Below, in pieces: positions 1 to 64,000 of a DNA stretch of 64,000 nt; the stretch's first letter is position 1, and the number at the start of each line of letters is the position of its first letter. Both the position numbers and the translations under genes were made by a program. Source of the stretch: an uncultured Candidatus Pelagibacter sp. (GTDB taxonomy: Bacteria; Pseudomonadota; Alphaproteobacteria; Pelagibacterales; Pelagibacteraceae); contig CAJWDL010000001.1 in assembly GCA_913030805.1 (NCBI GenBank), positions 1-64,000 on the forward strand. The letters are read 5' to 3'. The notes below the pieces were generated by a model that made no database searches, had not been told where the DNA came from, and saw only the letters and a list, made by a program, of their open reading frames with translations.

Positions 1-295
<295 letters not shown>

Positions 296-302
296 TATGC
301 AC

Positions 303-318
303 TGAAAAAATTTTTTCA
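303..318. repeat. perfect 16-base palindrome just downstream of 23S rRNA
   Basis: TGAAAAAATTTTTTCA is its own reverse complement and begins about 8 bases after the estimated 23S end. With no loop and no G/C-rich stem it is a poor rho-independent terminator. It might mark the processing or end region of the truncated rRNA transcript. It may also be chance in such A+T-rich DNA. Confidence 0.3.
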
Positions 319-420
319 TCAATAGAGATAAATAGTGTTGATAATATTCTAATTGTAAAAAAAATTAATTATATTAATTTATTAAATTCCAAGTAAATTA
401 AAACTTTCACTTTTATTTAA

Positions 421-1386
421 ATGAAGAAAAAGAAGATTAGATCATTAATATTTGGCATATCCGGACAAGATGGATCATATCTGAGCCATTTTTTAATTAG
501 CAAAGGATATGACGTTTGTGGTACCACGAGAAATAATAGCAAAAACAATCTTAAAAATCTTGTTAGATTAGGAATTTTAAAAAAAGTAAAAATAATTAAA
601 TGTAATATTACCGATTTTATTGGAGTCAAAAAATTAATAAAAATAATCAAACCTGATGAAATATATTATTTGTGTGGCAAATCATCAGTTACGCAATCAT
701 TTACTAATCCAGTGGATTCTTTTAAAAGTAATACATTAGGATTGTTAAATATTTTAGACACTGTAAAAAAAACCAACAAAAAAATAAAAGTTTTTAATGC
801 TGTTTCAGGCCAGTTTTATGGGAATAAAAAGAGCAGTGTTTATAACGAAAAATCTTATATTGATCCCCAAAGTCCTTACGGAGTAAGCAAAGCAAGCAGC
901 TTTTGGTTAACAAAAATATTTAGAGAGTGGTATGGAATCAAATGCTGCAGTGGTATACTTTTTAATCACGAGTCTCCATTGCGGTCTAATGAATTTGTAA
1001 CAAAAAAAATTATTAATTCTAGTAAATTGATAAAAAAAGGAAAATTAAAGCATTTATATCTAGGCAACATTAATATTTATAGAGATTGGGGGTGGGCTCC
1101 AGAATATGTTGAGGCAATGTATTTAATGCTTAGGCAAAAGGATCCAAAAGATTTAGTGATTGGTTCGGGCAAAAGATATAGCCTTAGGAGATTTATTTTC
1201 GAGGTATTTAAATTGTTAAAAATTCCGAGAAATCGCCTAAAGGCAAATACGAAAAAATTCATCAGAAGAAAGGATATAATATCTTATCGGTCAGATCCAA
1301 GATTGGCCAAAAAAATATTAAACTGGAAAGCCAAAACATCTTTTAAACAAATTATTAGAAAAATGATTTGTGATGAGTTATTTTAA
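421..1386 (+). CDS. GDP-mannose 4,6-dehydratase-like SDR
   Basis: A 321-residue extended short-chain dehydrogenase of the GDP-mannose 4,6-dehydratase type. The nucleotide-binding Gly motif is at residues 12-18 (GISGQDG), the catalytic YxxxK is Y153/K157 in SPYGVSKAS, and an FNHESP motif near 181-186 is a hallmark of Gmd. It is shorter than typical Gmd (340-370) and more divergent than the copy at 17732: NHESPLRSNEF replaces the usual [11 protein letters not shown]. It may therefore use GDP-mannose or a related GDP-sugar, or act as a reductase. It is the first gene after 23S rRNA, on the same strand, with no convincing terminator between them, so read-through from the rRNA promoter is possible. 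Confidence 0.85.
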   Translation: MKKKKIRSLIFGISGQDGSYLSHFLISKGYDVCGTTRNNSKNNLKNLVRLGILKKVKIIKCNITDFIGVKKLIKIIKPDEIYYLCGKSSVTQSFTNPVDSFKSNTLGLLNILDTVKKTNKKIKVFNAVSGQFYGNKKSSVYNEKSYIDPQSPYGVSKASSFWLTKIFREWYGIKCCSGILFNHESPLRSNEFVTKKIINSSKLIKKGKLKHLYLGNINIYRDWGWAPEYVEAMYLMLRQKDPKDLVIGSGKRYSLRRFIFEVFKLLKIPRNRLKANTKKFIRRKDIISYRSDPRLAKKILNWKAKTSFKQIIRKMICDELF

Positions 1387-1411
1387 ATTTAAAAATCTTA
1401 TTGTTAATTAT

Positions 1412-2215
1412 TTATAGTGTTAGAAATTTTTTTAAATTAAATCTTAGGTATTTTAAAAAAAGCAAAAATAGAACAAATATTTTATTTTGACCATTATCAA
1501 CTCTAACTTGGTAAATTTCTTTTAAAAAGGTATTATTTGATAATTTAGAAGAGATGCCACCCCTTCTAAATTTTCCGAATATTTCATTTTTTTTTGTAGC
1601 TACGCCTGTCATTTTATGTTTAACAATTAATCGATAAAAAAGATCGTAATCCGCAGAATATCTGTATTTTAATTTATATAGACCAACTTTTATTTGCGAT
1701 TTCTTTTTTATAAAAAAACCAATTGAATGAGCACTATAGAAGCCAAAACTCCAATATATTTTATTTGGATTATATCCGTGGAGCAATTTGTGTTTGATTA
1801 CACTTCCGAATAAAAAATCAATTTTTTTATATTTTTTGAAATAATTTACGGCTATTTTCAGAGCATTTTTATAATAAGTATCATCAGAATTTAAAATTGA
1901 TATTATGGAGCCTCTGCTTAATCTAATTCCTTTATTCATGGCATCATATAATCCCTTATCTTTTTCAGAAATCCAATAATCAATTCTATTATTATTTTTT
2001 CTTAAAATTTCTAACGTTCCATCAGTAGAACCTCCATCTATTATTATTAACTCAAAATTTTTATAACTTTGTTTTAAAACACTGTTAATAGATTTGCTTA
2101 AGTATTTTTGGTTATTTAAAACAACTGTAATTACAGAAATTAAAGGTTTATTTTTTTTATTGTTTTTAAAAATTCCTCTTCGTCTTTTTCCACCAGTAAT
2201 TTTTTTTTGTTTCAT
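1412..2215 (-). CDS. family 2 glycosyltransferase
   Basis: A 267-residue GT-A fold enzyme of family GT2. After a very basic N-terminal tail (residues 1-23) comes the classic start ISVITVVLNNQKYL, then the nucleotide-binding segment ending in D60 GGSTDGT, and the metal-binding NSDD at about 109-112. No membrane segment is apparent, so it likely works at the inner face of the cytoplasmic membrane, adding a sugar to a lipid-linked glycan. It lies 4 bases downstream of the GT4 gene at 2220 and is convergent with the Gmd-like gene. Donor and acceptor cannot be told from sequence. Confidence 0.88.
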   Translation of the reverse strand: MKQKKITGGKRRRGIFKNNKKNKPLISVITVVLNNQKYLSKSINSVLKQSYKNFELIIIDGGSTDGTLEILRKNNNRIDYWISEKDKGLYDAMNKGIRLSRGSIISILNSDDTYYKNALKIAVNYFKKYKKIDFLFGSVIKHKLLHGYNPNKIYWSFGFYSAHSIGFFIKKKSQIKVGLYKLKYRYSADYDLFYRLIVKHKMTGVATKKNEIFGKFRRGGISSKLSNNTFLKEIYQVRVDNGQNKIFVLFLLFLKYLRFNLKKFLTL

Positions 2216-2219
2216 TTTT

Positions 2220-3305
2220 TTACAAATATTTAGATATTATTAGAAAATATTTTCTACAGTTATTATTATGGTCAAATCTAGCAAGACTTTTATATCCTTG
2301 GCTGATTTTATATTTTATTTTTTTGGATTTATTATTAAAGTTTTTTAACAATTTAAATAATTGATTGTAGTCACCAACTTTAAACAACTCTCCATATTGA
2401 CCATTATTTAATATTTCCTTCGGCCCAGTTGGGCAATTAGAAGAAATAATGTATTTTTTTAGATATAAAGACTCTATCAAAACATTTGGCAACCCTTCAT
2501 AAATAGAAGTTAAAACAAACACATCTGAAATTTTTATATACGACTCTGGGTTTTTTTTGTAGCCGATTAATTTTACGACTTTTTGTAAATTATTTTTTAA
2601 TATATATTTTCTTAACTTTTTTTCTTGATAACCTCTTCCAATAATTACTAGTTTACATTTAATAAATTTGGTCAATTTTTTAACTGCCATTAGTAAGGTT
2701 AAGTGATCTTTTTGATCAGTTAATCTTGCAACATTAATGATTTTTAAGGATTTTTTATCATCAAAAAAGGCGAATTTTATTTTATTATATTTTTTTCTTA
2801 TAAATGGATTATAAATTACCTCAGGAGTTATGGAAAAAAAATTTATAAATCTTTTCTTAAATTCGTAACTGTTTACAATTATTTCATCAGCAAAATTAAA
2901 AAAAAATTTAAATATAATTCTATTTAATGAATTTTTTATATATTTATCAGGACTTGTATTTGACCTGATAATAATTTTTTTATTAAAAATTAATCCTAAC
3001 AATATAGCTGTTATATTTGATTGAAATGATAAAATTAGATTATTATTAAAACAACTATATTTAAAAAAAAGAAAAATTGTAATTAGAGTTTTTAAGAATC
3101 TTGAATTTATTAAATTACCTTTATTTTTTAAAGATATTATTTTTATTCTCTTATCAAAAAATTTTCTATTATTATTAAATGAAGTTAAAATTTTTACAGA
3201 AATATTTTTTTTTGCTAAATAGTTTGCAATCAAATACAAGTTTTTTTCAACGCCACCGTTCTCTACAGAGGGAATAAATATCAGGAGAGATTTTGATTTT
3301 TTCAT
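2220..3305 (-). CDS. family 4 glycosyltransferase
   Basis: A GT-B enzyme of family GT4 (361 residues from the ATG at 3305; the frame is open a further 7 codons to a TTG). The N-terminal part shows the acceptor-side loop SVENGGVEKN. The C-terminal Rossmann domain shows INVARLTDQKDH, the YEGLPNVLIES segment holding the retaining-GT EX7E-type motif, and NCPTGPKEIL. It sits 4 bases upstream of the GT2 gene and 25 bases downstream of the UDP-sugar dehydrogenase, so the three probably form one transcript building a uronic-acid-containing unit. The donor is unknown. Confidence 0.87.
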   Translation of the reverse strand: MKKSKSLLIFIPSVENGGVEKNLYLIANYLAKKNISVKILTSFNNNRKFFDKRIKIISLKNKGNLINSRFLKTLITIFLFFKYSCFNNNLILSFQSNITAILLGLIFNKKIIIRSNTSPDKYIKNSLNRIIFKFFFNFADEIIVNSYEFKKRFINFFSITPEVIYNPFIRKKYNKIKFAFFDDKKSLKIINVARLTDQKDHLTLLMAVKKLTKFIKCKLVIIGRGYQEKKLRKYILKNNLQKVVKLIGYKKNPESYIKISDVFVLTSIYEGLPNVLIESLYLKKYIISSNCPTGPKEILNNGQYGELFKVGDYNQLFKLLKNFNNKSKKIKYKISQGYKSLARFDHNNNCRKYFLIISKYL

Positions 3306-3329
3306 ATTAATAAAATTCTGGACCAATAA

Positions 3330-4559
3330 TTAAGAATAATAATTAAATGGATCTAGAATTTTATTCCTGTTTTTTGATGATATAATATTTTGAAAAATTT
3401 TTTTAAATATCTTATGATATGAAAGAAAAAGGATTACATCATAATAGGTACTTTTTTTTACATTATCATGAATATCATAAGTGGTTTTAATATTTTTCGT
3501 AACGAATGGATCACATCCATAAATTTTATTATTATATTTTTTAATTTTTTTAAATATTTTAAAATTCAATGAGTTTCTCATATCAGCAACACCAGCTTTA
3601 TAGGTTAAACCCACGATCATGATTTTAGAATTTTTTAATGTTTTGTTTTTTTTATTCAAAAAATAATTTAATTCTTTGATTATATAATTTAACATTCTGT
3701 CATTAATTTTTCTTCCAGCTAAAGTAATCTCAGTTTTTAAATTATTTTTTTTTGAAATAGTTGATAAGTAATATGGGTCCACTGGCAAGCAATGTCCTCC
3801 CACTAAACCTGGCATAAAATTCATAAAGTTCCATTTAGACTTAGCTAATCTCATCACTTCCTTAAAATTTATTTTTAACTTTTTACATATAAGTAAAATT
3901 TCATTCATTAAAGCAATGTTAAGATCTCTTTGAATATTTTCTATAACCTTAGCGGTTTCCGCCGCCTTGATATCTTTAGATATAATTAATTTTCTCGATA
4001 TTTTATTATAAGTTTTATAAATTTTTTCTAGCGTTTTTTTATTTTTTGTTTCTATTGCCACAACTTTTGTAATATTTTTAAGTGTATATTTTTTATCTCC
4101 AGGATTTACTCTCTCAGGACTGTAGCCAATAAAAAAATCTTTATTATTATTTAAATTAGTTTTTTTTTCTAAATAATTTTTATATTGTTCAGTTATACCC
4201 GGAAAAACAGTTGACTCTAAGAAAATAATATCATTTCTTTTTAAAATTGTTGAAATTATCTCAATAGCATCATTTAAATTTGTTAAATCAGGTTTTTTAT
4301 TTTTGTGTATTGGCGTTGGCAAACAAAGAATAAAAAAATTACATTTTTTTATATCTTTTATTTTATTTGTAAAAATAATTTTTTTTATATTGTCAAATTT
4401 TTTTGGTCCAAATTCTTTATTAAGATCTATTTTATTTTTTAAATTTTCTATTCTTTTTCTATTTTTATCAAACCCATAAGTCACAAAACTCTTTGCGAGG
4501 TTTAATGTTATTGGTAAACCAACATAACCCAATCCAATAATGCACGGAATAATTTTCAT
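3330..4559 (-). CDS. UDP-sugar 6-dehydrogenase (TviB/WbpA-type nucleotide sugar dehydrogenase)
   Basis: A 409-residue member of the UDP-glucose/UDP-HexNAc dehydrogenase superfamily, which oxidises C6 of a UDP-sugar to the uronate in two NAD-dependent steps. Seen: NAD-binding IIGLGYVGLP at residues 7-16, ESTVFPG at 115-121, SPERVNPG at 147-154, and the catalytic cysteine C257 in GGHCLPVDPYYL. These motifs resemble the UDP-HexNAc dehydrogenases TviB/WbpO more than UDP-glucose dehydrogenase, so UDP-GlcNAc or UDP-GalNAc is the likely substrate. The divergent neighbour at 4610 is a matching UDP-sugar 4-epimerase, and TviB plus TviC-like pairs are a known arrangement. Confidence 0.88.
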   Translation of the reverse strand: MKIIPCIIGLGYVGLPITLNLAKSFVTYGFDKNRKRIENLKNKIDLNKEFGPKKFDNIKKIIFTNKIKDIKKCNFFILCLPTPIHKNKKPDLTNLNDAIEIISTILKRNDIIFLESTVFPGITEQYKNYLEKKTNLNNNKDFFIGYSPERVNPGDKKYTLKNITKVVAIETKNKKTLEKIYKTYNKISRKLIISKDIKAAETAKVIENIQRDLNIALMNEILLICKKLKINFKEVMRLAKSKWNFMNFMPGLVGGHCLPVDPYYLSTISKKNNLKTEITLAGRKINDRMLNYIIKELNYFLNKKNKTLKNSKIMIVGLTYKAGVADMRNSLNFKIFKKIKKYNNKIYGCDPFVTKNIKTTYDIHDNVKKSTYYDVILFLSYHKIFKKIFQNIISSKNRNKILDPFNYYS

Positions 4560-4609
4560 TGTTCAAATAAATATACTTAAATTAAAATAATTGGTATATA
4601 TTTTTCGCT

Positions 4610-5584
4610 ATGAAAATTTTTATAACAGGATGTTGTGGATTTATCGGGTTTAATTTTGCAAATTTTCTAGCTAAAGCAAATAAAAAATTACATGTTGTGG
4701 GAATAGATAATTTTAGTGACTATTATTCCGTAAGCTATAAAAAAAAAAGACTAAAGGAATTGGTTCAGAATCGTAATTTTAAATTTTATAAAATTGATAT
4801 TAATCAAAATAATAAATTAATAAAACTTTATAAAAAATATCATTTTAATTATGTTTTTCATTTTGCAGCTCAAGCAGGAGTGAGATATTCTTTAATAAAT
4901 CCAAGATCTTATATTGAAAATAATATATCCGGTTTTTTTAATATTTTAAATTTGTCTATAAAATTTAAAGTCGCAAGATTATTCTATGCTTCCTCAAGCT
5001 CAGCTTATGGAGAGCTTAATAAATTTCCCTTGAAAGAAAATTATAGCTTGAAACCAAAAAATATTTATGGATTAAGCAAAAAAATAAATGAAGAGATGGT
5101 AAATGTTTTATTACAAAAAAATAAAACCCAATGTATTGGTTTGAGATTTTTTACAGTTTATGGTGAATGGGGAAGACCTGATATGTTTATGATGAAATAT
5201 TTAAATGCAACTTACAATAAATCAAAAGTTTTTTACTTGAATAATTACGGAAATCATTTCAGAGATTTCACTTACATAGGCGATGTATGTAAGATTTTGA
5301 AAAAGTTAATTTACTCAAAATTAAAATATAAACATTCAATTATCAATATTTGTTCTAATAAGCCATTAAAGCTTACAAAGATAATTAAAAAAATTGATAA
5401 TTTAACATTAAATAAACCTAAAATAAGAAAAAGATCATTACAAAAAGCTGATATTCTAAAAACTCATGGAGATAACAGTTTGGTCAAAAAGAATACTGGT
5501 ATAAAAAAATTTACAGACATCTCAATAGGACTAAAAAATACTGTAGAATGGTTTATAAGAAACAAGGATAGAATTAAATTTTAA
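4610..5584 (+). CDS. UDP-glucuronate/UDP-HexNAc 4-epimerase-type SDR
   Basis: A 324-residue extended SDR. The nucleotide-binding motif GCCGFIG is at residues 7-13, AAQAGVRYS at 86-94, the active-site SSSSAYG at 128-134, and the catalytic pair is Y153/K157 (NIYGLSKK). AAQAGVRYS and the downstream FTVYGEWGRPDM are characteristic of UDP-glucuronate 4-epimerases (CapI type) and the related TviC/WbpP enzymes. It is divergent from the UDP-sugar dehydrogenase at 3330, with 50 bases between the starts, so the pair could share a promoter region and supply a UDP-uronate and its C4 epimer. The exact substrate is inferred from that context. Confidence 0.87.
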   Translation: MKIFITGCCGFIGFNFANFLAKANKKLHVVGIDNFSDYYSVSYKKKRLKELVQNRNFKFYKIDINQNNKLIKLYKKYHFNYVFHFAAQAGVRYSLINPRSYIENNISGFFNILNLSIKFKVARLFYASSSSAYGELNKFPLKENYSLKPKNIYGLSKKINEEMVNVLLQKNKTQCIGLRFFTVYGEWGRPDMFMMKYLNATYNKSKVFYLNNYGNHFRDFTYIGDVCKILKKLIYSKLKYKHSIINICSNKPLKLTKIIKKIDNLTLNKPKIRKRSLQKADILKTHGDNSLVKKNTGIKKFTDISIGLKNTVEWFIRNKDRIKF

Positions 5585-5585
5585 A

Positions 5586-6689
5586 TTACAATTTGCTAAA
5601 TAAATTTTCATAACCCGTGATATTTTTTCTTAAGGTGAATCTTTTAATATTTTTTTTTGCCAATTTTGTTTTCAAATAAAATTCTTTTGAATTATTGTAA
5701 TATTCTTCAATTTTATCTGCCAGATCAAATGAATTTCCATTATTAAATATTGTTCCACATTTTCCATTAAGTAAAATTTCATTTATTCCACCATGACTTT
5801 GAGAACAAATTACTGGTATTCCATGATTTATAGCTTCCACAACAGAATTGGGAAAACCCTCAAAATATGAAGTATTAACATATAAATTGGATAATTTTAA
5901 AATTGGTTTAACATCTTTCAAAAATCCCAAATATTTTATTTTACTGGATATATTTAACTTTTCCGAAAGTTGTTTGAGTTTTAATTTCTCTATTCCATCA
6001 CCAGCAATTAACAATTTATAATTTTTGAAATTTAAGAGACTTAAAGCTTGAAAAAGAACATCCAATCCTTTTTCTTTTGTTAGTCTACACACTGTAACAA
6101 TTACCAAAGTTTTGTTTTTTTTATAAATTTTTTTACTACTTTTTAAAGAATTTACAATCGATGGTGGAAAAATAGTTTTTGCGTTGAGTTTATATTTATT
6201 TTTTAGGTGCTTACTTATATTTGCTGAATTGCAAACAATTGCATCAGATAAATTATATAATAAATAAATTAATGATTTAATAATATTTTTTTTTATAAAA
6301 TCAATAAAACCGAAGTATATGCTTAACTCCATTAGAGGAGTTCTTTCAACTAAAACTATTTTTAAATTATTTAAATTTCTAAGAAAAATTAAAGATAAAA
6401 CGTTTGTGTAATGTATATTGGAGATAAAAATATTTTTTTTATATTTTTTAGAAATTAATAATTTAGTAATATTTAAAACTTTCGACATGGCAAAAAAAGT
6501 TTTATTTGATTTGATTTTGTAAACTTTAATTCCAATTTTCTTAAATTCCTTATCAAAAGGACAATTATTTAGACAAATTATTGAAATATTGAATTTTTTT
6601 TTTGGCAAACCTTTGCATAATCTAAAAATAGAATTACCAGCACCTCCAACTCCAAATTTAGATAAAAAAATGATTAATTTTATTTTCAT
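5586..6689 (-). CDS. family 4 glycosyltransferase
   Basis: A GT-B fold GT4 enzyme of 367 residues from the ATG at 6689 (the frame continues upstream to a TTG at 6701). The N-terminal glycine-rich loop GVGGAGNSIFRLC binds the acceptor side. The C-terminal donor domain shows VTVCRLTKEKGLDVL, a YFEGFPNSVVEAI EX7E-type segment, and a GGINEILLNGKCG loop. The gene is convergent with the 4-epimerase at 4610 with essentially no gap. Its donor sugar is unknown; a UDP-uronate from the neighbouring enzymes is possible but only inferred. Confidence 0.87.
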   Translation of the reverse strand: MKIKLIIFLSKFGVGGAGNSIFRLCKGLPKKKFNISIICLNNCPFDKEFKKIGIKVYKIKSNKTFFAMSKVLNITKLLISKKYKKNIFISNIHYTNVLSLIFLRNLNNLKIVLVERTPLMELSIYFGFIDFIKKNIIKSLIYLLYNLSDAIVCNSANISKHLKNKYKLNAKTIFPPSIVNSLKSSKKIYKKNKTLVIVTVCRLTKEKGLDVLFQALSLLNFKNYKLLIAGDGIEKLKLKQLSEKLNISSKIKYLGFLKDVKPILKLSNLYVNTSYFEGFPNSVVEAINHGIPVICSQSHGGINEILLNGKCGTIFNNGNSFDLADKIEEYYNNSKEFYLKTKLAKKNIKRFTLRKNITGYENLFSKL

Positions 6690-6754
6690 TTTATTGAGCA
6701 AAAAAAATTTAATTCATGCTAAATTAAATTATTTGTACATTATTTAAAAAATTA

Positions 6755-6772
6755 TTCCTAATTTTTTAGGAA
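6755..6772. terminator. candidate bidirectional rho-independent terminator
   Basis: A 7-bp stem with a 4-base loop, TTCCTAA-TTTT-TTAGGAA, followed by a T-rich run on both strands. It lies about 65 bases past the stop codon of the radical-SAM gene at 6838 and upstream of the GT4 gene at 5586. It would separate the radical-SAM cassette from the glycosyltransferase transcript. The stem is A/T-heavy, as expected in this genome, so strength is uncertain. Confidence 0.5.
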
Positions 6773-6837
6773 ATTTTTCTTATAATGATATTTTTAAGAA
6801 TAAATTATTTGCTGTGTATAGACTTTATTAATTAATG

Positions 6838-8508
6838 CTAAGTTTTTGTAGATTTATTTACTAATTTGTTCTTGAAACCAGTTATTTTGCTTTTCCAAGG
6901 TTCAGCAGTATTTAGATTACCTGTTCCTGTTAAAGGTTGTGCCACTTCATTTCTATTTTGCCGCACATTCAACGTTGTAAAATTTCTTACAATATTTTTA
7001 TTCTTTTTAGGTTTTTTCATCCAATCGTCAACTCTTAATGCTCTTCTAGTAGCAAAAAACGCTCGTGGAAATTCTTTAAGTCTTACCCAGAATTCCTGAG
7101 GATCAATCATTGGTATTGAAATTACGGCAAGAAACTTGTGAATAAAGCCGTATTTTAATTTTAAGATTTTTCTAAATAATGGTCTAAGAAATTTTGGGGT
7201 TACCGTATAAACCGGTAAAACTTTAGCAAATTTATAGACATCCTCAATATAAGGAAGGGTTAGCCAACCAGTTGTGTGATAAGAGCCGTGGCCCTGTTTA
7301 ACTTGTTTATAATTTTCCTCGGTCAAATATCCTTTTTTCAGGCAATACTCAGCAAGCTCGGTTTTAGGATAAGGATAAAAAATAAAAGATGGTGTGTAGT
7401 TAGCATCAAGTTTATCATTCAAGTCTAAAGATTTCCACATGTCCTCTGGAGTCTCTTCAGGAAAACCAAAAATATATTCAGCACTAAGCTTCATTCCATA
7501 CTTTTTAATTCTTTGGGCTGCAGCAATAATATCTTCATCAGTATGTTTTCTATGTAACAATTTTGTTCTGATCTTCTCGCTACCAGATTGAACACCCATA
7601 GATATTTTTGTGCATCCTGCCTCACTCAGTAATTTCAAAATTTCTTCCTTAGCAGTTGAGGGAGTAACATTACAATGAAAAGGAAGGTTTACGTGTTTAC
7701 TATATGAGTCTCTAAAATCACGTAGCCACTTAACATTAAAAGCAAAAACATCATCATGGAATCTAATTGATTTAAATTTATGAACTTTTAATAACTCGGT
7801 AATACCATCAATAACATTTTTAACTGATCTTTGTCTTAGATATACCTCGCCTGTATATAAGCTGTTACGAAAACTATTAACACAAAATGTGCACTCGAAG
7901 GGGCATCCCCTAGTTGTCATTATGTTTAGTTGACTAGTTAGAGCCCCATATTTTTCAAAAAGAGATTTGTCTGCCGTAGGAAGAGTGTCCAGAGAACTAA
8001 TTATGGGTCTCTTATTATTTTTATGAATTTTTCCAGAAGCATCTCTAACCCATAAATTCTTAACGTCAGTATATGACTGTTTTTTTTCTAATCGTTGCAA
8101 TAATTCTTCTAATGGTTCCTCACCTTCTCCAATACAAAGAGCATCATAACATTCATCTTTAATAACTTCTTCAGGTATTGAAGTTGGATGAATTCCCCCA
8201 ATAACAATAGGAATATCAAGAACTTTTTTTATCTTCTTTGCAAGCCTGGTTATAGGTAGATAAAGATTGGTAATAGCACTAAAAGCAACCAAATCAGGAT
8301 TAAAACGTACAACTTTTTCTATGACAAGCTTATCGTTGCAAACTATTTTGTTCAAAAAATTGTTTATAAAAGAAATATCTAGGTATCCATTATCTCCAAG
8401 AGCCGGATCATAGATTAGTTCTACTTCATGACCTTTACTTTCTAAGTAAGAGATCAGAGCCTGAACACCAAAGTGCTCGCTTCCACGATAATAAAATAAA
8501 ACTTTCAT
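6838..8508 (-). CDS. radical SAM protein with N-terminal B12-binding-type domain
   Basis: A 556-residue protein from the ATG at 8508. An N-terminal Rossmann-like domain of the cobalamin-binding type (about 1-145, ending in an IGEGEEPLEELL segment) is followed by a radical SAM core with the 4Fe-4S motif C-P-F-E-C-T-F-C near residues 202-209 (TRGCPFECTFC). Downstream are HDDVFAFN, MGVQSGSEKIRTKLLHRK and FGFPEETPEDM, all typical of BchE/Elp3-like cores. The canonical cobalamin motif DxHxxG is not evident, so B12 use is not proven. It is last in a minus-strand cassette with a second such enzyme, a GT2, a SPASM radical SAM and a membrane protein. By eye its codon use is less A+T-extreme than its neighbours. 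Substrate unknown. Confidence 0.88.
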   Translation of the reverse strand: MKVLFYYRGSEHFGVQALISYLESKGHEVELIYDPALGDNGYLDISFINNFLNKIVCNDKLVIEKVVRFNPDLVAFSAITNLYLPITRLAKKIKKVLDIPIVIGGIHPTSIPEEVIKDECYDALCIGEGEEPLEELLQRLEKKQSYTDVKNLWVRDASGKIHKNNKRPIISSLDTLPTADKSLFEKYGALTSQLNIMTTRGCPFECTFCVNSFRNSLYTGEVYLRQRSVKNVIDGITELLKVHKFKSIRFHDDVFAFNVKWLRDFRDSYSKHVNLPFHCNVTPSTAKEEILKLLSEAGCTKISMGVQSGSEKIRTKLLHRKHTDEDIIAAAQRIKKYGMKLSAEYIFGFPEETPEDMWKSLDLNDKLDANYTPSFIFYPYPKTELAEYCLKKGYLTEENYKQVKQGHGSYHTTGWLTLPYIEDVYKFAKVLPVYTVTPKFLRPLFRKILKLKYGFIHKFLAVISIPMIDPQEFWVRLKEFPRAFFATRRALRVDDWMKKPKKNKNIVRNFTTLNVRQNRNEVAQPLTGTGNLNTAEPWKSKITGFKNKLVNKSTKT

Positions 8509-8583
8509 CAAATATCCTTAAGTTTCCTATTAAATCACATGTCAGTTTATTAAACTATATTAAAATAATAGTTCATTTACCGT

Positions 8584-10167
8584 TTATGTCTTGCTTATTA
8601 AGGTTTTGAAGTAACCAAAAAATATAGGGAATTCTTTAATGATATTTCTAAATTTAATTGGACTTAAACGTATTTTATGACAGTAACCAAGATGAAGATA
8701 AAAAAGAAAATGATAAAATCTTGTAAAAGGTAAGCTGCATAAAAAAGGAACAATAAAACGTAGAAACGGAAAATCTACAACTATACCCGCTAATTTTTGT
8801 AAATTCTCAACCATCATTTTTTCTTTTTTTGATTTAAATGTCAGCATCGAGGAATGTTTGTTCGATTCTAAATAAACAGTATTTTTATCCTCTACAAAAT
8901 GTCCCGAAGCTATTGCCATTTTTGCCACAGCAGTACCAGGGAATGGATAAAGCAAACCAAAAGAGGCCATTGTAGGTTTTATTTTCAAGTTTAAATCAAT
9001 TGTGCGTAAATCTACTTCGAATGCGTTATCGACGGGTAATCCCATAATATTAAGGGAAATAATCTTTACACCATATTTATTAAAACATTGAGTTGCTTTA
9101 AGTATGGTATCGTTACCAGTGCCCCGTAAAAAAATCTTATTTGCAGCTTTCTCATCACCACATTCAACTCCCATCCAAACATGCGTTAGTCCAGCTTTTT
9201 TAAGATCTTTAATATCTTGTTCCTTTACTGAACTAGCACGAGCACTACAGTTAAATGGTAGGCCAATTCTTTTTTTATAGAGTTTAGAAAATTCTTTAAT
9301 CCAACCTGGTGGTCTCAGAGTAAAAATATCATCAGTGAATGTTACTGTATCTAAAGGGTAACGTGCTCTTACATCTTCAATTTCTTTTATTACTAGTTCG
9401 GGCGATCTGACTCTTAAGATTTGTCCTAAACCTTTGTAATTATCATTATATTGTTTATTGAAACAATAACTACATTTATAAGGACAACCTCTAGCCGATA
9501 CAAAAGATTTAGTGCCAACAGCAGCTAAATTTGGATCTGCATCATATAGAATTTGTCGATCTGGAAATGGTAACTCATTCAAATCCGAAACTAAATTGCC
9601 TAGTGGATTACGATAAATCTTACCCTTGTGCTTAACGTGAAAAGTTTTGGTTGACGAGTAGTCCTCACCTTTTTCTATTTTTCTAATGAATTCTGGAAAG
9701 CTATTATCTCCTTCCCCCGTACAAATAGCATCGATACCATCTTCTTCGATAACTTGTTTGTTAAAAGTTGGATGAGGTCCGCCCATTACAGAAATAAAGT
9801 CAAAATTATTTTTTAAAATTTTATTAAGTTTCAGTACTTCATAATGTTCGCCAGTCATTACACTATATCCAATTAATTCAGGTCGAAAATCTTTTACAAT
9901 TTTATAAACATTATCGTAAATTTCTGGAACAACAGAATTATTATTATTTTGTGCCGAATCTGTAAATGTAAATGGTTTTCCCTCATAAGCATCTGAGTGT
10001 AGAAGAGACTTTGTTTTATGCGATTGTTTTGATTTTTTGGCAGCAGAAGGGTTCTTTATCATAGCAGCTTTAACTTGGTGACCTTCTTTTTTTAGATTAC
10101 TAGATAGTAGCATAATAGCTGTACGTTCATAAGCTATCATCTCTTTACAAACCAATAGTACTTTCAT
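8584..10167 (-). CDS. radical SAM protein with N-terminal B12-binding-type domain
   Basis: A 527-residue protein with the same architecture as its neighbour at 6838. A B12-binding-type domain spans about 1-165, with a low-complexity insertion at about 40-80 and the motif GGPHPTFN at 129-136. The radical SAM core then shows the cluster ligands C228, C232 and C235 (ARGCPYKCSYC). MGVECGDEKAANKIFLRGT and MGLPVDN follow. The C-terminal region (about 440-527) is basic and aromatic and may associate with membrane or lipid. Such enzymes can methylate or rearrange unactivated carbons of lipids or sugars, but no function can be named here. It is co-directional with the neighbour, 76 bases apart, and shares its less A+T-rich look. 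Confidence 0.88.
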   Translation of the reverse strand: MKVLLVCKEMIAYERTAIMLLSSNLKKEGHQVKAAMIKNPSAAKKSKQSHKTKSLLHSDAYEGKPFTFTDSAQNNNNSVVPEIYDNVYKIVKDFRPELIGYSVMTGEHYEVLKLNKILKNNFDFISVMGGPHPTFNKQVIEEDGIDAICTGEGDNSFPEFIRKIEKGEDYSSTKTFHVKHKGKIYRNPLGNLVSDLNELPFPDRQILYDADPNLAAVGTKSFVSARGCPYKCSYCFNKQYNDNYKGLGQILRVRSPELVIKEIEDVRARYPLDTVTFTDDIFTLRPPGWIKEFSKLYKKRIGLPFNCSARASSVKEQDIKDLKKAGLTHVWMGVECGDEKAANKIFLRGTGNDTILKATQCFNKYGVKIISLNIMGLPVDNAFEVDLRTIDLNLKIKPTMASFGLLYPFPGTAVAKMAIASGHFVEDKNTVYLESNKHSSMLTFKSKKEKMMVENLQKLAGIVVDFPFLRFIVPFLCSLPFTRFYHFLFYLHLGYCHKIRLSPIKFRNIIKEFPIFFGYFKTLISKT

Positions 10168-10235
10168 AATAAATTTATTTATTAAATTATAAAAAAATTA
10201 TTATTAATTAAATCCTCATATAAATTTGAGTAATT

Positions 10236-11240
10236 TCAATATTTCTTTAATCTAAAAATTTGTAAAAAGAAATATATTACCCCTAACAATATACCAATAT
10301 TAATAACTTGAATTCCAAATAACGAAAAAAATAACATTTTTAAACCAAAATGCTTTTTTGCAAAGATTAGAAATTTGTATTCAGCAATCATCTGAAAAAT
10401 AAATAATATCGTTAATCCAAATATAATGAACGATTTATTTAAATTCAAAGAAAATAAAATTAAAACTATAAATAATAATGTCATTAAACAAGAAAAGGCT
10501 TGGCCTGAAGTTGCAAACGAACCGCGTGGATCGAACTTTTTTTTTACTAACAAGATATGAATATATTTTTCTGTCCTATCTATAATTCTTTTAAATCGCG
10601 AATATAAACTTACAAAAAAAGCTTTGTAAGAAGCATTTTTAATCCTAATATTTTTTTTGTTTAATTGATTTATTTTATATCCCAGATAAAATTCTTCTCC
10701 GCCTGCATTTCTTAACGCTTTCCATCCTCCTGCTTGTTTTAATAATTCTTTAGATATTATACAGAAATCTGAAGCACAGGCTTGTAATTCTGTTTCTTTT
10801 TCTATTTCCTCAAGTCCATAACATGATTTTAAACAGACAAAATTAGATGACCAGCTTTCTAAATTAAGATTACTAGTCTCTTGAATTCCTGATACGGAAC
10901 CAACATTTTTATCTTGATATAATCTTTTGACTAAATTTAAAATTGAATTTTTTAATATTATTAAATCAGAATCAATATAACAGAGAACTTTATATCTTGC
11001 TAATCTTGCTCCTAAATTGCGTACATAACCAACACCTTTATTTTTTTTTAATTTAATTAGTTTTATTGTTTTAAATTTTTTTACAATTTCAGATGTTTTA
11101 TCAATACTACCATCATCAATTACAATTATTTCAGATTCAAATTTTTTTGATTCATTGCATATGCTTTTTAAACATTCTTCTATATTTTTTTCAGAATTAT
11201 AAGCAGGAACAATTATTGATATTTTATGCTTATGTTCCAT
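10236..11240 (-). CDS. membrane-anchored family 2 glycosyltransferase
   Basis: A 334-residue GT2 enzyme. The GT-A domain begins with ISIIVPAYNSEKNIEECL, has IVIDDGSIDKT near 40-50 and the metal-binding YIDSDLI near 88-94. The C-terminal third (about 245-330) is strongly hydrophobic with about three membrane helices, so the catalytic domain is tethered to the cytoplasmic face of the inner membrane. It lies inside the radical-SAM cassette, between the B12-type enzyme at 8584 and the SPASM enzyme at 11252, which suggests that the cassette product is glycosylated or that the radical enzymes modify a glycosylated lipid. Confidence 0.87.
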   Translation of the reverse strand: MEHKHKISIIVPAYNSEKNIEECLKSICNESKKFESEIIVIDDGSIDKTSEIVKKFKTIKLIKLKKNKGVGYVRNLGARLARYKVLCYIDSDLIILKNSILNLVKRLYQDKNVGSVSGIQETSNLNLESWSSNFVCLKSCYGLEEIEKETELQACASDFCIISKELLKQAGGWKALRNAGGEEFYLGYKINQLNKKNIRIKNASYKAFFVSLYSRFKRIIDRTEKYIHILLVKKKFDPRGSFATSGQAFSCLMTLLFIVLILFSLNLNKSFIIFGLTILFIFQMIAEYKFLIFAKKHFGLKMLFFSLFGIQVINIGILLGVIYFFLQIFRLKKY

Positions 11241-11251
11241 GACACTTAAAA

Positions 11252-12289
11252 TTATATTAAAGATAGCCAGTGCTTCGCGTCATAGACTGTATTAATTGCA
11301 CATGCACATTCGAATGTGCATGTGCATTTTTTTGCAAATTTACTAAATTCTTTAGCTTTTCTTGATTTAATAATGTCCACAATATCGAGATTACCTTCAT
11401 TTACATTACCAATTTTTGATATACTCCATAATTTTTTGACTTCACAGCCTTTAACGACTCCATCTGGAAGAATTTCCACAAATCTTTCACCCGCTAAACA
11501 TGGTGAATATACTTTGTTGTTATCTATCCTTTTTATTGTTTCTAAATAAATTTTATCAAACAATTTCCCATTAAAACTTTTTTTCCAATTAGCCGATGAT
11601 CTTTTTTGCTGAATTTTTGCAAGTCTTTTATAGTCTTCTCTAAGTTCCAATTGTTCTTTTACAGGAACATCTCTTACTAGTATTAATTCATGAAAATCTA
11701 TGGGCCATGAAGAAGTTTGATTAAAAAAATCTTCTAAAATATGCTTATTATCCTTAGTTATTACCGAAGCTAACCTTAAAAAAAAATTAGGTTGATTTCT
11801 ATAAGTTTTCATTACATCAATTGTTTCTAAAACTTTACTATAAGCTCCTTTAAAATTTCTTACTTTGTCGTGAACTTCTTCGGGCCCATCTAACGAAACT
11901 GATAATGTGAATTCTGTATTCTTATGTTTATTTATTAATTTAGGAATAAAATCTTTAATTCTATCTTTATAAAAACCATTAGTTTTAATGCTAATTCTTG
12001 GGACACCACAATTTTGAATAATGTTGTCAATGATCTCAACAAAATCTTTTCTTATAAATGGTTCTCCTCCAGTTACAGTTAAATGTAATAAACTTTTCGC
12101 TTTTTTAAATATAGAGCCCCATTTTTCCGCTGAAATAGTTGGGGTTTTTCTTGCGTCCATTGCCGCATAACAACAAAAATCGCAGAGCATGTTGCACCTA
12201 CCTTCTATAAATATAATTGAATAATTGGGCACTTGATTTAAAAAAATTGATTTAAATATGCGTGACGCTATGTTAAATTTGTTATTCAT
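11252..12289 (-). CDS. radical SAM/SPASM-type protein
   Basis: About 345 residues from the ATG at 12289; the frame continues 8 codons upstream to a TTG. The radical SAM 4Fe-4S motif is C32-NML-C36-DF-C39 (EGRCNMLCDFC), followed by the SAM-binding TVTGGEPFIR. The C-terminal region is a SPASM-like auxiliary-cluster domain: a SPCLAGERFVEILPDG segment, then GCEV and the cysteine-rich tail KKCTCTFECACA near residues 320-331. Enzymes of this class modify peptides, sugars or enzymes, and many act in cell-surface gene clusters. It is placed just upstream of the GT2 at 10236 and downstream of the membrane protein at 12354. The substrate is unknown. Confidence 0.87.
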   Translation of the reverse strand: MNNKFNIASRIFKSIFLNQVPNYSIIFIEGRCNMLCDFCCYAAMDARKTPTISAEKWGSIFKKAKSLLHLTVTGGEPFIRKDFVEIIDNIIQNCGVPRISIKTNGFYKDRIKDFIPKLINKHKNTEFTLSVSLDGPEEVHDKVRNFKGAYSKVLETIDVMKTYRNQPNFFLRLASVITKDNKHILEDFFNQTSSWPIDFHELILVRDVPVKEQLELREDYKRLAKIQQKRSSANWKKSFNGKLFDKIYLETIKRIDNNKVYSPCLAGERFVEILPDGVVKGCEVKKLWSISKIGNVNEGNLDIVDIIKSRKAKEFSKFAKKCTCTFECACAINTVYDAKHWLSLI

Positions 12290-12353
12290 GCTATTTTTTA
12301 TATTTGATAGCAAAGTATATTCAATAAATTAAATTACAACTACTTTATAAATA

Positions 12354-14207
12354 TTACTCATTTCTAATAGGATTTTTTTTTGAATATAAAATATAAATAT
12401 TTCCATCATGTAATTTAGAGTAATTTTGTCTATTTATGACAATGTTTTTGGTTACAGGCTTTAGTTTTTCTAACGCAATAATTTCTGGTTCTCTAAAATT
12501 TATAAATTTATATTCATTAAATTTTCTTTGTAGCCTGCTAAATTCTTCATTTGGTATTGCCGATTGTTGACTATACATTGGTGAACTTGAGAGAATGAAT
12601 TCTTTTATATTTGGTTCAAAGTTTGTTGAGCCTTTATAAGTATTTAATGAATTTGCCTTATATCTGTAAGAAAAAAAACTACCTACATTAGGATTAAAAA
12701 ATCTCCATCCACTTTTTTTGTTTTTGAAAAAATCCAAAAAATCTTTTTCTTTAAGATTTAGAAATTTAAAATTTTTTACTAAATCATTTTCAATCATATC
12801 GTGTGTTTTAGGTACAAGAAGTCCACTAATTAAATTTAAATATTTGATCTCATTTAATATTGCCCAAACCATTAACTTATTATCAAGCGTTAATAGGGAT
12901 ATATTCTTAGTAAAAATATCTTTTCTATTATTTAATTTGTCCGTGATTTTTTGAAATTCTATTCTTCTATCTTTGTAATTCTGATTATTAAAATGTTGAT
13001 TTTTTTCAAGATAAAAATTTAGATAATAAATACCGATTAACAAAAAAATTAAAGTATTTATTTGTAACGGTTTTAGATTTAATTTTATATAATGTTTAAT
13101 TAATATAATTGAAGAAATAGTAAAAAATATAAAGCCCCAAACAAATATTAGATTATTAAAATTATATACTAATCCTGATCGAGGAGAAATTAGAATGAAA
13201 AAAACAGGAGAAACAATAGTACTTAAAAAGATTATAAAAAATATATTAATTAACTTAACATTGTTAACTTTTTTTTTGTTTGAAAAATAAACAAATAATA
13301 TTGTTAGTAATAATGTTAATAAGAACTTTAGCTTAAAATATTGACTGAAATAATAATCTATCAATTTACCTTTTTTTTCAATGGTAAGGGCAAATGTACC
13401 CATACGTTCTGTTACATCACTTTCATGATAAATTAAATTAATTATAAAAGGTGAAATAGTTATTAAAAAAACAAATATTGAAATTAAAAAATATTTATAA
13501 TTATGAAACAGTTCTTTAATGATTTTGAATTTAAATTTATAAATTAAAAAAAATAAAAAAGCTAAAAATTCAATTGTAAAAAAATAGTAATAGCTGGATA
13601 AAGAAAAACCTAATATTAATCCAAGAGCAGCCATTCTCTTTTTTTCAAAAATTACAGTTTTATCCATAAAAACTAACAAGTATATAAATGAAAAAAAATA
13701 TAGGGATGGTATAAGTGGCCTAGGTATTCTTAATGAATAAAATTCGAGCTGAAACAAATTTAAATATGGAAGACCTTCCAAATTTGTAATTTCTATTATA
13801 GTTGGTATCATAAAAAAAAATAAGCTAAAAAAAATTGATTCATTTTTAGAAAAAAAATAAGAGAAAATTTTATAAAAAATAAGCAAGAAAATAAATATTG
13901 CAAAAAATTCAATAATAATTATTCCAAAGAAACCAAATATTTTAAGAAAAATTGCAGGAAAAATAATTGAAGCATAGGGAATAGGCATTAATTTTAAATT
14001 TTTTACGTAGGGATCTAAAGAATTATTAAGTTCAAAAAAAGCCAAATATTTAATATGTGGATAATAAAAATGACCATCAGCGACACTCTCAAAAATAATC
14101 TTAACAGCTAGACTTTCTTTAAAAAAATAAAATGATAAAACCCATTTAACAGAAAACAGAAGAGTTGTTATTATTAAAATAATATTGGTGGACTTATTTC
14201 GAAACAT
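12354..14207 (-). CDS. large multi-pass membrane protein, probable GT-C type glycosyltransferase
   Basis: A 617-residue protein with about 11-13 predicted membrane helices over residues 1-400 and a soluble C-terminal domain (about 410-617). An acidic/aromatic loop after the first helix contains VADGHFYYPHIKYLAF, the kind of periplasmic Asp/Glu-bearing loop found in GT-C transferases that use polyprenyl-phosphate sugars. No family is recognised with certainty. It is the first gene of the minus-strand radical-SAM cassette and diverges from the methyltransferase at 14339. A role in transferring or polymerising the cassette's product at the periplasmic face is an inference. Confidence 0.72.
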   Translation of the reverse strand: MFRNKSTNIILIITTLLFSVKWVLSFYFFKESLAVKIIFESVADGHFYYPHIKYLAFFELNNSLDPYVKNLKLMPIPYASIIFPAIFLKIFGFFGIIIIEFFAIFIFLLIFYKIFSYFFSKNESIFFSLFFFMIPTIIEITNLEGLPYLNLFQLEFYSLRIPRPLIPSLYFFSFIYLLVFMDKTVIFEKKRMAALGLILGFSLSSYYYFFTIEFLAFLFFLIYKFKFKIIKELFHNYKYFLISIFVFLITISPFIINLIYHESDVTERMGTFALTIEKKGKLIDYYFSQYFKLKFLLTLLLTILFVYFSNKKKVNNVKLINIFFIIFLSTIVSPVFFILISPRSGLVYNFNNLIFVWGFIFFTISSIILIKHYIKLNLKPLQINTLIFLLIGIYYLNFYLEKNQHFNNQNYKDRRIEFQKITDKLNNRKDIFTKNISLLTLDNKLMVWAILNEIKYLNLISGLLVPKTHDMIENDLVKNFKFLNLKEKDFLDFFKNKKSGWRFFNPNVGSFFSYRYKANSLNTYKGSTNFEPNIKEFILSSSPMYSQQSAIPNEEFSRLQRKFNEYKFINFREPEIIALEKLKPVTKNIVINRQNYSKLHDGNIYILYSKKNPIRNE

Positions 14208-14338
14208 TTAATGAAAATATTTATAATATATGTAAAAGATAATATATATAAAAGAAAGAATTATTTATACTTTGCGATATTATTTATTTATTTAAAATCA
14301 ACAGGACAATATATAACACACATTTTATATTCTATTTT

Positions 14339-15562
14339 ATGAAAAATAAATTTTGTAGAAATTGCAAAAACAATAAATTTTTTAACTTGTTGAGTTTAGG
14401 AAAAATAAGTTTTACGGGTAAATTTTCTAAAAGTCTTTTTAATAATATTCCAAAAGCATATCTTAATCTTGTAATGTGTAAAAAATGTAAACTTGTTCAG
14501 CTAGATAGAAACTTTAATCCAAAATATTTATATGGCAAAGACTATGGTTATAGATCGGGTATAAATAAGACAATGACCGAACATTTAAAAAAAACAGTAA
14601 AAAAATGTTCAGCCTTAGCAGGGTTAAAAGCCAATGATCCAGTGTTAGATATTGCTAGTAATGACGGAACATTGTTAAATTTTTATAAAAAAAAAATCGT
14701 TACTGTTGGCGTGGATCCCTTGGTTAACAAATATAAAGGTTATTATAAAAAGATTAGTTATAAAATTTCAAATTTTTTTCAAATTAATGATATCAAAAAA
14801 TTGAATTTAAAAAAAAAATTTAAGATAATTACTTCTTTATCAGTTTTTTATGATCTCAAAGATCCAAATAGATTTATCGAAGGTATTAAAGAATGTTTAG
14901 ATGAAAATGGTATTTTTGTTTTAGAACATGCCGATCTACTTAGTATTATAAAAAATAATTTGTTCGATACCATTTGTCATGAACATCTAGAATATTATTC
15001 TTCGAAAGTCATTATAAATATGATGAACTTTAATGGATTAAAAGTTTTTGATCATGAATTTAACAATATAAATGGTGGCAGTTCCAGATATTATATATGC
15101 CATCGCAAAGCAAAATATAAAATTAAAAAGAAAAAAATCAACAAACTATTATCGGAAGAAAGTAAAATTGGGCTTCATTCAACAAAAATTTTTAAAATAT
15201 TTTTTACAAAAATTTTACACGAAAAAACTAAACTTAAAAAATTAATTAAAGAAATTAATAATAAAAAATTAACTATTCATGGTTATGGAGCCTCAACTAA
15301 AGGTAATGTTCTTTTACAATTTTACGATATTGGAAATAAAGAAGTAAATTATATAGCAGACAGAAACCCCTTAAAATATAATTTGTTTACACCGGGAACA
15401 AAAATAAAAATCATCTCGGAAAATTATTCAAGAAAATTGAAGCCAGATTATTACTTAGTATTACCATGGCATTTTAAAAAAGAGATTTTAATTAGAGAGA
15501 AAAAAATTAGAGAAAAAGGTACAAAATTAATTTTTCCACTTCCAAAAATGCATGTTATTTAA
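14339..15562 (+). CDS. sugar C-methyltransferase-like SAM methyltransferase
   Basis: A 407-residue three-domain protein resembling nucleotide-sugar C-methyltransferases (TylC3/NovU type). The N-terminal zinc-finger-like domain has FCRNC and MCKKC cysteine pairs, the central SAM-binding domain starts at VLDIASNDGTLL, and the C-terminal domain has HGYGASTKGNVLLQF. In the active-site region it has CHEHLEYYS and a SVFYDLKDP segment, unlike the YDEH-containing paralogues at 52082 and 55376, so it belongs to a different subfamily and may use another substrate. Its TAA overlaps the ATG of the GT2 at 15562 (TAATG), indicating an operon running rightward to 21541. Confidence 0.82.
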   Translation: MKNKFCRNCKNNKFFNLLSLGKISFTGKFSKSLFNNIPKAYLNLVMCKKCKLVQLDRNFNPKYLYGKDYGYRSGINKTMTEHLKKTVKKCSALAGLKANDPVLDIASNDGTLLNFYKKKIVTVGVDPLVNKYKGYYKKISYKISNFFQINDIKKLNLKKKFKIITSLSVFYDLKDPNRFIEGIKECLDENGIFVLEHADLLSIIKNNLFDTICHEHLEYYSSKVIINMMNFNGLKVFDHEFNNINGGSSRYYICHRKAKYKIKKKKINKLLSEESKIGLHSTKIFKIFFTKILHEKTKLKKLIKEINNKKLTIHGYGASTKGNVLLQFYDIGNKEVNYIADRNPLKYNLFTPGTKIKIISENYSRKLKPDYYLVLPWHFKKEILIREKKIREKGTKLIFPLPKMHVI

Positions 15563-16284
15563 TGAATAATATTATTATTATTGTTCCGGTTCTTAATGAA
15601 AAAAGAAATATTGAAATTTTATTTGAAAAATTAAACACAACAAACATAGGATTTGATCTTTTATTTATTGATGATAATTCTAGTGATGGTTCACGAGAAA
15701 TAATTGAAAACTTAGTAAAAAATAATCAAAATATTAATTATATTTTTAGACCAAAAAAAATGGGCGTTGGTTCAGCTCACAAGGATGGTTTTATTTGGGC
15801 TTATAAAAAAAACTACAAAACAATTATTACGATGGATGCAGATGGAACACACGATCCAAAGTATATAAAATTCTTGATAGAAGAATTAGAAAATTGTGAC
15901 ATTGTTATTACTAATAGATTTTTAAAAAAAAATTTGTTAGAAAACTGGCCGCTGCATAGAATTTTATTAACAAGAGCCAGACATATATTAATTTCTTTAT
16001 TATTATCAATTTCTTATGATGCTTCAGGAGCTTTTAGATGTATTAATTGTGAAAAGGTCTCCTTATCCGATTTAATTTTAGCAAAAAATAATGATTATGC
16101 GTATTTTTGGGAAAGTATTTTTATATTACATAAAAAAAAATATCATATAACAGAAATACCCATTCATTTGATCTATAGAATTGTTGGTTCTTCAAAAATG
16201 ACTGTAAAAGATGTTTTTATTTCTGTCGTTTATTTGATGATAGTGTTCTTAAAAAAAATCTTGGGCAAGTATAATTTTAAATAG
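15562..16284 (+). CDS. family 2 glycosyltransferase, polyprenyl-phosphate mannosyltransferase-like
   Basis: A 240-residue GT2 enzyme like dolichol-phosphate mannosyltransferase. It opens with IIIVPVLNEKRNIE, then LFIDDNSSDGS near 32-42, GVGSAHKDGF, and the metal-binding MDADGTHDPKYI near 92-103. A hydrophobic stretch near the C terminus (about 215-233) may anchor it. Such enzymes load a sugar onto a polyprenyl phosphate, which GT-C membrane enzymes then use. The gene has a 1-base overlap with the methyltransferase upstream and is followed 5 bases later by another GT2. Confidence 0.86.
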   Translation: MNNIIIIVPVLNEKRNIEILFEKLNTTNIGFDLLFIDDNSSDGSREIIENLVKNNQNINYIFRPKKMGVGSAHKDGFIWAYKKNYKTIITMDADGTHDPKYIKFLIEELENCDIVITNRFLKKNLLENWPLHRILLTRARHILISLLLSISYDASGAFRCINCEKVSLSDLILAKNNDYAYFWESIFILHKKKYHITEIPIHLIYRIVGSSKMTVKDVFISVVYLMIVFLKKILGKYNFK

Positions 16285-16288
16285 TTTA

Positions 16289-17041
16289 ATGAACAGTTTA
16301 GTAAGCGTAATAATGCCATATTATAATAAAAAGGATTATTTTTTTGAATCTATAAGTTCAGTATTAAATCAAACTCATACAAATCTTGAAATTATAATTG
16401 TATATGATGATGAAAATAAGAATGATTTAGAACATATCAAAAATTGCTTTAAGAACGATACAAGAGTCAAAATAATATTTAATGATAATAATAAAGGTGC
16501 GTCATATTCAAGAAATAAAGCAATATCAATAGCCCAAGGTAAATACATTGCTTTTTTAGATTGCGATGATTATTGGAAAATTAATAAAACTGAAATACAG
16601 CTAAAATTTATGACAAACCATGATTATGATTTTTCTCACACAACATATCATGTCATTAACCAAAATGGAAAAATAATCGGTACAATAAAAGCTAGAGAAA
16701 TATTAGAATATGAAAAATTATTACAATCTTGTGATGTTGGCTTATCTTCAGTCATTTTAAAACGTGAACTATTAAATGATATAAAATTTCCTGAGCTCAA
16801 AACAAAGGAAGATTTTGTGTTGTGGTTAAGGCTTGCCAAAAAGTCGGTTATACTCTTTGGAATTGACGAACCTTTAATGTTTTGGAGACAAACTCCTAAT
16901 TCATTGTCAAGTTCAATAATACAAAAATTAAAGGATGCATTTAAAGTTTATTATTTGTACGAAAAAAAAAATATTTCTTACTCAATCTTTTGCGTTATTA
17001 GATTGTCTATTCATGCATTAATTAAAAAAATAAATTTATAA
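16289..17041 (+). CDS. family 2 glycosyltransferase
   Basis: A 250-residue GT2 enzyme with VSVIMPYYNKKDYFFESISSVL at the N terminus (residues 5-26), IIIVYDDENKND, GASYSRNKAI, and the metal-binding FLDCDDYW near 89-96. It is similar to O-antigen glycosyltransferases of the WcaA type. No membrane segment is clear. It belongs to the co-directional run from 14339 to 21541. The donor and acceptor are not identifiable. Confidence 0.87.
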   Translation: MNSLVSVIMPYYNKKDYFFESISSVLNQTHTNLEIIIVYDDENKNDLEHIKNCFKNDTRVKIIFNDNNKGASYSRNKAISIAQGKYIAFLDCDDYWKINKTEIQLKFMTNHDYDFSHTTYHVINQNGKIIGTIKAREILEYEKLLQSCDVGLSSVILKRELLNDIKFPELKTKEDFVLWLRLAKKSVILFGIDEPLMFWRQTPNSLSSSIIQKLKDAFKVYYLYEKKNISYSIFCVIRLSIHALIKKINL

Positions 17042-17066
17042 TGATAATATTTTTAAATTATAATAA

Positions 17067-17735
17067 ATGAAAGAACTTACTTTAGTAATTCCTGCAAAAG
17101 ATGAAGCAGAGTGTTTACCAAGAGTATTAGATGAACTAAAAAATTTTGATTGTAAAAAAATTATTATTATTCCTGAAACTGATTTAAACACACGAAATTC
17201 TATAAAAAATTTTGATTGTAAGATTATTACCCAAAAAGTTGGTGGTTTTGGAATAGCTTTAATACTAGGCATTAAAGAGGTTGAAACAAAATATCTATGC
17301 ATATTTAACGCAGATGGCTCATTTGATCCTCAATATCTTAAGAATATGTACAATGAGTTATTAAATAACTGTGATTTTGTATTTAATAGTAGATATGAAA
17401 ATAGTGGAGGCAGCGATGATGACACTTTTTTGACATTAGTTGGAAATAAAATATTTACGTTTATTTGTAATTTACTTTTTAGACTAAATATTTCTGATGT
17501 ATTATTTACTTATGTTATGGGAAAAACATTGGCATTTAAATCTCTTAACCTTAAAAGAAAAGATTTTAGATTTTGCATTGAATTGCCGGTACTGGCTAAA
17601 TTTAAAAAATATAAATTTATTTCAAAACCTAGTTATGAAAGATCAAGGCTAACTGGAAAAAAAAAGGTTAACGAATTAAAAGATGGATTTTTAATATTAT
17701 TATGTATATTTAAAATGTTCATATTTAGAAAATGA
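17067..17735 (+). CDS. small family 2 glycosyltransferase, polyprenyl-phosphate type
   Basis: A 222-residue GT2 enzyme of the dolichol-phosphate sugar synthase kind: [21 protein letters not shown] at the N terminus, a [10 protein letters not shown] loop, and [12 protein letters not shown] near 88-99. It lacks the usual IIDDGS segment, having [11 protein letters not shown] instead, which suggests an unusual nucleotide-sugar pocket. Its TGA overlaps the ATG of gmd at 17732 by four bases (ATGA), so the two are probably translationally coupled. Confidence 0.83.
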
Positions 17736-18796
17736 AAAAGAAAATTGCTTTGATAACTGGTACTACAGGTCAAGATGGATCATACTTGGCGGAATTACTA
17801 TTAAAGAAAAAATATAAAGTGCATGGATTAATTAGAAAATCTTCCTCTTTCAATACAAAGAGAATTGATCATCTTTATATTGACCCACACAATAGAACTA
17901 ACTTTTTTTTACATTATGGAGACCTTACAGATAGTAACAGTATTTATAATTTGATACATAATATCAGACCAAATGAAATCTATAATTTGGGAGCACAAAG
18001 TCATGTGGGGGTTTCTTTTGAAAATCCTGAATATACTGCCGAGGTTTCTGGCATTGGAACTCTAAGAGTTTTAGAAGCCATACGTTTTTTAAAAATGAAA
18101 AATATTAAGTTTTATCAGGCTAGTACATCAGAGCTATTTGGGGAAAAATACAAACAAAAAACTTTTAATGAACAATCAAAATTTCATCCAAAGTCACCTT
18201 ATGGCGCAGCAAAATTATATTCTTACTGGATAACTTCGGTTTATAGGGAAGCCTACGGCTTATTCGCCTGTAATGGAATTCTATTTAATCATGAAAGCCC
18301 AAGAAGAGGAGAGACATTTGTAACGAGAAAAATAACTAGATTTTTAACTCGGAAAAAACTTGGTTCAAATGAAATACTTTATTTGGGTAATTTAGATGCA
18401 AAGAGAGACTGGGGTCATGCTAAAGATTATGTAGAGATGCAATGGAAAATATTGCAACAAAAAAAACCTGAAGATTATGTTATTGCATCAGGAGAAACTC
18501 GTACAGTGCGTGAATTTATTAATACAGCGGGAAAATTATTGAACATGAAAATATATTGGACCGGAAAGGGTTTAAAAGAGGTTGGATATATTTATGAAGA
18601 TGGCAGGAAAAGAACAATTATTAAAATAGACAAAAAATATTTTAGACCAAATGAGGTTGATTATCTAAGGGGAAGCTCCAAAAAAGCTTATAAAAAATTG
18701 AATTTTAAACCAAAATATTCATTCATTAATCTTGTTAGAGACATGATAGATGAAGATCTACTTTTGGCCCAAGAAGAATTAAATAAAAAATATTAA
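17732..18796 (+). CDS. gmd: GDP-mannose 4,6-dehydratase
   Basis: A 354-residue protein of normal Gmd length. It converts GDP-D-mannose to GDP-4-keto-6-deoxy-D-mannose in the cytoplasm using NADP as a recycling cofactor. Seen: [18 protein letters not shown] (residues 6-23), ASTSELFG, catalytic YxxxK in [10 protein letters not shown], and the diagnostic [17 protein letters not shown]. The product can feed GDP-fucose synthase (37058) and the ColD-like 3-dehydrase (26321), both in this island. The gene is coupled to the GT2 upstream (ATGA overlap) and lies 8 bases before the WecA-like gene. Confidence 0.96.
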
Positions 18797-18804
18797 TATA
18801 TCTA

Positions 18805-19842
18805 ATGAGCATAATAGGAACCATTATTTCTGTTATGTTAATGACTTTGATATTAAATATTGTATTTAAAAAGTTCAATATCCTAATTGATCAAACAAGC
18901 GTATCAAATCATAAAAGTTTTATTAGTGGACATAAAACCATACCTCTTTCGGGAGGTTTAGTTTTCTTTTTAGTTTTAATTTTTTTTTTACCCGAGAATT
19001 ACAAATATTTAAATATATTATTTTTTTTTATCTTTTTAATAGGTTTATTATCCGATCTAAATATTTTGCATTCTCCAACTCTGAGAATTATATTTCAAAT
19101 AACTATAATTATATTATATCTATTGTTATTTGATAATTTCGTATCGTCAATTAGAATAGATTTTTTTGATGATTTATTAAATGTATTTTTTATAAAACTA
19201 CTTTTTACTTTATTTTGTATATTGGTTTTAATTAATGGAACCAACTTTACAGATGGGGTTAACACTTTAGTTGTAGGATATTTTATTTTAGTTTTTTCAA
19301 ATATACTTTATTTATCAAATCTACGTAATTTTGATTTGGATATATCATTAGTATCTATATGTTTAATTTCTTTGTTAGCCATATACATATTTAACTTCTT
19401 TGGAAAAATTTTTTTGGGGGACGGAGGATCTTATCTAATTAGTTTTGTTGCTGCTATTATATTGATAAAGTTCTCTAATGATAATTATTTGGTTTCACCC
19501 TATTATATTATAGCTTTACTATGGTATCCGGCCTACGAAAATTTGTTTTCTATAGTTAGGAAGAAAATTCAAAAAAAAGCTCCATCAACTCCAGACAGTA
19601 GACATTTACATCAATTAATTTTTTTATATTTATACAAATCGTTTAACATAAAAAAAAATTTGTCCAATCTTCTCTCTGGTATTATAATTTGTCTATATCA
19701 TTTATTTTACTTATTTATTATTTTTGATAGCTATTTTTATACCGCAACATTGGTGTATTCTATTTTTTTCAATGTTTTTCTTTACAATCTGCTATATTTT
19801 TTTTTAATAACAAAATTAACTAAAAATAATCAGAATGGTTAA
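18805..19842 (+). CDS. WecA/WbpL-like polyprenyl-phosphate sugar-1-phosphate transferase
   Basis: A 345-residue multi-pass membrane protein of the MraY/WecA family. These enzymes move a sugar-1-phosphate (often GlcNAc or a deoxy-amino sugar) from a UDP-sugar to undecaprenyl phosphate and so start a lipid-linked glycan. Seen: PLSGGLVFFL near the N terminus, the Asp-bearing cytoplasmic loop GTNFTDGVNTL near 146-156, and FLGDGGSYLISF near 201-212, plus RHLHQLI near the end of the third loop. About 10 membrane helices. It overlaps the next gene by 8 bases. This is the only initiating transferase seen in the window. Confidence 0.9.
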   Translation: MSIIGTIISVMLMTLILNIVFKKFNILIDQTSVSNHKSFISGHKTIPLSGGLVFFLVLIFFLPENYKYLNILFFFIFLIGLLSDLNILHSPTLRIIFQITIIILYLLLFDNFVSSIRIDFFDDLLNVFFIKLLFTLFCILVLINGTNFTDGVNTLVVGYFILVFSNILYLSNLRNFDLDISLVSICLISLLAIYIFNFFGKIFLGDGGSYLISFVAAIILIKFSNDNYLVSPYYIIALLWYPAYENLFSIVRKKIQKKAPSTPDSRHLHQLIFLYLYKSFNIKKNLSNLLSGIIICLYHLFYLFIIFDSYFYTATLVYSIFFNVFLYNLLYFFLITKLTKNNQNG

Positions 19843-21541
19843 ATTTTTCTTATTATATTTTTACTTAATATTAATTGTGTCTTCAATTTTAGGTTATGGT
19901 TTTTTATTAGCTCAATTTTTAAATAAAAATTTACTAAAATATAATTTAGGATATATTGGAATACTAGGTTTATTGACTCTTGTAATTCTATCTTATACTA
20001 CAATTTTCTTTACTAAACATGGTTACGTTCACAATTTAATCGTCCATGCCATTGGCCTGGTTTCTTTTGCATTTTTTTTTTGTAAATTAAAGTTAAATAA
20101 AGATTATATTTTATTAATTATTTTAATTTTTCTTCTAAGTTTGTCATTATTTATTCTAAAAAATCATGATGATTTTTCTTATTATCATCTAACATATTCT
20201 TTAGGATTAACCGAAAATAAAATTCAATTAGGTTTGGGAAATATTGGTCATGAGGCTAGACATCATTCATCCTTATTTTTTTTAAATTCTATAATTTTCT
20301 TACCCTACATCAAATTTTATCTTTTTCATTCAATTGGTTTAATTACGCTGATTTTTGTTAATTTTATATGTTTGGGTTTTATATTGGATAAAAAAGAATT
20401 TAAAAGTTTTGATTATGTATATATTTTTTATTTATTAGTATTTGCTTATATTAATGTAAAATTTTATAGGATTGGTGAATATGGAACGGATATTGCCGGA
20501 CAATTAATTGTTCTAGTTTTAATTCCTTTATCTTTATTAACAATAAAAAAAAAAATAAGCAAATTTGAATTTGAAAGTAATATTCAGTTACTAATTTTAT
20601 TAATATGTTATTTGATAACAGTTAAACCATACTTTGTGGTGTATTCTCTATTTTTGTTTTTATTTTTAATACTATTTTATAAGAAAGATTACTTTATTAA
20701 ATTATTCTTCCTTAGCAGAACAACTATTATTGCAGCTTTTACATTTGTATTATTTTCATTAGTGAATTTATCTTATACAGGTTGTGTAGTTTATCCTTTA
20801 AAAGAAACTTGTTTTTCTCAAAAAATTCCATGGTCACTTAGTCAAAAAGAAGTTCAAAAAATGAAGGTATGGTTTGAACTGTGGTCAAAAGGTGGAGCGA
20901 GCCCTCCTCATAGGGTTGAAAAACGAAAAGAATATAAAGAATATATAGAGGGGTTTAACTGGTTCAAGGGTTGGACTGATACTTATTTTTTTAATAAAGG
21001 TCTTGAAAACTTTTTGTCAATTTTATTTTTATCGGTTTTATTTATAATAATTTTTTATCGAAATAAAAAAAAGTTTCCAGAAAATTTTGACAAAAATATA
21101 TATAAAATTTTATTTGTCATATTAATTTTGTTTAGCGAGTGGTTTTACAAACACCCAGCACTTCGATATGGAGGTTATAGCTTGTTGGCATCTTTAGTAT
21201 TTTTACCAACATCCTTGTTTTTGTCTAATTCTCCTATTAATAAAAAAACAAAAAAAAAAATAATTGCTACATTAGTAATAACTTCTTTGTTAATTTTTAA
21301 TGCAAGGAATATAAAAAGGATAGATAAAGAAGTAAAAAAATATAATTCTAGTAGTTTTCCATTTTTTTATGTTCCAAAAGGAGATTCTGAATTAATTAAT
21401 TTAAAAGAAGGTATAAATGTTTATATTCCTAAAAATATTGATGCATGTTGGGCTACAAAGACGCCTTGTGTGGGTGGAGTTGAGAATCTAGATGTAAAAA
21501 AAAAATTTGGATTTAATATTTTTCTTCAGAAAAAAAATTAA
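19835..21541 (+). CDS. multi-pass membrane protein of glycan locus, possible GT-C transferase
   Basis: A 568-residue protein with about 12 hydrophobic helices. A periplasmic-type loop near residues 110-150 reads HDDFSYYHLTYS and GNIGHEARHHSS. After a mid-protein helix comes YTGCVVYPLKETC followed by SQKIPWS, a cysteine-bearing motif I associate with LIC_10190-type membrane proteins of surface-polysaccharide loci. That family link is recalled, not checked. It ends with a small soluble domain (about 500-568). It overlaps the WecA-like gene by 8 bases and closes the rightward operon. A role in polymerising, ligating or glycosylating the lipid-linked chain is inferred. Confidence 0.72.
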   Translation: MVKFFLLYFYLILIVSSILGYGFLLAQFLNKNLLKYNLGYIGILGLLTLVILSYTTIFFTKHGYVHNLIVHAIGLVSFAFFFCKLKLNKDYILLIILIFLLSLSLFILKNHDDFSYYHLTYSLGLTENKIQLGLGNIGHEARHHSSLFFLNSIIFLPYIKFYLFHSIGLITLIFVNFICLGFILDKKEFKSFDYVYIFYLLVFAYINVKFYRIGEYGTDIAGQLIVLVLIPLSLLTIKKKISKFEFESNIQLLILLICYLITVKPYFVVYSLFLFLFLILFYKKDYFIKLFFLSRTTIIAAFTFVLFSLVNLSYTGCVVYPLKETCFSQKIPWSLSQKEVQKMKVWFELWSKGGASPPHRVEKRKEYKEYIEGFNWFKGWTDTYFFNKGLENFLSILFLSVLFIIIFYRNKKKFPENFDKNIYKILFVILILFSEWFYKHPALRYGGYSLLASLVFLPTSLFLSNSPINKKTKKKIIATLVITSLLIFNARNIKRIDKEVKKYNSSSFPFFYVPKGDSELINLKEGINVYIPKNIDACWATKTPCVGGVENLDVKKKFGFNIFLQKKN

Positions 21542-21753
21542 AAGTTTTAAATATAGATATTAACTTTAGAATCCGCAATGAAAGAAATAGTAAAATTAGT
21601 TTTAAAATTATTTATTTTCTAGGATTAATGATTACTCAAAAGTTTTTTTGTAAAGTTTTAAAAATTTTTAATTAAATTTACATTTTTTAATTATCTTGGC
21701 CTCCAATATTATTATATTATTGAAAAAAATATAATTAACTCTAAAGATTGGAT
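21542..21753. other. intergenic region between convergent membrane-protein genes
   Basis: These 212 bases hold no supportable gene. Two tiny frames, MKEIVKLVLKLFIF and MITQKFFCKVLKIFN, lie close together near 21580-21675 and might be the remains of a decayed gene start, but nothing is recognised. No clear terminator hairpin is visible. Confidence 0.35.
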
Positions 21754-23865
21754 TTATTCCGTTACCAAAATTAATGAGTGTATTTTTATACCTTTCCTTC
21801 TTGTATCTACGCTTTCCAAAAGATCAAATGGTGATTTAGGTTCAATAGCACGAAATTCAACTAAAATAAAATCTTGATTTAAATCTTTAATATCAATACC
21901 TAAAGATTTATTTCTTCTATATTCCTCATTAAAAATAAATTTTTTATGAAAAATTCCATTTACAAAGATTTCTATTTCTTGGGTTTTATTTTTTGGTCTA
22001 ATAAATGCTTCTGTATCGAATATTATTTTAAATTTGTCTATATTTTGTTCGGTTTTAAATACCATGGTTGATCTTTTACCATCCGACCACAAGCTTTGTT
22101 CTGTGTAATCATATGACCATCCAAGTCCAAAAATTGCTATCTTATTGATAAAAGAAAGGTCTTTAAAAATTATTTTTTTATTTTTGGCAATTTTTGAAAT
22201 TTTAATTTTATCAAATTCATTTTTATCATTTTCATTCATCGATGATTTTTGATTCGGTAAAAATAACCAAATTTTATCTCTAAAAACAAAACCAACATTT
22301 TCATTCTTGAATAAAATTTTTAAATGATTGAAATGACCAGGATTGCTGATAATATAAAATTTATTATCCGGTAAGTTTTTTAAATAAAAACCATCGTAGT
22401 TGAAGTATCTTAGGTTAATCAACTTTTGACGATCAAATCTTCCTAGATAAGCAACTTCAGATTTTATGGATGCTTTCTTTAAAAATGCTAATAACTTATA
22501 AAAATCACTAGATTGATTTTTTATTAGAGTAGAACTAACAACTTCATAATCATTTTCTATTTTTTTCCATATTGGATCATCCAAAACTATTTTTTCTTTA
22601 TTGAACGACTTACCATTAACATATTCTTTTAATCCTGCGGAAATATCGACAATTTGTATAACAACTAAAATAGAAAGAAAAAATATACTCTTTTTTTTGT
22701 TAAATGATTTATATATAATTATAATTCCAAGGATTAATATTAAGTAATAACATGGCCAAAAGAATCTCCCTGATACTCTAAAGATACTTGCTATACCGTA
22801 TAAATATTTATTTAATGGGATTTCGAAAAGTAGTTTATCTCCATATTCGACCTTATTTGATAGAGCTATTATAAAAAAAAATACAAAAATTAAAATAATT
22901 GCTCTAAACTTAACAAAATCTAATTTTTTTATGTCTTTCAATAAAATAATAATTGATGAAAAAAATAATAACAAACCTCCTAGGCCTATATAGCCAAAAC
23001 TTTCGTTAGTATCGTGACCTATTTTTATTTTGGGTAGTATCCAGGACCATTTTACTGAACCATCGATATTCGCGCCCGTCGGATTAAATAATGATAACAA
23101 ATTTAATTTATAATAGCCAAATCCATAACCAAGTACATTTTGAAGTGGAAAAGAAAAATAGCCCAAGATATACATTAAAGGTAGTAAAAAAGAAATTGGA
23201 ATTAATAGTTCTTTGATAAAATTAAAAAAATTTTTATTTTTTAACAGTTCATCAAATTTAAATATTGAATACATCAAGTATAACATTACCGTGAAATACA
23301 ATTGTACCAAGCTGGATAAGAGAATTATAAAAATCCAGTAAATTGTCTTTTTATTGTTAACTGTGGTTTGAATATAAAATGAGAGAAGAATGATCCATTG
23401 ACCAAAAAGTGCTATATGTACACTAACCGTATTTATAAATAATGGAGCAGTAATAAAAAAAATACTCCCAATTAATGCATATGCGTCATCTTTGGTGAAT
23501 CTTTTTATTAGCAAATATGAAAGAAAAGATTGCAATAAAAAACATAAAAATATCCAAAGAGAAAAATGATGAAAATTGCCGGGTAAAAGGTTTTTTATTA
23601 GTTTAAAAAAAATTGATAAAAGAGGTATGGATCCTGAATAAATTATTGAACTTCCTTGACCTAATCCATAGTTTGGGTTCAATCCAATGGGAAATCTCCA
23701 AACATCATTAAAAAAATATTTCCATATGATAAAACTTTGAGCAGCATCTCCATGCAACATCCAATCATCAGAAGTTGGTGAAATGTTATTACTTCCTAAA
23801 ATAGCATAAGTTAATAGTAAGCTTGTTAAAGTATATAAAAATCCAATTTTATATATGTTTTTCAT
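21754..23865 (-). CDS. DUF6311-like multi-pass membrane protein with C-terminal soluble domain
   Basis: A 703-residue protein. The N-terminal about 400 residues contain about 10-11 membrane helices. The first periplasmic loop has WRFPIGLNPNYGLGQGSS and GSIPLLSIFF (about 57-82), a pattern I recognise from DUF6311 proteins. Residues about 420-703 look soluble and beta-rich, ending in a sandwich-like region with GWSYDYTEQSLWSDG, possibly a carbohydrate-recognition domain. GT-C fold enzymes commonly have this plan: a membrane catalytic part and a periplasmic C-terminal domain. The gene stands alone on the minus strand between two rightward blocks. Function in glycan assembly is inferred from context. 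Confidence 0.75.
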   Translation of the reverse strand: MKNIYKIGFLYTLTSLLLTYAILGSNNISPTSDDWMLHGDAAQSFIIWKYFFNDVWRFPIGLNPNYGLGQGSSIIYSGSIPLLSIFFKLIKNLLPGNFHHFSLWIFLCFLLQSFLSYLLIKRFTKDDAYALIGSIFFITAPLFINTVSVHIALFGQWIILLSFYIQTTVNNKKTIYWIFIILLSSLVQLYFTVMLYLMYSIFKFDELLKNKNFFNFIKELLIPISFLLPLMYILGYFSFPLQNVLGYGFGYYKLNLLSLFNPTGANIDGSVKWSWILPKIKIGHDTNESFGYIGLGGLLLFFSSIIILLKDIKKLDFVKFRAIILIFVFFFIIALSNKVEYGDKLLFEIPLNKYLYGIASIFRVSGRFFWPCYYLILILGIIIIYKSFNKKKSIFFLSILVVIQIVDISAGLKEYVNGKSFNKEKIVLDDPIWKKIENDYEVVSSTLIKNQSSDFYKLLAFLKKASIKSEVAYLGRFDRQKLINLRYFNYDGFYLKNLPDNKFYIISNPGHFNHLKILFKNENVGFVFRDKIWLFLPNQKSSMNENDKNEFDKIKISKIAKNKKIIFKDLSFINKIAIFGLGWSYDYTEQSLWSDGKRSTMVFKTEQNIDKFKIIFDTEAFIRPKNKTQEIEIFVNGIFHKKFIFNEEYRRNKSLGIDIKDLNQDFILVEFRAIEPKSPFDLLESVDTRRKGIKIHSLILVTE

Positions 23866-24033
23866 GTTGCTTTACTAGTTATTTTAAATAAAAGTCTGCA
23901 AAGGATAAATAATTGAATTCTTGTGCATAAAAAAAAAGAACCATTTAAAAATTTAGCCAGAAATACAATACCAATTTGTATACTGGCTCGTAAGTATATG
24001 CCATATCATGTACCAATAAACAAATAATTCTGT

Positions 24034-24699
24034 ATGTTTGAAAAAAAACAATTTAATAAACTAAGTTCTTTATACAACACCCATGTGTACAAAGGTCTTA
24101 ACGGATTTCTTATGAGATATTGTCATAGAAAACTCGAATGTTTTAAGAGAAAAGAAAAATACTCTAAAGTATTAGAAATTGGTGCCGGGAATATGCCTCA
24201 CCTAGATTATTTGAAGCATGATTATGATGAATATTTCATAGCAGAAACTTCTACTTATGCATTAGAATTTTATAAAGAAATGAAAAACGTTAAAGCTTGT
24301 TCATATGATGGCGTTAACTTACCTTTCGAAGATAATTTCTTTGATAGAATAATCATATCTCATTGTTTAGAACACATAAGTGAGCCTGAAAAATTTTTAT
24401 TTGAAGTAATGAATAAATTAAGAAATGGTGGAGTGCTTTCAATATCTTTACCAACAGATCCTGGGTTGTTATGGAGATCAGGTAAAATATTTACCAAATA
24501 TTATACTGCAAAAAGAACATATAAAATTTCTGGCAATGAGTATGATTATATGCTTGCCACCGAACACATAAATTCGATTTTTAATTTAATTTCAATAATA
24601 AGATATAATTTTAAAAATCAAATAGATGAAAGTTTTCTTCCATTTAAAATTAGGCTAGTGGACATAAATTTATTTTATAATGTGCATATTACCAAATGA
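24034..24699 (+). CDS. class I SAM-dependent methyltransferase
   Basis: A 221-residue methyltransferase of the Methyltransf_11 type. Motif I is KVLEIGAGNMPHL (about 49-61) and motif IV/post region is IIISHCLEHISEPEKFL followed by RNGGVLSISLPTDPG. The likely acceptor is a sugar or small molecule of the surface glycan; it cannot be specified. Its TGA overlaps the ATG of a 50-codon Tat-leader gene (ATGA at 24696-24699), so it probably starts a transcript running through the GMC oxidoreductase to 28421. Confidence 0.83.
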   Translation: MFEKKQFNKLSSLYNTHVYKGLNGFLMRYCHRKLECFKRKEKYSKVLEIGAGNMPHLDYLKHDYDEYFIAETSTYALEFYKEMKNVKACSYDGVNLPFEDNFFDRIIISHCLEHISEPEKFLFEVMNKLRNGGVLSISLPTDPGLLWRSGKIFTKYYTAKRTYKISGNEYDYMLATEHINSIFNLISIIRYNFKNQIDESFLPFKIRLVDINLFYNVHITK

Positions 24700-24848
24700 A
24701 AATATTTAGAAGAAATTTTATAAAAACATTTTTTTTGTCATTGCCGGTTTTATTTTTGATGAAATTTGATTTACTTTCTTTTCATTCTAAAAAAAACAAA
24801 TTAAAAAAAAATAAAAATTTTATTTGGTATTTAAGACATGATGATTAA
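24696..24848 (+). CDS. 50-residue twin-arginine signal miniprotein
   Basis: A 50-codon gene squeezed between the methyltransferase and the GMC oxidoreductase. Both junctions overlap: ATGA at its start, and its TAA shares a base with the next ATG. The product begins MKIFRRNFIKTFFLSLPVLF, a near-consensus Tat motif (x-RRxFxK) followed by a hydrophobic stretch, then a lysine-rich linker and a WYLRHDD tail. GMC-family dehydrogenases such as gluconate or fructose dehydrogenase often use a separate small Tat-signal subunit to carry the FAD subunit across the membrane. I infer this is a minimal version of that partner. Confidence 0.75.
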   Translation: MKIFRRNFIKTFFLSLPVLFLMKFDLLSFHSKKNKLKKNKNFIWYLRHDD

Positions 24849-26257
24849 TGATTTTAAAAAATTTAGATAACATTGGTTTAGATAATTTTCCGGTAGCTAT
24901 TTTTGGAAGCGGTCCGGCCGGCATTACTACAGCATTAGAATTAGAAAAAAAAAATATAAAATGTTTGATAATAGAAGCTGGAGATGAAAAATATAGTGAA
25001 ACTTCTCAAACATTCTACGAGGGAAAGATTATCGGGGATCAAATTACAGATTTATCATTGAGCAGATTAAGGCAATTTGGAGGTACTTCTGGTCATTGGG
25101 GCGGCTGGTCTAAACCTATGGAGAAATATAATTTAGAACTTTGGCCTATCAATGAAAACAAACTAAATCCTTATTTAAAGAGGACCTGCGAAATACTAAA
25201 TATTAATAATCAGTTTAGAAAATCATCGGTAAACGAGTTTTTTAATCAAATAGAATTTCAATACTCAAAAGTAAGATTTGCAGATAAATTTAAAAATTAT
25301 ATAAAAAATTCAAATAACATACTGCTAATTCTAAATACCCAATTGTCACATTTTGTTGGTCACAATAACAATACGAAGTATGCAGTATGTATATCCAACG
25401 ATACCATAAAGGAATTAAGAACTAAGTATTTTATTTTGGCGTGTGGAGGAATTGAAAATTCTAGACTTTTACTTTGGACGAGGGATAAAAATCAAAAATT
25501 TATTGATAATGAGTTACCCATCGGTAAATATTGGATAAATCATCCATGGACATTAGGTGGTAGAGGGGTAATTAGCAGAAAAAAATTAAAAGAAAAACTT
25601 GGAAATGATTTTATAGAACAAAATTACCTTCTTCATTTTGCAGCAAAGAAGGAACTAACAATTAAAAAAAAAATTTTAAGTGCCGCAATATATATGGGTG
25701 CCAAAGAAGATACAAAAATATATAAAGATATTATAAAAGATATTCTTTGCGTAGCTCCGGAATATGGAAAAAAAATAGCGCGTATGATTTTTAAAAAGGA
25801 TCTTAAATGTGGAAATATTTTTATGCAACTAGAAGAAAATCCAACTGAAAATAATAAAATTGTTTTAGATAAAAAGAAAGACAAATTTGGAATACCAATG
25901 ACAAAATTATTTTATAAAAAATCTAAATATACACTTAAAACAGCAAAATTGTTTATGGAAGAATTTGGCAATTTATGTAGAAGAAATGATCTGGGCAGAA
26001 TTGCAATAAAAGATAGAATTTATAATTTGGAAGAATACGAAGATTTGGGCACCTTTCATCATTTGGGCGGTACCAGGATGGGAAAAGATAAATTTGACTC
26101 GGTTGTAAATAAAGATTTAAAAGTTCATGGTGTAAATAATCTTTATGTTAGTGGAAGCTCTAATTTTGCGACTGGTGGTTACACAAATCCAACTTTTACA
26201 ATTATCCAACTTGCGATAAGGCTTGCAGAAGAAATAAACAAAAGATTATATATTTAA
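24848..26257 (+). CDS. GMC-family FAD-dependent oxidoreductase
   Basis: A 469-residue glucose-methanol-choline type flavoprotein. The FAD-binding motif is FGSGPAGITTALELE near residues 20-34, followed by EAGDEKYSE. A GGTSGHWGGWSKP segment is typical of the bacterial gluconate/sorbitol-dehydrogenase-like branch. The C-terminal domain carries the catalytic His region FHHLGGTRMGKD, a SNFATGGYTNPTFTI segment and a second conserved His/Asn pair. It has no signal peptide of its own. The preceding 50-residue Tat miniprotein may export it, which would place oxidation of an alcohol or sugar in the periplasm. The substrate is unknown. Confidence 0.87.
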   Translation: MILKNLDNIGLDNFPVAIFGSGPAGITTALELEKKNIKCLIIEAGDEKYSETSQTFYEGKIIGDQITDLSLSRLRQFGGTSGHWGGWSKPMEKYNLELWPINENKLNPYLKRTCEILNINNQFRKSSVNEFFNQIEFQYSKVRFADKFKNYIKNSNNILLILNTQLSHFVGHNNNTKYAVCISNDTIKELRTKYFILACGGIENSRLLLWTRDKNQKFIDNELPIGKYWINHPWTLGGRGVISRKKLKEKLGNDFIEQNYLLHFAAKKELTIKKKILSAAIYMGAKEDTKIYKDIIKDILCVAPEYGKKIARMIFKKDLKCGNIFMQLEENPTENNKIVLDKKKDKFGIPMTKLFYKKSKYTLKTAKLFMEEFGNLCRRNDLGRIAIKDRIYNLEEYEDLGTFHHLGGTRMGKDKFDSVVNKDLKVHGVNNLYVSGSSNFATGGYTNPTFTIIQLAIRLAEEINKRLYI

Positions 26258-26320
26258 TTTATATTCTTTATTTATGGCACATAAAGTATACAAATTTTTA
26301 TAAAAGAATTGCAAAATTGT

Positions 26321-27574
26321 ATGAAAAAAAAAGAGAAAGTTTTTTTTGAAAATTTAATAAAAAAATATTCAAAAAAAAAATTATCGTATAAATTCCGCTA
26401 TCCATTATTGGAAGATGCTTTTTCATTAGATGATATTTTGAGTGGCATCGAAGTTTTATTAAGCGGTCAAATAACGATGTCCGAGATTACAGAAAAGTTT
26501 CAATATGAATTTGCAAAATATGTTGGTGCAAAATATGCTTTAATGGTAAATTCAGGGTCATCCGCAAATTTGCTTGCAGCATTTGCATTAGTTAATCCAA
26601 GAAAAAAAAATTTTTTAAAAAAAAACGACGAATGTTTAGTGCCTGCTTTATGTTGGTCAACATCATTGTGGCCAATTATTCAATCTGGATTAAAACCAAA
26701 ATTTGTAGAAGTTGATATTGATAGCTTTGCTATCAGCGATAGGTCGTTGGAACAAAATATTTCAAAAAATACTAAAGCATTAATGATGGTACATGTTCTT
26801 GGCAATGCATCAAATATTCAAAAAATTTCACAATTAACAAAAAAAAGAGACCTTTATTTAATTGAAGATACATGTGAATCACTTGGTTCACAATATGATG
26901 GTAAATTTCTTGGAACTTTTGGAGATTTTGGAACTTACTCTTTTTATTATTCTCATCAAATAACTTCTGGAGAAGGAGGAATGATTGTTTGCAATAACCT
27001 AGAGGATTATCAATTAATTTATTCTATGCGCTCCCATGGTTGGGACAGAAGTTTAAAAAAGAATTTTAAAAAAAAGCAAGACACTTCATTTAATTTTATA
27101 AATTCTGGATTTAATTTAAGACCACTGGATATAACTGCCTCAATAGGATTTAGTCAATTTAAAAGGTTAAATTCAATGATCAAAGTCAGATCCGATAATA
27201 GAGATAAAATAATTAAAAAGTTAATTAGCTCTCCACTTTGGCAGGATCAATTTACTTTTTTTTATCCTACAAAAAAAGTTAAACCTAGTTGGTTTGGTTT
27301 TCCTATCTTAATAAATAAAAAATATTTATCAAAAAAAAAAAAATTATTATATCTTCTTAACCAAAAGGGAATAGAAACTAGAATGATAATAAGTGGCAAT
27401 TTAATGAATCATGAGAGCATACGACTTTATGGTCTCAATCCTAATAAAAGAACTTTCAATAATGCTCAAGAGATAGAAGATAGAGGTTTTTTTATTGGCT
27501 TACACACAGAATCAATATCAGAGAAAACTTTAAATTATCTAGAAAAAAATTTATTAACGATAGATAAATTATAA
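26321..27574 (+). CDS. ColD-like PLP-dependent GDP-4-keto-6-deoxymannose 3-dehydrase
   Basis: A DegT/DnrJ/EryC1-family PLP enzyme, 417 residues from the ATG at 26321 (four codons more to a TTG at 26309). The residue that is normally the PLP lysine is histidine: SFYYSHQITSGEGGM, His at about 212. This Lys-to-His change is the hallmark of sugar 3-dehydrases ColD and RfbH. Other stretches, CWSTSLWPIIQSG, LLGN/VLGN-type loop, RSHGWDR and SWFGFPI, match ColD best. The Cys-rich insert of the iron-sulfur enzyme E1/RfbH is absent. It should make GDP-4-keto-3,6-dideoxymannose from the Gmd product. The next gene, a reductase/epimerase-like SDR, starts 1 base after the stop. Confidence 0.87.
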   Translation: MKKKEKVFFENLIKKYSKKKLSYKFRYPLLEDAFSLDDILSGIEVLLSGQITMSEITEKFQYEFAKYVGAKYALMVNSGSSANLLAAFALVNPRKKNFLKKNDECLVPALCWSTSLWPIIQSGLKPKFVEVDIDSFAISDRSLEQNISKNTKALMMVHVLGNASNIQKISQLTKKRDLYLIEDTCESLGSQYDGKFLGTFGDFGTYSFYYSHQITSGEGGMIVCNNLEDYQLIYSMRSHGWDRSLKKNFKKKQDTSFNFINSGFNLRPLDITASIGFSQFKRLNSMIKVRSDNRDKIIKKLISSPLWQDQFTFFYPTKKVKPSWFGFPILINKKYLSKKKKLLYLLNQKGIETRMIISGNLMNHESIRLYGLNPNKRTFNNAQEIEDRGFFIGLHTESISEKTLNYLEKNLLTIDKL

Positions 27575-27575
27575 G

Positions 27576-28421
27576 ATGTTAAAATGTGGAATCACAGGAC
27601 ACAGCGGCACTTTGGGCAGTCAATTAATAAAAAAAAAATTTAATTTTAAATTTATTATATTCAAGGATGATATTTGTAGAAAAAAAAAGATATATCAATG
27701 GATCAAAAAAAACAAACCCGATTTAATTTTACATATTGCAGCAATAGTCCCAACAAGAGTTGTGGAAAATAATTTTTCCTACGCAAATAGTGTAAATTAT
27801 ATAGGAACTAAAAATTTAGTTGATGCAATAGTTGAAAATAATTTGAATTTAAAATGGTTTTTTTTTTCATCTACATCTCATGTATATAGACTTCCAAAAA
27901 AAAAAATAAAAATAAATGAAAAGTGCAAAAAAATAGCAATTTCAAAATATGGTCTCACGAAATTAAAAGCCGAAAAATATATTAAAAAGAAATTATCAAA
28001 ATCAAATATTCCATATTGCATTGGGAGAATATTTAGCTTTACTCACATTAATCAAGAAGATTTCTATTTAATTCCAAGTATCGTAAAAAAAATACGTAAA
28101 TCAAAAAAAAATAATATAGTTTTTAACAACATGAACCATTACAGAGATTTTGTAAGTGTTGCGGATATTTGTGATGCAATCAAGCTCCTTTGGATAAAAA
28201 AAAGCAAGGGTGAATTCAATATTGCTTCAGGAAAAGCAACATACGTTAAAAATATAGTAAAATTTCTTTGTAAGAAATATAAAAAAAAGCCTATATTTGT
28301 TGATAATGGAAAATCTTACTTAGTTGGTGATGTTAAAAAAATTAAAAAATTAGGATGGAAATCAAAAAAAAATATATTTCAAATATTAAATGAATATTTA
28401 ACTGTTCGACGAATATTCTGA
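27576..28421 (+). CDS. SDR sugar-nucleotide reductase/epimerase
   Basis: A 281-residue extended SDR. The Gly-rich motif is GITGHSG at residues 5-11, the SSTSHVY active-site strand is near 107-113, and catalytic YxxxK is in SKYGLTKLKA. RDFVSVADICDAI resembles the substrate loop of epimerases. It lies 1 base after the ColD-like 3-dehydrase, so it may reduce or epimerise that enzyme's 4-keto product to a finished 3,6-dideoxyhexose, the role ColC plays for GDP-colitose. Sequence alone does not establish this. Its 3' end overlaps the convergent GT2 gene by 24 bases. Confidence 0.82.
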   Translation: MLKCGITGHSGTLGSQLIKKKFNFKFIIFKDDICRKKKIYQWIKKNKPDLILHIAAIVPTRVVENNFSYANSVNYIGTKNLVDAIVENNLNLKWFFFSSTSHVYRLPKKKIKINEKCKKIAISKYGLTKLKAEKYIKKKLSKSNIPYCIGRIFSFTHINQEDFYLIPSIVKKIRKSKKNNIVFNNMNHYRDFVSVADICDAIKLLWIKKSKGEFNIASGKATYVKNIVKFLCKKYKKKPIFVDNGKSYLVGDVKKIKKLGWKSKKNIFQILNEYLTVRRIF

Positions 28422-29132
28422 TTTCCTTTTTTTAAGATATATCTTAATTAAGCCAACAAAAGATTGTAATATTAATTTAAAACTAACAGAACTTTCTCCT
28501 CTTGCTCTGTTTACAAATTTAGAATGTATTTCATTTATTTTGAAATCATTAAGATATAATACTACTAATATTTCAGACAAAACGATAAATCCATCGCCTA
28601 TTTTGCCACAATTATTAATAATTTTTTTAGCCGATCTTCTAGAATAAATTCTAAATCCATTTGTAAAATCAGTTATAGGGATTTGAAGTAAATTTCTAGC
28701 TAGAAAATTTGCTAAAGAAGAAAATATCCTCCTGCTCAAACTCCAATTGATTATTTTGCTTCTTTTTAAATATCTACTTCCAATAAGTAGATCTAACGAG
28801 TTATTAAAAAAAAAATTTATATTTCTTTTTAATTCGGCTGGATCATGTGAAAAATCAGCATCCATTTCGATAAATGCTTTTATTTTTTTTTTAGTTAATA
28901 ACTTTTTTAGTCCAAATATTACGGCTGATCCTCTGCCAACTTTTTTACCTCTATTAAAATAAAGAATATCTAATTTTTTTTTTTTTATTATTGTTGAAAT
29001 TTTATTATTATTAGAGTCATCTACAACTACAATTAATACGTTACCAACATAGTGTTTAATATTTTTGATTAATCTCTCGATATTTTTCTCTTCATTGAAA
29101 GTAGGTATTATGATTGCAATCTGGTTAACCAT
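28398..29132 (-). CDS. family 2 glycosyltransferase, polyprenol-phosphate mannose synthase-like
   Basis: A 244-residue GT2 enzyme: AIIIPTFNEEKNIERLIKNI at the N terminus, VVVDDSNNNK, GRGSAVIFGLKKL, metal-binding MDADFSHDPAEL near 92-103, and RGESSVSFK near 215-223, the pattern of DPM1/polyprenol monophosphomannose synthases. It likely charges polyprenyl phosphate with a sugar for membrane transferases such as the protein at 29148, 15 bases upstream of it. A run of 13 T (13 A in the sense strand) at 28974-28986 encodes consecutive lysines and is a slippage hot spot. Confidence 0.86.
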   Translation of the reverse strand: MVNQIAIIIPTFNEEKNIERLIKNIKHYVGNVLIVVVDDSNNNKISTIIKKKKLDILYFNRGKKVGRGSAVIFGLKKLLTKKKIKAFIEMDADFSHDPAELKRNINFFFNNSLDLLIGSRYLKRSKIINWSLSRRIFSSLANFLARNLLQIPITDFTNGFRIYSRRSAKKIINNCGKIGDGFIVLSEILVVLYLNDFKINEIHSKFVNRARGESSVSFKLILQSFVGLIKIYLKKRKSEYSSNS

Positions 29133-29147
29133 AGAATAATAAAAAAT

Positions 29148-30482
29148 TTAATATTTCTTAATTTTATATTTAGATAATAATTTAATTTTAAATAAATGAG
29201 CATAATTGTTTATTAAAATTATTACTACTAAAAAATAAAAACCAGATGTTTGGAATATTACTCTTAGCATATTATGTCGGATAGATATTTCCAGTTCTGT
29301 CGATTTAAATAGATAAACCAAATAAATAAAAGAAAAATTTAAAATCAGAAAATATATTACAAATTTTGTTATATTTTTTCGCGGATATTTAAAAGTTATG
29401 TAAATTAATATTGGTATTGTTAATAAATAGATAGGATTTTGAGAAAAATATATTATTAAATAAAAGGTAATTATCTTTATTTTTTCTAAAATCAATAGAA
29501 ATTCAAAATTTAGTGTTTTTTCAAATTCAAAATAAAATGGATTTAATTCAGTATCATAATAATTGAAAATAAAAATTCTTAAGGAAATTATTATTAATGA
29601 TCCTGCTATAAGAGCTATTTTATTTTTTAAAACCAAATTATTTGTAACAAAAATACAAAACAATAAAAAAAATGCATAAAATATTCCTTCATTTTTAACC
29701 CAGCAAAGTATATTCGCTATTCCCAATAATATAATAATTAATTCTAGTCGATTTGATATAAATTTTTTTTCAAAAAAATAATAAATAAATTTAGTTTTTA
29801 TTAAAATGAGTGAAAAAATTAAAATATCTTGTAATCCAGAAAATATTTCATAATTATAAGTTAAGAAAATTAATAAAATTGCAAGTATTATTTTTTCATA
29901 TACGTGTACTCTTAAACATTCAGTTATAGAGAATATAGATAGCACATAAATAAATGCATAAGTAATTCTGCCAAGATATTCAAAACTATTTAATGGAAAT
30001 TTCCAAAAAAAAGACCAAACATATGTACCTAAATGAGGATAATCGGACACAGGAAAATTCTCTAAATTTTCAAATTTCTGATTTTGAAAAAAATTTAAGG
30101 TTTTCAAAAACCAGTGAACTTGAGTATCCCATGCAAAATATAACTCATGAGCAATATCTATTGATATTAAAATAACGAAAGATAAAAGAATTAATAAGTA
30201 ATAGTCTATTTTAATATTTCTAAAATTAAATTTTCTTAAATTATAAATATATAAAAATATTATTAATATAACATATAAATATAATACATATTTACTATTT
30301 ATATTTAGTATAGATGCAAAAAATAATATATTTATCAAAAAGATTAAATTAATCGAGAGTTTATCTATAAGAGAAAATACAGAGATTATTGATTTAGTAT
30401 TTGTTTTAAGAAGAGTAATTGGAAATGAGATGATAAATAAAATAAATAAAATTTGAATTAAAATCTCTATTATTTCAGTCAT
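29148..30482 (-). CDS. multi-pass membrane protein, probable GT-C glycosyltransferase
   Basis: A 444-residue protein made almost wholly of hydrophobic helices (about 11-12). A loop near residues 115-155 reads AWDTQVHWFLKTLNFF and then DYPHLGTYVWSFFW, an aromatic/acidic periplasmic loop typical of GT-C transferases in glycan loci. It overlaps the 5' neighbour (30475) by 8 bases and precedes the DPM1-like GT2 by 15 bases, so the three genes form one minus-strand operon: a lipid-sugar synthase, a membrane transferase and an anchored protein of unknown role. Confidence 0.72.
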   Translation of the reverse strand: MTEIIEILIQILFILFIISFPITLLKTNTKSIISVFSLIDKLSINLIFLINILFFASILNINSKYVLYLYVILIIFLYIYNLRKFNFRNIKIDYYLLILLSFVILISIDIAHELYFAWDTQVHWFLKTLNFFQNQKFENLENFPVSDYPHLGTYVWSFFWKFPLNSFEYLGRITYAFIYVLSIFSITECLRVHVYEKIILAILLIFLTYNYEIFSGLQDILIFSLILIKTKFIYYFFEKKFISNRLELIIILLGIANILCWVKNEGIFYAFFLLFCIFVTNNLVLKNKIALIAGSLIIISLRIFIFNYYDTELNPFYFEFEKTLNFEFLLILEKIKIITFYLIIYFSQNPIYLLTIPILIYITFKYPRKNITKFVIYFLILNFSFIYLVYLFKSTELEISIRHNMLRVIFQTSGFYFLVVIILINNYAHLFKIKLLSKYKIKKY

Positions 30483-31194
30483 TTATGTAATAACAGTTAT
30501 TAAATTTTTCAATAATTGTAAAATCTTTTAAATTAAATTCATGGTTAAGATTTATGATGATGCTATTTATTTTTCCAGTTTGATCCTCACTTAAATCTGA
30601 TAATTCAATAAACGTTGGTTTAAACAAAGAATTTATTTTTTTTGTTTTATATTCAATTGGTATTATCTGGTTATTTTTAACCAGTTGATGAAAATTGTTC
30701 TTATATATTATTATTTCTTTTTTATCAAAAGCCTTTCTATAAATTTTAATTTTAGAATCAATTCTGATATGATTATCTTTTAAGTTAAAAATAATATTTG
30801 ATATTCCACTAGAGTGTTTAACAGTACCTTTTGAGTAAAATATTTTATTTAAAGGTTTAAAGTGCAATGATAAATTTTTAGGGTAATTTAGTAGGATTTT
30901 ATGTCTACCATCGATTTTATTATGATTATCGTAAATAGACCATCCAGAATCTGGTACTGAGTCTTCATAATTTACGACTAAGGGGTTGAAATTGAATTTA
31001 TATTTTTTTTTTAACATTCTTAAGAAACCTACAGATTCACGAGAACAATAACCTTGCTTTTTTGTTAATCTAGATTCATAATTTGTTACAAAAATATTAT
31101 ATAATTTCCGAAAAATATTATGATTATGAATAAACGAAAGTATTAAAAAACCAATAATTAGTACGCCGAAATTTTTTTTAAATTTTTTAGCCAA
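30475..31194 (-). CDS. hypothetical protein with N-terminal membrane anchor
   Basis: A 239-residue protein I do not recognise. One hydrophobic segment, GVLIIGFLILSFIH, lies at residues 10-23 after a basic start, so the rest (about 30-239) is probably periplasmic. It contains a lone cysteine pair region (QGYCSRESVGF and an NCYYIND tail). The first codon is TTG and no other start lies near, so the N terminus is less certain. It is the first gene of the minus-strand operon with the membrane transferase at 29148, with an 8-base overlap. Confidence 0.62.
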   Translation of the reverse strand: MAKKFKKNFGVLIIGFLILSFIHNHNIFRKLYNIFVTNYESRLTKKQGYCSRESVGFLRMLKKKYKFNFNPLVVNYEDSVPDSGWSIYDNHNKIDGRHKILLNYPKNLSLHFKPLNKIFYSKGTVKHSSGISNIIFNLKDNHIRIDSKIKIYRKAFDKKEIIIYKNNFHQLVKNNQIIPIEYKTKKINSLFKPTFIELSDLSEDQTGKINSIIINLNHEFNLKDFTIIEKFNNCYYIND

Positions 31195-31308
31195 AATTAA
31201 TCAAAACTATTTGTATATGTCCTTGTATTTATTTTTACTATTATTTTAATGGTTTTATATAGTTTTTTCAGATATTACAATTTATAAAAATAAATATTAT
31301 CAAGTCAA

Positions 31309-31974
31309 ATGAATAATAATTATTTAAAATTTTTGAAATTAATTTTAAAAAAAAATACCTTATTAAGAGTATTACAAATTTATGAATGTTCCAATATTAG
31401 TCTATATGGTAATTCTATAGAGTTTGGGGTAATAGACAATAAAGACAAAACCTTTTCTAATTTTGTAAAAGGTAAATCAAAATTTCATTATTCTAACAAA
31501 AAAAGTAATGAAAAATTGAAAATTTTTTATTCCGATCTTACAAAAAAAATAAACATTCCTTCCAAGAAATATAATAATGTACTATTTTTTAATATTCTAG
31601 AGCATTTGCCGGAATATAAATTAGCTTTTTCAGAAATTTATAGAATTATGAAAAAAGGTGGATTTTTTTTTGGATCAGTTCCATTTATTTATCAAATACA
31701 TGCCGCGCCAAATGATTATTTTAGATTTAGTAAGCAATTTTTAGAATCAAATCTTAAAAAGTATGGATTTAAAAAAGCAAAAGTTAAAGCTCTAGGATTT
31801 GGTCCATTTACAGCCAGTTATTCGCTTCTTTGGCCTTATTTAAAATTTTTGCCTTTATTGAGTCAGATATGCTTATTATTAGCATATATTTTAGATAGTT
31901 TTATACAGATTTTTGTTAAAACAGACCTTAAAGAAATATTTCCAGTTGGTTATTTTTTTATTACAAAAAAATAA
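31309..31974 (+). CDS. class I SAM-dependent methyltransferase
   Basis: A 221-residue protein with a shortened, degenerate SAM motif I (NSIEFGVIDNKD near 30-41), then the clear Methyltransf_11 elements LFFNILEHLPEYKLAFSEI and MKKGGFFFGSVPF, and HAAPNDYFRFSKQF, a motif common in sugar or glycan methyltransferases of such loci. A hydrophobic segment near 175-205 may bind the membrane. It begins the rightward block 31309-35440, diverging from the operon at 30475. The weak motif I makes SAM binding likely but less sure. Confidence 0.75.
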   Translation: MNNNYLKFLKLILKKNTLLRVLQIYECSNISLYGNSIEFGVIDNKDKTFSNFVKGKSKFHYSNKKSNEKLKIFYSDLTKKINIPSKKYNNVLFFNILEHLPEYKLAFSEIYRIMKKGGFFFGSVPFIYQIHAAPNDYFRFSKQFLESNLKKYGFKKAKVKALGFGPFTASYSLLWPYLKFLPLLSQICLLLAYILDSFIQIFVKTDLKEIFPVGYFFITKK

Positions 31975-32018
31975 TTTATATTAAGTTTAAAATTCGCTAT
32001 GAAGTAATTTAAGAACTA

Positions 32019-33176
32019 ATGAAAATTTTTTATTGGTCCCCCTTTATATCAAAAGTTGCGACTACTTCTTCGATAATTAGATCGGCAGAATCAATAGTAA
32101 AATATTCAAAAAAAGAAAATAATGTAAATTTAGCTATAATTGATGCTGTTGGTGAATGGGAAGATTACAAAAAAATAATTAATCCAAAAATAGAAATTAT
32201 AAGTTTAAATAAAAAAAAAATTCTTAAATATTTACCAAAGGGAGGTTTTTTCAAAAGTAGAATATCTTATGTTTTAATTTTTGTTTTTTCATTTTTTAAA
32301 TTATCAAACTTAATTAAAAAAGAAAAACCAGATTATTTAATTGCACATCTATTAACCTCACTTCCAATTTTTTTAACGTTAATTAAAAAAAATCAGACTA
32401 AAATTATTCTTAGAATTTCAGGTTTGCCAAAATTAAATTTCATCCGATATATATTTTGGAAATTATTTTCAAAAAAAATTTATTCTGTTACATGCCCAAC
32501 TAAAGCTACTTATGAGTATTTAAAGACAATAAACATCTTTGATAAGAAACAACTCTTTATTTTAAGAGATCCGATTATTCAGTTAGATGAATTTTCAAAA
32601 AAGAAAAACGAGAAAATTGAAGATTTAAAAATTGAAAAAAATAACTTGATAATTGGAATTGGCAGATTGACACGACAAAAAAATTTTATTTTATTAATAA
32701 GAGCGTTTAAAAGAATATTGATCAAATACCCCAATTACCATTTAATTTTATTAGGAGAGGGTGAACAAGAAAAACTTTTAATAGAAGAAATAGTTAAACT
32801 AGAACTACAGGAAAAGATATCTCTCTTAGGTTACCAGAAGAATGTGTACAAATATTTGTTAAATTCCGACTGTTTTATATTGACATCTTTATGGGAAGAT
32901 CCTGGATTTGTATTAATTGAAGCAGCCTTAGCCAACACATTGATTATATCAAGTAATTGTCCTAACGGCCCTAATGAAATTTTATCTAATGGACAAAATG
33001 GATTTTTATTTCAAAACAATAACTTATCGGATCTTCTGAATAAATTTGAAGAATTTAAAAACTTGACAGAGGATGAACTAAATAAAAAAAAATTATTCGC
33101 AAAAAAACAGATAAAAAAATTTACTCAATTTGCTCATTTTAAATCATTAAAAAATATTATTAACTTGAATGAGTAA
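32019..33176 (+). CDS. family 4 glycosyltransferase
   Basis: A 385-residue GT-B enzyme. The donor-binding half shows IGIGRLTRQKNFILLIRAF, LLGEGEQEKLL, SLLGYQKNVYKYL, the SLWEDPGFVLIEAAL EX7E-type segment and NCPNGPNEIL. The N-terminal domain lacks the common GGxE loop, having SPFISKVATTSSIIRSAES instead. It shares NCPxGPxEIL with the GT4 at 2220 and resembles amylovoran/WcaL-type transferases. It is the second gene of the block 31309-35440. Confidence 0.87.
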   Translation: MKIFYWSPFISKVATTSSIIRSAESIVKYSKKENNVNLAIIDAVGEWEDYKKIINPKIEIISLNKKKILKYLPKGGFFKSRISYVLIFVFSFFKLSNLIKKEKPDYLIAHLLTSLPIFLTLIKKNQTKIILRISGLPKLNFIRYIFWKLFSKKIYSVTCPTKATYEYLKTINIFDKKQLFILRDPIIQLDEFSKKKNEKIEDLKIEKNNLIIGIGRLTRQKNFILLIRAFKRILIKYPNYHLILLGEGEQEKLLIEEIVKLELQEKISLLGYQKNVYKYLLNSDCFILTSLWEDPGFVLIEAALANTLIISSNCPNGPNEILSNGQNGFLFQNNNLSDLLNKFEEFKNLTEDELNKKKLFAKKQIKKFTQFAHFKSLKNIINLNE

Positions 33177-33245
33177 AAAAATTGATTACTGTTATTGCTA
33201 ATGATTTGGTAACAAAATGTTAGATACTAAATATTATTAAAATTT

Positions 33246-34163
33246 ATGACGCTTGTCATTTGTGTGAGCACCTATAACAGGAATCTTAGTTTAATTAGAT
33301 GTTTGAAAAGTATTAATAATTTATATGTAGTGCCAAATATAAAAATAAAAATTATAGTCGTTGATAATTCAAGCAAACGTAATTCATTTAAACCGGTAAA
33401 AAAATTAAAAAAGTTATTTAAATATAAAATAATACAACTGCACGAAAAAAGAAGAGGAATTGTTTATGCAAGGAATAGATTTTTAAAAAGAGTAAAGAAA
33501 ATAAATCCTAAATTTATATGCTTTTTTGATGATGATTGCGTCGTGGATCGTTTTTGGCTTAAAAATGTTTTCAAAATAATAAAATCTACCAATGCCGAAA
33601 TTGTTACCGGCCCCCAAATACCTTTGAAAAAAAAATCTTTAAACAATTTAAATTTAATTAATTATTCTAAATTTTTTGAAAAAACATACAAGGAGGACAC
33701 CAAAAGAGTTAATTGGGCAGCAAGCAACAATGTTTTATTAGTATATGATATTATAAAAAAACATAAGTTAATATTCGACAAAGCCTTAAATAAATTTGGA
33801 GTTGGTGAAGATCAACTATTTTTTTCAAGACTTAATAATTATGGTTATAAAATATATTGGAGTAAAAACATAAAAGTTTTTGAAGCAATCCATAGACATA
33901 GGCAAAATTTAAGTTGGTTAATTAGAAGAAGTTTTAGATTAGGCGTTCTTGGACATTATATAGATATAAACATACACGGAAAATTAGTGGGCTTTGTAGT
34001 TAACTATTTGAAATGTATTTTTTATTTTACAAAAGGTTCTGTTAACATTTTTTTATTTTTTAACAATGAATTTCAAGCTCAATTATTAAATTATTTTTCT
34101 AGATTTTATGGAAGGTTGGTTGGACCATTCGTTTTAAAAAAAATAGATTTTTTTAGAAAATGA
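33246..34163 (+). CDS. family 2 glycosyltransferase
   Basis: A 305-residue GT2 enzyme. The start is LVICVSTYNRNLSLIRCL; a IIVVDNSSKRNS nucleotide-binding segment follows; RGIVYARNRFL and the metal-binding CFFDDDCVVD lie near 93-102; and GVGEDQLFFSRL near 193-204 is the usual catalytic acidic loop. Aromatic/basic residues after about 220 may contact the membrane. Its stop overlaps the start of the membrane protein at 34160 (ATGA), which suggests that the two work on the same glycan. Confidence 0.87.
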   Translation: MTLVICVSTYNRNLSLIRCLKSINNLYVVPNIKIKIIVVDNSSKRNSFKPVKKLKKLFKYKIIQLHEKRRGIVYARNRFLKRVKKINPKFICFFDDDCVVDRFWLKNVFKIIKSTNAEIVTGPQIPLKKKSLNNLNLINYSKFFEKTYKEDTKRVNWAASNNVLLVYDIIKKHKLIFDKALNKFGVGEDQLFFSRLNNYGYKIYWSKNIKVFEAIHRHRQNLSWLIRRSFRLGVLGHYIDINIHGKLVGFVVNYLKCIFYFTKGSVNIFLFFNNEFQAQLLNYFSRFYGRLVGPFVLKKIDFFRK

Positions 34164-35440
34164 ATATTAATTCTAGAAATATTTATATCATTTACGCACT
34201 TCTGTATTTTTCTCTACTTGTTGGCTTCTATTTTAACGAAGATTTTGCATTAGGATATATAAGTGACTATTATGGAAACAAACAATTTGTTTCCTTATTT
34301 GAAAAAGATTTTGTAAAAACTTTATTAAATTTTGATAAATTTACAACAAGTCATTCACCAATTTATTATATTTTTGTTCTATTTTTAGAAAAAATTTCGT
34401 TTAACGAAACAGTTTTAAGATTAATAAATTTACATACTTCTCTATTAATACCTATTTTTTTTTACTTATGTCTAAAAATAAAATATAAATTTCAGAAAAA
34501 AGATCTTAGAACCCTAATACCTTGTATAATATTTTTTTCTCCGTATTTTCGATCAAGCTCTATTTGGATGGGTAGTGAAAATATATCCCTTTTATTTTTG
34601 ATAATTAGTTTTTATTTTTTTTTAAAATATGAATCTAATAAAGAAAAAAATTTTTCTAATATTTTCTTGAATGTACTTTTCTTAGCTTGCGCAGCTTATT
34701 TTAGGCCAGTTTATGCTATCTTTAGTATATATTTCTTTTTGAGATTTTATCTTGATTTAAAATTATCAACAAAATTATTATATTATATTTTGACAAATAT
34801 ATTATTAAGTTTACCTGCAATATATTATGTTTTTATTTTGGATATAAATTTTATTACACGTCATGTTGATCAAGAAATAGAGTTGTCTAGATTTGTAAAT
34901 CAATTTTCCTTAACAATTTCAATTATATTTTTTTACTCCATTCCCTTTCTATTGCCAAACATTAAAAATAAATTTAAATTATCTTTTATCAAAATTGAAA
35001 ATATTGTTTTATCAATAATTTTTACATATCTGTTATTATTTCATTTTAATTATAATGTACCTTATGGTGGAGGCATATTTTATAAATTTTCATTATTAGC
35101 ATTTGATAATAATTATTTGTTTTATTTTTTTTCTTTAATAGCTTTCAATGTGTTGTTTGCGGTTTTATTTTTTAATAATGATATTAAAGATAGAATTTCT
35201 AATTTGACTTTATTACTAGTACTTATTTTTCTTGAACCAGATCGTTATATTTATCACGAAACATTTGATCCTTTATTATATTTTGTTTTTTTTCTATTAA
35301 TAAAAAGTGAAATTTATTTAAATTTTATCCAAAAATTGACAAATAAAAAATTCATTTTATTAATTCTTTTCAGTATATCGTTTTATATTTTATCAATTTT
35401 TAAAATGATTTATAATCCAATTGAAATGCCAATGTATTAG
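34160..35440 (+). CDS. multi-pass membrane protein of glycan locus
   Basis: A 426-residue integral membrane protein with about 11 helices. A loop after the first helix contains GYISDYYGNKQF and later TSHSPIYYIFVLFLEKI, and YFRPVYAIFS follows further on; such HxPxYY loops occur in GT39/GT-C-like transferases. It is translationally coupled to the GT2 at 33246 and ends 43 bases from the convergent O-antigen ligase gene. No family is assigned with confidence. Confidence 0.68.
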   Translation: MNINSRNIYIIYALLYFSLLVGFYFNEDFALGYISDYYGNKQFVSLFEKDFVKTLLNFDKFTTSHSPIYYIFVLFLEKISFNETVLRLINLHTSLLIPIFFYLCLKIKYKFQKKDLRTLIPCIIFFSPYFRSSSIWMGSENISLLFLIISFYFFLKYESNKEKNFSNIFLNVLFLACAAYFRPVYAIFSIYFFLRFYLDLKLSTKLLYYILTNILLSLPAIYYVFILDINFITRHVDQEIELSRFVNQFSLTISIIFFYSIPFLLPNIKNKFKLSFIKIENIVLSIIFTYLLLFHFNYNVPYGGGIFYKFSLLAFDNNYLFYFFSLIAFNVLFAVLFFNNDIKDRISNLTLLLVLIFLEPDRYIYHETFDPLLYFVFFLLIKSEIYLNFIQKLTNKKFILLILFSISFYILSIFKMIYNPIEMPMY

Positions 35441-35483
35441 TCTTCAAATGTAAATTTTTTTTATAATTTAACTATTATTTAAT

Positions 35484-36998
35484 CTAATCATTAGGTTTAT
35501 TCAAAAATGCATGGACTAATGAAAAATTTATCCAAAAGATCGAACCGTTGAATGTTGAAAAAAAACTACCAGTAGGCAGCAATGGAATAAAAAATGTTAA
35601 AACAAATAAAATTGATGATAAATGAATTAAGTCACCTGTTTTGCGGTAGACCTTAAAGCTATTGAATAAAACATTAAAAATTGCAAAAATAATAATCAAA
35701 TAACCTATTATTCCTTGTTCGGATAATATTTCAAAATGAACCTGATGAGGATGGGTTGAACATCTTTGTTTTGTATATAAGATTCTAGTATCGTAATATT
35801 TTATGTTATGGCAAATGTGTCGAAATTGTAAATTTCCAACACCGAAGATTGGATAATCTTTGATTATTTGCCAGGCAACTTCATAGTGTGCAAAATGTCT
35901 TAAGTGACCGAGTTTTTCATGGTAATTAGGGATTGCAAGAAAGTTTTCTAGAGAATGGGTTTGTTCAGTATCTTCGTAGCATTTTTCCATATTAATTCGT
36001 TCCATTGAAGCACATTTGTTCCAAGATTCAGCAGTTCTATCAATAGATCTTATTATTTTTTTATAAGATTGAATCTGCGTAATATATATATTTCTAGATA
36101 CTAAAGTTACAAGAGCAAGTCCAATGATAACAAATAAAAAAATATATTTTTTTTTTATATAAAAATAAGCATCATTAATTAACAATAATATTATAGAAAA
36201 AATGATTAGTGCTTTTATAAAATTTGATCTTTCACCTGATAAATAAATACAAACTATTGATAAACAAAAAAATGTACTTGGAAGTATTTTTTTTACTGTA
36301 GACGAGAGATTAAAACGGGTAACTCTATCTATGATTCCCGAAGCATTCAAGAAAGACGTAAACGAATCCTTACCGCTTTTAGTTAAATTAAATAAAAAAC
36401 CAGAAATCAAAAAAGAAAAGCCCAGTATAAATCCACCAACAACTAACTCATCTTTAAAAAAACTTACAATCCTTGTTGGAGATGGACTTTTAAAACCTAA
36501 TAAATTAAAACCACCAATACGTTCAAAGACAACATCAATTAAAACAACAAAAATTATTATGGACCAGTATAAAAATATCTGATTAAAGATTTTTTTTGAG
36601 TTAAAGAAAAAATATTGAACTGCAAATAAAAAGATTATAAATTTTATAAAACCTACTGATCTTATTATGCTATCGTTTTTGGGATTAACAATTTCTTTTC
36701 TGATGGTATCAAAAAAAGTTTCAGCGCCATTGTCTGAAAATATTGAATTTATTACTAAATAAATCCAAATAAATATAAAAAAATAAAAATATTTATTTCT
36801 AATCCACGACCATTGTTTTTGATGATAACATGTTAATAAAAAAAATAAGTCGATGATTAGTATATTTGAATTTATTGCACTATTTCCCAATATTAATGAA
36901 ATTGGTAAAAAAGAGAAAAGAAAAATAATAAATTTTTCATTATAAGATTCTTTTTTAAATTTCTTGAAATTTACTTTGTTTGTATTAATTAATGTCAT
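35484..36998 (-). CDS. O-antigen ligase/polymerase family (Wzy_C) membrane protein
   Basis: A 504-residue protein with about 11 membrane helices and one large periplasmic loop at about 290-430. It has the family features: YLSGERSNFIKALI near 255-268, and in the loop FGVGNLQFRHICH and THPHQVHFEILSEQGIIGYL, the H-P-H-x-x-x-x-E-x-x-x-E-x-G signature of WaaL/Wzy proteins. It either polymerises undecaprenyl-linked repeat units or ligates finished chains to lipid A core; sequence does not decide. It sits alone on the minus strand, divergent from GDP-fucose synthase. Confidence 0.87.
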   Translation of the reverse strand: MTLINTNKVNFKKFKKESYNEKFIIFLFSFLPISLILGNSAINSNILIIDLFFLLTCYHQKQWSWIRNKYFYFFIFIWIYLVINSIFSDNGAETFFDTIRKEIVNPKNDSIIRSVGFIKFIIFLFAVQYFFFNSKKIFNQIFLYWSIIIFVVLIDVVFERIGGFNLLGFKSPSPTRIVSFFKDELVVGGFILGFSFLISGFLFNLTKSGKDSFTSFLNASGIIDRVTRFNLSSTVKKILPSTFFCLSIVCIYLSGERSNFIKALIIFSIILLLINDAYFYIKKKYIFLFVIIGLALVTLVSRNIYITQIQSYKKIIRSIDRTAESWNKCASMERINMEKCYEDTEQTHSLENFLAIPNYHEKLGHLRHFAHYEVAWQIIKDYPIFGVGNLQFRHICHNIKYYDTRILYTKQRCSTHPHQVHFEILSEQGIIGYLIIIFAIFNVLFNSFKVYRKTGDLIHLSSILFVLTFFIPLLPTGSFFSTFNGSIFWINFSLVHAFLNKPND

Positions 36999-37057
36999 TA
37001 ATGTTGGTTTAGGTTTATTATTAATTTATTATGTATACTATATATTTAAATTAATTT

Positions 37058-38029
37058 ATGAAAATAGCACTAAAAAAAAAAAAAATATTTATAGCAGGCC
37101 ATAATGGAATGGTTGGATCTTCAATTTTAAGATATTTTAAAAAGTTAGATTTAAAAAATATTATTGTTCAGAGCAAAAAAAAGCTAGATCTAACAAACTA
37201 TAATAAAGTAAATAAATTTTTAATAAAAACAAAACCCGATATAGTAATTAATTGCGCAGGAAGGGTAGGTGGAATACTTGCAAATTTTACCTATCCAAAA
37301 GAATTTTTGTTTGAAAATATTTATATTCAGCTAAATTTATTAGATGCATGTTGTAAAAATAATGTGAGAACCTATATCAATCTTGGAAGTTCATGCATTT
37401 ATCCAAAAAAATCAAAACAGCCTATTAAAGAAGATTATTTATTGTCAGGAAAATTGGAACACACCAATGAAGCTTACGCGATTGCAAAAATTGTAGGGCT
37501 CAAATCGTGTGAATTTTATAATAGACAATTTAAAACGAATTATTTTACGTTAATGCCATGCAACATGTATGGACCAAACGACAATTTTGACATTAAAAGT
37601 AGTCATTTTATTCCAGGTATAATTAAGAAATTTTATACGGCTAATCGCAAAAATATGGAAAATGTAGAAATCTGGGGTTCGGGTAAGGCAAAAAGAGAAA
37701 TAATGCATGTAGATGATTTAGCATCCGCAATTTTTTTTATACTTAATAAAGTTGAAAAAAAAGATAAAAAAGTTTTGGCTGTTTTAAAAAAAAATTCCCA
37801 TATAAACATTGGGGCTAATAAAGAATATACCATCAAGCAGTATGCTAATATGATTGGTAAGTTATTTAAAAAAAAAATCAATTTAAAATTTAATAAATCA
37901 TATCCTGATGGTACGCCTCGAAAACTGTTGGATAGCTCTATTATATATAGCATGGGTTGGAAGCCAATTATATCAGTTCAAAAAGGACTTAGGGAAACTT
38001 TGAAATGGTATAAAGAAAATATAAAATAA
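37058..38029 (+). CDS. fcl: GDP-L-fucose synthase
   Basis: A 323-residue SDR that epimerises and reduces GDP-4-keto-6-deoxymannose to GDP-L-fucose with NADPH. Seen: IAGHNGMVGSS (residues 12-22), the diagnostic LGSSCIYPK, YAIAKIVGLKSCE with the catalytic YxxxK, PCNMYGPNDNFD and SSHFIPGII. Length is normal for the family. With gmd at 17732 it completes the GDP-fucose pathway. Codons 5-10 contain 14 consecutive A (37072-37085), a place where replication or transcription slippage would switch the gene off or on. It is the last island gene before tRNA-Val/5S. Confidence 0.95.
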   Translation: MKIALKKKKIFIAGHNGMVGSSILRYFKKLDLKNIIVQSKKKLDLTNYNKVNKFLIKTKPDIVINCAGRVGGILANFTYPKEFLFENIYIQLNLLDACCKNNVRTYINLGSSCIYPKKSKQPIKEDYLLSGKLEHTNEAYAIAKIVGLKSCEFYNRQFKTNYFTLMPCNMYGPNDNFDIKSSHFIPGIIKKFYTANRKNMENVEIWGSGKAKREIMHVDDLASAIFFILNKVEKKDKKVLAVLKKNSHINIGANKEYTIKQYANMIGKLFKKKINLKFNKSYPDGTPRKLLDSSIIYSMGWKPIISVQKGLRETLKWYKENIK

Positions 38030-38079
38030 GTTAACTGCATTGACTAAAATCAATCTAATAAAAAAAACTTATTCAAAAA

Positions 38080-38107
38080 TTGATGAAACTTAAAAATTTT
38101 ATATTTA
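38080..38107 (+). promoter_or_regulatory. candidate promoter for tRNA-Val and 5S rRNA
   Basis: TTGATG at 38080-38085 and TATTTA at 38102-38107 are separated by 16 bases and end 11 bases before the tRNA. They are a fair match to a vegetative -35/-10 pair. Since the 5S gene is cut off from the rRNA promoter by the island, tRNA-Val and 5S need their own promoter. In such A+T-rich DNA similar matches arise by chance, so this is only a candidate. Confidence 0.3.
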
Positions 38108-38118
38108 AACAAATAAAT

Positions 38119-38193
38119 GGGCATGTAGTTCAGTGGTAGAATGCTACGTTGACATCGTAGAGGTCGCAAGTTCAATTCTTGCCGTGCCCACCA
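38119..38193 (+). tRNA. tRNA-Val (GAC anticodon)
   Basis: A complete 75-base cloverleaf. The acceptor stem GGGCATG pairs with CGTGCCC, the anticodon stem CTACG/CGTAG closes the loop TTGACAT with anticodon GAC, and the T-loop TTCAATT is present. The discriminator A and the CCA end are encoded. It lies 88 bases upstream of 5S rRNA, at the right edge of the glycan island. Confidence 0.96.
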
Positions 38194-38280
38194 AACCTTA
38201 AAAGCTGGAGAAAAATTTGAATTAGTAAAAAGTTTTTTATTAATTTGATTGCAATTTATATTTATAATTATATAGATACA

Positions 38281-38400
38281 TAGCCTGGTGATTATTGCGA
38301 AGGGGTAATACCCGATCCCATTCCGAACTCGGAAGTCAAGCCCTTCAGCGCCGATGGTACTTTGTCTTAAGACACGGAAGAGTAGGTCGTCGCCAGGCTA
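38281..38400 (+). rRNA. rrf: 5S ribosomal RNA, detached from 23S
   Basis: About 120 bases. The terminal stem TAGCCTGG pairs perfectly with CCAGGCTA. The conserved internal segments CCCGATCCCATTCCGAACTCGG and GCGCCGATGGTACT are present, as is the GTAGGTCGTCGCCAGG 3' part. It is therefore a full, probably functional 5S gene, located about 38 kb downstream of 23S rather than directly after it. Confidence 0.96.
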
Positions 38401-38415
38401 AATGAAATTAAAGTT

Positions 38416-38541
38416 ATGAAAATTGCTACCTCATTAAAGTCATTGAAAAAAAGAGATCTAAATTCTAAATTAGTTAGAAGAAGAGGAAGAATTTACATAA
38501 TAAATAAAAAAAATCCCAAATTTAAAGCTAGACAAAAATAA
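38416..38541 (+). CDS. rpmJ: 50S ribosomal protein L36, cysteine-free form
   Basis: A 41-residue basic protein: [14 protein letters not shown] at the start, then [23 protein letters not shown]. This is the L36 family in its zinc-free (C-minus) form: the four zinc ligands of the classical 37-38 residue form are missing. L36 binds domain VI of 23S rRNA in the large subunit. It starts 15 bases after 5S rRNA, so it may be read from the same promoter, and pntAA follows 23 bases later. Confidence 0.95.
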
Positions 38542-38564
38542 TTTCAGTATTTTTTTTATAATTT

Positions 38565-39665
38565 ATGAAAATTGGATCAATAAGTGAGGAATTGACTTCA
38601 GAGAAAAGAATTTCACTAACCCCCGAATTATCAAAAAAATATTTAGAATTGGGTGTAGAAATTTTTATAAACAAAAACTACGGAATTCATCTAGGTTTTC
38701 ATGACAATGATTATAAAGCAGAGGGAGTTCAAATATTAGAAGATGCTAAAGAAGTTATTAATAATTCCAATTCCTTAATACTGGTTAATTTACCAGAAAT
38801 AAATTGTATTGAAAAATTTAGAGAAAATACTTCATTGATAGGTATTTTTAATCCTCATGGAAATAAAAAAAAAATAGACTTATTGTTAAAAAAAAAAATT
38901 AATATTTTTTCTTTGGACTTGTTGCCAAGAATTGCAAAGGCTCAGTCAATGGATGTTTTATCTTCACAAGCTAACTTGGCTGGTTATAAAGCAGTAATAG
39001 AATCCTTTAACGAATTTGAAAAAGTTGTTCCAATGATGATGACTGCTGCTGGAACTATACCTGCAGCAAAAGTTTTGGTAATTGGAGCTGGGGTAGCTGG
39101 TTTACAAGCAATTGCCACGGCAAAACGTCTTGGAGCAATAGTTTTAGCCACTGATGTAAGACAGGACTCCAAGGAACAAGTGGAAAGTTTAGGAGGAAAA
39201 TTTTTGTCCGTCGAAGGAACTGAAGATCTAGAGACTAAAGAGGGATATGCAAAAGAAACAAGCGAAGATTTTAAATTGAAACAAAAAAAATTATTGAGCG
39301 ATACATTAAAAAAGATGGATATTGTTATTTGCACAGCATTGATGCCTGGCAAAAAAGCACCAAGAATAATAAATGAAGAAATGTTTAAAGATATACAAGC
39401 GGGGACGATTGTTTTTGATTTGGCAGTAGAGCAGGGGGGTAATTCAGCATATTCTGAGATGGATAAAATTGTGAATAAAAATGGTGTAAAAATAATTGGA
39501 TATAAAAATATATTGAATAAATTACCGCTCTCTGCAACAAACTTGTATTCCAAAAATTTATATAACTTTTTTTTTAATCTATATGACAAAGAAAAGAAAA
39601 ATTTAAATATTAATTTAAAAGACGAAATTATTAATAAAACTTTTATACAAAACAAAAATACTTAA
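38565..39665 (+). CDS. pntAA: NAD(P) transhydrogenase subunit alpha part 1
   Basis: A 366-residue soluble NAD(H)-binding subunit (domain I) of the proton-translocating transhydrogenase, which uses the proton gradient to pass hydride from NADH to NADP. Seen: PRIAKAQSMDVLSSQANLAG at residues 121-140, the family signature, and Rossmann motif GAGVAG at 174-179, followed by DVR and the mobile-loop region. The alpha chain is split here: the membrane part is the separate next gene, 3 bases on. This split is usual in alphaproteobacteria such as Rhodospirillum rubrum. Confidence 0.96.
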   Translation: MKIGSISEELTSEKRISLTPELSKKYLELGVEIFINKNYGIHLGFHDNDYKAEGVQILEDAKEVINNSNSLILVNLPEINCIEKFRENTSLIGIFNPHGNKKKIDLLLKKKINIFSLDLLPRIAKAQSMDVLSSQANLAGYKAVIESFNEFEKVVPMMMTAAGTIPAAKVLVIGAGVAGLQAIATAKRLGAIVLATDVRQDSKEQVESLGGKFLSVEGTEDLETKEGYAKETSEDFKLKQKKLLSDTLKKMDIVICTALMPGKKAPRIINEEMFKDIQAGTIVFDLAVEQGGNSAYSEMDKIVNKNGVKIIGYKNILNKLPLSATNLYSKNLYNFFFNLYDKEKKNLNINLKDEIINKTFIQNKNT

Positions 39666-39668
39666 TTT

Positions 39669-39974
39669 ATGGAAATTGACCCTTTTATTTTTAGACTAAG
39701 CATATTCATATTATCGATATTTATAGGATATTATGTTGTTTGGAGCGTGACGCCATCTTTGCATACTCCATTAATGTCAGTAACAAATGCTATCTCCTCT
39801 GTAATTATTGTAGGAGCAATAATTGCATCTTTGGCAGGTGAAAGTAATTCTAATTTTGAAATCTCAAATATTATTGGTTTTTTTGCGATATTACTGGCGG
39901 CAATCAATATTTTTGGAGGTTTTTTAGTAACTCAAAGAATGTTGCAGATGTACAAAAAAAAGAAAAAAAAATAA
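39669..39974 (+). CDS. pntAB: NAD(P) transhydrogenase subunit alpha part 2
   Basis: A 101-residue integral membrane protein with three helices, equal to the C-terminal membrane portion of E. coli PntA. HTPLMSVTNAISSVIIVGA near 36-54 is the conserved helix that lines the proton path, and the protein ends in a basic tail (QRMLQMYKKKKKK). It pairs with PntB's membrane domain. It lies 3 bases after pntAA and 4 bases before pntB in an obvious operon. Confidence 0.95.
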   Translation: MEIDPFIFRLSIFILSIFIGYYVVWSVTPSLHTPLMSVTNAISSVIIVGAIIASLAGESNSNFEISNIIGFFAILLAAINIFGGFLVTQRMLQMYKKKKKK

Positions 39975-39978
39975 AGAT

Positions 39979-41370
39979 ATGTCACCGAATCTTGCAGCAT
40001 TTTTATACTTAACTTCAGGGATATTATTTATTTTAGCTCTTCGAGGACTTTCATCACCTGAAACTTCAAGACAAGGAAACTTGTTTGGAATTTCGGGAAT
40101 GTTAATCGCTATCATTGTAACTTTTTTGGTAGCTGAATCCTTTTCTAAAGAATTTATTTATGTGTTAATTTTTTTGTCGGCAGGGGGAATAATTGGATCT
40201 GTTATAGCTTACAAAATTCCCATGACCGCCATGCCACAATTGGTTGCAGGATTTCATAGTTTAGTGGGTTTTGCCGCTGTATTGGTAGCAATATCGGCTT
40301 TCCTTGAACCAAATGTATTTAATTTAGGCACAGTCGGAAATATTAAAACTGCAAGCTTAATTGAAATGTCATTAGGAGCTTCTATTGGGGCAATTACTTT
40401 TTCTGGATCAGTTATAGCATTCTTAAAATTACAAGGAATTATGTCAGGTTCTCCAATTATATTTAGAGGCCAACATATATTAAATGGATTAATTGGAATT
40501 TCGATAGTTGTTTCAATCGTTTATCTTTGCATAAGCCAGTTACCTCATTTATTTTGGATATTAATTTTAATTTCTTTCTTAGTTGGATTTCTTTTAATTA
40601 TTCCAATTGGTGGTGCAGATATGCCTGTAGTTATTTCAATGTTAAATTCATATTCTGGTTGGGCAGCAGCAGGTATAGGATTTACATTAGAAAATACTGC
40701 GTTAATAATAACAGGAGCTCTTGTAGGTTCTTCTGGAGCAATTCTTTCTTACATAATGTGCAAAGGAATGAACAGATCGTTCTTTAATGTGATACTTGGT
40801 GGATTTGGAGCAACAGATGACACAGCAAAAAATATTGAAAAAAAACCAGTCAAAAGTGGAAACGCTGAAGATGCGGCTTTTTTAATGAAAAATGCATCAT
40901 CAGTTATAATTGTACCTGGGTATGGTATGGCAGTTGCACAAGCACAACATGTTTTAAGAGAGATGGTCGATTTTTTAAAAAAAAATGGAATTAAAGTCTC
41001 CTATGCAATTCATCCAGTTGCTGGAAGAATGCCAGGACATATGAATGTGTTACTTGCTGAAGCCAATGTTTCTTACGATGAAGTTTTTGAATTAGATGAT
41101 ATTAATAATGATTTTGCAAATACAGATGTGGCCTTTGTAATAGGAGCAAACGATGTGACTAATCCTGCGGCTAAAACTGATCCTCAAAGCCCAATTTATG
41201 GTATGCCCGTGTTAGATGTAGAAAAGTGCAAATCAGTTTTATTTGTCAAAAGAAGTTTGTCCCCTGGATATGCCGGAATAGATAATGAGCTTTTTTACAG
41301 AGATAATACTTTAATGTTATTTGCAGATGCAAAAAAAATGACAGAGGATATTGTAAAAAATTTAAATTAA
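39979..41370 (+). CDS. pntB: NAD(P) transhydrogenase subunit beta
   Basis: A 463-residue subunit with about nine N-terminal membrane helices (residues 1-260) and the C-terminal NADP-binding domain III. GGADMPVVISMLNSYSGWAA near 212-231 is the family motif at the proton channel. The C-terminal domain shows VPGYGMAVAQAQHVL, HPVAGRMPGHMNVLLAEA and VIGANDVTNPAA. It completes the three-gene pnt operon. In a SAR11-like cell it would supply NADPH using proton-motive force. About 190 bases without a gene follow. Confidence 0.96.
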   Translation: MSPNLAAFLYLTSGILFILALRGLSSPETSRQGNLFGISGMLIAIIVTFLVAESFSKEFIYVLIFLSAGGIIGSVIAYKIPMTAMPQLVAGFHSLVGFAAVLVAISAFLEPNVFNLGTVGNIKTASLIEMSLGASIGAITFSGSVIAFLKLQGIMSGSPIIFRGQHILNGLIGISIVVSIVYLCISQLPHLFWILILISFLVGFLLIIPIGGADMPVVISMLNSYSGWAAAGIGFTLENTALIITGALVGSSGAILSYIMCKGMNRSFFNVILGGFGATDDTAKNIEKKPVKSGNAEDAAFLMKNASSVIIVPGYGMAVAQAQHVLREMVDFLKKNGIKVSYAIHPVAGRMPGHMNVLLAEANVSYDEVFELDDINNDFANTDVAFVIGANDVTNPAAKTDPQSPIYGMPVLDVEKCKSVLFVKRSLSPGYAGIDNELFYRDNTLMLFADAKKMTEDIVKNLN

Positions 41371-41562
41371 TCGTGTATAATTTAACATAAGAATTAGTAT
41401 TTTTAGTCTACTTTTTTCATATGTTTTTAAAATTTTTTTATTAAATTTTTCCACTCGTCATAATCAGAGGCATATTTGTTAAAAGAAGTTAGAGTTTGTA
41501 TAATGATTATGCAGAAGTAAAGAAATTGTCAAATTTTTTGAAATATTCATTTAATCAGAAAC
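41371..41562. other. intergenic region at left edge of the second island
   Basis: No supportable gene or RNA was found in these 192 bases between pntB and the convergent DUF5672 gene. The only open frames are short and A+T-driven. It marks the change from core metabolism genes to a second sugar-modification island. Confidence 0.5.
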
Positions 41563-42552
41563 TTACCACTTTCCTATTGGAGCACGTCGCATATATTCTT
41601 TTAAAAAATAATCTCTCATATGTCTTGCATGAAAACCAAAAACAGAATTTACATCTTGTCCGTAAAGATGAAGAGTGTCCCATTCTATTGCAAATTGAGC
41701 TGCAAGTTTTGGTGGTGCAAAACGAATATCTTTATCTATCAATTCTTTATAAAGGTAATGACAAATAACTAAATCCTCATTTTTAATTGGAAATTTTAAC
41801 GAGTCATAATTTATCTTTGTAGTAGTCTTAAGCAGTTTACGACTACGTAAAGAAAAACCTCCACTACCAACACAATTTTCTTTCATATTTAAAATAGGAA
41901 TGGGGCCAGGAAGCCCAGGAGATCCAACAAGATTGGGATCCATCTGAATCTTATTAGGCCAAGGTGCTCCTATATAGTCAAATTCAAGGAATTCTTCTTT
42001 CCAAAGATCAGCATCAACTACAAAACTATCACCTTGCACATATAGACAATGAGAAGTTTCAATATATTTATGTAAATCCTTCATAAAGAATCGATTCGCA
42101 TCAGTCCTACCCATAGGCGCTACTGAAACGTATTCAATATCTGAATATTTTTTTTCAGGAAGTGAAGAAGATAAAAGCTTAACTGCTCCAAATTCGATAT
42201 TTTGCGAAGAAATTTTCAACGATATTTGATGCTCTTCTATTTCAACAGAAGTTGCTGCTAAAAGTGTAACATTAGGTAGTGTTAATTTTTTTTTTAAACG
42301 GGGTATTACTGAGACAGAACTTTTCAGATGTTTTTCCAAATCTTCATAAGTTTTAGGTATTGTTTTATGTTTTTTGTGGTATTTTCTTATTTTTCTTTTT
42401 TGCCATATTCTCATACTGGCTAATAACAAACCATATCCGACATACAATGCTATTGCCCAAAAAATAACCGTAATTCCATTTAAATCAAATAAGTTATAAG
42501 CAATAAACAAACCCAACAAAATAACTGCTAAAATTTTAGTATGTTTGTTCAT
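41563..42552 (-). CDS. DUF5672-like protein with N-terminal membrane helices
   Basis: A 329-residue protein. Two hydrophobic segments at about 7-23 and 27-47 form a hairpin anchor, followed by a basic linker. From about residue 90 the sequence matches what I know as DUF5672, a GT-like domain seen in glycan loci: YVQGDSFVVDADLWKEEFL, then FDYIGAPWPNK, and CVGSGGFSLRSRKLL. The acidic VDAD and the GGFSLRS loop fit a glycosyltransferase active site. Its codon use looks less A+T-extreme than that of the glycan island. The MORN gene lies 31 bases upstream. Confidence 0.75.
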   Translation of the reverse strand: MNKHTKILAVILLGLFIAYNLFDLNGITVIFWAIALYVGYGLLLASMRIWQKRKIRKYHKKHKTIPKTYEDLEKHLKSSVSVIPRLKKKLTLPNVTLLAATSVEIEEHQISLKISSQNIEFGAVKLLSSSLPEKKYSDIEYVSVAPMGRTDANRFFMKDLHKYIETSHCLYVQGDSFVVDADLWKEEFLEFDYIGAPWPNKIQMDPNLVGSPGLPGPIPILNMKENCVGSGGFSLRSRKLLKTTTKINYDSLKFPIKNEDLVICHYLYKELIDKDIRFAPPKLAAQFAIEWDTLHLYGQDVNSVFGFHARHMRDYFLKEYMRRAPIGKW

Positions 42553-42583
42553 GCTTATTTCAACAAAAAGCGTTTAATAATCA

Positions 42584-43180
42584 TTATTTTGATTTAACTA
42601 ATTTATTTTTTTTCCAAATGCCTTCTTCTTTTCCATTGGCATGTGTGAAGGTTCCTTTTCCGTGTCGTTTACCTTTTTTCCATTCACCAACATACTTGTC
42701 TCCATTAATGTATAAATATGTTCCTTTTCCGTGACGTTCCTTTAGGTTATCTGGAGCAAAATATTTATCTTTTTTCCATTCTCCAATATATTTGTCCCCA
42801 TTAGAGTATATGTAAGTTCCTTCTCCATGATATTCATGCTTTTTCCATTCTCCAACGTACATATCTCCATTAGCGTACGTATAGGTTCCTTGTCCGTGTC
42901 GCTTATGATTTTTATATTGACCGACATATTCTCTACCTTCGTGTCTGAATATTCCTTGTCCATGAAATTTTCCCTCATAAAATTCACCAATATATTTTTG
43001 GCCCTTGGGGCCCATTCCAGTGCCATGGCAGTTTGTCCATTTTCTCATCTTATTAAAATGTTTCCTTGAATATTCTGAAATGTTTTTATTATTCCCTTCA
43101 CATTCAGGTAACGAACTTTGTGCCAACACCTTTCCACAAAACAGAAAAACTAAAAACACACAAAAGTATATCTTTTTCAT
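42584..43180 (-). CDS. MORN-repeat protein with signal peptide
   Basis: About 198 residues from the ATG at 43180; an ATG three codons upstream is also open. The N terminus KKIYFCVFLVFLFCGKVLAQ is a Sec signal peptide with an AxA-like cleavage site before QSS. About residues 60-195 hold five to six MORN repeats with the pattern YxGEWKxxxxHGxGTYxYxNGD; the fourth is stretched by an 8-residue insert (FAPDNLKE). MORN sheets bind membranes, lipids or proteins. The gene precedes the DUF5672 gene, 31 bases apart, so the two may act together at the envelope. The function is not known. Confidence 0.87.
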   Translation of the reverse strand: MKKIYFCVFLVFLFCGKVLAQSSLPECEGNNKNISEYSRKHFNKMRKWTNCHGTGMGPKGQKYIGEFYEGKFHGQGIFRHEGREYVGQYKNHKRHGQGTYTYANGDMYVGEWKKHEYHGEGTYIYSNGDKYIGEWKKDKYFAPDNLKERHGKGTYLYINGDKYVGEWKKGKRHGKGTFTHANGKEEGIWKKNKLVKSK

Positions 43181-43224
43181 TTTGGACATCTTTTTTTATT
43201 AACCCTTAAATCTTTTATTGAAAA

Positions 43225-43941
43225 TTACTTATTTTTAAGTATTTTTTTCATCTTTTCTGTGTTGATCGAAGAGTTAATGGGCATTTTTATTTTTTTGTTT
43301 TTTTTTAAAAATATCTTTTTGATTTTTGGATTTTCTATTTTTGCAAAATTATATACCGATTGAACCTTCCCTCCTACATTTAATATTCCTTTTTCATTAA
43401 GTAATTTTAATAATATTTTTGCAACTTTATCATGATACATAAAACTATTTTTGACATCATAAAATGCAGCTTTGTGAATAAATGGTTTTTCGGTCATGCA
43501 CAATCTTAATATCAAGGAATTTTTGTATAATTGAACAGCACATTCGCCACCAAGTTTTGACCAAGCATAATTATTTACAGGAAACAAGCTATCAGATTCC
43601 AAATAATTGCCTTTTGTGCCTGGATAGACATAACTAGTAGAAAAATAAATAAGTTTAATATTTTTTTCTTTACATGCCTTGGTAATATTACAAGTTCCAA
43701 TAATATTTAGATCGATACTTTTTTGAATTTGGCGATCGTGAATATTCATCGGTCTAGATAATCCCGCAAGATGAATAAGGATATTTGGTTTTTTTAATTT
43801 TATGTATTTTTGTATACTTCCAAAGTTTGTGATATCCAAAGTTTTTTTGTTTGGATAAAGAATCTCATAATTTGTTTTTAATTTTTTAAGAACGGTTCCA
43901 AATCTTCCTGTGCCACCTGTAACCAAAATTCTTTTTTTCAT
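43225..43941 (-). CDS. SDR sugar-nucleotide reductase (RmlD-like)
   Basis: A 238-residue short SDR. The nucleotide-binding motif is GGTGRFG at residues 9-15, FSTSYVYPG lies near 105-113, and catalytic YxxxK is in NNYAWSKLGGE. DITNFGSIQKYIKLKKP resembles the RmlD/dTDP-4-dehydrorhamnose reductase family, though it is shorter than usual (about 290). It probably reduces a 4-keto sugar nucleotide made in this island. It is 2 bases downstream of the FAD enzyme at 43944. A 17-codon relic of the same gene, in opposite orientation, lies at 56585. Confidence 0.82.
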   Translation of the reverse strand: MKKRILVTGGTGRFGTVLKKLKTNYEILYPNKKTLDITNFGSIQKYIKLKKPNILIHLAGLSRPMNIHDRQIQKSIDLNIIGTCNITKACKEKNIKLIYFSTSYVYPGTKGNYLESDSLFPVNNYAWSKLGGECAVQLYKNSLILRLCMTEKPFIHKAAFYDVKNSFMYHDKVAKILLKLLNEKGILNVGGKVQSVYNFAKIENPKIKKIFLKKNKKIKMPINSSINTEKMKKILKNK

Positions 43942-43943
43942 AA

Positions 43944-45335
43944 TTAATCGCGTATAATTTTATCAGCAGCGTCAAATCCAACTCTTATCATTTGATCAAT
44001 ATCACCATAATAAAATTGTCCTTGTCGACCAATAGAATAAAAATTTTTAATTTTAGCAAAATATTTTTCTGTTTCACGTAAGTAAATTTCGTAATCCTTT
44101 CTGTAAATTGGGTAAACGCTTGGAACCTTAATTACTTTATAATTTATAACATCCACTTTTTTTATGAAATTGTCTTTTTCAATTCTCTGCATACACATTG
44201 AAAAAATTTCTTCATCAGAAGTCTTCCACATTTTAGATCCATAATGACAAGATATTTCTACTGCCAATATGTTTTGATCTTGTGGACTTAAACTTTCACT
44301 AAAAGAATTCATATTAGTAATTCTGTTGTAGGGTTTATCAATAAAATAACAATATTGACAATCGAGAACATTTTTTTTATTTGTTATTAAATAGAGCAAA
44401 ATCAGAGACAAGTATTCCAATTTTTTTGCAGATTGTATTATTTTTGTTTCAGGCAAAGGTTTGATTTTTGATATAACTCTATTTAACGGTATAGTAGATA
44501 TAACAATATCTCCAGAAAAAATTTTATCTTTAGTTTTGACATCAAATAAATTATTTGAATTTAAAACTATTTCATTAACCTCCTGGGATGTATGAATTTT
44601 TCCACCATTACTTTTTATTTTTTTACCTATTCTATTTGCAATTTCTCCGTAACCTTTTTTTGGATAATAGCTAGGCAAACTTTCCCTTTCTACAAGTGAA
44701 AGTTTTCCAGGCTCTCGTTTTGAAAGCTCCAAATATTTATTTATCAAAAGATGCTTAAGTGTTCTCGCAAAATCTAATTTTTTACTTGAAGGAATTACTC
44801 TATGAGAAAGTTCGGATGTTTCGATTTTCCAAAATTGTTCCGTATAGGGTTTAAAAAAATTTAGATAAAGATACTTTCCAAAATTATCTATTGCCCATTG
44901 TTTTACTGTTAAATTTTTATCTTGTGTTTTTTTTACAAATAAAGAAGATATAGATGTAATAATATAAGATTTCGCAAAACTCAGAGAACACATAATTGCA
45001 GATAAAATTCCCAATTGAACTAGAATACTTTTTGCAGATAATGGATAATCTACATATTTTCCCTTAAACATCATTTTTACAATTCTTTTTGAATATGGTA
45101 TTTCACCTTGTTCACCTTCAAATAAATTCATTACTTTTTTAAAAACCTCTTTGTCTTCACTAAAAAATGAATGTGGTCCAATATCAAAAAAATAATTTTC
45201 TATTTTTATAGATCTTGCAAGGCCTCCTATAAATTTATCCATTTCTATTATATTTACCTCGTAACCTTTCTCAGAAAGCTTCCATGCAACGCTTAATCCA
45301 GAGATTCCAGCTCCAATGACCACAATTTTTTTCAT
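43944..45335 (-). CDS. FAD-dependent amine-oxidase/UDP-galactopyranose mutase-like protein
   Basis: A 463-residue flavoprotein. The dinucleotide motif is VVIGAGISGLSVAWKL at residues 4-19, followed by E33 and FIGGLARS, which hold the FAD ribose and diphosphate. The C-terminal end YYGDIDQMIRVGFDAADKII is the second FAD-contact segment. Members in glycan loci include UDP-galactopyranose mutase-like and protoporphyrinogen-oxidase-like enzymes; which applies is not clear. The next gene (43225) starts 2 bases after its stop. An internally deleted paralogue is at 47670. The divergent gene is the ketoisomerase at 45416. Confidence 0.82.
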   Translation of the reverse strand: MKKIVVIGAGISGLSVAWKLSEKGYEVNIIEMDKFIGGLARSIKIENYFFDIGPHSFFSEDKEVFKKVMNLFEGEQGEIPYSKRIVKMMFKGKYVDYPLSAKSILVQLGILSAIMCSLSFAKSYIITSISSLFVKKTQDKNLTVKQWAIDNFGKYLYLNFFKPYTEQFWKIETSELSHRVIPSSKKLDFARTLKHLLINKYLELSKREPGKLSLVERESLPSYYPKKGYGEIANRIGKKIKSNGGKIHTSQEVNEIVLNSNNLFDVKTKDKIFSGDIVISTIPLNRVISKIKPLPETKIIQSAKKLEYLSLILLYLITNKKNVLDCQYCYFIDKPYNRITNMNSFSESLSPQDQNILAVEISCHYGSKMWKTSDEEIFSMCMQRIEKDNFIKKVDVINYKVIKVPSVYPIYRKDYEIYLRETEKYFAKIKNFYSIGRQGQFYYGDIDQMIRVGFDAADKIIRD

Positions 45336-45415
45336 AATTTGCCTATTTATATAGATATATTTATATATTGTAAGTCAAAAAATTTTTTTTGAAAATTTAT
45401 AATCGATAAGTTTAA

Positions 45416-45823
45416 ATGCGATCGCCAAGAATTATTAATCTTAAAAAATTCACAAAACCGAGTGGAAAACTTTTACCTATAACTTTTAACAACAAATTTC
45501 CGATCAAGGTAAAAAGAATGTTTTTTATTTATGGAAAAAAAAAATATAAACGGGGTGATCATGCACACAAAAAATGTTCTCAGGTATTTATCCCAATTAA
45601 TGGCAAAATTAAAATAAATATGAAATATAGAAAAATCGAAAAAAGCATATTACTAAATGCTAATCGCTCAAGGTCTTTATTTGTTCCACCAAAAATTTGG
45701 AGTAGTGTTGAATTTTTAAATAGTAATTCACTAGTTCTAGTATTAACTGATTATGAATATGATTTTAAAGATTATATAGAAACATACAAAGAATTTATTG
45801 AATTTCAGAAAAAAAATAAATGA
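45416..45823 (+). CDS. sugar 3,4-ketoisomerase (FdtA/WxcM-like cupin)
   Basis: A 135-residue cupin of the FdtA/QdtA/WxcM-C family, which shifts the keto group of dTDP-4-keto-6-deoxyglucose from C4 to C3. The catalytic His pair is in KRGDHAHKKCSQVF near residues 44-57, where the family has RGxHAHK; VPPKIWSSVEFLNSNSLVLVLTD is the second barrel strand pair. It would supply the 3-keto sugar for the PLP aminotransferase at 53310, with RmlA (50015) making the dTDP-glucose. The gene is alone on the plus strand between two minus-strand blocks. Confidence 0.86.
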   Translation: MRSPRIINLKKFTKPSGKLLPITFNNKFPIKVKRMFFIYGKKKYKRGDHAHKKCSQVFIPINGKIKINMKYRKIEKSILLNANRSRSLFVPPKIWSSVEFLNSNSLVLVLTDYEYDFKDYIETYKEFIEFQKKNK

Positions 45824-45841
45824 AAATATTATAAATAATTA

Positions 45842-47032
45842 TTAAATTTTATTAATAATTTTATAAACTTGATTATAAAAATTTGTTTTTGAATATTCAA
45901 AATATAAATTACTTTTTTTTGCACATAATTTATCTACTTGACTGTCTCCAATCATAAAACTTTGTTTTAAATCAATAAGCCAGTTTTTACATAATTTTTT
46001 TATCATTAAATTTCCTGGCTTTCTAAAATTTGATTTTTTTTTATATTTTAATATTTTAGATTGAGGATGATATAAACAATATTGAATATCATCTAAATAA
46101 ATTTTTAATAAACCAATTTTTTTTTTTAGTTTTTCATTAAGTTTATAAAAATCTGGCAAAGTAAATTTTTTTTTTGCAATTCCAGATTGATTAGTAATTA
46201 TGAATATATAATAATTTTTTTTTTGTAAATATTTTAAACCCTTTAAAACACCAGACCTAAATTTAAAATTTTTTATTTTATACACATATCTATAATCATG
46301 ATTAATTACACCATCTCTATCAAGGAAAGCAGCCGGTCTTTTAAAATATTTTTTAAGTTGCTTTGCAGCAAGATTGTGGTTTTTAGATGCAACAACATCT
46401 AGAAAAAAATCATTATATTTTTTTCCTAATAATTTTTTTTTATTAATTAAATCTTTTAATATTTCATTTTCAAGTGATATAAATTTTTTTTTAATTTTTA
46501 AAAGAATTTTTTTTTTAAAAAAATATACACCGCAATTCGTTAGAGGAGAGGATTTTGAAAAATTTATTTCTTTTTTAGAATTTATTCTAAGACAATTTAA
46601 TTTTTGATTAACTTTATAGTTTTTATTAGAAATAAGGGCAACGACTCCTAAATAATTTTTTTTACACATTAATATTAGATCGTCGAGATTTATATCTAAC
46701 AAAGAATCACCATTAACCAGAACAAAATCATTAATTGTTTTGGGTAACAAAGACAAGATTCCACCAGTGTCTAGTTTTTTTTTTTCTTTAATACATTCAA
46801 CAAGCGAAAAATTAATTCTTTTTTTGTGATACTTACTAATTATAAATTTTGATTTATAACCAGTGAGAATATAGATTTTATTGAAGTTGTATTTTGAATA
46901 GAGATTAAGCGAATATTGTAAAAAATTTATTTTATTAAAACTTACCATAGGTTTTGGTTCGTTATTAAGAAAATTTTTAATCTTTCTACCTTTGCCACCT
47001 GATAGAATTACTAAATCAATTTTTTTTTTCAC
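45842..47032 (-). CDS. fusion of sugar-1-phosphate nucleotidyltransferase (HddC-like) and HAD phosphatase (GmhB-like)
   Basis: A 396-residue two-domain protein starting with GTG. Residues about 1-225 are a nucleotidyltransferase: LVILSGGKGRKI at 8-19, KPMVSF, LVNGDSLLDI with the metal-binding Asp, and a CGVYFFKK strand. Residues about 230-396 are a HAD-IIIA phosphatase: FLDRDGVINHD with the nucleophile Asp, IITNQSGIAKK, and MIGDSQVDKLCAK. With GmhA (47050) and HddA (49006) this covers the phosphatase and guanylyltransferase steps to GDP-D-glycero-D-manno-heptose. Joining the two in one chain lets 1,7-bisphosphate removal and activation be coordinated. Confidence 0.87.
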   Translation of the reverse strand: MKKKIDLVILSGGKGRKIKNFLNNEPKPMVSFNKINFLQYSLNLYSKYNFNKIYILTGYKSKFIISKYHKKRINFSLVECIKEKKKLDTGGILSLLPKTINDFVLVNGDSLLDINLDDLILMCKKNYLGVVALISNKNYKVNQKLNCLRINSKKEINFSKSSPLTNCGVYFFKKKILLKIKKKFISLENEILKDLINKKKLLGKKYNDFFLDVVASKNHNLAAKQLKKYFKRPAAFLDRDGVINHDYRYVYKIKNFKFRSGVLKGLKYLQKKNYYIFIITNQSGIAKKKFTLPDFYKLNEKLKKKIGLLKIYLDDIQYCLYHPQSKILKYKKKSNFRKPGNLMIKKLCKNWLIDLKQSFMIGDSQVDKLCAKKSNLYFEYSKTNFYNQVYKIINKI

Positions 47033-47049
47033 AAAATAATTTTATTAAA

Positions 47050-47634
47050 TTAGTTTGGAGGATATTCTTTTTTACCAATAATTAAATCTACGATGGATAA
47101 AAGCCATGTTTGATGAATATTTTCAACAATATTATAGGCCTTACTGTCAACCCACATATTGATATCACCTAGTCTTGAAACAGAATTTTTTTTATTATGT
47201 CCAGTAAATGTAATAATTGACTTAAATTTTTTCTTTCTAGCAGCATAAATTCCATTAATAATATTTTTTGACATTCCACTTGTTGAAATTACGATTAAAA
47301 TATCACCTTTATCTCCATAAAATTTTATGGCCATCTCAACCCACTTTTCATAACCATAGTCGTTGGAAAAACACGTTATTAAATTAGCTTCATTATAATT
47401 TACGCTACGTAATTTTGCATTCTTGGTTAAATCAACGGAAAAATGACTAGCTATTGACGCACTTCCGCCATTACCAAAAACCATAATTTTTTTTCCATTT
47501 TTATGTGCCATAATTAAATTATTTTTGATTTTGATTATTTTCCTAATTTGATCAGTACTTGGCATTATTTTTTTTGATGTATCAAAAAAATATTCCCTTA
47601 AAAAATTTATTTGTTGTTTTATTCGAAAACTCAT
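47050..47634 (-). CDS. gmhA: phosphoheptose isomerase (SIS domain)
   Basis: About 194 residues from the ATG at 47634; the frame opens two codons earlier at a TTG. GmhA turns sedoheptulose 7-phosphate into D-glycero-D-manno-heptose 7-phosphate in the cytoplasm. Seen: MVFGNGGSASIASHFSVDL, the SIS-domain sugar-phosphate loop; DILIVISTSGMSKNII; and ENIHQTWLLSIVDLI near the C terminus. Length fits the family. It lies 17 bases upstream of the HddC/GmhB fusion on the same strand and is very likely co-transcribed with it. Confidence 0.9.
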   Translation of the reverse strand: MSFRIKQQINFLREYFFDTSKKIMPSTDQIRKIIKIKNNLIMAHKNGKKIMVFGNGGSASIASHFSVDLTKNAKLRSVNYNEANLITCFSNDYGYEKWVEMAIKFYGDKGDILIVISTSGMSKNIINGIYAARKKKFKSIITFTGHNKKNSVSRLGDINMWVDSKAYNIVENIHQTWLLSIVDLIIGKKEYPPN

Positions 47635-47669
47635 AATCAAAAGTATTTTATATCCATAAAAATGCTTAA

Positions 47670-47879
47670 TTATTGTTTAATAATTGTGTCAGCAGTATTA
47701 AATCCAATTCTGATCATTTGATCAATATCAAAAAAATAATTTCCTATTTTTATGGTCTTTGCTAGCTCACCAAATGATTTTTCAGATTCTATTACACTAA
47801 CCTTGTAACCATTTCCAGAAAGTTTCCAAGCATTACCCAATCCTGTTATGCCACCTCCGATGACTATGGCTTTTTTCAT
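47670..47879 (-). pseudogene. internally deleted relic of the FAD amine-oxidase gene (69 codons)
   Basis: The 69-codon frame joins the N-terminal about 52 residues of the FAD enzyme at 43944 (IVIGGGITGLGNAWKL, IKIGNYFFDI) directly to its last 18 (DIDQMIRIGFNTADTIIKQ). In the full gene these parts are separated by 394 codons: 463 minus 394 is exactly 69. The sequence CAATATCA occurs at both breakpoints of the full gene (43997-44004 and 45179-45186) and once at the junction here (47723-47730), as expected from deletion between short direct repeats. It lacks the substrate domain and cannot be an active flavoenzyme, though the frame is intact. Confidence 0.85.
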
Positions 47880-47890
47880 ATCTTGTTTAT

Positions 47891-48838
47891 TTATTTATTT
47901 GTAATTTTTTTGTTATGAATATAATGTCTAATGGCGCTTCTCAAACTATATTTTGGTTTCCATCCAGTTACTTTTTTAAATAAAAATGAGTTACCAACAA
48001 AAGATCTTTTATCCAGTATAATGAATGTTTTAGGCCATTTTTTATACTTAACTTTAGCAGTAAATTTATAAATTTTATATAATTCAGAGTTTATAATTTT
48101 TTCTAGATCATTAAAACTTTTTCCTATTCCTGTTGTTAGATAATAATAATCTTTATGTAGTTTATTACAGTTTTTTAAAGCATAAATAATTCCCATTATT
48201 ACATCTTCTAAATATATAAAGTCACGCACATAATTACCATCGCCATACAAGGTAATTTTTTTTTCTGAAATTGCTCTATCAATAATTTTATTTATAATGC
48301 CTCTATTTTTGGAGCATGTATGTCCTATTCCATATACATTTGACAATCTAAGTGTTGTTGCATTTAAATTAAATAATTTTTTATGTATTGAAATATAATC
48401 TTCGTTATATTGTTTATGTAAATCAAAAATTGTAATCGGTTTTCCTTTATAATTTTGATTTATTTTATTTTTTATATGCGTGTAACCTAATTGCGTAACT
48501 GTGCCAAAATTTAAAAAAAATGCTTTACTTTTATTTTTTATAAGAGCATTGATTATTGAATGGGTTAAAGAACAATTATGAAAAAAATCATAGCGAGGAT
48601 TAAAATTAGAATACCTAACATCGGTATGTGCATGAAAATTTAAGATATAATCAAAATTATTTTTTTTGATCAAATGATTTATTTTTTTAGAATTAAAATT
48701 ACCCAAGTTAATAGAATTTGATTTTAATTTTTTAAAGATAGGTTTTATAACAATATTATTAGATGATATTTTTTCACAAAATTTACTTCCAATAAATCCT
48801 CTTGAGCCAAAAACTAAAATTTTTTTATTTCTTATCAT
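47891..48838 (-). CDS. SDR epimerase/dehydratase-like protein with Phe at the catalytic Tyr position
   Basis: A 315-residue extended SDR. The Gly-rich motif is FGSRGFIGSKF at residues 10-20, NFGTVTQLG lies at 110-118, and LRLSNVYGIG and YVRDFIYLEDVI are typical of epimerases. The catalytic motif, normally YxxxK, reads F138-DLH-K142 (ITIFDLHK), so the general-base tyrosine is replaced by phenylalanine. It may be inactive, use another base, or only bind a sugar nucleotide. It is divergent from hddA at 49006, and the FAD-gene relic lies 11 bases downstream. The substrate is unknown. Confidence 0.8.
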   Translation of the reverse strand: MIRNKKILVFGSRGFIGSKFCEKISSNNIVIKPIFKKLKSNSINLGNFNSKKINHLIKKNNFDYILNFHAHTDVRYSNFNPRYDFFHNCSLTHSIINALIKNKSKAFFLNFGTVTQLGYTHIKNKINQNYKGKPITIFDLHKQYNEDYISIHKKLFNLNATTLRLSNVYGIGHTCSKNRGIINKIIDRAISEKKITLYGDGNYVRDFIYLEDVIMGIIYALKNCNKLHKDYYYLTTGIGKSFNDLEKIINSELYKIYKFTAKVKYKKWPKTFIILDKRSFVGNSFLFKKVTGWKPKYSLRSAIRHYIHNKKITNK

Positions 48839-49005
48839 AATAACCCAAAAATATTTGATACTTTACAATGACTAAATACAAAGATTTTTCAAGAAAAAAG
48901 GGAAAGTTTGTATAAAAAAATTAATATAAAACTTTTTAAAATAAAATAATTTGAAAAATTAACTTAACAGTTGGTTTTTTCATTAGCTTTTTATATATAG
49001 TAAAT

Positions 49006-49998
49006 ATGATTGTTAGCAAAACACCTTTAAGAATTAGTTTTGTAGGAGGAGGAACTGATTTTGGTTCCTTTTACAAAAAAAATAGTTATGGCTCAGTAGT
49101 AAACACCAGCATAGATAAGTATATTTACATTTCTGTTAAAAAATTAAATCCAGTATTTCGCGAAAAGTTCCGCCTCAATTATTCTGAAACTGAAATGGTA
49201 GATCACGTAAAAAATATAAAAAATCCAATAATTAGAGAGTGTATAAAATTTCTTAATATTGATGATAGATTATATATAAGCACAATTGCTGATGTGCCCT
49301 CATTTTCTGGACTTGGTTCCTCAAGTAGCTTTACTGTAGGTTTGCTGAATGTACTGTATAATTTTAAAAAACAAAAAATTTCTCTGGGAAAACTGGCTGA
49401 AGAAGCGGCTCACATAGAGATAAAAGTTCTTGGCAGTCCAATAGGCAAGCAAGATCACTATGTTGCTTCATTCGGAGGGCTTAATAAAATTTTTTTTTTC
49501 GACAACGATAAAGTAAAAGTAGAAAAAATAAAAATACCAAAAAAAAATCTAAATTTAATATTTGGTTCTTTGTTGTTATTTTGGACCGGCATGCATAGAA
49601 ATTCAGAATCAGTGCTAATCAACCAAGAAAAAAATCATGATAAAAATAGAAACATTTTGTTATCAATGAAAAATAATGTAAATCAATTTATTAATTTAAT
49701 TAAATCAAAAAAAATTAGTTTAGATATGATTGGCAATCTATTTGATGAAAATTGGGAGTTAAAAAAACAACTGGCTGATAATATTTCCAACAAATTTATT
49801 AACAAATGTTATACTGAAGCAAAAAAAAAAGGATCTTTAGGAGGTAAAATTTTGGGAGCTGGCAATGGTGGTTTTCTACTTTTATTAGCGAAAAAAACAA
49901 ATCATAAAAAGATACAAAAATCTTTAAAAAAATTTGGACTTGAAAGATATAATTTTAAGTTAGAAAATTCTGGATCAAGAATTATAAATAATTTTTGA
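49006..49998 (+). CDS. hddA: D-glycero-D-manno-heptose 7-phosphate kinase (GHMP family)
   Basis: A 330-residue GHMP kinase. It opens with IVSKTPLRISFVGGGTDF (residues 2-19), the HddA signature; the ATP-binding loop is PSFSGLGSSSSFTVGLL near 97-113; and GGKILGAGNGGFLLLL near 275-290 is the third GHMP motif. HddA phosphorylates heptose 7-phosphate at C1, giving the alpha-1,7-bisphosphate used by GmhB and then HddC. The window thus contains GmhA, HddA, GmhB and HddC functions. It leads the rightward run of sugar genes to 56575, with rmlA 16 bases on. Confidence 0.92.
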   Translation: MIVSKTPLRISFVGGGTDFGSFYKKNSYGSVVNTSIDKYIYISVKKLNPVFREKFRLNYSETEMVDHVKNIKNPIIRECIKFLNIDDRLYISTIADVPSFSGLGSSSSFTVGLLNVLYNFKKQKISLGKLAEEAAHIEIKVLGSPIGKQDHYVASFGGLNKIFFFDNDKVKVEKIKIPKKNLNLIFGSLLLFWTGMHRNSESVLINQEKNHDKNRNILLSMKNNVNQFINLIKSKKISLDMIGNLFDENWELKKQLADNISNKFINKCYTEAKKKGSLGGKILGAGNGGFLLLLAKKTNHKKIQKSLKKFGLERYNFKLENSGSRIINNF

Positions 49999-50014
49999 AC
50001 ATATAAAAAATATT

Positions 50015-50902
50015 ATGAAAGTTAAAAGAGGCATAATTTTAGCCGGAGGTACAGCTGCAAGGTTAAAACCAATTACTTCATTAATAAGCAAACATTTGTT
50101 GCCAATATATAATAAGCCAATGATATATTATCCTTTATCTACACTTATGCTTGGTGGAATAAGAGAATATCTTATTATAACAAATCCATCATATTTGAAA
50201 TTATATCAAGATCTTCTTGGTTATGGGGATAATCTTGGAATTAATATAAGATATAAAGTTCAAAAAAAACCCGAAGGTTTACCCCAAGCATTCATAATTG
50301 GCGAGAAATTTATTAACAATGAACCCGTGTGCCTTAATCTTGGAGATCATATTTTTTTTGGCAATGATGTAAATCGACTTTTAAAGAAAAATATAAATGA
50401 CTTTAAAAAAACAACAATATTTGCTTATCGCTACAAAAAACCAAATGAATATGGGGTAATTAATCTAGATAAAAAAAATAGACCAATTTCTATTTTGGAA
50501 AAGCCTTTCAAGCCAAAATCAAATTTGGTAGTGTGTGGTTTGTATATCTATGACAAGAACGTTGTAGAATTATCAAAAAGTCTAAAATTCTCAAAAAGAG
50601 GAGAGCTAGAAATTTCGGATTTAAATAATTTATATTTAAAAAATAATACATTGAATGTAGAAATAATTGACAAAAAAAATCATTGGATTGATGCAGGTAG
50701 CCCAGAAAAAATTTTTGAAGCTTCAAAACTGATCGAATCTATTGAAAAACGAAAGAAATCATATATAGGTTTTCCAGAAATAGCAGCATTAAAAAAAAGA
50801 TATATAACAATAAATGATTTTACAAAGTTGATTAGAAATTACGAAGGCAATCACTATGGTAGAATTTTGAATACTTTTTTATCAAAAAATTTTATTAATT
50901 AA
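50015..50902 (+). CDS. glucose-1-phosphate thymidylyltransferase-like (RmlA family)
   Basis: A 295-residue sugar-phosphate nucleotidyltransferase. Seen: GIILAGGTAARLKPIT at residues 6-21 (the usual GGxGTRL is GGTAARL), SKHLLPIYNKPMIYYPLSTLM-like region near 25-45, QKKPEGLPQAF, NLGDHIFFG with the metal-binding Asp, and WIDAGSPEKIFEA. RmlA makes dTDP-glucose from glucose 1-phosphate and dTTP. With the ketoisomerase at 45416 and aminotransferase at 53310 it suggests a dTDP-3-amino-3,6-dideoxyhexose, although no clear RmlB was recognised nearby. Confidence 0.88.
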   Translation: MKVKRGIILAGGTAARLKPITSLISKHLLPIYNKPMIYYPLSTLMLGGIREYLIITNPSYLKLYQDLLGYGDNLGINIRYKVQKKPEGLPQAFIIGEKFINNEPVCLNLGDHIFFGNDVNRLLKKNINDFKKTTIFAYRYKKPNEYGVINLDKKNRPISILEKPFKPKSNLVVCGLYIYDKNVVELSKSLKFSKRGELEISDLNNLYLKNNTLNVEIIDKKNHWIDAGSPEKIFEASKLIESIEKRKKSYIGFPEIAALKKRYITINDFTKLIRNYEGNHYGRILNTFLSKNFIN

Positions 50903-50942
50903 TTATTTGTGCCTTTGGAGTATTATCTAATTTGGTTTATTT

Positions 50943-51938
50943 ATGAGAAAAATTTTAATCACTGGAATCACTGGTTTTGTTGGTAGTCATCTTGCTGATT
51001 TTTTATTAGCAAAGAAAAATATTAAGGTTTTTGGGTTAAGAAGATATCATCTTTCAAAAGAAGATAATATATTGCACATAATCAATAAAATCGAATGGTT
51101 TGATTGTGATCTTTTAGACCCTAAAGCAATTCAAAATGTTCTAAAAAAAATAAAACCCGATATAATTTTTCACATGGCCTCACAGAGTTTTGTTAGTCCT
51201 TCATGGGATCACCCAAGTTTATATATGGATGTAAACTATAAGATGACCGTAAATTTGTTTGAATCATGTTTGGTAAATAATATTAATCCACTGATACTCT
51301 TACCAGGAAGCGGAGAGGAATATGGTGAGATAAAAGAAAAAGAGCTCCCGATTACTGAAAAAACAATTTTAAGACCGGTCAATCCTTATGCAGTTACCAA
51401 AATAGCTCAAGATTTTATAGCTTACGTTTATTTTAGATCTTATGGGCTCAGAGTAATACGTGTAAGAGCATTTAATCACGAAGGTCCAAGACGTGATAAA
51501 GTTTTTGGTTTGCCAATGTATGCTTACCAAATAGCAAAAATTGAGGCAAATTTACAAAAACCCTTGGTTTTGACTGGAGTTTTAACTGATAAAAGAAACT
51601 TTACACATGTAAAGGACATGGTCAAAGCTTACTGGTTAGCTGTAAACAAATGCAAAATTGGCGAATTATATATTATTGGCAACAACGATAAAAAATTTAC
51701 TTATAGATATAAATATCTTTTGGAATTATTGATTTCAAAATCAAAAGTAAGAAATATAAAACACAAGATTCACAAAAAATATATCAGGCCGGTACAAGTT
51801 CCCAGGCTTATTTGTAACCCATCAAAATTTTATAAATTAACTAAATGGAAACCCATTTATGATATTGACACGATAGTTGAAGATACACTTAACTATTGGC
51901 GATTATATGTTAATAAAAACAAAAATTGTTCAAATTAA
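50943..51938 (+). CDS. GDP-mannose 4,6-dehydratase-family SDR, possibly acting on GDP-heptose
   Basis: A 331-residue extended SDR of the Gmd family. The cofactor motif is ILITGITGFVGSHLADFL (residues 4-21), MASQSFVSPSWDHP is the Gmd-like loop, catalytic YxxxK lies in NPYAVTKIAQDF, and RAFNHEGPRR matches the NHESPRR element of Gmd. The Gmd family includes the GDP-D-glycero-D-manno-heptose 4,6-dehydratases DmhA and WcbK. Because the GDP-heptose enzymes surround this gene, that substrate is a reasonable guess; GDP-6-deoxy-lyxo-4-hexulose reductase activity is the other option. Confidence 0.83.
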   Translation: MRKILITGITGFVGSHLADFLLAKKNIKVFGLRRYHLSKEDNILHIINKIEWFDCDLLDPKAIQNVLKKIKPDIIFHMASQSFVSPSWDHPSLYMDVNYKMTVNLFESCLVNNINPLILLPGSGEEYGEIKEKELPITEKTILRPVNPYAVTKIAQDFIAYVYFRSYGLRVIRVRAFNHEGPRRDKVFGLPMYAYQIAKIEANLQKPLVLTGVLTDKRNFTHVKDMVKAYWLAVNKCKIGELYIIGNNDKKFTYRYKYLLELLISKSKVRNIKHKIHKKYIRPVQVPRLICNPSKFYKLTKWKPIYDIDTIVEDTLNYWRLYVNKNKNCSN

Positions 51939-51962
51939 TCTTTGATAAGTTGGATATAATTC

Positions 51963-52085
51963 ATGTTTTCACTTAAAGATGTATATTTGATTAAATTCAA
52001 AACCCATTTGAGTGGTAATGATAAAAAAAATGTCAGGTTAAAGAATATCAATTTATATAAATATAGAGGCTTATTAAAATTGTGA
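51963..52085 (+). CDS. 40-codon open frame overlapping the start of the C-methyltransferase
   Basis: An ATG-started frame of 40 codons whose TGA overlaps the GTG start of the next gene (GTGA at 52082-52085), an arrangement typical of translational coupling. The product is basic with no recognised domain; it starts MFSLKDVYLIKFKTHL. It may be the tail of a lost gene, a coupling leader, or chance in A+T-rich DNA. I do not assign a function. Confidence 0.3.
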   Translation: MFSLKDVYLIKFKTHLSGNDKKNVRLKNINLYKYRGLLKL

Positions 52086-53323
52086 TTTTACGCACTAATA
52101 ATTGTAGATTATGTGATCAGGATATTAAAAGCATAATATCTTTTGGAAAAATGCCAATAGCGAATGGATTTATTGATAAAAAAGATTTGGACAGTGAATA
52201 TTTTTATAATTTAGAAGTAGCTTTTTGCACTAATTGTTCTTTATTTCAATTAATTGAAATGCCTGACCCAAAAATATTGTTTAATCAAAATTATGCCTAC
52301 CATTCAGGACAGTCTAAATTTATGCAAAGTCACTTTAAGGATATTGCAAAGATGCTTATCAACAAATATAATTTAAAGATAAATCAGTTCTGTGTCGAAA
52401 TTGGTAACAATGATGGGGGTATTGTTGAGTATTTAAATGAGCTTGGATACAATCATCTTGGAGTAGATCCATCTACCAACGTTTATAATATCGCCAAAAG
52501 CAAAGGTATTAACGTACTTAATGATTATTTTAGCTTTGACGTTGCTAAAAAAATTTCAAAAGATTATAAAAAAGCTGATTTTATTTTGGCAGCAAATGCA
52601 CTTTCCCATATTCCTGATTTGCAATCGGTTTTTTCAGGAATCGAGAATCTTTTGTCAGATGATGGCATTTTTATAACAGAGGATCCTTATCTAATCGATA
52701 TTCTTAAAAAAATTTCATATGACCAAATTTATGACGAACACGTTTATATTTTTTCATTAACCTCAATGCAAAATATTTGTAGTAAATTTGGTTTAGAATT
52801 GTTTGATGTAGAACATACTAATTCAGCAGGCGGAAGCCTAAGATGTTTTATTGCAAAAAAAGGCGCTTACAACAAGACTAACAATTATAATTTTTTCTTT
52901 GATTATGAAAACAAATTGAATTTGTTGAATAATAAAATTTATGTTGATTTTAATAGAAGCTGCAAAAAATCGAAAGAAGAACTATTAAAGCTTCTAAAAT
53001 CCTTAACAAATAAGAACAAGACAATCTGCGGGTATTCAGCTTCTGCAAAAAACACAACAATATATAATTACTGTGGAATTGGCACTGAGTACATTAAGTT
53101 TCTTACCGACACTACTCCTATTAAACAAAATAAACTATCCCCAGGAATGCATATTCCTATTTATGACTACAAGTATTTTAATGAAAATTTACCCGACTAT
53201 TGTTTTTTGGGTGCTTGGAATTTAAAAGAAGAAATTTTAAATAAGGAAAAAAATAATTTTTCAACTAAAGGTAAATGGATATCACACGTACCTCATGTTC
53301 ACATATTAAATGATACACTTTAA
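52082..53323 (+). CDS. nucleotide-sugar C-methyltransferase (TylC3/TcaB9-like)
   Basis: A 413-residue three-domain SAM methyltransferase starting with GTG. The N-terminal zinc-finger-like domain keeps both cysteine pairs (NCRLCDQ and FCTNCSLF). The central SAM domain starts with VEIGNNDGGIVEYL. ANALSHIPDL supplies the conserved His, and QIYDEHVYIFS supplies the Tyr/Glu/His active-site cluster known from TcaB9. The C-terminal domain has GYSASAKNTTIYNY. These enzymes add a methyl to C3 of a 4-keto sugar nucleotide, giving a branched sugar. It overlaps the aminotransferase at 53310 by 14 bases. Confidence 0.87.
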   Translation: MILRTNNCRLCDQDIKSIISFGKMPIANGFIDKKDLDSEYFYNLEVAFCTNCSLFQLIEMPDPKILFNQNYAYHSGQSKFMQSHFKDIAKMLINKYNLKINQFCVEIGNNDGGIVEYLNELGYNHLGVDPSTNVYNIAKSKGINVLNDYFSFDVAKKISKDYKKADFILAANALSHIPDLQSVFSGIENLLSDDGIFITEDPYLIDILKKISYDQIYDEHVYIFSLTSMQNICSKFGLELFDVEHTNSAGGSLRCFIAKKGAYNKTNNYNFFFDYENKLNLLNNKIYVDFNRSCKKSKEELLKLLKSLTNKNKTICGYSASAKNTTIYNYCGIGTEYIKFLTDTTPIKQNKLSPGMHIPIYDYKYFNENLPDYCFLGAWNLKEEILNKEKNNFSTKGKWISHVPHVHILNDTL

Positions 53324-54392
53324 TTTTCCTAAATCTGTTTACTTAAAATATAGAGAAAAAATTAACAAAACAATTTTAAAAGTTTTAAATAGTGGAAATT
53401 ATATAAAATCTAAAGAGCTTAACAAATTTGAAAAAAATTTTGCACAATACATCAAAACTAAATTTGCTGTAGGAGTCGGTAATGCCACCGATGCTATTTT
53501 TGTAGCACTAAAAGCACTTAATGTTGGTTATGGCGATGAAGTAATTACAGTATCACATACGGCCACCGGGACTGCTATGGGTATATTAAACACAGGTGCC
53601 AAACCTGTATTTTGTGATATAAGTGAAAGAGATTTTAATATTGATATTTCTTTCATTTCAAAAAAAATTACAAAAAAAACAAAAGCTATAGTCGTTGTTC
53701 ATTTATACGGCCAATCTTGTGAAATGAAAAATCTTTTGTATCTAGCTAAAAAAAAAGGTCTACCAATCATCGAAGATTGTTCCCAATCAACAGGGGGAAA
53801 ATATAAGAAAAGTTATTTAGGTTCCCTCGGAACGTTTGGATGCTTTAGTTTTTTTCCAACAAAAAATCTTTCATGCATCGGAGATGGCGGAATGATTACA
53901 ACCAATGATTCCTTTTATTATAAAAAAATTAATTATTTACGGGAATATGGATGGGACAAAAACAGAAATGCACAATTAATTGGAATAAACTCCAGACTTG
54001 ATGAAATTCAAGCAGCTATTTTAAATGTAAAACTAAAATACTTGAACAAAGATAATAAAGAAAGAAGATCAATGGCAAAATATTACAACAAAAATATTAA
54101 TAACTATAAAATTATTAAACCCTTAGAAAATCCCAACTGTTATCATGTATATCATTTGTACGTAATTAGAAGCAAGAATAGGGATAAACTAATTTATGAA
54201 TTAAGAAAAAAAGAAATATTTGCCGGCATTCATTATAGTAAAGCGGTTCATCAACAGCAATTATTTTACGGCAATAAAAATTATCTCCCTATCACAGATA
54301 AAATTTCAAAGGAAGTGTTATCATTACCGATTTATTCTGGTTTAAGAAAAAAATCTTTAAAAAAAGTTATTGATGTAATAAATAATTTTTAA
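53310..54392 (+). CDS. DegT/DnrJ/EryC1/StrS-family sugar aminotransferase
   Basis: A 360-residue PLP enzyme of fold type I. The PLP-binding lysine is K185 in SFFPTKNLSCIGDGG; NATDAIFVAL near 58-67 binds the phosphate; the EDCSQSTGGKY segment near 155-165 holds the ring-contact Asp. The intact lysine contrasts with the ColD-like enzyme at 26321. It should transfer an amino group to a keto sugar nucleotide, probably the 3-keto product of the FdtA-like enzyme (45416), making an FdtB/QdtB-type step. It overlaps the C-methyltransferase upstream by 14 bases. Confidence 0.9.
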   Translation: MIHFNFPKSVYLKYREKINKTILKVLNSGNYIKSKELNKFEKNFAQYIKTKFAVGVGNATDAIFVALKALNVGYGDEVITVSHTATGTAMGILNTGAKPVFCDISERDFNIDISFISKKITKKTKAIVVVHLYGQSCEMKNLLYLAKKKGLPIIEDCSQSTGGKYKKSYLGSLGTFGCFSFFPTKNLSCIGDGGMITTNDSFYYKKINYLREYGWDKNRNAQLIGINSRLDEIQAAILNVKLKYLNKDNKERRSMAKYYNKNINNYKIIKPLENPNCYHVYHLYVIRSKNRDKLIYELRKKEIFAGIHYSKAVHQQQLFYGNKNYLPITDKISKEVLSLPIYSGLRKKSLKKVIDVINNF

Positions 54393-54447
54393 TTTTAAAA
54401 AAAATTTTTGTTTATTGAGCAATTATTAGATTATAAATATAAATTAT

Positions 54448-55386
54448 ATGAAAAGAATTATTATAACGGGTGGGACTGGACATATAGGTTCATATCTCAT
54501 AAGAAATTTGCACATATTGTTGCCAAATATAAAAATATATATTTTAGATAATATGTCTACCAACAGGTATTGTTCACTTTTTTCACTTCCTGAAGAAGGC
54601 AATTATAAATTTTTACATCTTGATTTAACCAAATGTTCTATTGCAGATATTCCTGATTCAGATTTAACAATACATCTTGCTGCTAAAACAGATGCTTCGC
54701 AAAGCGCAAAATTTAAAAATGAATTTTATTCAAATAATCTTAATTCAACAAAAAAAATTATTGAATATGTAAATAATAATAATTCAAAATTATTATTTGC
54801 TTCATCTACAAGTGTTTATGGTTCCCAGTCTAATCTTGTCGATGAGAATTGTGATGAAAGTGAATTAAAACCTCAAAGCCCCTATGCAGATGTTAAACTT
54901 GAAGAAGAAAAATTAATTAAAACTGTCTTTAACAAAATTAAAAAAAAATATTTAATTTTAAGACTTGGAACAATTTATGGTTTTGCTCCCGGAATAAGAT
55001 TTCATACAGCTGTTAACAAATTTTGTTATCAGGCATCTATTGGTAAACCATTAACTATATGGAAAACGGCATACGAACAAAAAAGACCCTATCTAGGACT
55101 ATCTGATTTAAATTTGGCAATATGCCATATTGCAAAACATAATTTAATTAATAATGAAACGTTTAATCTGGTATCTCATAATATGAAAGTTAGAGAAATT
55201 ATTGAAATAATAAAACAAAAACTAGAAGTTATAATAGAATTTGTGGAACATGAAATTATGAACCAACTTTCATTTGAGGTTTCAAATAAAAAATTTTTGA
55301 ATACTAATTTTAAATTTAATTCAGATATAAAAAATGAAATTTCTAAGACATTAGAAAAGTTACGACATTTAAAACATGAAATGTAA
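54448..55386 (+). CDS. NAD-dependent epimerase/dehydratase-family SDR
   Basis: A 312-residue extended SDR related to UDP-glucose 4-epimerases. The Gly-rich motif is ITGGTGHIGSYL at residues 6-17, HLAAKTDASQSA is the cofactor loop, the active-site strand is FASSTSVYGSQ, and catalytic YxxxK is in SPYADVKLEEE. LRLGTIYGFAPGIRF is the substrate-binding region. Its 3' end overlaps the second C-methyltransferase gene by 11 bases. Which sugar nucleotide it acts on is not clear; reducing or epimerising the C-methylated 4-keto product is a fair inference. Confidence 0.83.
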   Translation: MKRIIITGGTGHIGSYLIRNLHILLPNIKIYILDNMSTNRYCSLFSLPEEGNYKFLHLDLTKCSIADIPDSDLTIHLAAKTDASQSAKFKNEFYSNNLNSTKKIIEYVNNNNSKLLFASSTSVYGSQSNLVDENCDESELKPQSPYADVKLEEEKLIKTVFNKIKKKYLILRLGTIYGFAPGIRFHTAVNKFCYQASIGKPLTIWKTAYEQKRPYLGLSDLNLAICHIAKHNLINNETFNLVSHNMKVREIIEIIKQKLEVIIEFVEHEIMNQLSFEVSNKKFLNTNFKFNSDIKNEISKTLEKLRHLKHEM

Positions 55387-56575
55387 GGTTACAAATCAGA
55401 TTATTAAACCTTTCATGTCATTTGGAAAAATGCCTTTGGCTAATGGTTTTTTAAAAAAAGAAGATTTTGATAAAGAATTTTTCTTTAATTTAGAGGTGGG
55501 ATTTTCAGAAGAACTATCTTTGTTTCAACTTAATGAATTTCCAAATCCAGCAAAAATGTTTAATGAAAATTATCCTTTTTTTTCAGGAAGCTCCGAATAT
55601 ATGAAAAAACATTTTGTTAATTATTTTAATTGGATAGCAAAAAATTATTTGAATGGTAAATCTAACATAATAGAGATTGGATCAAATGATGGAACCATGT
55701 TGCAAAACTTTAAGAATGAAGGTTTCGATTATATTGGCTTTGAACCTTCCAAGGGTGTTGCTAAAAAAGCAAAAAAAAATAATATTAATACCTTAGTTGA
55801 ATTTTTTTGTTATAAAAATGTAAATTTGTTAAGTAAATATAGGCACAACACTGACGTTATTTGTGCGGCAAATGTAATTTGCCACATACCAGATCTAACA
55901 GATCTTATAAAATCAGTAGATTTATTGTTAACGTTGAAAGGAGTATTTATTTTTGAAGAACCGTACCTGGGTTCAATGTTTGATAAAATTTCTTACGATC
56001 AAATTTATGATGAACATATATATATGTTTTCAGTTAGCTCAGTGCAGAAAATATTTAGTAGATTTGATATGGAATTGATAGAAGCCCATCCTCAAGAAAC
56101 GCACGGTGGTTCAATGAGGTATGTTGTTGCCAGGAAAAATCAAAGAGATATTAATGATAATTTGAAAAATATTATTCAATATGAAAAAAAGGAAGATATA
56201 GACAATCTTAGTTCTTGTTTAAAATTTAAAAAAAATTGTGAATTATCAAAAAAAAAAATTGTTGACCTGTTAAATAAGTATAAAAATCAAAATAAAAAGA
56301 TATGTGGTTATGCCGCAACTTCCAAAAGCACTACTGTTTTAAATTACTGCCAAATTGGTTTAAATTTTATTGATTGCATCTATGATACTACGAAAGAAAA
56401 AATTGGAAAATTTTCTCCAGGCGCACATATTCCAATTATATCAGCTAAAAATTTTACAATAGACAAGCCAGATGTTTCATACTTATTTGCGTGGAACCAT
56501 AAAAAAGAAATTTTCAAAAAAGAAAAAAATTTTTTATCTAAAGGAGGAACATGGATTTCGCATGTTAATATTTAA
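55376..56575 (+). CDS. nucleotide-sugar C-methyltransferase paralogue lacking zinc cysteines
   Basis: A 399-residue homologue of the enzyme at 52082: MSFGKMPLANGFLKKEDFD, IEIGSNDGTMLQNF, ANVICHIPDL, QIYDEHIYMFS and GYAATSKSTTVLNY match block by block. The catalytic His, Tyr, Glu and His positions are kept. The N-terminal zinc site is not: the first CxxC reads CKVT and the second reads SEEL, so three of four cysteines are gone. It therefore folds without zinc or has lost that subdomain's role. The two copies probably arose by duplication and now act on different sugars. It overlaps the SDR upstream by 11 bases. Confidence 0.85.
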   Translation: MKCKVTNQIIKPFMSFGKMPLANGFLKKEDFDKEFFFNLEVGFSEELSLFQLNEFPNPAKMFNENYPFFSGSSEYMKKHFVNYFNWIAKNYLNGKSNIIEIGSNDGTMLQNFKNEGFDYIGFEPSKGVAKKAKKNNINTLVEFFCYKNVNLLSKYRHNTDVICAANVICHIPDLTDLIKSVDLLLTLKGVFIFEEPYLGSMFDKISYDQIYDEHIYMFSVSSVQKIFSRFDMELIEAHPQETHGGSMRYVVARKNQRDINDNLKNIIQYEKKEDIDNLSSCLKFKKNCELSKKKIVDLLNKYKNQNKKICGYAATSKSTTVLNYCQIGLNFIDCIYDTTKEKIGKFSPGAHIPIISAKNFTIDKPDVSYLFAWNHKKEIFKKEKNFLSKGGTWISHVNI

Positions 56576-56584
56576 CTATTAATT

Positions 56585-56638
56585 ATGAAAAAAAGAATTT
56601 TAGTTACAAGTGGTACAGGAAGATTTGGAATTTTTTAA
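56585..56638 (+). pseudogene. 17-codon 5' stub of an RmlD-like SDR gene
   Basis: The frame encodes KKRILVTSGTGRFGIF after the initial Met and then stops. The first 15 residues equal the N terminus of the SDR at 43225-43941 (KKRILVTGGTGRFG) except for one Gly-to-Ser change in the cofactor motif. Identity also reaches a few bases upstream of the ATG (TTAATTATG). The stub is in the opposite orientation to the full gene and lies 26 bases from initiator tRNA, at the right edge of the second island. It is a leftover of recombination or gene loss. Confidence 0.8.
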
Positions 56639-56663
56639 AATGTAGGATTATTGGCTCTGTGAT

Positions 56664-56740
<77 letters not shown>

Positions 56741-56746
56741 ATAAAT

Positions 56747-56941
56747 TTAAATTCTATTCATTATTTTTCGGATTTTTTTTACCCTTTTAATATTTTCCTG
56801 CTTAATTCTTTTCTTCTTTTCCGACGGTTTTTCATAAGTATCTTTTAATTTTATAATTTTGAAAAAACCGTCTTTTTGAAGCTTTCTTTTTAAGACTCTC
56901 AAAGCTTGTTCAATATTATTATCCTTAACTTCGATTTTAAT
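56747..56941 (-). CDS. rpsU: 30S ribosomal protein S21, probable ATT start
   Basis: S21 family: IEVKDNNIEQALRVLKRKLQKDG followed by the conserved YEKPSEKKKR and a basic tail; S21 sits near the mRNA exit of the 30S platform. The longest frame begins with TTG at 56953, but that codon overlaps the Shine-Dalgarno sequence itself (TTGGAGG). Family alignment (usual start M-x-V-x-V-R-D-N-N) places the first residue at the ATT codon 56941-56939, five bases after GGAGG. No ATG or GTG with proper spacing exists except GTA/GTT codons. I therefore take ATT as start, giving 64 residues. The tRNA-fMet is 6 bases downstream. Confidence 0.9.
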   Translation of the reverse strand: MKIEVKDNNIEQALRVLKRKLQKDGFFKIIKLKDTYEKPSEKKKRIKQENIKRVKKIRKIMNRI

Positions 56942-57061
56942 AACTACCTCCAAAAGTTGATTTCATTAACACTTTTAATTTTTTTTGTCCACAAAAATTC
57001 TTCAAGTGTATCATTGCAAAATTTAATACTATTCCAATGAAATTTATTGATCATCATAATC

Positions 57062-57634
57062 TTAACTAGAATCTATTTTTTCTTTTTCAATTTTCTCTTT
57101 TTCTCTTTTAATTTTTTTTTTTGCTTTTTCCAGAGCATTTTCCAAATCAAGTTGTGAACAAAGATTTATAGCAATAGGATCTTTGGGAGACAAATTGTTA
57201 AAGTTCCAATAAGTTCTTTTTTTTATAGATACGACCGTGTTTTTGGTTGTTCCAATTAGTCTAGCAATTTGTGCATCTAATAACTCTGGATATTTTTTAA
57301 TTAACCACATAATCGCATCAGGTCTATCCTGTCTTTTCGAAAGAGGGGTATATTTAGGTTTTTTTCTTTCCTTTGTTGATATATTGAGCTCTTTTTTTAA
57401 AAGTTGTAACGATCTGTGCACGTCTTTTGATGAATGCTCAATTTCTTCTCTAGTGAGTTGGCCGGCTATAATAGGATTATAAGCTTTAATTCCTTTAGCT
57501 ACTTCTCCATCTGCAATGCCTTGAACTTCTACTTCGTGTAAATTACAAAAATCAGCAATTTGTTTAAACGACAGCGAAGTATTTTCAACTAACCATACGG
57601 CCGTAGCTTTCGGCATTAATGGAATGTCTTTCAT
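57062..57634 (-). CDS. trcR: TrcR-type cell-cycle regulator (DUF1013)
   Basis: A 190-residue protein of the DUF1013 family, which is nearly restricted to alphaproteobacteria and named TrcR in genome annotation. Seen: [24 protein letters not shown] at residues 7-30, [20 protein letters not shown], and a second helix-turn-helix-like stretch [31 protein letters not shown] near 103-133. A lysine/glutamate-rich coiled tail ends the protein. A role in transcription control is known only by family name. It overlaps rpmE by four bases (ATGA), so the two are co-translated. Confidence 0.9.
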
Positions 57635-57858
57635 TTGAGAAATGATTTAAAGTTTTGAAATTTTTTATTGAATTTACTTACTCTACCCTTATCCAGAATT
57701 TTTTGCCTTCCACCAATCCATGCAGAATGAGATTTTGGATCTATGTCTAATTTGAGTATATCCCCTTCTTTACCCCAAGTTGATTTTGTTTCGAACTGAT
57801 TTCCATCAGTCATTTCAACTTTAATCTTGTGATAATCGGGATGTATTTTTTTTTTCAT
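57631..57858 (-). CDS. rpmE: 50S ribosomal protein L31
   Basis: A 75-residue L31. It has [19 protein letters not shown] at the N terminus and [25 protein letters not shown] near 42-66, the strongly conserved C-terminal part. The zinc cysteines of the C-plus form are absent, as in many alphaproteobacteria. L31 bridges the large subunit and the 30S head. Its stop overlaps the start of trcR. The gene begins 57 bases after the suhB stop, on the same strand. Confidence 0.95.
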
Positions 57859-57914
57859 GATTTTATTGAGTTTTATAGCAAAAGATTTGAATTAAACAAA
57901 TAAAACTTACAATT

Positions 57915-58706
57915 TTAACTGTTTATTAAATTAATTAAATCCTTATTTATAAAGGAATTTGTAACTAGGATATTTTTTTTATTTATATAATCTGAATTTC
58001 CAGAATAGTCAGTTATGAAACCGCCAGCTTCTTTTACAATTATTACTCCAGCTGCAATATCCCAGTAATTTAAATTTCTTTGAAAAAAACCGTCAGCTCT
58101 TCCAGCGGCCACATAAGCAACGTCAAGTGCTGCACTTCCCATTTTTCTTATAGGTGAAGGTAAAAATCTTGAAATTTTTTTATATTCATCCAAAGCTAAT
58201 TCCCTTTCATTAGATTTAAAAATAGGTCCTCCTGTAAATATCATGCAATCTTTTAATTTTTTTCTGCTAGATACTCTTATTCTTTGATTATTTACATAAG
58301 CTCCCTTTTCTTTTTCCGCTAAAAACATTTCATTTTTTATGGGATCATAAATTACACCACATATTATTTCATTTTTTTTTTCTAAAGCCAAAGATATTGC
58401 AAAGTGTGGAATACCATGTAAAAAATTTAATGTTCCATCGATAGGATCAATAATCCATCTATATTCAGAATTTTCAGATTTAATTTCCCCTATTTCTTCA
58501 CTGAGAATGGAATAATTTGATCTTGATTTTTTTAATTCGCTAATTAAAGTTTTTTCAACTTTTTTATCAGCACTGGATACAAAATCCGAGGGTCCTTTAA
58601 TCGAAACCTGTAATTTTTCAATTTCTCCAAAATCTCTTATTAATGACTTAGAAGCTTTTTCACAAGCCATTATCATTACGTTTATGTTTGCAGAAATTGT
58701 TTTCAT
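57915..58706 (-). CDS. suhB: inositol-1-monophosphatase family protein (SuhB)
   Basis: A 263-residue lithium-sensitive phosphatase family member. The metal-binding motifs are EEIGE near 66-70, WIIDPIDGTLNFLHG near 84-98, and the C-terminal YWDIAAGVIIVKEAGG near 209-224. Length is normal. It removes phosphate from inositol phosphates or similar small molecules; SuhB also binds RNA polymerase/Nus factors in E. coli, which may not hold here. Its ATG overlaps the efp stop codon by one base (TAATG). Confidence 0.93.
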   Translation of the reverse strand: MKTISANINVMIMACEKASKSLIRDFGEIEKLQVSIKGPSDFVSSADKKVEKTLISELKKSRSNYSILSEEIGEIKSENSEYRWIIDPIDGTLNFLHGIPHFAISLALEKKNEIICGVIYDPIKNEMFLAEKEKGAYVNNQRIRVSSRKKLKDCMIFTGGPIFKSNERELALDEYKKISRFLPSPIRKMGSAALDVAYVAAGRADGFFQRNLNYWDIAAGVIIVKEAGGFITDYSGNSDYINKKNILVTNSFINKDLINLINS

Positions 58707-59269
58707 TATTTTATTTTCTTTATATATTCTAAGCTCCTGCTATCCACCGTAATTTCATCGCCATTTTCTATAAAAGGAGGTACTAGAATTTTAAGGTCGT
58801 TATTAATAATTGCAGGTTTATAGGAAGAAGAAACAGTTTGGCCTTTTAAGGATGCATCGGTGCTAATAACTTTATATTCTATTGAAATAGGTAATTCAAC
58901 AGACAGAAGATTATCTTCAAAAAAATTAATTATTACTTCTAAATTTTCTTTTAGTAGTTTTGTTTTTTCTCCAATTTTTTTTTTACTTATTGCAATTTGC
59001 TCAAAGGTTGTTTGATTCATAAAATGACAATCGTTATCGTCCTCAAAAAGAAAATTAAATTTTCTTTCTTCTAAAACTACTCTCTGGACGTTATCACTAG
59101 ATCGAAATCTTTCATTGCGTTTAGTATCTTTATTTATACTTTTTAACTCTACTTGGTTGAAGGCGCCACCTTTACCAGGCTTTACATGTTGAGTTTTTAT
59201 AACTTCCCATTGGTCATTGTCATGGTTTAAAATCATTCCAGGTTTTATTTCATTTCCTAATATTTTCAT
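58706..59269 (-). CDS. efp: translation elongation factor P
   Basis: A 187-residue EF-P of normal length with three beta-barrel domains. The modifiable lysine tip is K33 in HVKPGKGGAF, which enters the peptidyl-transferase centre to relieve polyproline stalling. The C-terminal domain has the conserved KGQTVSSSYKPAI and VPPFIENGDEITVDS segments. It lies 3 bases downstream of the thiE gene and overlaps suhB by one base, inside a long minus-strand core operon. Confidence 0.96.
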   Translation of the reverse strand: MKILGNEIKPGMILNHDNDQWEVIKTQHVKPGKGGAFNQVELKSINKDTKRNERFRSSDNVQRVVLEERKFNFLFEDDNDCHFMNQTTFEQIAISKKKIGEKTKLLKENLEVIINFFEDNLLSVELPISIEYKVISTDASLKGQTVSSSYKPAIINNDLKILVPPFIENGDEITVDSRSLEYIKKIK

Positions 59270-59272
59270 TTT

Positions 59273-59881
59273 TTATTTAAATTTTTTTATTGCAGAAACA
59301 GGATCTAATTTTTTATTATTCCAAATATAGTTTGAACAAGCTATAAAATCTGCCCCATTCGATAAAATTTTTTTATAGTTAGAATCATTAATTCCACCAA
59401 TTGCAACGGTCGGCATATTAATTTTTTTTTTAGCCCAATGCAATGTTGCTAAGTTGGCTTTAAAAGGTGATTTTTTTGTTGAAGATTTAAAAAACGATCC
59501 AAAAGCAATATAATTTGCTTTTATTCTTTTTGCTTTCAATGCTAAATTTTTGGAATTGTGACATGTTATTCCAATAATTTTATTTTTTCCTAAAATTTTT
59601 CTACTTTTTTTATAATTCATATCTTTTTGACCAATATGACATCCATCCGCACCAATTTTTTTAGCAATTAAAGGTTTATCATTAATTAAAAATTTAACTT
59701 TATTTTTTATAGCTATTTTTTTTATTTTTCTAGATATTTTTATAAGATTTTTGCTGGTTATTTTTTTAAGTCTTAGTTGAAAAAACTTAACCTTATTGGT
59801 TTTAAATACCATATCAAGTTCTCTATAAAATTTATTTCCCTTTATTTTTGTAGGCGATATTAAATAGATAAATTTTTTCAA
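59273..59881 (-). CDS. thiE: thiamine-phosphate synthase family protein
   Basis: A 202-residue TIM-barrel enzyme of the ThiE/TenI family, which joins hydroxymethylpyrimidine diphosphate to the thiazole phosphate. Seen: FFQLRLKK near 34-41 (metal/diphosphate side), FLINDKPLIAKKIGADGCHIGQKD near 63-86, ITCHNSKNLALKA, YIAFGSFFKSSTK and PTVAIGGINDSN near 156-167. The arginine/lysine-rich loops are kept, so activity is plausible, though the family also includes the non-synthase TenI. No TPP riboswitch precedes it; it sits 6 bases after the aldolase gene. Confidence 0.85.
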   Translation of the reverse strand: MKKFIYLISPTKIKGNKFYRELDMVFKTNKVKFFQLRLKKITSKNLIKISRKIKKIAIKNKVKFLINDKPLIAKKIGADGCHIGQKDMNYKKSRKILGKNKIIGITCHNSKNLALKAKRIKANYIAFGSFFKSSTKKSPFKANLATLHWAKKKINMPTVAIGGINDSNYKKILSNGADFIACSNYIWNNKKLDPVSAIKKFK

Positions 59882-59887
59882 TTTTAG

Positions 59888-60907
59888 CTAAGCTGATACA
59901 TGATTTTCTAGCTTGATATTCCATTTAGCCGTAGTGGAGAGGCCATTCATTTTGGATCTATGATTAAAAATTTTTTGTGTATTATTAGTATCATTAATAT
60001 TTTTTCCCCAATTTTTCAATGCGCTTTGCTGCAAAGCTCTTCCATAGGAAAAAGACATTAAAAAATTTGTGTCATTAATTTTATTTATTTCATTTAAATT
60101 TTGAGTGGCTTCAACTTCGGTCTGTCCTCCTGATAAAAAAGCAATTCCAGGAACTTCGCTAGGTACGTTTTCCTTTATACATTTGATTGTGATTTTTGCT
60201 ATTTCTAAAGAATTGCTTTTATTTTTTGATTTATCTCCAGACAATATCATATTGGGCTTTAATAGGGTTCCCTTAAGATTTATCTTGTGCAAGGCTAACT
60301 CTTTATAGCATTCCTTTAAAACTTTAGAGGTTATCTCGTAGCATTTATTAATATCGTGATCTCCATCCATTAGCACTTCTGGCTCAACTATAGGAACCAT
60401 TTTTGCCTCTTGCGCCAACGCGGCATATCTTGCTAGGGCGTGTGCATTGGATTTAATAGATAGTTCAGAAGGAAATTTATCAGAAATATTGTATACCGCT
60501 CTCCACTTTGTGAATCTCGCTCCTAATTTATAATATTCTGTCAATCTTTCTCTTAATCTGTCTAGTCCTTCAGTAATTTTTTCTTCGGATGAACCAGCTA
60601 ATTTTTTTGCACCAGTATCAACTTTGATACCGGGAACTGATCCAGAGTTTTCAATTAGCTCAGGAATAGTTTTTCCAGAAGAAGTTTTTTGTTTTATTGT
60701 TTCATCATATAGAATTACGCCGCCAATATAATTTTTCATTCCTTCTGAAGAAAACAAGGTCTCTCTAAATTTAAGTCTATTTTCAGCTGTTGATTCAACA
60801 TTCACGCTCGATAATCTTTTTGTCATAGTTCCGGTGCTTTCATCAGCTGCAAGTATGCCCCTGCCTTTTGCTATAATTTGTTTTGCAATTTTTTCTATTT
60901 CGCTCAT
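59888..60907 (-). CDS. class I fructose-bisphosphate aldolase
   Basis: A 339-residue class I (Schiff-base) aldolase, cleaving or forming fructose 1,6-bisphosphate. Seen: GRGILAADESTGTMTKRL near 14-31, KWRAVYNIS near 137-145, VPIVEPEVLMDGDHDI near 171-186, LLKPNMILSG with the Schiff-base lysine near 216, and SGGQTEVEATQNLNEIN near 260-276. It resembles the animal-type enzyme, common in SAR11 and other alphaproteobacteria. It lies 7 bases after pgk in a glycolytic/gluconeogenic operon tkt-gap-pgk-fba. Confidence 0.95.
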   Translation of the reverse strand: MSEIEKIAKQIIAKGRGILAADESTGTMTKRLSSVNVESTAENRLKFRETLFSSEGMKNYIGGVILYDETIKQKTSSGKTIPELIENSGSVPGIKVDTGAKKLAGSSEEKITEGLDRLRERLTEYYKLGARFTKWRAVYNISDKFPSELSIKSNAHALARYAALAQEAKMVPIVEPEVLMDGDHDINKCYEITSKVLKECYKELALHKINLKGTLLKPNMILSGDKSKNKSNSLEIAKITIKCIKENVPSEVPGIAFLSGGQTEVEATQNLNEINKINDTNFLMSFSYGRALQQSALKNWGKNINDTNNTQKIFNHRSKMNGLSTTAKWNIKLENHVSA

Positions 60908-60914
60908 GAATATA

Positions 60915-62108
60915 TTAATTAATTTCTAAAGCTTTTATACCAGGTAACATTTTTCCTTCAAGAAGTTCTAAAAAAGCCCCACCTGCAGTTGATAAGTAAG
61001 TAAATCCATCAGAACATTTAAATTTATTTATTGCTGCTACTGTGTCACCACCACCAGCAATAGAAATGAGAGATTTGGCTTTGGTATTATCAGATATTTT
61101 GTTTGCAATTTTTTTACTTCCTATAGAAAACTCATCAATTTCAAAATAACCAGCTGGGCCATTCCATAAAACCGTTTTTGATTTATCTATTACTTTAAAT
61201 ATATTTTGTAAGGTTTTTTCACCTATATCCAAAATTAAATCGTTATTATTGGTTTGATCTAAGTTTTTTAGAATGCCTTTTGAATTATGATTTCTTGATG
61301 TTATCACATCTTCAGGCAATACAAGATTGCAGTTATTTTTTTTAGATTCTTGAATTATATTTTCTATCAAGCTTTCTTGATTTTTTTCAAATATAGATTG
61401 TCCAATATTATAACCATTATATTTTAAAAAAGTATTTGCCATGGCACCAACAATGACGATGTTTTGCATTTTTCTTACAAGATTAATTAAAATACCTGAT
61501 TTAGTAGAAATTTTTGAACCCCCTACGATGCAAGTCGTGGGGTTTTTTGCATTGTCCGTTAACATTTTTATAGCACTTATTTCTTCCAATAGCTGTTTGC
61601 CGGCGAAGGAATCAATGTGTTTTGTTATTTCGCAAACAGAAGCATGAGCTCTATGAGAACATGGAAACGCTTCATTTATATATATATCGCCAATTTTTGA
61701 AAGTTCTTTAGCAAAAGACACTGAGTTTAATTCTTCTTCTTTATGAAAACGTATGTTTTCTAAGAGCATGATTTTTCCATTAGGAATTTTTTTTGAATTT
61801 TGAATTACTAATGAACCAATACTTTCATTTAAAAACATTACATCTTGATTAAGATAACTAGATAATTTTTTTGCAATTGGTTTTAGAGTTAATTCAGGAA
61901 CGATTTTTCCTTTGGGTCTTCCGAGATGTGCAATAATTATTATTTTTGCCTTTTTATTTATTAGAAATTTTATAGTTGGTAAAGCTTTTTCAATTCGAGA
62001 ATCCTCTGTTATGGTTCCATCATTTATTGGAACATTAAAATCAACTCTTAATAAGACTTTCTTTCCCTCAATATTTAGATTTTCATCTAATTTGTTTATT
62101 TTAACCAT
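60915..62108 (-). CDS. pgk: phosphoglycerate kinase
   Basis: A 397-residue monomeric kinase of normal length. Seen: VLLRVDFNVPI near 18-28, AHLGRPKG near 60-67, NIRFHKEEELN near 114-124, VGGSKISTKSG near 195-205, NGPAGYFE near 321-328, and the ATP-binding AGGGDTVAAINKF near 350-362. It interconverts 1,3-bisphosphoglycerate and 3-phosphoglycerate. It is 6 bases downstream of gap and co-transcribed with the neighbouring glycolytic genes. Confidence 0.97.
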   Translation of the reverse strand: MVKINKLDENLNIEGKKVLLRVDFNVPINDGTITEDSRIEKALPTIKFLINKKAKIIIIAHLGRPKGKIVPELTLKPIAKKLSSYLNQDVMFLNESIGSLVIQNSKKIPNGKIMLLENIRFHKEEELNSVSFAKELSKIGDIYINEAFPCSHRAHASVCEITKHIDSFAGKQLLEEISAIKMLTDNAKNPTTCIVGGSKISTKSGILINLVRKMQNIVIVGAMANTFLKYNGYNIGQSIFEKNQESLIENIIQESKKNNCNLVLPEDVITSRNHNSKGILKNLDQTNNNDLILDIGEKTLQNIFKVIDKSKTVLWNGPAGYFEIDEFSIGSKKIANKISDNTKAKSLISIAGGGDTVAAINKFKCSDGFTYLSTAGGAFLELLEGKMLPGIKALEIN

Positions 62109-62114
62109 TACGTA

Positions 62115-63116
62115 TTAAATCTTGCCGAAATAATTTGCCAAATCACACATTCTAGATGCAAAACCCCACTCATTATCGTACCAAGCAGAAACTTTTGCCA
62201 TTTTGTTTTCTATCACCTTTGTTAACGTAAGGTCCACTATAGCAGAGTGAGGATTATGATTGAAATCAGAGGAAACAAGAGGTTCATTATTTATCTCTAA
62301 AATATTTTTTAGTTTTGACTTTGAAGCTTTTATGAATGAATTATTTATTTCTTCTGCAGTTAAATTTTTTGATGAAGAAAATACGAATTCTATCAAAGAC
62401 ACGTTGGGAGTTGGAACTCTGATTGAAATTCCTTCAATTTTCCCTTTTAGACTTGGAATAATGTCACCAAGAGATTTAGTGGCTCCCGTAGTTGTTGGTA
62501 CCATTGAATTAGGAGCACTTCTTGCCCTTCTTAGATCTTTATGTGAATTATCCAATAATCTTTGATCAGTTGTGTAAGAATGTATTGTCGTCATAAAACC
62601 TCTTTCAATTCCAAAATCTTCATTCAACGTCTGCGCGACGGGAGCAAGACAATTTGTGGTACAAGATGCAGCAGAAATTATTTGATCACCGGACTTTAAA
62701 TTTTTTTCGTTAACTCCATAAATGATACTTTTTGCACCCTTACATGGAGCCGAAACAATAACTTTATTTGCACCAGAATTAATGTGTTGTGAAGATTTTT
62801 CTTTTGTATTGAATTTGCCTGTACATTCTAAAACAATATTAACTTTATACTTTTTCCAATCTATTTTTGATATTTCATTTTCTTGGATCACATTTATTTT
62901 TTTTTCACCAATATTAATTGCTTTTTCTGAGTGGTTAATTTTTGATTTTAATTTTCCATGCACGGTATCATTAATTAACAAGAAACTACTTGTTTCAGCA
63001 TTGCTTTTATTATTAATAGCTACTACTTCTAAATCTTTTCTATTTTGTTCAACAATAGACCTGAGTGTCATTCTTCCAATTCTACCAAATCCATTAATTC
63101 CAACTTTTAAAGTCAT
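62115..63116 (-). CDS. gap: glyceraldehyde-3-phosphate dehydrogenase
   Basis: A 333-residue type I GAPDH. The NAD-binding GINGFGRIGRM lies at residues 6-16, the catalytic cysteine is C152 in SAASCTTNCLAPV, the conserved His follows in TTIHSYTTDQ, and WYDNEWGFASRM is at the C-terminal side. It oxidises glyceraldehyde 3-phosphate. It lies 2 bases after tkt and 6 bases before pgk. Confidence 0.97.
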   Translation of the reverse strand: MTLKVGINGFGRIGRMTLRSIVEQNRKDLEVVAINNKSNAETSSFLLINDTVHGKLKSKINHSEKAINIGEKKINVIQENEISKIDWKKYKVNIVLECTGKFNTKEKSSQHINSGANKVIVSAPCKGAKSIIYGVNEKNLKSGDQIISAASCTTNCLAPVAQTLNEDFGIERGFMTTIHSYTTDQRLLDNSHKDLRRARSAPNSMVPTTTGATKSLGDIIPSLKGKIEGISIRVPTPNVSLIEFVFSSSKNLTAEEINNSFIKASKSKLKNILEINNEPLVSSDFNHNPHSAIVDLTLTKVIENKMAKVSAWYDNEWGFASRMCDLANYFGKI

Positions 63117-63118
63117 AA

Positions 63119-64000
63119 TTATTTATTTAATATTTTCCTTGTTAATTTTACAATATTGTCACTGGTTAAATTAAAATGTTCATAAATTTTTTTATATGGA
63201 GCGCTTTTTCCAAAAGATTTCATTCCCAAAGAAATTCCATTTGGGCCTACATACTTTTCCCAACCAAAAATACTACCTGCCTCAATTGAAATTTTTATTG
63301 ATTCTTTATCTATAATTTTTTCTCTGTATTCTTTTGATTGCTTATCGAACAATTCCTGGCACGGCATAGAAACTACTTTTGAATTGATATTTATGTTTTT
63401 TAGTTTTTTTTGAGCTTCCATCGCTATTTGGATTTCCGAACCAGATGCTACGAGAGTTACATCAGGAACAGTCTTAGTTTTTATTATTTCATAAGCTCCA
63501 CGTCTGCTCATATTTTTTTTTGAAAATGTTTCGGTAACAAATGGAAGTTTTTGTCTTGATAATGCTATCACGCTCGAATTAGTACTACTTTTTAGGGCGA
63601 TTTCCCAACATTCAAGTGTCTCAATTATGTCAGCAGGTCTAAATACGTTTAAGTTTGGAATTGCCCTTAATTGAAACAAATGTTCGATTGGTTGATGAGT
63701 GGGTCCATCTTCACCCAGCCCAATAGAATCATGGGAAAAAATATAAATCGCTTTTAAACCCATAAAAGCCGACAATCTTAGCGAAGGTTTACAATAGTCC
63801 GAAAAAATTAAAAAGGTTCCACCGTAAGGTATTATACCTCCGTGAAGAGCCATACCGTTCATAATTCCAGCCATAGCATGTTCCCGTACACCATAATGAA
63901 TATAATTTCCTTTAAAATTCGAAGGTTTAATAATCCTAGAGTGTTTAGTTTTCGTGTTGTTTGAACCACTTAAATCAGCGGATCCACCAATTAGTTCTGG
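63119..64000 (-). CDS. tkt: transketolase, C-terminal part (cut by window edge)
   Basis: The last 293 codons of transketolase; the 5' part lies beyond the right edge. The fragment begins within PELIGGSADLSGSNNTKTK, has IHYGVREHAMAGIMNGMALHGG, SHDSIGLGEDGPTHQPIEHL, FRPADIIETLECWEIAL and the C-terminal domain with VASGSEIQIAMEA. These belong to the pyrimidine-binding and C-terminal domains of the thiamine-diphosphate enzyme of the pentose phosphate pathway. Its pathway makes sedoheptulose 7-phosphate, the starting point for the heptose branch encoded by gmhA and hddA in this window. Confidence 0.96.
   Translation of the reverse strand, partial: PELIGGSADLSGSNNTKTKHSRIIKPSNFKGNYIHYGVREHAMAGIMNGMALHGGIIPYGGTFLIFSDYCKPSLRLSAFMGLKAIYIFSHDSIGLGEDGPTHQPIEHLFQLRAIPNLNVFRPADIIETLECWEIALKSSTNSSVIALSRQKLPFVTETFSKKNMSRRGAYEIIKTKTVPDVTLVASGSEIQIAMEAQKKLKNININSKVVSMPCQELFDKQSKEYREKIIDKESIKISIEAGSIFGWEKYVGPNGISLGMKSFGKSAPYKKIYEHFNLTSDNIVKLTRKILNK

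Follow-up and report, generated by a model that had tools for sequence, protein, structure and literature searches.

A four-gene radical SAM and glycosyltransferase cassette, possibly for glycan tailoring, in the HVR2 island of a SAR11 bacterium

The mycofactocin system combines the SPASM enzyme MftC, the family 2 glycosyltransferase (GT2) MftF and the GMC oxidoreductase MftG. SPASM domains canonically carry a seven-cysteine pattern, Cx9-15Gx4C ... Cx2Cx5Cx3C ... C. Radical SAM enzymes such as AprD4, which dehydrates a 1,2-diol, and those of the GenK and BtrN/HygY types tailor aminoglycosides by oxidation, dehydration or C-methylation of sugars. In the hopanoid pathway to bacteriohopanetetrol cyclitol ether, the glycosyltransferase HpnI builds a glycolipid and, following HpnK, the B12-domain radical SAM enzyme HpnJ remodels its sugar, converting the glucosamine to the cyclitol ether in the last step (PMC12583986). 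For SAR11 bacteria, the passages on hypervariable region HVR2 in PMC2217521 delimit this region by the 23S and 5S rRNA genes and describe a content of surface-polysaccharide genes.

The window analysed here is the whole stretch of 64,000 nucleotides from an uncultured Candidatus Pelagibacter sp. (contig CAJWDL010000001.1). Its locus at 6838-14207 lies within the HVR2 surface-polysaccharide island, between the 23S and 5S rRNA genes (Table 1), and the island around it is rich in GT2/GT4, NDP-sugar and Wzy genes. Position and surface-polysaccharide genes are thus shared with HVR2 as described; the radical SAM cassette is a feature of the island here, none being mentioned in the HVR2 passages of PMC2217521. 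Five minus-strand open reading frames, all uninterrupted, are separated by gaps of 40, 11, 68 and 72 bp; they are not chance reading frames, since a congener retains all five in the same order with identities of 94, 94, 93, 94 and 85%. The starts of two genes are probably ATG codons a few codons inside the called TTG starts, at 12292 for the SPASM gene and at 8508 for B12rSAM1.

Table 1. Features of the HVR2 island in the window
Feature	Position	Strand	Remarks
3' end of 23S rRNA	1..297	+	Rfam RF02541, 291.9 bits; left border of HVR2 island
GT4 glycosyltransferase	5586..6701	-	PF00534; downstream, left border of swappable cassette
B12rSAM1, B12-binding + radical SAM, 557 aa	6838..8511	-	PF02310 59.6 bits, PF04055 78.5 bits
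B12rSAM2, B12-binding + radical SAM, 527 aa	8584..10167	-	PF02310 41.6 bits, PF04055 73.6 bits
GT2m, glycosyltransferase family 2	10236..11240	-	PF00535 107.8 bits; DSD motif; SPASM partner
Radical SAM/SPASM-like protein, 353 aa	11252..12313	-	PF04055 59.1 bits, PF13186 22.1 bits
Multi-TM membrane protein, 617 aa, candidate GT-C	12354..14207	-	core of the genus's HVR2, not cassette-specific
Sugar C-methyltransferase (Methyltransf_13/14)	14339..15562	+	PF08484 156 bits; divergent core neighbour
5S rRNA	38284..38398	+	Rfam RF00001, 97 bits; right border of HVR2 island

A preliminary description had named five adjacent minus-strand genes in a surface-glycan island, encoding three radical enzymes with a membrane-anchored GT2, among them two B12-domain proteins, and all of this was borne out: Pfam domains of these kinds were found, the CxxxCxxC motif is kept in all three radical enzymes, and GT2m has about three C-terminal transmembrane segments. 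The proposal that the five genes form one unit had to be dropped, because the gene for the 617-aa membrane protein is present in relatives without the radical enzymes (G001, G003, G007) and belongs to the core of the island. The true unit is of four genes (6838-12313). The membrane protein, first described as GT-C-like and kept here as a candidate GT-C, had no match to a Pfam or NCBIfam family, nor to three other multi-TM proteins by profile comparison; its AlphaFold model, from a two-sequence alignment, had a pLDDT of 37.5 and was unusable.

The full four-gene cassette was found elsewhere in only one congener, AAA288-G21, the complete set being restricted to G000 and G004; different genes occupy the slot in G001. 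On both sides the neighbours are stable: the GT4 gene has an equivalent position in G004 and G002 and adjoins the replacement genes in G001, and in G004, G002 and G007 the sugar C-methyltransferase gene is next to that for the membrane protein. The cassette has probably been swapped into HVR2, and its exact set is nearly private to the lineage. Carriage by phages was considered and rejected: known phages yielded distant matches only, and viral contigs held no relative of B12rSAM2 and one relative of the SPASM protein, on a 7.7-kb contig (L166).

Within the cassette two parts can be distinguished, a SPASM and GT2 module and two B12-domain radical SAM genes of separate arrival. As to the expected co-occurrence of the genes elsewhere, the picture is mixed: the precise five-gene set does not recur, while SPASM and GT2 genes are nearly always paired. 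In 29 of 30 SPASM loci a GT2 gene is adjacent or fused to the SPASM gene; in the four fusions (L037, L098, L147, L167) GT2 and radical SAM domains both score above their Pfam cut-offs in a single protein of about 690 aa. Both partners co-evolve (Mantel r = 0.81, p = 1e-4, n = 25), and fusion and co-evolution support the SPASM protein with its membrane GT2 as a conserved functional unit. Two fusion loci adjoin a UbiA-type gene and a GMC oxidoreductase gene; in L147 the UbiA-type gene is similar to decaprenyl-phosphate phosphoribosyltransferase. In L103, L141 and L143, PMT_2 matches are found at the pair or close to it. Both sets of neighbours point to lipid-phosphate-linked sugars.

The assignment of the first partner to the SPASM radical SAM proteins holds with a reservation. 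PF04055 and PF13186 are both above cut-off, the latter marginally (cut-off 21.5 bits), and homologues score at the SPASM cut-off or slightly under it. Eight cysteines, five of them auxiliary, are invariant across 29-30 homologues. The cysteine pattern, C272-x12-G-x4-C290 ... C330-x-C332-x3-C336, fits the canonical pattern in its first half but not in its second, which reads CxCx3C; judged by its sequence, the protein is best called SPASM-like.

B12rSAM1 and B12rSAM2 can be assigned from their domain order, a B12-binding domain followed by a CxxxCxxC core (CPFECTFC and CPYKCSYC, respectively), to the B12-domain radical SAM class, PF02310 and PF04055 being above cut-off in both. The AlphaFold model of B12rSAM1 was usable (pLDDT 81), and Foldseek matched the predicted fold with the cobalamin-dependent methylases TsrM, MgmA, OxsB, CysS and TokK and with AprD4. 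Most of the model's chain follows the same two-domain fold as these methylases, at 14-18% identity in structural alignments and with differing substrate classes. AprD4, one of the best matches by fold and by sequence, is a sugar dehydratase, so that a fold of the B12 type is no proof of methylation.

It would be conceivable that the B12-domain enzymes rearrange or dehydrate a sugar, as HpnJ and AprD4 do, instead of methylating it, with GT2m in the role of HpnI building a glycolipid. In NCBIfam, B12rSAM2 scores highest with HpnJ (TIGR03471; 112.8 bits), which ranks third for B12rSAM1 (118.4 bits); among solved structures, AprD4 is closest to B12rSAM1 in sequence; and the hopanoid pathway offers a precedent. 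However, these scores are far under the HpnJ cut-off of 577.6, as are those with the AprD4 family (NF033070; 49.5 and 62.5 bits for B12rSAM1 and B12rSAM2) under its cut-off of 500, and in a tree made by a quick method both proteins fall in a clade apart from HpnJ (SH-aLRT 99); membership of HpnJ was ruled out on these grounds. No HpnK-like gene or other deacetylase partner was seen in the cassette, whose SPASM enzyme in turn has no counterpart in HpnIJK, and the riboswitch-BtuB link described below argues for real cobalamin use in the B12rSAM group. We regard this alternative as unlikely. Aminoglycoside tailoring would have radical SAM sugar chemistry in common with the cassette, AprD4 being the enzyme compared here by sequence and fold; those enzymes act on soluble antibiotics, whereas here the partner GT2 is membrane-bound and encoded among surface-glycan genes. 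A peptide (RiPP) system, in which the SPASM enzyme would mature a peptide and GT2 and the B12rSAMs modify it further, could be suspected from the peptide maturases that form the best solved-structure match and many of the NCBIfam hits of the SPASM protein, and from mycofactocin, which couples the same enzyme types with a GMC oxidoreductase, as found in some fusion loci. Yet the MftC and MftF models gave 43 and 57 bits against cut-offs of 265 and 280, the gaps of the cassette hold no precursor-peptide-like ORF, about 33 aa ahead of the radical SAM core leave scant room for a peptide-recognition domain, the fusion partner is a membrane GT2, and the setting is a polysaccharide island. This reading was rejected for want of a precursor candidate in the gaps, and appears very improbable.

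The genes may also share no pathway at all, being independent tailoring genes gathered in a hypervariable island, with SPASM-GT2 as one unit and each B12rSAM as another. The narrow distribution of the complete set and the different content of the slot in G001 would fit this. In another SAR11 genus (G145), a B12rSAM2 copy, 82-83% identical, is found by itself next to dacA/tmk, outside any glycan island, and B12rSAM genes are missing from the surroundings of most SPASM-GT2 loci. The GC contents of B12rSAM1 (33%) and B12rSAM2 (32%) are higher than those of most neighbours (21-24%), so that both may have been gained recently and serve unrelated functions. On the other hand, the four genes are co-directional with short gaps and are conserved at 85-94% in the congener, and a SPASM(-GT2)-B12rSAM neighbourhood is found again in three further lineages: SPASM, GT2 and B12rSAM genes are consecutive in a different alphaproteobacterial family (G329, L169), and a SPASM gene adjoins a B12rSAM gene in L037 and L171. 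This recurrence agrees with the expected co-occurrence, but involves a different B12rSAM clade. The second B12rSAM clade was not found beside SPASM-GT2 in five added alphaproteobacterial loci, and its association with the pair is therefore weaker. Altogether, independent genes seem a rather unlikely explanation.

We prefer a glycan-tailoring cassette of four genes, swapped into SAR11 HVR2 and working stepwise, with a probability of roughly 0.45; tailoring of an envelope glycan or glycolipid, the role first suggested, is supported as the likely one. The chemistry that we infer for its enzymes is as follows. GT2m would transfer a sugar onto a membrane-bound acceptor, probably polyprenyl-phosphate or a lipid-linked glycan. 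Its dedicated partner, the SPASM enzyme, could abstract a hydrogen from the sugar and oxidise or epimerise it, with its auxiliary Fe-S cluster as electron acceptor. B12rSAM1 and/or B12rSAM2 would methylate an unactivated carbon in the glycan or lipid, cobalamin carrying the methyl group, or would alter the glycan in some other way. The modified unit might then go to the adjacent membrane protein, if this is a GT-C, or to other transferases of the island, to be passed on. Cobalamin should be supplied through a riboswitch-controlled BtuB-like importer, the genes for which are present elsewhere in the genome. In line with the preliminary description, which named no described system with this exact set, no cassette protein was above an equivalog cut-off in the NCBIfam profile search, and literature searches on radical SAM proteins (cobalamin-binding or SPASM) with glycosyltransferases or polysaccharides yielded no paper. 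The SPASM-like protein and membrane GT2, sometimes fused and co-evolving, mark a functional unit for which no description was found in the literature.

An AdoCbl-II riboswitch, a BtuB-like receptor and DUF6580 occur in this genome, outside the 64-kb window, and in relatives. The riboswitch lies directly upstream of the BtuB-like gene (67.2 bits; gathering 36.5), for which BtuB (TIGR01779) is the best-scoring NCBIfam family, yet at 182.3 bits under a cut-off of 599.7. In SAR11, BtuB-like receptor genes are usually preceded by such a riboswitch and often neighbour a B12 radical SAM gene; in seven loci the riboswitch/BtuB-like locus adjoins a B12rSAM gene. Receptor and B12-domain proteins co-occur (26/11/3/78 genomes; Fisher test, p = 2e-14, which takes no account of genome relatedness or incompleteness), the B12-dependent enzymes considered being those bearing PF02310. 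B12 regulation of SAR11 btuB was stated to be unknown (PMC9296465), and the riboswitch upstream of btuB suggests such regulation in these clades. A host can now be assigned to some of the marine AdoCbl-variant (RF01689) riboswitches, which were listed merely as "Marine" when described (PMC2864571).

SAR11 lack MetH, the B12-dependent methionine synthase, and likewise have neither MetE nor a split methionine synthase (PMC12478193). It may tentatively be suggested, with the odds still against it, that a subset of SAR11 imports B12 via the riboswitch-controlled BtuB-like receptor not for methionine but for B12 radical SAM enzymes that tailor glycans or lipids, and that SPASM-GT2 is a new glycan-modifying system. 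The link to B12 would offer a testable reason for the uptake of this vitamin by some SAR11 despite their lacking these methionine synthases.

The five adjacent open reading frames of the preliminary description (6838-14207) were confirmed; all lie on the minus strand, separated by 40, 11, 68 and 72 bp, and no NCBIfam equivalog was matched above its cut-off by any of the five proteins. HVR2 of SAR11 is a polysaccharide island bounded by 23S and 5S rRNA genes (PMC2217521); since the window contains both, with polysaccharide genes between them, its island is HVR2. The island also encodes a functionally uncharacterised DUF6311 membrane protein (703 aa).

Features of the window, with Pfam assignments
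Feature	Position	Strand	Pfam
23S rRNA, 3' end	1-297
B12rSAM1	6838-8511	minus	B12-binding, Radical_SAM
B12rSAM2	8584-10167	minus	B12-binding, Radical_SAM
GT2m	10236-11240	minus	GT2
SPASM protein	11252-12313	minus	Radical_SAM, SPASM (marginal)
Membrane protein	12354-14207	minus	no matches
DUF6311 protein	21754-23865
5S rRNA	38284-38398

The closest named relatives were the SAR11 genomes AAA288-G21, a member of the deep-water subclade Ic, and AG-464-P07. The five-gene order is intact in AAA288-G21, with identities of 94% (membrane protein), 94% (SPASM protein), 93% (GT2m), 94% (B12rSAM2) and 85% (B12rSAM1); in genome G002 the contig ends inside the region, a B12rSAM1 match at 71% being visible up to the break. 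Genomes G003 and G007 possess the membrane protein without any radical genes, adjoined in G007 by the C-methyltransferase, and in G001 the slot between the membrane protein and the GT4 glycosyltransferase carries other genes, for an acetyltransferase, PIG-L deacetylase and methyltransferase. Thus, the membrane protein belongs to the island core, and the swappable cassette consists of four genes (6838-12313); the earlier proposal of a five-gene cassette for radical-based glycan modification pointed in the right direction, but its boundaries were wrong.

A profile search with the SPASM protein yielded strong homologues across SAR11, and some in a small number of other Alphaproteobacteria (5 of 385 genomes of this class, source genome included; E<=1e-45). 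A GT2 gene adjoined or was fused to the SPASM domain in 28 of 30 loci by local scan, and Pfam detected a further one in L091 (29/30). Fusions of about 690 aa, with GT2 and Radical_SAM both above cut-off, occur in L037 (AG-343-M11), L098, L147 and L167. The partners co-evolve, their pairwise distances being correlated (r=0.81, Mantel p=1e-4, n=25). Of eight invariant cysteines, three belong to the radical SAM motif; the other five lie in the C-terminal domain, which deviates from the canonical SPASM pattern in its second half (CxCx3C). Beside the fusions in L037 (3236-7961) and L147 (6068-10831) lie a gene for a prenyltransferase of the UbiA type and one for a GMC oxidoreductase, recalling decaprenyl-phosphoryl-sugar pathways; the UbiA gene of L147 resembles decaprenyl-phosphate phosphoribosyltransferase, with a score under the cut-off. 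Genes matching PMT_2 lie at or close to the pair in L103, L143 and L141 (two above cut-off, one just below). These neighbours suggest a polyprenyl-phosphate-linked sugar as substrate. Immediately beside the pair in L096 (G006) is a NodU/CmcH-type carbamoyltransferase gene (10555-12396). The pair is also present on L166, a 7.7-kb IMG/VR contig listed as viral, which may be a host fragment.

B12rSAM1 and B12rSAM2 share about 30% identity. Their GC content of 32-33%, compared to 21-24% for most neighbours, is consistent with acquisition, yet some conserved enzymes in the window also reach about 30%. A B12rSAM2 copy (82-83% identity) stands alone among the housekeeping genes dacA, which it adjoins, tmk, holB and metG in another SAR11 genus (G145; L140, 9350-10936). 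In other Alphaproteobacteria (L227, G642; L228, G271), the vicinity of B12-domain radical SAM genes includes a GT2 and a gene of the asparagine-synthase type. Contig C2 of the source genome encodes, at about 124 kb (L095, 9189-10022), a 277-aa protein that has a B12-binding domain, lacks a radical SAM domain and may be a remnant.

In the mechanism which we propose, with gene content, pairing, fusion, co-evolution and the association of riboswitch and importer demonstrated, and substrate, order of reactions and product inferred, GT2m would build a membrane-linked sugar, the SPASM enzyme would oxidise or epimerise it, and the B12rSAM enzymes would C-methylate or otherwise rework the glycan. A rival is chemistry of the HpnJ or AprD4 type by the latter. 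In a tree obtained by a quick method (the careful search is unfinished) both fell into one supported clade with Aegiribacteria, Smithella and Nitrospinota proteins, separate from HpnJ; the B12rSAM1 model (pLDDT 81) matched the folds of TsrM, MgmA, AprD4, OxsB, CysS and TokK and, AprD4 being a sugar dehydratase, could fit more than one reaction. The genes could also be independent tailoring functions collected in a variable island. SPASM, GT2 and B12rSAM genes are consecutive in L169, and SPASM and B12rSAM genes adjoin in L037 and L171, all with B12rSAMs of a different clade; five more members of that clade had no SPASM neighbour, so the association is recurrent, not general. A peptide system is the least likely reading. 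These gene families are known ones; neither the SPASM-GT2 unit nor the SAR11 B12 link appears to have been described in the open-licence literature searched.

Of 147 SAR11-family genomes sampled, 45 encode proteins with the B12-binding domain PF02310, among them 5/5 members of the window's genus, but only 2/53 near-complete genomes; the source genome encodes seven such proteins. A BtuB-like TonB receptor has a nearly equal distribution: in a common set of 118 genomes, drawn up from genome handle numbers, 26 had both, 11 only PF02310, 3 only the receptor and 78 neither (Fisher p=2e-14, ignoring relatedness and incompleteness). Outside the window, on contig C1 of the source genome (about 83044-85185; L199, 7044-9185), an AdoCbl-II riboswitch, the receptor (about 83.3-85.2 kb, some 120 nt downstream of the riboswitch) and DUF6580 are consecutive. 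With this locus counted, the riboswitch preceded the receptor in 16 of 19 scanned loci (not found in G016, G010 and G098). In L202, L204, L206, L209, L210 and L216 the riboswitch-btuB unit has a B12rSAM gene as its immediate neighbour; the 5S rRNA border of HVR2 is also present in L206, L209 and L216. In L205 (G026; 6597-10633) riboswitch, receptor, a small membrane gene and a B12-domain radical SAM gene follow each other on one strand, and the last may be under riboswitch control. No MetH, whose absence from SAR11 has been reported (PMC12478193), scored above cut-off in the 147 genomes, the source genome included. Taken together, the tracking of PF02310 proteins by the receptor, the riboswitch, the B12rSAM adjacency and the absence of MetH make cobalamin use by B12rSAM enzymes, among B12-dependent enzymes surveyed as those with PF02310, the simplest reason for the importer in SAR11.
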